22,918 nucleotides of DNA from positions 1 through 22,918 of the forward strand of contig SXKQ01000148.1 in assembly GCA_005778045.1 (NCBI GenBank). The letters are read 5' to 3'. Below the pieces are notes generated by a model. The model worked only from the letters and a program-made list of their open reading frames with translations. It was not told where the DNA came from and searched no databases. This DNA comes from Planctomycetia bacterium. Lineage in GTDB: Bacteria; Planctomycetota; UBA1135; GCA-002686595. A program made the position numbers and the translations under genes. Of this stretch, positions 1-22,918 are shown one piece after another (the first letter of the stretch is position 1; each line of letters opens with the position of its first letter).

Positions 1-88
1 CGGGCCGCTGCCGACTGGCGGCCCTTTCGGGCCGTTGCCGTCTCGCGGCCCTGCCGGGCCGATGCCGACTCGCGGCCCTTACGGGCCG
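1..88. repeat. 27-bp palindromic tandem repeat, at least three copies
   Basis: Units begin at 1, 28 and 55, and a fourth partial unit starts at 82. Each holds the inverted repeat CGGCCC-NNNN-GGGCCG (19-34, 46-61, 73-88). All stem bases are identical between copies. Changes are confined to unit positions 8, 14, 17, 26 and 27, that is the spacer and the loop. On the minus strand the loops read GTAA, GGCA and GAAA, and the TAA stop of the lipoprotein gene is the last three bases of the GTAA loop. The array may continue beyond the left edge. It could be a structured RNA 3' end of the lipoprotein transcript, an intergenic palindromic element, or the repetitive tail of a plus-strand reading frame (see findings). 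There is no T-run, so a simple intrinsic terminator is not supported. Confidence 0.85.
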
Positions 89-2025
89 ACGCGCATCCAG
101 CGCACCACGAAGTCGTTCTGGTCGCCGTCGCCGTTGAGGTCCACGCGCGCCGCGGATTCCTCGGCGAGGAAGGCCGCCGCCACGTTGGCGGAGTCCGCCA
201 CGACCACCGGGCCAGGCACGTCCGTGGAGGGCGAGAGGTAGTAGCTGTCGCCGAGCGTCGAGACGGTCGTGCGGAACAGCACGCGGTCGAGCTTGTCGCC
301 GTCGTTGTTCCAGTCGAAGTTGTCGCCCGCCTCATCGACGCGGTAGTAGGCGATGTTGTTCGAGATCACCGTGCCGACGTTGTCGGCATCCACGGCGACG
401 GCCGGGCCGGGGAAGTCGAAGTCGTTGGCGTTCGACGGATCGAAGCGCGAGAACACCGGCACGCTGTCGAGCTGGTCCGTGTCGCGCCCGTTGATCGGCG
501 CGCCGAACACGCTCTCCTCGAAGCCGATCGGCACGCGCGCGCGATCTTCAAGCTCGCCCATCCAGCTCGAGCCGCCGCACTGGAAGCCCGGCGAAGGCGA
601 GTGATCCGAGATCCACTGGGCGGAGTTGCCGTCCGCCGGGTTGAGCCACGCCACGAGATGCTCGACGTTGTTGGTCGGATTCGAGGGCTCCCCGTCCCAC
701 GAGCGACCGTCGGCGGCCTCGTCGATCACCACGATCCAGCGGCCGTTGAAGTCCGTCGCGCCGTGGGTGCCACCCGGCACGTCCTCGAGCGCCACCAGCC
801 CGATCGCCGCCGTGAACACGCCCGACGTGCCCAGCGGGTTCTCGACCTTGACCCAGCGCAGGACGTCGTCGTCCGTGTCGCCGTCGTTGTTGAGGCCCGC
901 CGTCGCGCAGTTGCCGTCGTCGGACTCCGGCACGATCGAGGCCACGAAGGCCGCCGTGCCGCTCGAGGCCACCAGCACCCGCTCCGCGCCCGCGAGCGCC
1001 GTGTTCACTGGCTGGGTGGTGCCTGCGAGGAACGAGCTCAGCCAGATGTAGTGCAGGACCTCGTCCGTCGTGTCCGTGTCGTTCGCGGTGCAGTGTGCAG
1101 GCCGCCAGTTGGCGAACGCCCCAGCGTAGTTGTTGAGCGACCCGCCACCCTGCGCGGCCTCGTCGGCGAGGAACGCCACCACGGTCTCGCCACCGATGCC
1201 CGGACCCGCACGCAGGGGCGCGTCGTGATCCGCCATGGCCTTCGCCGTGGACTTCACGCGCGGAGTCCCGAGGGCAGCGTTGGCGAGCGCCAGCACGTGT
1301 CCGTCCGTGCTGTCTCCGTCTCCGTTGAGGTCGCGGCCCTCGTCGCTCTCGTCGAGCCCGAGGAACAGCACGTTGCCGTCGCTCCCGATCAGCTCGGGCA
1401 CGAGCGTCGTCAGCGGATCGTCGTGCAGCACGCGCACCGGGACATTGGGCGCTCCACCCGTCAACGTGATGACCGAGATGCCGGTCTCGCCCGCGGCGAG
1501 CGGCGTGCTCCCCGGCGCCGCACAGTAGAAGACCTTCTCGTTGTCGGTCGCGACCAGCGCGGGTCCCTGGGCCGTGCGCTTCAGCTCCGCCACGAACGCC
1601 ACGCTGCCGGCGGACGGCGAGCCGGTCGCGACGCGCAAGAGGACGAGGTCGAGCGCATCGGTGTCCGTGTTCCAGTCCGTGTTGTCCTCCACCTCGTCGA
1701 CGACCATGTAGAGGCTGTTGCCCGCCAGCGCGAGCTCGCGTGCCGCGACGTCGAGCCGCACCTCGCTGCCGTTCACCATGTCGGCGACCATCGCGATGCG
1801 ATCGAGCTTGTCGCCGTCGCCGTTCATGTCCGTGCCACCGGCACCGGTCGTGAGCTCGTCGGCGAGGAAGGCCAGCTGCCGCTCGCGCACGAGGATCGGC
1901 GTCGAGGCCCCCGACGACACGCTCGCGGAGCGAGCCTGGAACAGGAGCGGCGCGTCCTCCTGCTCGATGCAGGCGGCGAGAGCGAGGGGCAGGGCAAGGA
2001 GGAGCGTGCGAGCGGTCAGATTCAT
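79..2025 (-). CDS. Secreted lipoprotein with Asp-rich calcium-loop-like repeats
   Basis: 648 residues. The N-terminus has a basic start, a hydrophobic stretch and the lipobox LAAC with the lipidated Cys at 19, so it should be exported and anchored by diacylglycerol. The rest contains about nine imperfect repeats, each a short hydrophobic strand ending in (V/L)DE followed by a D-x-N-x-D-x-D-x-x-D loop and another hydrophobic strand. Loops are clearest at residues 66-75, 117-126, 232-241, 379-387, 571-580 and 629-638, with weaker copies near 316, 452 and 513. The loops resemble calcium-binding loops of dockerin or thrombospondin type 3 repeats, and the strand-loop-strand periodicity suggests a beta-propeller; both are inferences. 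Function is not recognised. It lies 97 bp downstream of the subtilase on the same strand. The stop codon sits inside the first palindrome of the terminal repeat array. Confidence 0.85.
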   Translation of the reverse strand: MNLTARTLLLALPLALAACIEQEDAPLLFQARSASVSSGASTPILVRERQLAFLADELTTGAGGTDMNGDGDKLDRIAMVADMVNGSEVRLDVAARELALAGNSLYMVVDEVEDNTDWNTDTDALDLVLLRVATGSPSAGSVAFVAELKRTAQGPALVATDNEKVFYCAAPGSTPLAAGETGISVITLTGGAPNVPVRVLHDDPLTTLVPELIGSDGNVLFLGLDESDEGRDLNGDGDSTDGHVLALANAALGTPRVKSTAKAMADHDAPLRAGPGIGGETVVAFLADEAAQGGGSLNNYAGAFANWRPAHCTANDTDTTDEVLHYIWLSSFLAGTTQPVNTALAGAERVLVASSGTAAFVASIVPESDDGNCATAGLNNDGDTDDDVLRWVKVENPLGTSGVFTAAIGLVALEDVPGGTHGATDFNGRWIVVIDEAADGRSWDGEPSNPTNNVEHLVAWLNPADGNSAQWISDHSPSPGFQCGGSSWMGELEDRARVPIGFEESVFGAPINGRDTDQLDSVPVFSRFDPSNANDFDFPGPAVAVDADNVGTVISNNIAYYRVDEAGDNFDWNNDGDKLDRVLFRTTVSTLGDSYYLSPSTDVPGPVVVADSANVAAAFLAEESAARVDLNGDGDQNDFVVRWMRVGP

Positions 2026-2041
2026 GCGTGTGGAAAGCGCC

Positions 2042-2093
2042 CGAGGGCGGCAGGGACTCTAGCCCCACCGCCCTCGTCGTGCTACCGCCCTCG
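2042..2093 (-). other. Inverted repeat with duplicated arm between subtilase and lipoprotein genes
   Basis: The 97-bp gap carries CGAGGGCGG at 2042-2050 and two copies of its complement CCGCCCTCG at 2068-2076 and 2085-2093. Either copy can pair with the single arm to form a 9-bp GC-rich stem, so two alternative hairpins are possible. Transcription from the subtilase gene would cross it 30 nt after the stop. No T-run follows, so it may be a weak terminator, a processing site or a leader structure of the lipoprotein gene. Confidence 0.4.
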
Positions 2094-2122
2094 TGCGAGG
2101 ACTGTCCGCGTGCCCGCGACAG

Positions 2123-5100
2123 CTACCGGCAGACCGTGAAGCGCACGGCGTTCGAGAGGCCCGTGGTGCTCGTGCTGCCCGGGTCGCGCATCCACCACTG
2201 GGCGTACACGGTGTCGCCCGGGTTGAGCCCGACCGAGTTCATGTACGCCGTCGTGAACTGGAACGCGTAGCTGCCCGTGCAGGAGTTGCCCGTCGCGGCA
2301 CCGCCCGAGTTCACGGCCGTCGTGCGCACCGTCGGGTTGCCGACGCACTTGTAGCCGCCCTGGAACGGCGTCGTGAACGAGTTCGAGCCCCAGAAGAGCA
2401 GGCCCGACTTCTGGTTGAGCACGTTGTTGCAAGTCACCGTGAAGGTGCCCGTGCTCTTCGAGGGCTGCGCGCCGTTCGTGCCGATCGCGGGCAGGCAGCC
2501 GAGCGAGTTGGTCTTCGCCGTGCAGAAGGTGAAGACCGAGAAAGCGTCCACGAGCAGCGGCCCAAAGGTGCGCGTCGGACCACGGTTGCCGGCCGCGTCG
2601 ACCGCGCGCACGTGGAAGTAACGTGCGGAGGCCGAGGACGGCAGGATGAACGTGGCCCCGGTCGCGGCCGAAGGCAGGCTCGTGCCGGACGTCGGATCCC
2701 ACGCCGGCAGCGTGTTGATCAAGTACAGGTAGCTCGCGAGCCCCGAGGTAGCGTCGCTCGACGCCGCCCAGCTGAGCGTGACCGTGGTCGCGCACGACTG
2801 CACGCCCGCGAGGTGAGTCGACGACGAGATCACCCCGGGCTGCGACGGCGGCGTGACGTCGACGCGGATCGGGCCGTAGCTTGCAGCCGTCGTGCCCCAG
2901 TTGCCCGAGTTGTCGACGGCCTTGATGCCCCAGTACCACGTGCCGTCCGGCAGCGAGCGCGAGAACGTGCTGCCTTCCTCAAGGTCCTTGACGGCGGCGA
3001 TCGCGCCCGGGGTGATCGCCGCGATCCCGTAGGTCTCGCCGTAGCCGTCGACTCCCGAGAGGCTGTCGGTGGCGGCCGTCCAGTTGAACGTCGCCGTCGA
3101 CACCTTGACCCACGTGTTCAGCGGGTGCGTCGCCGAGGTGATGTTCGAGGGCGCCCCCGGAGCCGTGCCGTCGACGTAGATGGACACCGCGTCGGACTTG
3201 TCGACCCAGTTGTCCGAGCGCGCGTCCGCGGACCAGCTCTTGAGGCCCTCGGTCGCCCAGCGCGTGACCCACGTGACGGTCTTGCTGTCGCCCGAGATCA
3301 GGTCGCCGAGCAGGACGTCGCGCCCGGCGTGCTGGTTGCCCTCGAGATCGGCCACGACGCCATCGTCGAGCGTCACCGACGACGACTGCAAGGTATCGCC
3401 GCTCGAACTCGAGTCGACGAACACCGCCGAGCCCACCGAGCCGGCCGCAGGGTTGGTCGCCGTCGCCGTGATGATCACGTTCTCGTTCGGCTTGGCGTAG
3501 ATGTCGGTGGCCGCCACGTCGAAGGTGCCGTCCGGGGTCGTGTCGCCATAGATCACCTGCACGGCGACGCCGGCATAGATCTGACCCGTGGCGGACCGGT
3601 TGTAGAGCTTCCAGCGCCACGTGCCGACGGGCGGGTTGTTGATGATGCGAATCTCGCAGTTGTCGATGCTCGACTGTTGGGCGATGTACTCGCCGGTGTT
3701 GTTGGCCGTCGTTTCGATCGGCGGCGAGTCGAGGTACAGGTCGTAGTCGTTCACGAGCGCCCGCGAGGCGCCGGCCGAGGCCGCCCCTTCGCTGTAGAAC
3801 ACGCAGGCCACGAGGCGCGTGGCGCCCGCGTTGACCGTGAAGTCCGCGTTGGTCGCGGAATTGTTGAGGCCCTGCAGCCACAGGTACCAGCCCGTGTTCG
3901 AGCTCGGATAGTGTGCGCGCCAGGCCTGCACGCGGCCGGCCCCGTAGTTGTCGAGGTGCGTGTCCGAGGGCGCCGTGAGCGCGACGTCGCCCTTGGTGGT
4001 CGCCGAGGCCATCAGCAAGGCCGCGACGCCCTCCGGCCAGCCGCGCAGCCACGTGTGGTGGTCGAGCACCTGCGCCGCGAGGCCCGCGACGTGCGGCGCC
4101 GCCATCGAGGTGCCGGTCTTGTTCGAGTAGCCGTTGGTGGTCGTGGCGTCGACGGAGCTGATCCAGCGCCCGGGCGCCGTCACGTTGGGCTTCCAGCGGC
4201 CGTCGCCGGCGGGACCGGTGCTCGAGTTCGACCAGAGCGTGCCCGGATCGCCGATCGCGTCGCGGTAGTCGAGCACGTTGCCGACCGTGAACGCGTTCTT
4301 CGCGCTCGACTGCACGAGCAGCGAACCGGCCACGTTGTTGCCGTTGTTGCCCGCCGCCCACACGTGCAACTGGGCCTCGTTGTGCACCTGGTTGTCGATC
4401 GTGCGGCAGTCGGCCTCGCTGCCGATCCAGCCGCCGGCACCGCCGCCCCACGAGTGGTTGCACAGGTCCGGCTTGGGCGTGACGCTCGTGCCGTCGTTGA
4501 TCGGGTTCGTGAAGTTCGCCATGACGGTCGGCAGCGACACCGGGCCCGAGCCCGACGCGTCGAAGATGCGGTTGTTGTAGAAGCGGCTCGTGCCGCCCCA
4601 CGTCGCGAGGCCCGGGGCGTTGCCGATCTTCTGCGCGCTGCCGAAGCCACGTCCGAGGATCGTGCCGGCGACGTGCGAACCGTGTGTGTTCTCGTCGTTC
4701 CACGCACCGGTCGTGCCGGCGAGGTCCCAGCCCCAACCCCAGATGTTGAGGTCGGAGTGCGCCGTCTCGAGGCCGGAGTCCGCGAAGCCGGCGATGACGA
4801 CGTCGTTCCACCCGCCGTCGTAGGCCGCGCGCGTGCGGTCGCTCGAGATCATGGGCTGCGATTCTTCGTGCGGCTCGGGCGCGCTGAGCGTGCTCGCGGG
4901 CAGATCGGGCTCGACGAACTGCACGAAGTCGCTGGCGAGCAGCGCCTCGAGCGCGGCCTTCGGCATGCGCGCGCGGAAGGCCCGGATGGAGTCGGCGTAC
5001 TCGAGGACGTCGAGACCAAGCTCGACGAGGCGCTTTTCCTGCCAGCCACGCGACATCCACTTCACCGCGGGCGCGACGCCCGGCAGCACGCGCTCGGTCC

Positions 5101-5776
5101 CGTCGGGGTCCACGCTCGAGAGCTCGGCCACGACGATGCGCTCCGACGCAGCGCACAGGTCCGAGTCGTACACCGACACGTACACGTCGAGCGGCGCGCC
5201 CTCCTGCGCGTCGGCGAGCTGGCGCGCGAGCGCGGGGTGCAGCTTCTGCAGGCTGCGCGGCGTGCCGATCCAGTGCACGAAGTCGAGCGCCGCCACGCGC
5301 GCGAGCGCCTCGCGCCCGAGCGCGACCTTCATCGTGTAGTGCGGGTGGAACTCGAGCACGCGCGCGCCCGCGGCGCGCAGCGCGTCGAGGCGCGCGTCCG
5401 TGATGCGCTTCTCGAACATCACGAAGGCCCACGTCATGTCCTGCGGACGGCCGTCGGCATGCGTGCGCGCGAGCTCGGCTTCGAGCAGCGGGTCGATGCG
5501 CTCGCCCACCGGCGGGTAGTGCGCGCCGCCCGCGAATCCGAGGAAGTAGGGATCGCCCGAGGCGGGCTCGAGCACGCGGTCACCGGCATCGCTCGCCGCG
5601 ACGACGGCGCGCACGGGCAGCGGTACCGAGTCCGGGAGTTCGCTATCGAACGGACCGGCGGGGACGAACTCCGCGGGCGGGGTCGAGCGCGAGCGGGGCC
5701 CGACGTCCTGCAGGCCGAACGCGGCGGGCGCGAGGAGAGAGCAAGCGACCAGTGAGCGAGTGAGCGGGTGCAGCAT
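2123..5776 (-). CDS. Secreted subtilisin-family (S8) serine peptidase with C-terminal Ig/FN3-like and Cys-rich modules
   Basis: 1217 residues from the ATG at 5776, chosen because it begins a clean signal peptide (basic start, hydrophobic core, AFG near residue 21); an open frame further upstream is not protein-like. The catalytic triad is visible: Asp333 (FADSG), His365 (HGSHVAGT), Ser557 (GTSMAAPH), with the oxyanion Asn477 in AAGNNG. The roughly 300 residues before the catalytic domain hold two related modules (about 115-180 and 240-291) that look like propeptide or inhibitor domains. After the catalytic domain come a jelly-roll-like region, two Ig/FN3-like modules beginning near TAPGAPSN and TPPSQPGV, and a final module of about 130 residues rich in Cys with GLLFWG, PFQGGYKC and WWMRDP, which I associate with planctomycetal secreted proteins. 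It probably degrades extracellular protein. The unusual size comes from the added modules. Confidence 0.93.
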   Translation of the reverse strand: MLHPLTRSLVACSLLAPAAFGLQDVGPRSRSTPPAEFVPAGPFDSELPDSVPLPVRAVVAASDAGDRVLEPASGDPYFLGFAGGAHYPPVGERIDPLLEAELARTHADGRPQDMTWAFVMFEKRITDARLDALRAAGARVLEFHPHYTMKVALGREALARVAALDFVHWIGTPRSLQKLHPALARQLADAQEGAPLDVYVSVYDSDLCAASERIVVAELSSVDPDGTERVLPGVAPAVKWMSRGWQEKRLVELGLDVLEYADSIRAFRARMPKAALEALLASDFVQFVEPDLPASTLSAPEPHEESQPMISSDRTRAAYDGGWNDVVIAGFADSGLETAHSDLNIWGWGWDLAGTTGAWNDENTHGSHVAGTILGRGFGSAQKIGNAPGLATWGGTSRFYNNRIFDASGSGPVSLPTVMANFTNPINDGTSVTPKPDLCNHSWGGGAGGWIGSEADCRTIDNQVHNEAQLHVWAAGNNGNNVAGSLLVQSSAKNAFTVGNVLDYRDAIGDPGTLWSNSSTGPAGDGRWKPNVTAPGRWISSVDATTTNGYSNKTGTSMAAPHVAGLAAQVLDHHTWLRGWPEGVAALLMASATTKGDVALTAPSDTHLDNYGAGRVQAWRAHYPSSNTGWYLWLQGLNNSATNADFTVNAGATRLVACVFYSEGAASAGASRALVNDYDLYLDSPPIETTANNTGEYIAQQSSIDNCEIRIINNPPVGTWRWKLYNRSATGQIYAGVAVQVIYGDTTPDGTFDVAATDIYAKPNENVIITATATNPAAGSVGSAVFVDSSSSGDTLQSSSVTLDDGVVADLEGNQHAGRDVLLGDLISGDSKTVTWVTRWATEGLKSWSADARSDNWVDKSDAVSIYVDGTAPGAPSNITSATHPLNTWVKVSTATFNWTAATDSLSGVDGYGETYGIAAITPGAIAAVKDLEEGSTFSRSLPDGTWYWGIKAVDNSGNWGTTAASYGPIRVDVTPPSQPGVISSSTHLAGVQSCATTVTLSWAASSDATSGLASYLYLINTLPAWDPTSGTSLPSAATGATFILPSSASARYFHVRAVDAAGNRGPTRTFGPLLVDAFSVFTFCTAKTNSLGCLPAIGTNGAQPSKSTGTFTVTCNNVLNQKSGLLFWGSNSFTTPFQGGYKCVGNPTVRTTAVNSGGAATGNSCTGSYAFQFTTAYMNSVGLNPGDTVYAQWWMRDPGSTSTTGLSNAVRFTVCR

Positions 5777-5839
5777 GATGGAGAGACTTTGCAGGAGCCG
5801 GAGAATCGCCGCCGAGACGGCCAACCCCGATGATTGGGT

Positions 5840-5866
5840 ATGATAACGAAACTGTCGGGGCGGCAA
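5840..5866 (-). promoter_or_regulatory. Candidate promoter for the subtilase gene
   Basis: Read on the minus strand, TTGCCG (5866-5861) and TATCAT (5845-5840) are separated by 15 bp in a locally AT-richer patch. This would give a leader of roughly 55-60 nt to the ATG at 5776. The spacing is shorter than the ideal 17 bp, so this is tentative. Confidence 0.35.
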
Positions 5867-6027
5867 GTTCCCTTCCGCGGTTCCGTTTCCAGGTGAAGGC
5901 CGTTCCGCAGACCCACGAGCGGGACGCTGCCCCGCGACGCTCACTCCCTCCCCGCGCTTCTCCTTCGGACAAGAGCGGATCGACGGCCACGCAGGGGCGC
6001 GCCCAGACGGCGGCGGCTCCAGACCCT

Positions 6028-6056
6028 TTGCAACACTCGACGCTGGCTCATACCCT
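6028..6056 (+). promoter_or_regulatory. Candidate promoter for the lipase operon
   Basis: TTGCAA (6028-6033) and TACCCT (6051-6056) are separated by exactly 17 bp and lie 38 nt before the ATG at 6095. The -35 is close to the consensus, but the -10 matches it at only three of six positions. Confidence 0.3.
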
Positions 6057-6094
6057 CGGCGGAGCCGCCGCAGCACGTGCGAGGCTCCACTCCT

Positions 6095-7741
6095 ATGAGG
6101 TCGTTGATGCTCCTTCGTCTCTCGCGCGCCACGCTTGCGCTGGCGCTCGCAACCCCCGTTGTCTTCTCCCAAGACCTGCCGTGCGGCTCCGACATCGGCT
6201 CGCGCCGCACCCCGGAAACCTCGCGCGGCCCAGCGCACCTGCTCGGCTCAGGGGCGACATCGTCGCCCTTCACGCCCCCGCTCGCGAGCGACATCCAGTT
6301 CGTCGTCAACTCCGGTGGCGGCCTCGACACGGGCTGCACCTTCCGCTCCGGAGGCCCGCTCCTGATCGACGTGCCGATCGACCGCTACCTCGGCCCCGTC
6401 GACGCCAACGGCTTCCTGATCGACGCCACTGCCATGCGCAACGCGGGGCTGCTCTCGGAGTTCGCCACGCTGATCCTGCCGGTGTTCGACATCGACAACC
6501 TCGCGGACGTCAAGCCGCCGGACCAGCCCGAGATCGACCGCGTCTCCCTCAACGACGCCGAGGTCGGGTTCCTCTCGGGTCTCAACCGCGAGTGGAAGCT
6601 CAACTCGTTCCAGATCCCGATCGAGCGCCTCAAGTTCCCGGCGGCCCCGGGGGTCGGAGGCGCGCGCCCCGCCCCGGCGCAGAACCGCATCCGCATCGAC
6701 ATCGACGTCGGCAACGAGCCCTCGGGCAACGAGCTGTGGTGCATGTCCGCCGACTGGGTGGCCATCTCGTTCAAGGCCATCTCGCCGGTGATCCTGATCC
6801 ACGGGAACAACAGCAACGGTGGCTTCTGGGAGCGGCAGGGCTTCACCGCCCGCCTCGCCCAAGGGCTGATCCCGTTCGACAACTCGATCTCGATGCCGAC
6901 ATCCACCGTCGCGATCAACTCCGTGCGCCTCCTTGGCCGCCTGCGGGAGATCACGGCCGGATTCGGGGTCGACAGCGTGCACCTCGTGTGCCACTCGAAG
7001 GGTGGCCTCGACACCCGGGCCTACCTGCAGAACTTCTACTTCGGCGAGCCGTTCCGGGTCCTGTCGGCCTCGACCTGTTCCTCGCCGCACAACGGCAGCG
7101 CCGGGGCCGACCTGCTCGTGGCGCAGGCCGTCGAGGCGGCACGCGTCGATGAGGTCGAGTTCTCAGGATTCCCGACCTTCACGCAGACGCTGGTCCAGGC
7201 GCTCGGCGTGGACGCCGGCACCCCCAATCTCACCACGCACTTCACCGCGCAGTTCAACGCGCAGAACGTGCCGGCGCTGCCGACGGACATCCTCTTCAAC
7301 ACGGTCGGAGGAGACGCGGACACCAACAACTCGCTGTCGATCGACACCGAGGCCGAGATCGCGGCCCTGCGCCCGGAGAGCGACGCGCTCTCGTTCATGC
7401 CGACCTTCGTCGCGACGACCGTGGTCAACCGCCTCTACCAGATCCTGCGCAGCACGAGCACCGTGCAGGTGCGGTACCGGATCGACACGGGGTTCTTCGG
7501 CGGGACGACGCTCGTGGCAGAGATCGTCAACGTGCCCACCCCGGCCCCCCTTGGGAACGACACGCTGGTCACCATCCCGAGCGCCATGGGCGCCGGCACC
7601 TTCGCAAGCCGCGTCACCAACACGGCGGTCTTCACCGGCGCCAACGGGCGCAACCACTCGAACATCGCGAACGGCGGCGTGGCGGACACGATCCTGCCGT
7701 GGATCCTGCAGGCCGAGCGCCAGAACGGGGACCTGAAGTGA
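6095..7741 (+). CDS. Secreted alpha/beta-hydrolase, lipase/esterase type
   Basis: 548 residues. The ATG at 6095 starts a typical signal peptide (Arg-Ser-Leu-rich core ending near VFSQ at 23-26); an ATG 18 bp upstream would only add six residues. Residues 30-220 form a region I do not recognise. The hydrolase core begins at VILIHGNNS (232-240, the oxyanion-loop His-Gly motif of lipases). The nucleophile elbow is CHSKGG with Ser301, and a His in GRNHSN (His521) is the likely catalytic His; the acid was not assigned. This pattern fits bacterial triacylglycerol lipases and PGAP1-like esterases. It probably cleaves ester bonds of lipids outside the cytoplasm. It is the first gene of a three-gene unit: its TGA is 29 bp from the start of the surface protein gene. 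Substrate is unknown. Confidence 0.85.
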   Translation: MRSLMLLRLSRATLALALATPVVFSQDLPCGSDIGSRRTPETSRGPAHLLGSGATSSPFTPPLASDIQFVVNSGGGLDTGCTFRSGGPLLIDVPIDRYLGPVDANGFLIDATAMRNAGLLSEFATLILPVFDIDNLADVKPPDQPEIDRVSLNDAEVGFLSGLNREWKLNSFQIPIERLKFPAAPGVGGARPAPAQNRIRIDIDVGNEPSGNELWCMSADWVAISFKAISPVILIHGNNSNGGFWERQGFTARLAQGLIPFDNSISMPTSTVAINSVRLLGRLREITAGFGVDSVHLVCHSKGGLDTRAYLQNFYFGEPFRVLSASTCSSPHNGSAGADLLVAQAVEAARVDEVEFSGFPTFTQTLVQALGVDAGTPNLTTHFTAQFNAQNVPALPTDILFNTVGGDADTNNSLSIDTEAEIAALRPESDALSFMPTFVATTVVNRLYQILRSTSTVQVRYRIDTGFFGGTTLVAEIVNVPTPAPLGNDTLVTIPSAMGAGTFASRVTNTAVFTGANGRNHSNIANGGVADTILPWILQAERQNGDLK

Positions 7742-7770
7742 TGTCGCCCCAGAACCCCGGAGCCAGCCCG

Positions 7771-9747
7771 ATGAAGTTCATCCTCGCCCTGCTCGCCCTC
7801 GCCCCATTCGCCACTCCCGCGAGCGCCCAAGGCACCGCGCCGACGCTGCAGCTCAGCCTGCAGAACCAGCTCGTGGCAGTGGACCGTCTCGCGCCGGGAT
7901 CGACCACGGCCACGGCCGTCTTTCCGGTCGATGCGCTCGGCACGCAGCTGGTGCTCGACATCAGCACCTCGATCTCGAACCTGCAGACCTCGATCTCCGT
8001 CCCCGGCGGGCAGACGATCACGCAAGCCAACGTCGCGACCTTCGGCGGGAGCTTCTCGACCTTCGAGGGCGCGCTCGCTGCAGACGAGCCGACGTTCTCG
8101 GCGCTCGCCCGTCCGGGCTTCCACCACCTGTACGTGTTCAACGCGCCGGCCGCCGGTTCGTACACAGTGAACCTCGACGGCGGTGCGGGCCTCGCGCAGG
8201 AGATCGCGGTGCTCTCGACCCTGATCTCCTCGAGCTCGCTCGGCGCGGCGGTGTTCACCACGGCCGACACGGTCATCGTGGGCGCTCCGGCGGTCATCGG
8301 GTACGCGCTGTTCAACGGCGCGACCCCTGTCACGGGCGCGACCGTCACCGCCAGCCTGCTCGCCGACAGCGGCGAGAGCGCCAGCGTGACGCTGCTCGAC
8401 GATGGCGCGGGGACCGATGTCGCGGCAGCCGACGGCATCTACTCGGGCAGCTACGTGCCGCTCGCCGCCGGGACCTTCGGGATCAGCGCCGTCGCCACGG
8501 GCACCACGCCCCAGACGGGCGCCTTCACGCGCGGTGGCGGCGCGCAGTTCCTCGCCGTGCCCCCGAGCGCGCTGATCGCGGGGACGTTCACGGAAGTGGG
8601 CATCGACACCAACGGCAACAGCCTGTTCGACCTGCTGCGCATCTCGATCGCGCTCAACATCGTCAACGCCGGCGACTACGTGACGCAGGTGACGCTCCGA
8701 CCGGCCGGAGGCGAAGCGATCGTCGCGGGCGCCAACGCCACGTTGGCCGTCGGCGCGTCGTCCGTGCCCGTGGACTTCCCGGCGCTCGCCTTCGTCACCG
8801 AAGGCAGCGGCGGCCCCTACGCGGTCGAGCGCGTCGAAGTCACCTTCGTCGATCCGGTGCTCGGACCGGTCCCTGCGGACAACGCCAGCAACCTCGGCAA
8901 CACGCAGGCCTACACCCTGACGCAGTTCGAGCGCGACCCGATCGTGCTCACGGGCGTGATCGAGGATCAGGGCTTCGACGACAATGGCAACGGCCAGTTC
9001 GACCGCTTCCGCGTGCGCGTCGGCGTCGACCTGCTCGAGGACGGCTTCTACAGCTGGTCCTTCAAGCTCGCGCGCGCCACCGGCGAGGAGATCGTGTTCG
9101 CGGCGAACTCGGCGACCTTCGGCATCAACAACCTCGTGCCGGGCGCGCAGCTGCTCGAGGTGGAGTTCGACGGGCTCGCCATCGGCCAGACCGGCGCCAA
9201 CGGGCCGTTCCGCATCACCGACCTGCTGATCGAGGGGCCCGGCGGGGCCAACCTCGTGCGCACGGAGGTCGGACAGACGGGCGCCTACACCTCGCCGCAG
9301 TTCGAGGGCGGCTTCGTGGCCAACACGCCGCCGACCATCTCGCTCGAGGGCGCGACCTGCGGCAGCGAGGTCTTGGTCACGTTCCCCAATGAGCTGGTGC
9401 TGGTGGTGACGGCCACCGACGCGGATGCCGGCGACGACGTCACCCTGACGATCTCGGGCCTGCCCGCGGGCGCGGAGCTCACGCCGAACCCGCCGCAGAG
9501 TGGCAACCCGGCGCGCTTTACCGTGCGCTGGAAGCCGAGTGGCGTCGCGCGCGCGGACGTCACCATCACCGCCGTCGATTCGAGCGACCTGACCTCGACC
9601 TGCACGCTCACGCTGCGCGCCAAGGGCGAAGGCTGCAACTGCAGCGTCCCTGCGGGCGAGGAGGGTGCGACGTGGCAGCTGCCGCTCGCGCTCGCCGTGC
9701 TCGTCGTGCTCGGGTTCTACGCGCGGCGCTCCCTGCGCGTTGGCTAG
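7771..9747 (+). CDS. Surface protein with C-terminal MYXO-CTERM-like sorting tail
   Basis: 658 residues. The ATG at 7771 gives a good signal peptide (MKFILALLAL to ASAQ) and has GGAG nine bases upstream; an ATG at 7741 overlapping the lipase stop would put ten polar residues before it. Residues about 165-245 resemble the segment of choice-of-anchor X proteins (LLDDGAGTDVAAADGIYSG). Two related modules start with Asp/Asn-rich loops (GIDTNGNSLFD near 277 and GFDDNGNGQFD near 401), and a cadherin/Ig-like domain spans about 515-620. The end is tripartite: EGCNCS (Cys622 and Cys624), a hydrophobic segment (about 637-650) and an Arg-containing terminus. This is the architecture of C-terminal sorting signals. 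It should be exported, held in the membrane by the tail and processed by the protease encoded next to it. Domain names are by eye. Confidence 0.82.
   Translation: MKFILALLALAPFATPASAQGTAPTLQLSLQNQLVAVDRLAPGSTTATAVFPVDALGTQLVLDISTSISNLQTSISVPGGQTITQANVATFGGSFSTFEGALAADEPTFSALARPGFHHLYVFNAPAAGSYTVNLDGGAGLAQEIAVLSTLISSSSLGAAVFTTADTVIVGAPAVIGYALFNGATPVTGATVTASLLADSGESASVTLLDDGAGTDVAAADGIYSGSYVPLAAGTFGISAVATGTTPQTGAFTRGGGAQFLAVPPSALIAGTFTEVGIDTNGNSLFDLLRISIALNIVNAGDYVTQVTLRPAGGEAIVAGANATLAVGASSVPVDFPALAFVTEGSGGPYAVERVEVTFVDPVLGPVPADNASNLGNTQAYTLTQFERDPIVLTGVIEDQGFDDNGNGQFDRFRVRVGVDLLEDGFYSWSFKLARATGEEIVFAANSATFGINNLVPGAQLLEVEFDGLAIGQTGANGPFRITDLLIEGPGGANLVRTEVGQTGAYTSPQFEGGFVANTPPTISLEGATCGSEVLVTFPNELVLVVTATDADAGDDVTLTISGLPAGAELTPNPPQSGNPARFTVRWKPSGVARADVTITAVDSSDLTSTCTLTLRAKGEGCNCSVPAGEEGATWQLPLALAVLVVLGFYARRSLRVG
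9625..9744 (+). other. Encoded C-terminal sorting signal (Cys-x-Cys, transmembrane, Arg cluster)
   Basis: Residues 619-658 of the surface protein. The order is G-E-G-C-N-C-S, a short polar linker, a hydrophobic helix (LPLALAVLVVLGFY) and ARRSLR. MYXO-CTERM signals have an invariant Cys motif of this kind just outside the helix and are processed by CPBP-family proteases (myxosortases). The match is to the general pattern; no profile score was computed. Confidence 0.7.
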
Positions 9748-10342
9748 CCGAGCCAAGCTCGACCTTCTCGAGAGCGTCGCCGCGATCACGCTGGTCGCGG
9801 CGACGCTCGACTTGTTTCCGTCGGCGTGGGTCCCGCTCGCGCTGGGCCTGCCCCTCGCCTCGAGCTGGCTGCGAGGCGAGCCGCCCGCAGCGCTGGTCGG
9901 ACCGCTCGAGCCCTGGCGAGCTTTGCGACAGGCGCTGCTCGTGCTCGCCGTGACGCTGCCGCTCTGGGGCCTTGGCACTGTCCTCGCCCTGCGCGGCGGC
10001 TGGGTCTTCCCGGCGCTCGGAACGACCGGCGGCGCGACGCCCATCGCGCTCGTGACCCTGCCGCTCGTCGAGGAGTTCTTCTTTCGCGGCTACCTGCAGC
10101 CGCGGCTCGAGCGCGTGTGGCCCGAGCGACGCACGCTGCTCGGTGCGCAGGTGAGCCGGGGCTGGCTGGTCGCCGCGCTGGCGTTCGGCCTCGCTCACCT
10201 GCAGCTCGGTTCGCTCGCGGCCGCAAGCCGCGTCGTACCGGGACTCGTGCTCGGCCACTGTCGCGCGGCGACCGGCTCGATCTGGGCCGGCTGGCTCGTG
10301 CACGTCGCTTACAACCTCGCCGGCTCGCTGTTCGCTGGCTGA
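9740..10342 (+). CDS. CPBP-family (Rce1-like) glutamic intramembrane protease, candidate sorting enzyme
   Basis: 200 residues from a TTG at 9740 that overlaps the surface protein gene by 8 bp. An upstream GTG at 9665 is in frame but would add Cys/Arg/Ser-rich residues that only mirror the sorting tail in another frame. All three motifs of the CPBP family are present: EExxxR (Glu111, Glu112, Arg116), FxxxH (Phe149, His153) and HxxxN (His188, Asn192), set in hydrophobic segments. The family includes CAAX prenyl proteases and the myxosortases that cleave Cys-containing C-terminal sorting signals. Being translationally coupled to a gene ending in just such a signal makes a sorting role the best guess. 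The protein is short, with only one or two helices before the core. Its 3' end overlaps the convergent Lgt-like gene by 34 bp. Confidence 0.85.
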   Translation: MASRAKLDLLESVAAITLVAATLDLFPSAWVPLALGLPLASSWLRGEPPAALVGPLEPWRALRQALLVLAVTLPLWGLGTVLALRGGWVFPALGTTGGATPIALVTLPLVEEFFFRGYLQPRLERVWPERRTLLGAQVSRGWLVAALAFGLAHLQLGSLAAASRVVPGLVLGHCRAATGSIWAGWLVHVAYNLAGSLFAG

Positions 10343-11067
10343 CGGACGCGGGCGACCGAGAGCGCCACGAGCGCGCCGAGACAGCTCCACTGCGCGAACG
10401 TGAGGCCGCCCCAGCGCGGGTCGACATCCGCCGCCGCGATCGCGCCGCTCGCGATCGCCGCAAGCGCGTCGTCACCGTCGATGCGCAGGAAGTCGAGCAG
10501 GAAGCGCGCGGGTGCGTAGGCGAGCACGAAGGTCGCGAGCACCGCACCATCCGACCTCCGGCGCTGGAAGGCACGCACGCACAGCGCGAGCACGGGCAGG
10601 GCGAGCAGGGCCTCGTACAGTCCGAGGTCGTGGCGCAGGCCATCCGGGTAGGCGCAGGCCAGCACGAACTCGCTGCGCGCTCCGGGGTGATCGTGGGCGA
10701 GAAAGCACCCAAGGCGCGCGAGCGGCCACGCGGCCGCGAGCCCGAGCAGCACGAGCTCCGCCGCTGCGGCGAAGCTCCTGCGCGCGAGTCGCGCGAACAC
10801 CAGCGTCCCGAGCGCACCCCCGAGGAACCCGCCCGCGGACGACAGTCCGTACGTGAGTGAGAGGAGCGCCACCCACGGACGCTCGCCGAGCCCGTCGGGC
10901 GAGTGGAACAGCAGCGCGGCAAGGTGCGCGCCGATGAGACCGCTGCCGAGTGCCATCGAGGCCGCCACGAGCCCCACCGAGGCCCGTTCGCCGCGCGCGC
11001 ACGCGGCCCACGCGCTCGTCGCGAGCCCGAGCGCCGCAGCAGCCGTGGAGGTGACGACGAAGCTCAT
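10309..11067 (-). CDS. Prolipoprotein diacylglyceryl transferase (Lgt) family protein, divergent
   Basis: 252 residues, polytopic membrane protein. The Lgt signature is recognisable: RLGCFLAHDHPG (118-129), LYE (150-152), RFLLDFLR (188-195) and GLTFAQW (221-227). Lgt moves diacylglycerol from phosphatidylglycerol to the lipobox Cys. By motif alignment with E. coli Lgt, Arg143, Gly154 and Arg239 are kept (Arg118, Gly129, Arg188), Glu151 and Glu243 become Asp (126, 192), Asn146 becomes Cys121, and the His of the HGG motif becomes Ala78 (SSAGGF). It may be a functional variant or a paralogue with another substrate. It is convergent with and overlaps the CPBP protease gene, and is divergent from the sigma factor gene 64 bp away. 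With no other lgt in view, I leave the symbol blank. Confidence 0.75.
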   Translation of the reverse strand: MSFVVTSTAAAALGLATSAWAACARGERASVGLVAASMALGSGLIGAHLAALLFHSPDGLGERPWVALLSLTYGLSSAGGFLGGALGTLVFARLARRSFAAAAELVLLGLAAAWPLARLGCFLAHDHPGARSEFVLACAYPDGLRHDLGLYEALLALPVLALCVRAFQRRRSDGAVLATFVLAYAPARFLLDFLRIDGDDALAAIASGAIAAADVDPRWGGLTFAQWSCLGALVALSVARVRQPANSEPARL

Positions 11068-11113
11068 CGCAGGACCGTGGGCCCCATCCTACGGCGACGC
11101 CGCGGGGGACTGG

Positions 11114-11119
11114 TATGCT
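11114..11119 (+). promoter_or_regulatory. Candidate -10 element for the ECF sigma operon
   Basis: TATGCT lies 12 bp before the ATG at 11132, so a transcript from it would have almost no leader. This fits the absence of a Shine-Dalgarno sequence there. No convincing -35 is seen. The same hexamer occurs in the gap before nuoA. Confidence 0.3.
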
Positions 11120-11131
11120 CGGCAGCTAGCG

Positions 11132-11764
11132 ATGGAAGCGGCCTCGCAGGAACTCGAGCGACTGGCGCAGCGCGCGGCGGCGGGCGATCGCGGGGCCGTC
11201 GACGTGCTCATCGCGCGCTACCTGCCGGAGCTGCACGCCTTCGTCCGCCTGCGCGCGGGCCCGGTGGTGCGTGCGCGCGAATCGAGCTCGGACATCGTGC
11301 AGTCCGTGTGCCGCGAGGCGCTCGAGCACATCGACCGCTTCCAGTTCCCGAGCGAGTCCGCGTTCGAGCAGTGGCACTGCACGACCGCACTGCGCAAGAT
11401 CCTCAACCGCCACGACTACTGGCTCGCGCAGAAGCGCGACGCGCAGCGCGAGATCGGGCTCGGCGCGAACGCGAGCGGCTCGTTCGACGAAGGCGCCCTG
11501 CTCGACTGCGACGGGCGCTTCTCCTCACCGAGCCACGGCGCCGTGCGGCGCGAGGAGCTCGAGCGCATCGAGCGCGCCTTCGAGCAGATGCCCGAGGAGT
11601 ACCGCGAGGTGATCACGCTCGCGCACTTGGTCGGGCTCTCGCGCGCCGAGATCGCGCAGCAGCTTGGCAAGAGCGAGGGAGCCGTGCGCGTGCTGCTGCA
11701 CCGCGCGCTCGCGCGCATGTCGTCGATCCTGAGCAAACCTGGCGCGGTCGAAGAGAAACAGTGA
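11132..11764 (+). CDS. ECF RNA polymerase sigma factor, planctomycete type
   Basis: 210 residues. Region 2 is at about 20-95 (IARYLPELHAFVRLRAG, then SSDIVQSVCREALEHIDRF, where region 2.2 binds core polymerase). Region 4 is at about 145-200: MPEEYREVITLAHLVGLSRA with the helix-turn-helix EIAQQLGKSEGAVRVLLHRA that reads the -35 element. The pattern matches the ECF-type sigma factors that are numerous in planctomycetes. The ATG at 11132 is the first that leaves a normal N-terminus; the frame extends upstream only as shadow of the Lgt-like gene. The beta-CASP gene starts 3 bp after its stop, so the two are co-transcribed. No anti-sigma gene is adjacent on this strand, though a STAS/HATPase pair lies 1.9 kb downstream in opposite orientation. 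Confidence 0.88.
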   Translation: MEAASQELERLAQRAAAGDRGAVDVLIARYLPELHAFVRLRAGPVVRARESSSDIVQSVCREALEHIDRFQFPSESAFEQWHCTTALRKILNRHDYWLAQKRDAQREIGLGANASGSFDEGALLDCDGRFSSPSHGAVRREELERIERAFEQMPEEYREVITLAHLVGLSRAEIAQQLGKSEGAVRVLLHRALARMSSILSKPGAVEEKQ

Positions 11765-11767
11765 TCC

Positions 11768-13267
11768 ATGGAGATCGAGTTCCACGGCGCGACGGACGGG
11801 ACCACGGGCAGCTGCCACGTGCTGCGCGCGGGCGGGCGGCAGGTGCTGCTCGAGTGCGGGCTCTTTCAGGGCCACCGCGAGACTACCTACAAGCGCAACT
11901 CGCAGTTCCGCTTCGACCCGCGCGCGATCGACGCGGTGATCCTCTCGCACGCGCACATCGACCACTCCGGACGCCTGCCCATGCTCGTGCGCGGCGGCTT
12001 CAAGGGTCCGATCCACTCGACCGGCGCGACGGTCGACCTCGCCGAGCCGATGCTGCTCGACAGCGCCAGCATCCAGCTCAAGGACGCCGAGTTCCTCAAC
12101 AAGCGTCGCGTGATGGACAAGGTGCGCGCGCGGCGCGAGCGTCGCGAGGAGCGCTGCGAGGCCCGCCACGCGCTGGCGCACTTCCACACCCACGACGACG
12201 CCCCGGCGCTCGCGGTCTCCAACCCGCCCAAGCGCGAGGTGCTGCCGCTGTACCTCGAGGAGGACGTGCGCGACACGCTGCCCTTGTTCGTCCCCCACCG
12301 CTGGGGCGACTGGTTTCAGATCGGCCCGTCCCTGCGCGTGCGGCTGCACGACGCCGGGCACATCCTCGGCGCCTCGTGGGTCGAGCTCGAGGCTCGCGAG
12401 CGCGGCAAGACGGTGCGAGTCGTGTTCTCTGGTGACTACGGGCGCCCGCAGCCGATCCTGCGCGATCCCGTGCCGCTCGCACCCGCCGACATCGTGATCT
12501 GCGAGAGCACCTACGGCGACCGCTGCCATCCACCGGTCGACGACACCGAGGCGCAGCTCTCGCTCGCCGTCGAGCGGCTCCACAAGCGTCGTCGCGGCAA
12601 GCTGCTCATCCCGGCCTTCGCCGTGGGCCGAACGCAGCACATCCTGTACGCACTCTCGCGCATCTTCGAGCGCAAGAAGATCGCGGACATTCCGGTGTAC
12701 GTGGACAGCCCGCTCGCCAAGCGCGCGACGGAGATCGTCTACAAGCACCGCGAGTGCTTCGACGACGACGCGCTGGCGCGGCTGCGCAAGGCCGAGTCGG
12801 GCGAGCATCGCCTCAAGGTGCACTTCACCCAGACCGTCGACGACAGCAAGGCGCTCAATCAGGCCAAGGGCCCGATGGTGGTCGTCTCGGCCTCGGGGAT
12901 GATGGAGTCGGGCCGCATCCTGCACCACCTCGCATGGGCGGTCGGCAGCCCGGAAACCGAAGTCGCGGTGGTCGGCTACCAAGCGCAAGGCACGCTCGGC
13001 CGCCGGCTCGTGGAAGGCGCGCTCGAGGTCAACATCCTCGGCATGCTGCGTACCGTGCGCGCGCGTGTGACCGTGATGAACGGCTTCTCCGCTCACGCCG
13101 ACCGCGATGAGCTGCTGCAGACGCTGCTCCCCATCGCACCGCAGTGCAAGTCGCTATTTCTCGTGCACGGCGAGAACGACCAGCGCCTGCCGCTCGCCCG
13201 CACCCTCGGCCAGCGCGGCTTCGCGCGCGTCGAGTGCCCGCGCAACGCGGCCGTGTGGAAGCTGTGA
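11768..13267 (+). CDS. Beta-CASP metallo-beta-lactamase-fold RNA hydrolase
   Basis: 499 residues, cytoplasmic. The metal-binding motifs of the metallo-beta-lactamase fold are HAHIDH (61-66), His198 in AGHILG and Asp223 in SGDYGR. The beta-CASP motifs follow: ESTYGDR (246-252, motif A), the His in SGRILHHL of motif B and His467 in LVHGEND (motif C), with SAHADRDE (441-448) near the end. This is the CPSF73/YSH1-like group, bacterial members of which are RNA endo- or exonucleases. The length is typical apart from a charged insert at about 112-155 (Arg/Glu/His-rich). It starts 3 bp after the sigma factor and its last codons overlap the JAMM gene by 4 bp (GTGA), indicating translational coupling. 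An RNA substrate is inferred from the family. Confidence 0.92.
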   Translation: MEIEFHGATDGTTGSCHVLRAGGRQVLLECGLFQGHRETTYKRNSQFRFDPRAIDAVILSHAHIDHSGRLPMLVRGGFKGPIHSTGATVDLAEPMLLDSASIQLKDAEFLNKRRVMDKVRARRERREERCEARHALAHFHTHDDAPALAVSNPPKREVLPLYLEEDVRDTLPLFVPHRWGDWFQIGPSLRVRLHDAGHILGASWVELEARERGKTVRVVFSGDYGRPQPILRDPVPLAPADIVICESTYGDRCHPPVDDTEAQLSLAVERLHKRRRGKLLIPAFAVGRTQHILYALSRIFERKKIADIPVYVDSPLAKRATEIVYKHRECFDDDALARLRKAESGEHRLKVHFTQTVDDSKALNQAKGPMVVVSASGMMESGRILHHLAWAVGSPETEVAVVGYQAQGTLGRRLVEGALEVNILGMLRTVRARVTVMNGFSAHADRDELLQTLLPIAPQCKSLFLVHGENDQRLPLARTLGQRGFARVECPRNAAVWKL

Positions 13268-13653
13268 GGCCGCTGCGCGCGCACGCGCCGCACGAGCTGC
13301 GCACGAACCTGTTCGAGCGCGCGCGCTCGGCCGCGCCGCGCGAGGCCTGCGGCCTGCTGCTCGGCCGCCGCACGCCGGACGGCATCGAATTAGAGTCGCT
13401 CGCCGAGCTGCCGAACCGTGCACGCACAGCCGCTGCGTTCGAGCTCGAGCCGCTCGACGTACTCGCCGCCGAGCGCGCGGCGCTCGCGAGCGGGCGCGAG
13501 GTGGTCGGAGCCTGGCATTCGCACGTCGACGCACCCGCGGTGCCCTCCGTGCGCGATCTCGCCGGAGCGGGCTACGGACTTTCGCTCGTGATTTCCCTGC
13601 GCGCGAACGAGCTGCGCGCCTGGCTGGGCGCGGTGGAGCTCGAGCTCGCCTGA
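13264..13653 (+). CDS. JAMM/MPN+ (JAB domain) zinc metallopeptidase
   Basis: 129 residues from a GTG at 13264 that overlaps the preceding TGA. The complete JAMM signature is present: Glu27 in REACGLLLG, His85-x-His87, then seven residues, Ser95-x-x-Asp98 (HSHVDAPAVPSVRD). JAMM enzymes are zinc isopeptidases or peptidases; the small bacterial ones include Mec-type enzymes that release cysteine from a ThiS-like carrier protein. No ubiquitin-like or E1-like partner lies in this window, so the substrate is unknown. It is the third gene of the sigma / beta-CASP / JAMM unit. Its stop (13651-13653) directly abuts the stop of the minus-strand HATPase gene, leaving no room for a terminator. Confidence 0.88.
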   Translation: MRPLRAHAPHELRTNLFERARSAAPREACGLLLGRRTPDGIELESLAELPNRARTAAAFELEPLDVLAAERAALASGREVVGAWHSHVDAPAVPSVRDLAGAGYGLSLVISLRANELRAWLGAVELELA

Positions 13654-14178
13654 TCAGGCCGGGAGCGGCCCGTCCCAGTGACAAGTCGCGCGTGCGACGT
13701 TGCCGCGCGCGTTGAACTCGAGCGACTCGCACAGCTCCCGCACGATCGCGAGCCCGCGTCCGGAGCGACGTCCCGGTAGCGGTGCGCGCGGAGCGCGCGG
13801 ATCGAAGCCCTTGCCGCTGTCCTCGACCTCGATCGAGAGCATCGGATCACCGTGCAGCGTCTCGAGCGCGAGCGCGATGCGCACTCGTCCCGTGCGGTTC
13901 TCGCTCAAGAGCCGCTCGCGCAGCACGTAGTAGTCGCTGAAGCCGCCGTCGCGCTCCTTGAGCGCCGAGTCGAGCCCGAGCACGCCATGCTCGAGAGCGT
14001 TGTGCCACAGTTCCGCGACCACGAGAGCCGCGGAATCGATCGAGTCACGGTTCCAGCCGGCCTCGGCGAGCGCTCCCTCGCAGGCGTGCACCGGGTCGGC
14101 GCCGCCGAGTTCGCTGCCGACGAACGTGAGTTCGAAGCTCCAGCCAGTCGACGGAGCGTGCGCGGACAGCGGGGCCAT
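13654..14178 (-). CDS. RsbW/SpoIIAB-like HATPase (anti-sigma or serine kinase type)
   Basis: 174 residues. The GHKL ATPase fold is shown by the N box ELWHNALEHG (Glu56, Asn60, His64), the G1 box EDSGKGFDP (Asp120, Gly122, Gly124) and the G2 region SGRGLAIVREL (139-149). Stand-alone domains of this type are anti-sigma factors or kinases that phosphorylate STAS proteins. A segment of about 30 residues between the N box and G1 (about 70-100) is longer than usual. It follows the STAS gene with a 7-bp gap, the usual RsbV/RsbW arrangement, and would act in the cytoplasm as the switch partner of that protein. The ATG at 14178 was chosen because earlier in-frame starts would overlap the STAS gene. 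Confidence 0.85.
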   Translation of the reverse strand: MAPLSAHAPSTGWSFELTFVGSELGGADPVHACEGALAEAGWNRDSIDSAALVVAELWHNALEHGVLGLDSALKERDGGFSDYYVLRERLLSENRTGRVRIALALETLHGDPMLSIEVEDSGKGFDPRAPRAPLPGRRSGRGLAIVRELCESLEFNARGNVARATCHWDGPLPA

Positions 14179-14185
14179 GGCGCAC

Positions 14186-14488
14186 TCAGGCGACCGTGAA
14201 CCAGTGGTCGAAGTCGCTCGCCGCCAGCAGGCGCGCCACCAGCGGTCGCGGGTGTTCAAGCGTTACCGAAGCTCCCTTCGAGGCTGCGAAGTCGCGCAGG
14301 AGCAGCAGCATCCCGAGCGCGGAGCTGTCGACGTACTCGGCGTCGCGCAGGTCGACTACGAAGGCGCAAGGCTCGCGCTCGCACTCCTCGTAGGAACGCA
14401 GGAAGGCCTCGCGGCAGCGGAAGTCGAAGCGTCCGGCGACGCGCAGCGTGAGGGTGCTGTCGGCGGAGAGGGTGGAGAAGATCGGCAT
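14186..14488 (-). CDS. STAS-domain anti-anti-sigma factor
   Basis: 100 residues. The STAS motif VDSSALGMLLLL (53-64) carries the Ser that is phosphorylated in SpoIIAA/RsbV proteins (probably Ser55). When unphosphorylated, such proteins bind the partner ATPase and free its target. The ATG at 14488 gives a normal length for this family; a longer frame to 14554 adds only Arg-rich shadow. It is the first gene of a two-gene minus-strand unit with the HATPase. What the pair controls is not shown. The neighbouring ECF sigma factor is a possible target, but ECF factors are not usually controlled this way. Confidence 0.88.
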   Translation of the reverse strand: MPIFSTLSADSTLTLRVAGRFDFRCREAFLRSYEECEREPCAFVVDLRDAEYVDSSALGMLLLLRDFAASKGASVTLEHPRPLVARLLAASDFDHWFTVA

Positions 14489-14648
14489 ACGTGCGGAGGT
14501 GGTTGTCGACCTCCGGAACAAGTTCCTTGGGGCGCGGGGGCCGCGCTTTCCCATCTCTGGGCCCGCCCCCCCCCCGCGACTGCGCTCGATGGCCCGCGCC
14601 CCGTCAGCGGGCGGCGAACTCGAATCAGGGGCTGGAACGAGTCTGGAT

Positions 14649-14663
14649 CTGGACTAGCTCCAG
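14649..14663. promoter_or_regulatory. Candidate operator of the Fur-family regulator
   Basis: CTGGACT-A-GCTCCAG is an imperfect 7-1-7 inverted repeat (outer five pairs match), the geometry of Fur/PerR boxes. It ends 3 bp before the regulator's ATG, where bound protein would block initiation. The rest of the 178-bp gap (14489-14666) holds a run of ten C (14566-14575) and no clear promoter. Tentative. Confidence 0.25.
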
Positions 14664-14666
14664 TGC

Positions 14667-15149
14667 ATGTCATCGCTGCCGCCGCCCGGTGCTCCTTCTG
14701 GCTTGCCGGGACTCCCAGCACTGCGTGCGCGCCTCGCCGCCGCCGGCATCGGCCCCTCGGCCCAGCGGCTCGCCATCGCCGAGGTGGTGCTCGCCACCGA
14801 CCGCCATCCCTGCGCGGAAGCCGTGCTGGCGGCGGTGTCCGCGCGCCTGCCGAGCATCTCGCGCGCCACGGTCTACGCCAGCCTGGCGCTGTTCGCCGAG
14901 CGCGGGCTCCTGCGCGAGCTGGCGCTCGAGGAGGGCCGCGTGGTGTACGACCCCAAGCTCGAGCCCCACCACCACTTCATCGACGACGCAACCGGCGCGA
15001 TCGTCGACGTGCCGTGGGATGCGCTCGCGGTGCGCGGCGTGCCCGCGCTGCCCGGCGTCGACGTGCGCGCATACGAGGTCGTCCTGCGCGGCTCGCTCCG
15101 CGCGGACAACCGTTGTTCCTCTCCTCCCACCCACCACCCGCGAGCCTGA
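14667..15149 (+). CDS. Fur/PerR-family transcriptional regulator
   Basis: 160 residues. It has an N-terminal winged helix (about 20-85: GIGPSAQRLAIAEVVL and SISRATVYASLALFAERG) and a C-terminal metal-binding part with DPKLEPHHHF (95-104). By alignment, the regulatory metal ligands of PerR-type proteins are kept (His47, Asp95, His101, His103, Asp114). The CxxC that normally follows HHHF and holds structural zinc is absent (here DDAT, 107-109 region). Its gene lies 2 bp before ahpC, so it most likely senses peroxide and controls ahpC-ahpD and itself; a PerR-like role is inferred from this context rather than from residues that separate PerR from Fur. The start has no Shine-Dalgarno sequence but overlaps a possible operator. 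Confidence 0.85.
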   Translation: MSSLPPPGAPSGLPGLPALRARLAAAGIGPSAQRLAIAEVVLATDRHPCAEAVLAAVSARLPSISRATVYASLALFAERGLLRELALEEGRVVYDPKLEPHHHFIDDATGAIVDVPWDALAVRGVPALPGVDVRAYEVVLRGSLRADNRCSSPPTHHPRA

Positions 15150-15151
15150 CC

Positions 15152-15688
15152 ATGCTGACCATCGGAGACCGCCTCCCCGCCTTCCGCCTGCAAGCCGCCG
15201 TGTCCCTCGAGAAAGGCCAGGAATTTGCCGAGCTCACCCACGACAGCTACCCCGGCAAGTGGCTCGTGCTGTTCGCGTGGCCGCTCGACTTCACCTTCGT
15301 TTGCCCGACGGAAATCGCCGAGTTCGGACGCCGCAACGCTGATTTCCGCGAGCGTGACGCGCAGTTGCTCGGCCTGTCCTGCGACTCGCAGTTCGTGCAC
15401 CTCGCGTGGCGCAAGGACCACGCGGACCTGAGGAACCTGCCCTACCCGATGCTCGCGGACCTCAGGCGCGAGCTGTGCGGCGCGCTCGGCATCCTGCACA
15501 AGGACGAGGGCATCCCGCTGCGCGCGACGTTCCTTGTCGATCCGCAGGGCGTGATCCGCTACGTGTCGGTGCACGACCTATCGGTGGGGCGCAACGTCGA
15601 CGAGGTGCTGCGCACGCTCGACGCGCTGCAGACAGACGAGCTGTGCCCCTGCAACTGGAAGCCGGGCCAGGCCACGCTCAAGGTCTAG
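15152..15688 (+). CDS. ahpC: AhpC-type 2-Cys peroxiredoxin
   Basis: 178 residues, cytoplasmic. It reduces hydrogen peroxide, alkyl hydroperoxides and probably peroxynitrite through the peroxidatic Cys51 in DFTFVCPTEIAEF. The end DELCPCNW carries Cys165 and Cys167, the two-cysteine arrangement of mycobacterial AhpC (Cys174 and Cys176 there), in contrast to the single resolving Cys of enterobacterial AhpC. The length is slightly short for the family, mainly at the N-terminus. The gene begins 2 bp after the regulator stop and ends 7 bp before ahpD. Mycobacterial AhpC is recharged by AhpD, so these two genes form a working pair. Confidence 0.95.
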   Translation: MLTIGDRLPAFRLQAAVSLEKGQEFAELTHDSYPGKWLVLFAWPLDFTFVCPTEIAEFGRRNADFRERDAQLLGLSCDSQFVHLAWRKDHADLRNLPYPMLADLRRELCGALGILHKDEGIPLRATFLVDPQGVIRYVSVHDLSVGRNVDEVLRTLDALQTDELCPCNWKPGQATLKV

Positions 15689-15695
15689 GCGCGCG

Positions 15696-16253
15696 ATGGA
15701 CGCCCTCGAAGCGCTGCGGACGGGCCTCCCAGAGGCCACCAAGGACATCCGCCTGAACCTCTCGAGCGTGCTCGCCGACGGCCCGCCGCTCGATCTCGAC
15801 CAGCGACTCGGCTGCGCCTACGCCGTGGCGCTCGCCACCGGCTCGGTCGAGCTCGCGCACGCCATCCGTGTCGAGGCGCAGGGCAAGGCCTCGCCCGCGG
15901 CGCTCGAGGACGCCACCGCGGCCGCCGCGCTGGCGGCCATGAACAATGTCTACTACCGCTTCCGCCACAAGGTGGGTAACGATGCTTACGCACAGCGCAG
16001 CCCGCGCCTGCGCATGAATCGACTCGCGCAGACGGCCGGTCCGCGGACCAGCATGGAGCTCTACGTCCTCGCCGTCAGCGCCTACAACGACTGCGAGACC
16101 TGCGTGCAGGCTCACGAGCGGCTCGTGCGCGAAGGCGGGCTCGGCGAGGACGCCGTCCACGAGGCCGTGCGCATCGCCGCGGTCGTCGCCGGGGTGGCCA
16201 CGGCCCTCGCGGCGGCGCGCGTCGAGCGCGCGAGCGCGTCCGAGCATCCCTAG
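15696..16253 (+). CDS. ahpD: AhpD alkylhydroperoxidase, reductant of AhpC
   Basis: 185 residues, all-alpha. The active-site pattern E-x11-CxxC-x3-H is complete: Glu121, Cys133, Cys136 and His140 (ELYVLAVSAYNDCETCVQAH), with the same spacing as mycobacterial AhpD. In mycobacteria AhpD passes electrons from lipoylated dihydrolipoamide acyltransferase and lipoamide dehydrogenase to AhpC; the same route is likely here but no partner gene is in view. The segment MNNVYYRFRH (82-91) is also typical. It follows ahpC by 7 bp and is the last clear gene of the unit. Confidence 0.95.
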   Translation: MDALEALRTGLPEATKDIRLNLSSVLADGPPLDLDQRLGCAYAVALATGSVELAHAIRVEAQGKASPAALEDATAAAALAAMNNVYYRFRHKVGNDAYAQRSPRLRMNRLAQTAGPRTSMELYVLAVSAYNDCETCVQAHERLVREGGLGEDAVHEAVRIAAVVAGVATALAAARVERASASEHP

Positions 16254-16264
16254 GGAAAGCAGCG

Positions 16265-16270
16265 AAGGAG
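16265..16270 (+). promoter_or_regulatory. Strong ribosome binding site of the small ORF
   Basis: AAGGAG sits 8 bp before the ATG at 16279. Most genes in this window lack such a site, so its presence supports translation of the short frame. Confidence 0.5.
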
Positions 16271-16278
16271 CCGTTCCG

Positions 16279-16488
16279 ATGGCCCGTATCACGCTGAAGC
16301 TGGCTGCTCGGCGTTCGGCACCGTTGGACAGGCCGCGCCCGCCTCGCGCATCGACGGGTACCCGTGCGATGTCGCGCGCAGCTCTCGGCGAGGAGCAAAG
16401 CGACATCGACACCGCCGACCTGCTGACAGCGATGCCGCAGCAGCACGAGAAGCACGGCTGGCTCCTGCGGGCCACGCTCGGCGTCTAG
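16279..16488 (+). CDS. Small hypothetical protein downstream of ahpD
   Basis: 69 residues, not recognised. The support is an AAGGAG ribosome binding site at good spacing, position 25 bp after ahpD on the same strand, and mostly G/C third codon positions in the second half. The N-terminal half is basic and Pro/Arg-rich (about 1-35), and the C-terminal half is mixed and ends WLLRATLGV. No signal peptide or membrane helix is seen. It could be a small fourth member of the peroxide operon or a chance frame; third-position bias in the first half is weaker than in neighbouring genes. Confidence 0.4.
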   Translation: MARITLKLAARRSAPLDRPRPPRASTGTRAMSRAALGEEQSDIDTADLLTAMPQQHEKHGWLLRATLGV

Positions 16489-16554
16489 CTCTCGGAGAGG
16501 CCCGCGGCCGCGATGCTGCAGCAGCCAAGGCCGGTCGTGTCGAGCGAGCGCCCA

Positions 16555-16572
16555 TCGGGCAGTCCCGCCCGA
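16555..16572 (+). terminator. Weak hairpin before the cytochrome gene
   Basis: TCGGGC-AGTCCC-GCCCGA forms a 6-bp stem with a 6-base loop. There is no T-run after it, so it is at best a weak or factor-dependent terminator of the ahpC-ahpD unit. Confidence 0.2.
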
Positions 16573-16631
16573 AGCTGTGCGTGTGCCGCATGACTTCCGT
16601 GACAGCTGTCGAGTACCTTTGCGCGGCGAAC

Positions 16632-17651
16632 ATGACGCTCCGCACGCCGCTCGCCCTCGTCTCTCTCGTGGCGCTGTCCGCGACGCTCGTCGCGGCGGGC
16701 GTGGCGCTGCGGGACCGTGCGCCGTGGCCTCTCCGGCCCCCGGCCCCGGTACCGGACGGCCGACCCGACAAGCTCGCTCACGCCAGCTCCATCGCGTGCG
16801 CGGAGTGCCACGCCGCGCAGGTCGAGGAGTGGGCCGGCACGACCCACGCGCTCGCGTGGGAGAACGAGCCGTACCAGGAGGACCTCGAAGGTCGCAAGAA
16901 GGCCGAGAGCTGCCACGGCTGCCACGCGCCGGTCGCGCTGCACGGCGCCGACGATGCGCTGCTCGCGGGCAAGCCCGAGGCGCGCAAGGACGCGCGGCAC
17001 CTCGGTGTCTCGTGCGAGAGCTGTCACCTCGCGACGGATGGTGCCCTGCTGGGGCCGACGGGCGCCGCCACGGACAAGCACGCGACGCGCAAGGGCGCGA
17101 GCTTCTCGGGCTCGGGATCGAATGCGCTGTGCGCGAGCTGCCATCGCACCACGGTGGGGCCGGTGATCGGCCTCGCGCGCGATTTCGAGCAGTCCAAGGC
17201 CGCGGAGGAGGGTGCGACCTGCGTCAGCTGCCACATGGCGCCGCGCGCGGAGGTCTCGCACGACGGCGGCATGCGCGTCGTGCGCAGCCACGCACTGCAG
17301 ACACCGCGAGACCCCTACTTCCTCGCGCTCGGCTTCGAGCTCGAGCTCGAGCTCGACCCGCTCGGCGCGCAACTGCGGGTGCGCAACCGCGCTGGACATC
17401 GCATTCCGGGCCTGATCGGCCGCGAGATCCAGTTCGTGGCGACCGCCCTCGATGCCTCGGGCTCCGCGCTCGGGGCCGAGACGCTCGCGCTCACCACCGA
17501 GAGCTACCTGCCCGTCGACGAAGATGCGGTGCTCGCGCTCCCAGTGCGCACGGCGCGCGTGCGCGTGCTCGGTCGCCACCACGACCCGCGCCTCGCGAAG
17601 CCCGTGACCTTCCTCGAGTGCGAGCTCGAGCCCGACCGAGAGCAGCGCTAG
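16632..17651 (+). CDS. Exported five-heme cytochrome c
   Basis: 339 residues from the ATG at 16632, chosen because it begins an uncleaved or cleaved signal segment (MTLRTPLALVSLVALSATLV). Five CxxCH heme sites are present: CAECH 56-60, CHGCH 94-98, CESCH 128-132, CASCH 167-171 and CVSCH 197-201. The region resembles the cytochrome c554 / multiheme group found in planctomycetes and delta-proteobacteria, with the motif THALAW (71-76) offering a further His. The last 110 residues form a beta-rich part with NRAGHRIPG, seen in other multiheme proteins of this group. It probably transfers electrons outside the cytoplasmic membrane; donor and acceptor are unknown. The vWA gene follows after 17 bp. 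The bases around 17336-17355 are a short GAGCTC repeat encoding alternating Glu and Leu. Confidence 0.88.
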   Translation: MTLRTPLALVSLVALSATLVAAGVALRDRAPWPLRPPAPVPDGRPDKLAHASSIACAECHAAQVEEWAGTTHALAWENEPYQEDLEGRKKAESCHGCHAPVALHGADDALLAGKPEARKDARHLGVSCESCHLATDGALLGPTGAATDKHATRKGASFSGSGSNALCASCHRTTVGPVIGLARDFEQSKAAEEGATCVSCHMAPRAEVSHDGGMRVVRSHALQTPRDPYFLALGFELELELDPLGAQLRVRNRAGHRIPGLIGREIQFVATALDASGSALGAETLALTTESYLPVDEDAVLALPVRTARVRVLGRHHDPRLAKPVTFLECELEPDREQR

Positions 17652-17668
17652 CGCGCAGCCCCGCTCCC

Positions 17669-19213
17669 GTGTCGCACCTTCTCTGCTCGCTGCTCCTCCT
17701 CATCGGCCTCGCCGGCGCGGCGCGCTCACAGTCGGGCAGCGAGGATTCCGTAGCGCGCGCGCAGGCGTGGCTCGCGCGCGCGAGCCGGCCGACGCTCGCG
17801 CTGTCCGACGACGAGGTGCTGCAGCTCGAGCGCTGGCTCGACGACCTGCGGCTCGTGCAGGTGATCCAGCCGGAGCGACGCACGACCGTGTTCGCGCTGC
17901 TGCTCGACCTGTCCGCGCTCGATCCCGGGGAGAGCCCGCCGCCGGCACTGCAGACGCCGTGGCAGCGCATGCGCGTCGGGCGCTCCGCCTTCGCCTCGCT
18001 CGGGCCGGCCCTCGACCTCTCGAAGGACGGGGCGACCCAGCGCTGGCTCGCGCGCGAGGTGCTCGCCCGCGGCGAGAGCGCGGCCCGCGCCCGGCGCATC
18101 GAGGCGCTCGAGTGCCTCGCGGGCCGTCGCGAGCAGGAGACACTCTCGGGGCTGCTGCACTGCGCCAGCGCTGCGGACGCGCAGGTGCGCGAGCTCGCGA
18201 TGCGCGCGCTCGTCGGCTGGCCGGACGACGGCGTGCACCTGTTCATGCTCGCGCAACTCGCGAAAAACGTGCGCCAGCCGGGCTGGGTCAACGTTGCGCT
18301 CGTGCGCCAGCACTTCCAGTCGCTCGAGCGGCTCGGGACGGGTCGCGCGGCGCAGGCCGTGGTGGCCTTCGTGCGTCCGGCGCTGGTCTCGACGAACTGG
18401 CGCGACACCGTGCGCGCGCTGCCCTTGCTCGCGCGCATCGACGACACCCTCGCCGTGCCATTGCTGATCGAGAGCCTCGGCTTGTGGGTCGCGCGGCGCG
18501 AGGCCGGCGGCGGCTCGCGGCGGGTCGAGGCGGAGTTCGTGGCCGAGCTGCAGCGTCGCTCGGGGCGCACCATGGGCCCCTTCCCGGAGCGCTGGTCCCT
18601 GTGGTGGCGCGCCCGCAGCTCCGGCACGCTGGTCGATGGTCCCGGGGAGGTCGAGGCTCCGACCTCACGGGCGGGCTTCTACGGCCTGCGCCCGGAGACC
18701 GACCGGGTCACGTTCCTGATCGACGCCTCGGGCTCCATGAATCAGGCCGTGTCCGAGGGCGTCACGCGCTACGCCCAGGCGCTCGAGCAACTCGTCGGCT
18801 TCCTCGGGGGGCTCGAGCCGTGGGCGCGCTTCCGAGTGGTGCTGTTCGACACCAACCTGCGCGTCTGGAAGGACAGCCTGCAGCCCGCTAACCGCAGCTC
18901 GATCGAGGCCGCGGAGCGCTGGGTGGCCTACCAGCGCCCGGACGGAGGCACCTACCTGCGCCCCGGCGTGGAGACTTGCCTCAAGGTCGGATTGGACGGA
19001 CGAATCGACCTCAAGGCCCTCGAGGAGGACACGGTCATCGTGCTGTGCGACGGCGAGACAGCCGAGGGTCGCGGCTGGGTGTGGCCCTGGTGGCGGGAGG
19101 TGGCTGAGGAATCCTGCGTGCGCTTCCACTGCGTGCAGCTCGGCGGAGGCGGCAACGGCACGCTCGAGGCGCTGGCCGAGGTCTCCGGGGGCAAGTTCGT
19201 ACGCGTCCCCTAA
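17669..19213 (+). CDS. Secreted von Willebrand factor A protein with HEAT-like region
   Basis: 514 residues from a GTG at 17669, the start that directly gives a signal peptide (SHLLCSLLLLIGLAGAARSQ). Residues about 130-300 are a run of amphipathic helices with HEAT-like character (for example QVRELAMRALVGWP, and TLAVPLLIESLGLW). The vWA domain starts near 345 with the complete MIDAS motif DASGSM (Asp352, Ser354, Ser356), a metal-dependent adhesion site, and goes on with TVIVLCDGETAEG, the third MIDAS segment. It should act outside the cytoplasmic membrane in protein-protein binding. The cytochrome gene lies 17 bp upstream, so the two may work together. The function is not known. Confidence 0.85.
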   Translation: MSHLLCSLLLLIGLAGAARSQSGSEDSVARAQAWLARASRPTLALSDDEVLQLERWLDDLRLVQVIQPERRTTVFALLLDLSALDPGESPPPALQTPWQRMRVGRSAFASLGPALDLSKDGATQRWLAREVLARGESAARARRIEALECLAGRREQETLSGLLHCASAADAQVRELAMRALVGWPDDGVHLFMLAQLAKNVRQPGWVNVALVRQHFQSLERLGTGRAAQAVVAFVRPALVSTNWRDTVRALPLLARIDDTLAVPLLIESLGLWVARREAGGGSRRVEAEFVAELQRRSGRTMGPFPERWSLWWRARSSGTLVDGPGEVEAPTSRAGFYGLRPETDRVTFLIDASGSMNQAVSEGVTRYAQALEQLVGFLGGLEPWARFRVVLFDTNLRVWKDSLQPANRSSIEAAERWVAYQRPDGGTYLRPGVETCLKVGLDGRIDLKALEEDTVIVLCDGETAEGRGWVWPWWREVAEESCVRFHCVQLGGGGNGTLEALAEVSGGKFVRVP

Positions 19214-19491
19214 CCGCTCGGCGCGGGGCCGCGGACCTCGCGCCCGCGAGCGCGAGCGCGAAGCGTCCCGGCAATTCCATCGGCCCGGGCGCGCCGCTAT
19301 GCTTTCGGCCCCGAGGTATCGACGGCAGAGGCCCGAGTGGACCTTCCGCGGTCGGTTCTTCCCACAGCCCCATACCCCGCCCTGACCGGCGTCCGCAGGC
19401 CTCCCCCCCAAGGCCAAGGCGATCGGTACGGGTGCACCCCCGCGAGCGCAGAGCCCACCGCTGGTGGCGGCCGCGCGCCCGCGCAGAAGCG
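19214..19491 (+). other. Leader/promoter region of the nuo operon
   Basis: These 278 bp hold a GC-rich inverted repeat after the vWA stop (CTCGC 19237-19241 / GCGAG 19246-19250) that may help end upstream transcription, and TATGCT at 19298-19303 as a -10 candidate. The remaining 190 bp to nuoA contain only Arg/Pro-rich shadow frames. No riboswitch or other structure is recognised. Confidence 0.4.
19298..19303 (+). promoter_or_regulatory. Candidate -10 element for the nuo operon
   Basis: TATGCT follows one of the few AT-richer patches in the gap (GCAATTCCAT, 19271-19280). It is the same hexamer found before the sigma factor gene. The -35 region (TTCCAT at 17 bp) is far from consensus, and the leader would be about 180 nt. 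Confidence 0.3.
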
Positions 19492-19866
19492 ATGCTCCAG
19501 AACTACGCCCCGATCCTGATCCTCGCGCTGGCCGTCGCGGGGTTCGCGATCGCGAACCTGATCATCTCAGACGTGCTCGGCAAGAAGCGCCGCGCCATCG
19601 GCAAGGCCGACGCCTACGAGTCGGGCATGGATCCACAGGGCAGCGCGCGCGTGCGCCTGTCGATCCACTTTTACCTCATCGCGGTGCTGTTCATCCTGTT
19701 CGACGTCGAGTCGATCTTCCTGATCCCGTGGGCCGCCACGGTGCGCTCGCTCTCCGCACAGGGTCTGGGACCAGTGATGTTCTTCGAGGTGCTGGCCTTC
19801 GTCGGCGTGCTCGCCGTGGGCCTCGCCTATGTCTGGCGCAAGGGAGGTCTCGAATGGGATCGCTGA
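19492..19866 (+). CDS. nuoA: NADH:quinone oxidoreductase subunit A
   Basis: 124 residues, membrane arm of complex I. Three transmembrane helices are visible (about 7-27, 62-82 and 93-115). The conserved loop [20 protein letters not shown] with the invariant Glu-Ser-Gly and the helix [20 protein letters not shown] are diagnostic. The ATG at 19492 gives the usual length; an earlier in-frame GTG adds only Arg/Trp-rich residues. It is the first gene of the operon and its last 13 bp overlap nuoB. Confidence 0.96.
19841..19847 (+). promoter_or_regulatory. Ribosome binding site of nuoB
   Basis: AGGGAGG inside the end of nuoA lies 6 bp before the ATG at 19854 and fixes that start, which overlaps nuoA by 13 bp. 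Confidence 0.75.
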
Positions 19867-20519
19867 AGCCTGTCGGTCCGGAGAGCAACGAGCAGCAAGG
19901 CTCGGGCTTCTTCGCGACGCGCGCGGATTTTCTGATCAACTGGGGCCGCAAGAACAGCCTGTGGCCGATGCCCTTGGGCCTCTCGTGCTGCGGCATCGAG
20001 CTCATGGGCCTGCTCGGGCCCAAGTTCGACCTCGCGCGCTTCGGCGCCGAGGCCGCGCGCTTCACGCCGCGCCAGTGCGACCTCCTGATCGTCGCCGGCA
20101 CGCTGACGTGGAAGATGGCGCAGGCCGCGCGCACGATCTACGACCAGATGCCCGACCCGAAGTGGGTCGTGGCCATGGGCGTGTGCTCGAGTTCGGGCGG
20201 CATGTACGACAGCTACTCGGTCGTGCAGGGCATCGACTCGATCATGCCCGTCGACTTGTACGTGCCCGGCTGCCCGCCGCGCCCGGACGCGGTGATCGAC
20301 GCGGTGCTCAAGCTGCAGAAGAAGATCGAGCGCGAGGACCCGCTCGGCCGCCTCCTCGGCCCGGCGACCGCGCCGCGCCCCGAGGAGGGCACCGGCAAGC
20401 TCCTGTTCCAGCCCAACCAAGGGCTCCCGAAGGGCGCTTGGGACAAGCACGCCCACGATCCCAAGTCGCGCATGCCGCTCTCCGACCCGCTGCCGCGCAA
20501 GACGGAGGTCAAGCCGTGA
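19854..20519 (+). CDS. nuoB: NADH:quinone oxidoreductase subunit B
   Basis: 221 residues. It holds iron-sulfur cluster N2, the last cluster before quinone. All four ligands are present: the tandem Cys45-Cys46 (GLSCCGIEL), Cys111 (GVCSSSGG) and Cys140 (VPGCPPRPD). The protein is longer than most NuoB because of a C-terminal tail of about 45 residues (from about 175 on), hydrophilic and Pro/Lys-rich with [19 protein letters not shown]. The start is set by a strong Shine-Dalgarno site. It overlaps nuoC by 4 bp (GTGA). Confidence 0.97.
20504..20508 (+). promoter_or_regulatory. Ribosome binding site of nuoC
   Basis: GGAGG lies 7 bp before the GTG at 20516. It supports the GTG start that overlaps the nuoB stop. 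Confidence 0.7.
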
Positions 20520-21049
20520 GCGAGGCCATCGCCAACGCCGCGAATACCGCGGCCGCGCCGCGCTTCGTCGCCGCGCTCGGGGCGCTCCCCCACTGCATCT
20601 CGCAGTCGCCGGACGGACCGGTGATCGAGGTCGACCTCGCGAACCTGCACGTCGTGCTGGCGGCACTGCGCGACCGCGCGGGCTTCGAGATGTGCAGCTT
20701 CGTAACGTGCATCGACCACTATCCGCAGGAGCCGCGCTTCGTGCTGCACCACCAGCTGCTCTCGCTCGCGCACGACGACCGCGTGCGCGTGCGCTGTGTG
20801 CTGCCCGGCGAGAGCGCGCCCACCTGCACGGACCTGTGGCCGGGCGCGAACTACATGGAGCGCGAGTGCTTCGACATGTTCGGCGTGCGCTTCGAGGGCC
20901 ACCCCGACCTGCGCCGCTTGCTGATGCCCGAGGGCTACGACCACTACCCGCTCCGCAAGGAGTTCCCGCACCAAGGCATCGAACCCGATCGCCTGTACCG
21001 CGAGTGGGACCGCGCGCGTCGCGCGAGCTGGACGGAGGACGCCCAATGA
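20516..21049 (+). CDS. nuoC: NADH:quinone oxidoreductase subunit C (30 kDa type)
   Basis: 177 residues, peripheral arm of complex I. The family signature [20 protein letters not shown] (about 118-137) is followed by [17 protein letters not shown]. The N-terminal 20 residues are Ala/Asn-rich and probably disordered. It is a separate protein here and is not fused to NuoD, unlike in E. coli. It starts with GTG overlapping nuoB and ends in an ATGA overlap with nuoD. Confidence 0.96.
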
Positions 21050-22278
21050 CGCTCACGAAGCAGGTCTTCGAGTACGTGCCCGCGCCGCCCCAGGGCGACG
21101 ACCCGCTGCACGGCGAGCTCTTGACGCTCAACATGGGGCCGCAGCACCCGGCGACCCACGGCGTGCTGCGCATCGTCGTCACGCTCGACGGCGAGCGCAT
21201 CGTCGAGTGCGATCCCGTGGTCGGCTACCTCCACCGCGGCAAGGAGAAGAGCGCCGAGTCGCTCGGCTGGCACAAGTTCTTCCCGCACACCGACCGCCTC
21301 GACTACGTGCAGCCGCTGATGAACAACGTCGGCTACGCGCTCGCGATCGAAAGGCTCGCCGGCCTCGAGGCACCGCCGCGCGCCCAAGTGATCCGCGTGC
21401 TCCTGATGGAGCTCTCGCGCATCATGGGGCACCTGATCTACCTCGGCACCCAGTCGATCGACCTCGGTGCCGTGACGATCTTCTTCTACGCCTTCAAGGA
21501 GCGCGAGAAGCTGTACGAGATCGTCGACGCCTACACCGGGCACCGCATGAACAACACCTACGTCCGCATCGGCGGGGTGTACGCGGACGTCGACGAGAAG
21601 GTCGAGCGCATCATCGAGGAGTTCCTCGTCGAGTTCCCCCAGGGCCTCGACGACATGGACAAGCTCTTGACGCGCAACCGCATCTGGAACGACCGCAATC
21701 GCGGCATCGGCGTGATCTCGCGCGAGGATGCACTCGCGATGTCGCTCACGGGCCCGGTGCTGCGCGGCTCGGGCGTGGAGTGGGACCTGCGCCGCGCGCA
21801 GCCCTACTGCGGCTACGAGAGCTACGACTTCGAGGTGCCGACGGGCGCGAGCGGCGACTGCTACGACCGCTACCTCGTGCGCCTCGAGGAGATGCGCCAG
21901 AGCTGCCGCATCGTGCGCCAGGCCCTCGATCGCCTCAAGACGATCAAAGGCGACGTGCTCGCCGAGGACCGGCGCTTCGTGCTGCCGCCCAAGGACCTCG
22001 TGCAAAAGTCGATGGAAGAACTGATCTTCCAGTTCAAGGTCGTGACCGACCTGCGCCTACCGAAGGGCCAGAGCTACCGCGGCATCGAGTCGTCGAAGGG
22101 CGAGCTCGGCTTCTTCGTGGCGAGCGACGGCAGCTCCAAGCCGCTGCGCTGCCACATCCGCGCGCCGGGCCTGATGAACATTCAGGCGCTTCCGATGCTG
22201 GCCAAGGGCCGGCTGTTCTCCGACATGGTCTCCCTGATCGGTTCCATGGACTTCGTCATGGGTGAGGTGGATCGCTGA
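21046..22278 (+). CDS. nuoD: NADH:quinone oxidoreductase subunit D (49 kDa type)
   Basis: 410 residues, the subunit that lines the quinone-binding cavity with NuoB. Diagnostic stretches are LNMGPQHPATHGVLRIV (28-44, with the quinone-site His-Gly loop), GYLHRGKEKSAE, and ESSKGELGFFVASDGS near the end. The length is typical. It starts in a 4-bp overlap with nuoC and its last base is shared with the nuoE start (TGATG), so the genes are translationally coupled. Confidence 0.97.
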   Translation: MTLTKQVFEYVPAPPQGDDPLHGELLTLNMGPQHPATHGVLRIVVTLDGERIVECDPVVGYLHRGKEKSAESLGWHKFFPHTDRLDYVQPLMNNVGYALAIERLAGLEAPPRAQVIRVLLMELSRIMGHLIYLGTQSIDLGAVTIFFYAFKEREKLYEIVDAYTGHRMNNTYVRIGGVYADVDEKVERIIEEFLVEFPQGLDDMDKLLTRNRIWNDRNRGIGVISREDALAMSLTGPVLRGSGVEWDLRRAQPYCGYESYDFEVPTGASGDCYDRYLVRLEEMRQSCRIVRQALDRLKTIKGDVLAEDRRFVLPPKDLVQKSMEELIFQFKVVTDLRLPKGQSYRGIESSKGELGFFVASDGSSKPLRCHIRAPGLMNIQALPMLAKGRLFSDMVSLIGSMDFVMGEVDR

Positions 22279-22748
22279 TGGCACTTCCCGACAAGCTCAA
22301 GGCCGAGTTCAACGAACTCGTCACGCACTACCCCGAGAAGCGCGCGGGCCTGATCCCCGCGCTGCATCGCTGCCAAGAGGAGCTCGGCGGCTGGCTGAGC
22401 CCGCAGACGATCGAGGACTTGGCCGAGTTCTTCGGCCTCGAGCCGGTCGAGGTGTTCGGCGTGGCGACCTTCTACCCGATGTTCCGCCTGACGCCGCGCG
22501 GCCGCCACTTGGTCAACGTGTGCCACAACATCTCGTGCACGCTGCGCGGCGCGGAAGAACTCCTCGCGCACGTGTGCCACCTCACCGGCTCGCCGGTCGG
22601 CGGCACGTCGCCCGACGGCAAGTTCAGCGTGGCGCGCGTCGAGTGCCAAGGCGCGTGCGCCAACGCGCCGATGTTTGAACTCGATGGGACCTACCACGAG
22701 GACCTCGACGCCGCGAAGGCCGCGCAGGTCCTGAGGAGCTGCAATTGA
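22278..22748 (+). CDS. nuoE: NADH:quinone oxidoreductase subunit E (24 kDa type)
   Basis: 156 residues. A thioredoxin-like [2Fe-2S] protein (cluster N1a) of the NADH-oxidising module. The four ligands are Cys82 and Cys87 (VCHNISC) and Cys123 and Cys127 (ECQGAC). The motif GVATFYPMF (61-69) is typical. Its presence with nuoF shows that this complex I has an NADH dehydrogenase module, unlike the 11-subunit forms. It overlaps nuoF by 4 bp. Confidence 0.96.
   Translation: MALPDKLKAEFNELVTHYPEKRAGLIPALHRCQEELGGWLSPQTIEDLAEFFGLEPVEVFGVATFYPMFRLTPRGRHLVNVCHNISCTLRGAEELLAHVCHLTGSPVGGTSPDGKFSVARVECQGACANAPMFELDGTYHEDLDAAKAAQVLRSCN
22733..22738 (+). promoter_or_regulatory. Ribosome binding site of nuoF
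   Basis: GAGGAG lies 6 bp before a TTG at 22745 and identifies that rare start codon. Confidence 0.65.
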
Positions 22749-22918
22749 AGGACTTCCCGAAGTATCTCCTGAACCGCGTCGGGCTCCCGCAGTCCCACAC
22801 GCTTACGACCTACCGCGCCGACGGCGGCTACCGCGCCATCGCGGACGTGCTCAAGACGCCTTGGACGCCCGAGCAGGTCATCGGCGTGATGAAGGACTCG
22901 GGCCTGCGCGGCCGCGGC
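22745..22918 (+). CDS. nuoF: NADH:quinone oxidoreductase subunit F (51 kDa type), N-terminal part
   Basis: 58 residues are inside the window; the gene runs off the right edge. The start is a TTG overlapping the nuoE stop (TTGA) and preceded by GAGGAG; the first in-frame ATG comes about 50 codons later, inside conserved sequence. The end SGLRGRG is the start of the conserved SGLRGRGGAGFP loop, which leads to the NADH/FMN site. NuoF oxidises NADH and passes electrons to the iron-sulfur chain. Gene order (A-B-C-D-E-F) and coupling support the call. Confidence 0.9.
   Translation, partial: MKDFPKYLLNRVGLPQSHTLTTYRADGGYRAIADVLKTPWTPEQVIGVMKDSGLRGRG

Follow-up and report, generated by a model that had tools for sequence, protein, structure and literature searches.

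Results

Genes of the locus

The window, by which we mean the whole stretch of 22,918 nucleotides analysed here, stems from a lake planctomycete and contains three genes that overlap in sequence (Table 1). The gene for a secreted protein, hereafter the target, overlaps by 8 bp with the gene for a CPBP protease, and the latter is convergent with the gene for a divergent Lgt paralogue, with an overlap of 34 bp at the 3' end of the protease gene. A preliminary description of this DNA had reported a Cys-containing tail encoded beside a protease with all catalytic motifs, and its coordinates, the 8-bp overlap and the six residues are all present. Its suggestion of a planctomycetal lineage is borne out by near-identical contigs from the uncultured planctomycete Erken-D4_bin-1070. 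The range that it covered, 7771 to 10342, omits the third gene, the Lgt paralogue, which is the weightier part of the locus. An open reading frame that precedes the target gives weak Abhydrolase and Palm_thioest matches, below cut-off, and possibly belongs to the target's transcription unit.

Table 1. Features of the locus (positions within the window).
Feature	Position	Strand	Remarks
Secreted alpha/beta-hydrolase-like ORF	6077–7741	+	Uncertain start codon; ends 29 bp before the target gene
Target, secreted protein, 658 aa	7771–9747	+	ATG 7771; stop 9745–9747
Sorting tail of target: GEGCNCS / hydrophobic helix / ARRSLRVG	9625–9744	+	Residues 619–658, the last 40
CPBP (Rce1-like) intramembrane glutamic protease, myxosortase-like, 200 aa	9740–10342	+	TTG start; stop 10340–10342
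Divergent Lgt paralogue, clade M, 252 aa; proposed tail-cysteine lipid transferase	10309–11067	-	PF01790

The target and its sorting tail

The N-terminus of the target is signal-peptide-like by eye, and residues 206–242 correspond to a choice-of-anchor X domain (37 bits on NF041940; cut-off 25). At the extreme C-terminus stand the motif GCNCS, a hydrophobic helix and the Arg-rich end ARRSLRVG. This layout is kept in five of the seven target homologues found (P0075–P0079), which places the tail above chance, although P0080 and P0081 are without it. Cys-x-Cys is present in all six tailed rows of the tail alignment; one of the five tailed homologues, P0075, is a near-copy of the window's target (96% identity).

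The earlier view that the tail is MYXO-CTERM-like and that its neighbour is probably a sorting protease is supported. On the MYXO-CTERM model TIGR03901 the window's target itself falls just short (18.9 bits; cut-off 20), and four of the five tailed homologues exceed the cut-off (20.9, 24.8, 18.9, 28.3, and 22.3 bits for P0075 to P0079 in order). The JDVT-CTERM model (NF033191) did not match the window's target at E values up to 10, and among the homologues it matched P0077 alone, with 12.1 bits against a cut-off of 27. A search for other such tails, proposed in the preliminary description, was made in G001, the nearest genome compared. A six-frame scan with TIGR03901 gave a single match above cut-off, at 26.8 bits, with the runner-up at 13.9, and six weak MYXO-CTERM matches in this 91% complete genome read as internal or as no tail. 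Within that completeness, the single tail fits a one-substrate system.

The CPBP protease

The protease carries E111, E112, R116, H153, H188, and N192, i.e., all of the motif residues. Among 33 aligned relatives, E111, E112, R116, H188, and N192 do not vary at all; H153 is kept in at least 90%. Membership of the CPBP (Rce1-like) family is clear from PF02517 (67.8 bits; cut-off 22.4). On the Mrt models the protease scores higher than on the non-Mrt CPBP models of NCBIfam (about 35 bits or less), but it misses every curated cut-off: 72.3 bits of 100 on NF040914 (Mrt_core), 76.4 of 250 on MrtP, 67.8 of 195 on MrtC, 63.9 of 75 on MrtJ, 61.7 of 180 on MrtX, 45.4 of 325 on MrtZ, and 35.0 of 130 on MrtS. 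The orthologues P0002, P0003, P0004, P0006, and P0008 behave alike, with 67–69 bits on Mrt_core and their best scores on Mrt models, still under the cut-offs. Because of this combination we do not file the protease as a myxosortase; judged by its profile scores, it is a myxosortase-like protein outside the named Mrt families. The short length of the protease, which had been offered as a sign of a new class, is no argument, as the MrtC and MrtS models have 221 and 170 positions, respectively.

A tree of 107 columns did not resolve the placement of the protease, which falls outside a 64-row group with the myxobacterial proteases. The fold search recovered Rce1 weakly by Foldseek and more clearly by VIA-align; a sequence search of the PDB gave no match to the protease, and no relative of it was found on viral contigs. 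Across 154 genomes of the order, some match to the protease at E 0.001 occurs in 24, mostly weak, and a close intact protease occurs in G001 alone.

The Lgt paralogue

The third gene product is a member of the Lgt family (PF01790, 80.6 bits; cut-off 24.9) that stays under the cut-off of the housekeeping lgt equivalog model (TIGR00544, 46 bits of 118.9), and by fold E. coli Lgt is by far its best match. It belongs to a group that we call clade M, defined in a quick tree, without bootstrap, that covered 36 of the 120 homologues listed (out of 207 found) together with ten of the 30 canonical loci from planctomycetes; one duplicate and pieces shorter than 170 residues, including a partial copy from G170, were left out. 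The alignment used to search for clade M had 31 rows.

In E. coli numbering, R143, G154, Y235, R239, and R246 are kept in all 44 clade-M rows, 36 of which were retrieved with the Lgt paralogue of the window as query, and the same rows uniformly have D in place of E151 and E243 and C in place of N146. R143, N146, G154, and R239 are essential in E. coli Lgt, with Y235 and R246 also listed (PMC4728403, PMC13251419). The change at N146 is uninformative, since C is also usual there in other distant Lgts. More telling is H103 of the HGGL motif, essential in E. coli Lgt and proposed in PMC4728403 as the site for the lipobox peptide. This site is Y in four, F in six, and another residue in 34 of the 44 clade-M rows, so that H or Y stands there in 4/44, as against 55/57 other Lgts; the window's paralogue has A at the H103 site and C at the N146 site. 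A 2026 paper reports that distant Lgts may have Y, W or F in place of H103 and C in place of N146, and counts about 1300 genomes with two lgt genes (PMC13251419). The H103 change in clade M is thus suggestive, a hint and not a proof, and the residue pattern as a whole would fit an enzyme that keeps the lipid chemistry of Lgt and acts on another acceptor peptide. One clade-M protein, P0168, is an Lgt-LspA fusion, which suggests ordinary lipoproteins as substrates. No plasmid match to the window's Lgt paralogue was found at E 1e-5.

Conservation and decay of the locus

Ten window genes were compared with G001, where the target is 96% identical; their order is the same, split over two contigs that share 561 bp at their ends (98.9% identity). 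The open reading frame upstream of the target is syntenic there, contig C449 carries the protease (residues 44–200) and the Lgt paralogue arranged as in the window, and the genome also has a canonical lgt.

Linkage apparently extends beyond the species. Four of the eight near protease homologues (53–73% identity) appear to share a contig with a homologue of the Lgt paralogue, as judged by equal longest-contig size and a shared source, the contig sequences being unread: P0002 with P0086, P0003 with P0084, P0007 with P0087, and P0008 with P0091, on contigs of 3657, 2496, 6186, and 8667 bp. The remaining four have no Lgt-paralogue partner of equal longest contig. Among the other 8599 protease-Lgt pairs of the listed homologues, a single pair agrees in size, without a shared source; this comparison omits the near-self rows P0001 and P0082. 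In addition, the longest contigs of the protease P0004 and the target P0079 are equal in size.

The preliminary description had proposed related genomes as a test of the adjacency of target and protease. Adjacency is kept in G001, but G001 is the one genome of the 154 with a close intact protease, and in G012, of the same genus, the locus is decayed. It is recognisable there by a sigma factor (79%), a beta-CASP gene (88%), and a large upstream gene (57%). Within its 16 kb, neither the target nor the upstream hydrolase has a match. The protease survives at this locus as a fragment broken by stops, and of the Lgt paralogue 30 residues are left, in the correct place. The only Lgt-family match in G012 lies outside the locus, and its score of 160 bits resembles that of a canonical Lgt. 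Joint loss is what would be expected if the three genes cooperate; a single deletion followed by decay would look alike.

Clade M in Myxococcota and planctomycetes, and a second Lgt-CPBP linkage

Called by score and not by tree, clade M is present in 79 of 140 Myxococcota genomes. MYXO-CTERM matches occur in 77/79 of these genomes versus 40/61 others (p 3e-7), and Mrt_core matches above cut-off in 73/79 versus 35/61 (p 1.3e-6), neither comparison being corrected for kinship or completeness. Two full-length clade-M matches with low scores (145 and 152 bits, in G202 and G231) are doubtful; without them the MYXO-CTERM counts become 75/77 and 42/63 (p 8e-7) and the p value for Mrt_core 4e-6. The association is incomplete in both directions: of the 107 Myxococcota genomes that have both Mrt and MYXO-CTERM, 34 are without a clade-M match, some of these 34 having 45–47 tails, and G176 has a clade-M Lgt and no MYXO-CTERM match. 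Among the first 29 genomes examined, the tree contains a clade-M Lgt for six of the 17 with MYXO-CTERM.

No clade-M match adjoined an Mrt match in the Myxococcota match lists, and inspection by eye of the neighbour clusters listed for clade-M Lgt at 46 Myxococcota loci revealed no recognisable sorting theme. MYXO-type tails lie near clade M at four of these 46 loci (two of them from one lineage), where about 1.8 were expected, a rough count made with a home-made tail model built from ten locus tails, at least three of them not true-looking, and five homologues. Planctomycetes have clade M by score in four of 392 genomes (239–293 bits; next match 134), and in three of these four, which are other planctomycetes, no protease was found in flanks of 6, 20, and 18 kb.

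A separate linkage emerged from the loci found by protease similarity. Besides G001's own, eight of 80 such loci (L018, L021, L022, L027, L031, L032, L039, and L075) have an Lgt gene, here called lgt2, that abuts a CPBP gene in the same orientation. Five of the eight lgt2-adjacent proteases were scored, and all five exceed the Mrt_core cut-off, with 108–126 bits. The lgt2 proteins do not fall in clade M in the Lgt tree. This is an independent Lgt-myxosortase linkage. At the H103 site, H or Y stands in four of these eight rows, which were kept apart from both groups compared above. Inspection by eye of the surroundings at four of the loci showed an ileS-like gene upstream each time, and in L032 an lspA-like gene as well. 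Seven of the eight genomes are without a MYXO-CTERM match at E 0.01, and G164 has one weak match; a mechanical tail finder turned up no convincing candidate next to the lgt2-CPBP loci.

Discussion

We favour, on balance, the reading that the target, the protease and the Lgt paralogue form a dedicated cassette for C-terminal lipid anchoring. The target would be exported via Sec and stay anchored in the inner membrane through its C-terminal helix, the GCNC motif facing outward. From the outside, the paralogue of clade M would lipidate one of the cysteines of this motif, with diacylglyceryl from phosphatidylglycerol as the probable lipid. The myxosortase-like CPBP protease would then cut on the helix side, behind the lipidated cysteine, and the mature target would stay lipid-held by its new C-terminal end. 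Within this scheme, the pairing of the target with the protease is highly probable.

Several lines of evidence argue for the cassette. A Cys tail, a CPBP protease and an Lgt-family protein are encoded in three overlapping genes, with the same arrangement in G001. The apparent shared contigs beyond the species, the decay of the G012 locus and the co-occurrence in Myxococcota point in the same direction, as does the retention of the lipid-site residues while the H103 peptide site is changed. To these may be added the separate adjacency of lgt2 and CPBP genes and the precedent of MrtX, for which lipidation has been proposed in the 2025 myxosortase paper (PMC11980579).

The most serious alternative, which we consider less probable, accepts the target-protease pair as real and makes the Lgt paralogue a mere neighbour that serves N-terminal lipoproteins, the tail either receiving its lipid from the housekeeping Lgt or carrying none. 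It would account for the cleavage of MYXO-CTERM by MrtX in E. coli without added partners, as described in the available text of PMC11980579, and for the separation of clade M from Mrt in Myxococcota, including its absence from about a third of the genomes with Mrt and MYXO-CTERM. The Lgt-LspA fusion and the canonical lgt of G001 likewise weigh on its side. Further points against the cassette are the few tails near clade M, the three clade-M planctomycetes without a protease in the flanks covered, and the loss of N146. The neighbour alternative does less well with the overlap of the genes, the apparent sharing of contigs at 53–73% protease identity, the G012 decay, and a peptide site that is changed where the lipid site is kept.

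An improbable alternative is that the protease acts on some unrelated protein and adjoins the target by chance, the tail being a plain membrane anchor. Its scores below all Mrt curated cut-offs and its position outside the myxobacterial group of a tree with no resolved placement would allow this; the 8-bp overlap, the Cys-x-Cys of every tailed row, the preference for Mrt models, the equal contigs of P0004 and P0079 and the protease remnant at the targetless G012 locus speak against it. Attachment by the Lgt paralogue of another lipid, or to another acceptor residue on the tail, is very improbable: the uniform changes at E151, E243, and N146 and the suggestion, in the available part of PMC13251419, that odd Lgts without R143 and R239 use other donors are outweighed by the retention of R143, R239, Y235, and R246 and by a fold closest to E. 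coli Lgt.

The proposed cassette resembles the Lgt-LspA pathway in that a cysteine adjoins a membrane helix and that an enzyme of the Lgt fold is followed by an intramembrane protease. However, the order is inverted, with the cysteine before the helix, i.e., on the opposite side of the helix from that in a lipobox, and the H103 site of the Lgt is changed. The protease of the Lgt-LspA pathway is the aspartic LspA, while that of the window is a glutamic CPBP protein. Processing of CAAX proteins by Rce1 offers another parallel, as the protease belongs to the same fold family and cuts behind a cysteine after its lipidation, but its substrates are prenylated CAAX proteins, in contrast to the exported protein and the Lgt relative found here.

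The closest parallel is the MYXO-CTERM system of Myxococcus xanthus, known to us from the available portions of PMC11980579, in which MrtX cleaves MYXO-CTERM proteins, in E. coli too, and the cysteines are needed; an Lgt-like lipidating step before cleavage is the authors' proposal. The Cys-type tail, the helix, the Arg end, the CPBP motifs and the proposed order of lipidation first are shared with the window. The differences are that M. xanthus has 35 MYXO-CTERM proteins and a lipidating enzyme that is still unidentified, with Lgt a leading guess according to that paper, whereas here one tail was seen, the genes are adjacent, and an Lgt paralogue is clustered with them. A single target adjoining a single CPBP sorting protease is also the arrangement of JDVT-CTERM and MrtJ, published already, citing Haft 2024, as related in PMC11980579 so far as available. 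The pair with one substrate put forward in the preliminary description agrees with the single tail of G001, but a dedicated pair is not new in kind. The JDVT-CTERM system differs from the present one in occurring in beta- and gamma-proteobacteria, in consisting of two genes alone, and in its tail model, which the window's tail fails. Within the literature covered, from which subscription papers are mostly absent, no paper joins prolipoprotein diacylglyceryl transferase with MYXO-CTERM, and Lgt and myxosortase occur together in PMC11980579 alone; an earlier mention elsewhere is possible.

On a wider scale, several phyla may run a C-terminal mirror of the Lgt-LspA pathway, in which an Lgt paralogue lipidates a cysteine ahead of a helix at the C-terminus, and this helix is then taken off by a CPBP protease of the myxosortase type; we advance this tentatively. 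The Lgt paralogue would be clade M in some cases and, separately, lgt2 beside myxosortase genes in others, and the window would represent a minimal version with one substrate. The clustered Lgt paralogue is a testable candidate for the enzyme that lipidates MYXO-CTERM-type tails, and the cluster, the recurrence of clade M in myxobacteria and the changes at the peptide site together provide a specific gene and a small cassette that can be reconstituted. If this is true, the window would name the missing lipid transferase.

Genomic contexts of Lgt and CPBP genes

The convergent arrangement of the tailed-protein locus and the clade-M lgt, the divergent Lgt paralogue encoded in the window, has a likeness in genome G184. 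There, a clade-M lgt lies about 50 bp from a convergent gene for a protein ending in GCNCRQ, a helix and RRRRA, and the genome's match to the myxosortase model Mrt sits on a different contig. In G012, which belongs to the same genus as G001, the genome nearest to the window, remnants of the protease and the Lgt paralogue were found at the syntenic position, from which the target is missing.

Non-clade-M Lgt genes directly followed by a CPBP gene were found in eight other loci. The CPBP proteins of these pairs exceeded the Mrt_core cut-off of 100 bits in 5/5 scored, and an ileS-like gene lies upstream of the pair in all four loci read. The genomes concerned have no MYXO-CTERM match or one weak match.

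Among the window's other genes, the ECF-type sigma factor gene, whose start was placed by eye near 11126, is divergent from the Lgt gene.

Lgt domains also occur in fusions. P0168 combines a clade-M Lgt with LspA (PF01252); in P0160 the fusion partner of the clade-M Lgt is a response-regulator receiver domain (PF00072). In G157 (Myxococcaceae), a genome with eight MYXO-CTERM matches, an Lgt domain shares a single open frame with a methyltransferase domain that is PEMT/ICMT-like. When CAAX proteins are processed in eukaryotes, ICMT acts as the third step.

Coordinates of genes and loci in the window and in other genomes
Feature	Location	Strand	Remark
ECF-type sigma factor, then beta-CASP metallo-hydrolase	window 10853-13267	+	
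VWA-domain protein	window 16577-19213	+	weak match to marine sortase-target model (33 bits; cut-off 552)
NADH dehydrogenase subunits (20, 30 and 49 kDa)	window 19464-22278	+	
Lgt gene, then CPBP gene	L018:6424-7868; L022:8869-10330; L032:3359-5043; L039:8914-10327; L075:7733-9335		
Lgt gene, then CPBP gene	L021; L027; L031		
Protease and Lgt-paralogue remnants	L344:7249-7943		G012
Tailed protein and clade-M lgt	L312:2739-6866	convergent	G184
Methyltransferase-Lgt frame	L191:3736-6222	+	G157
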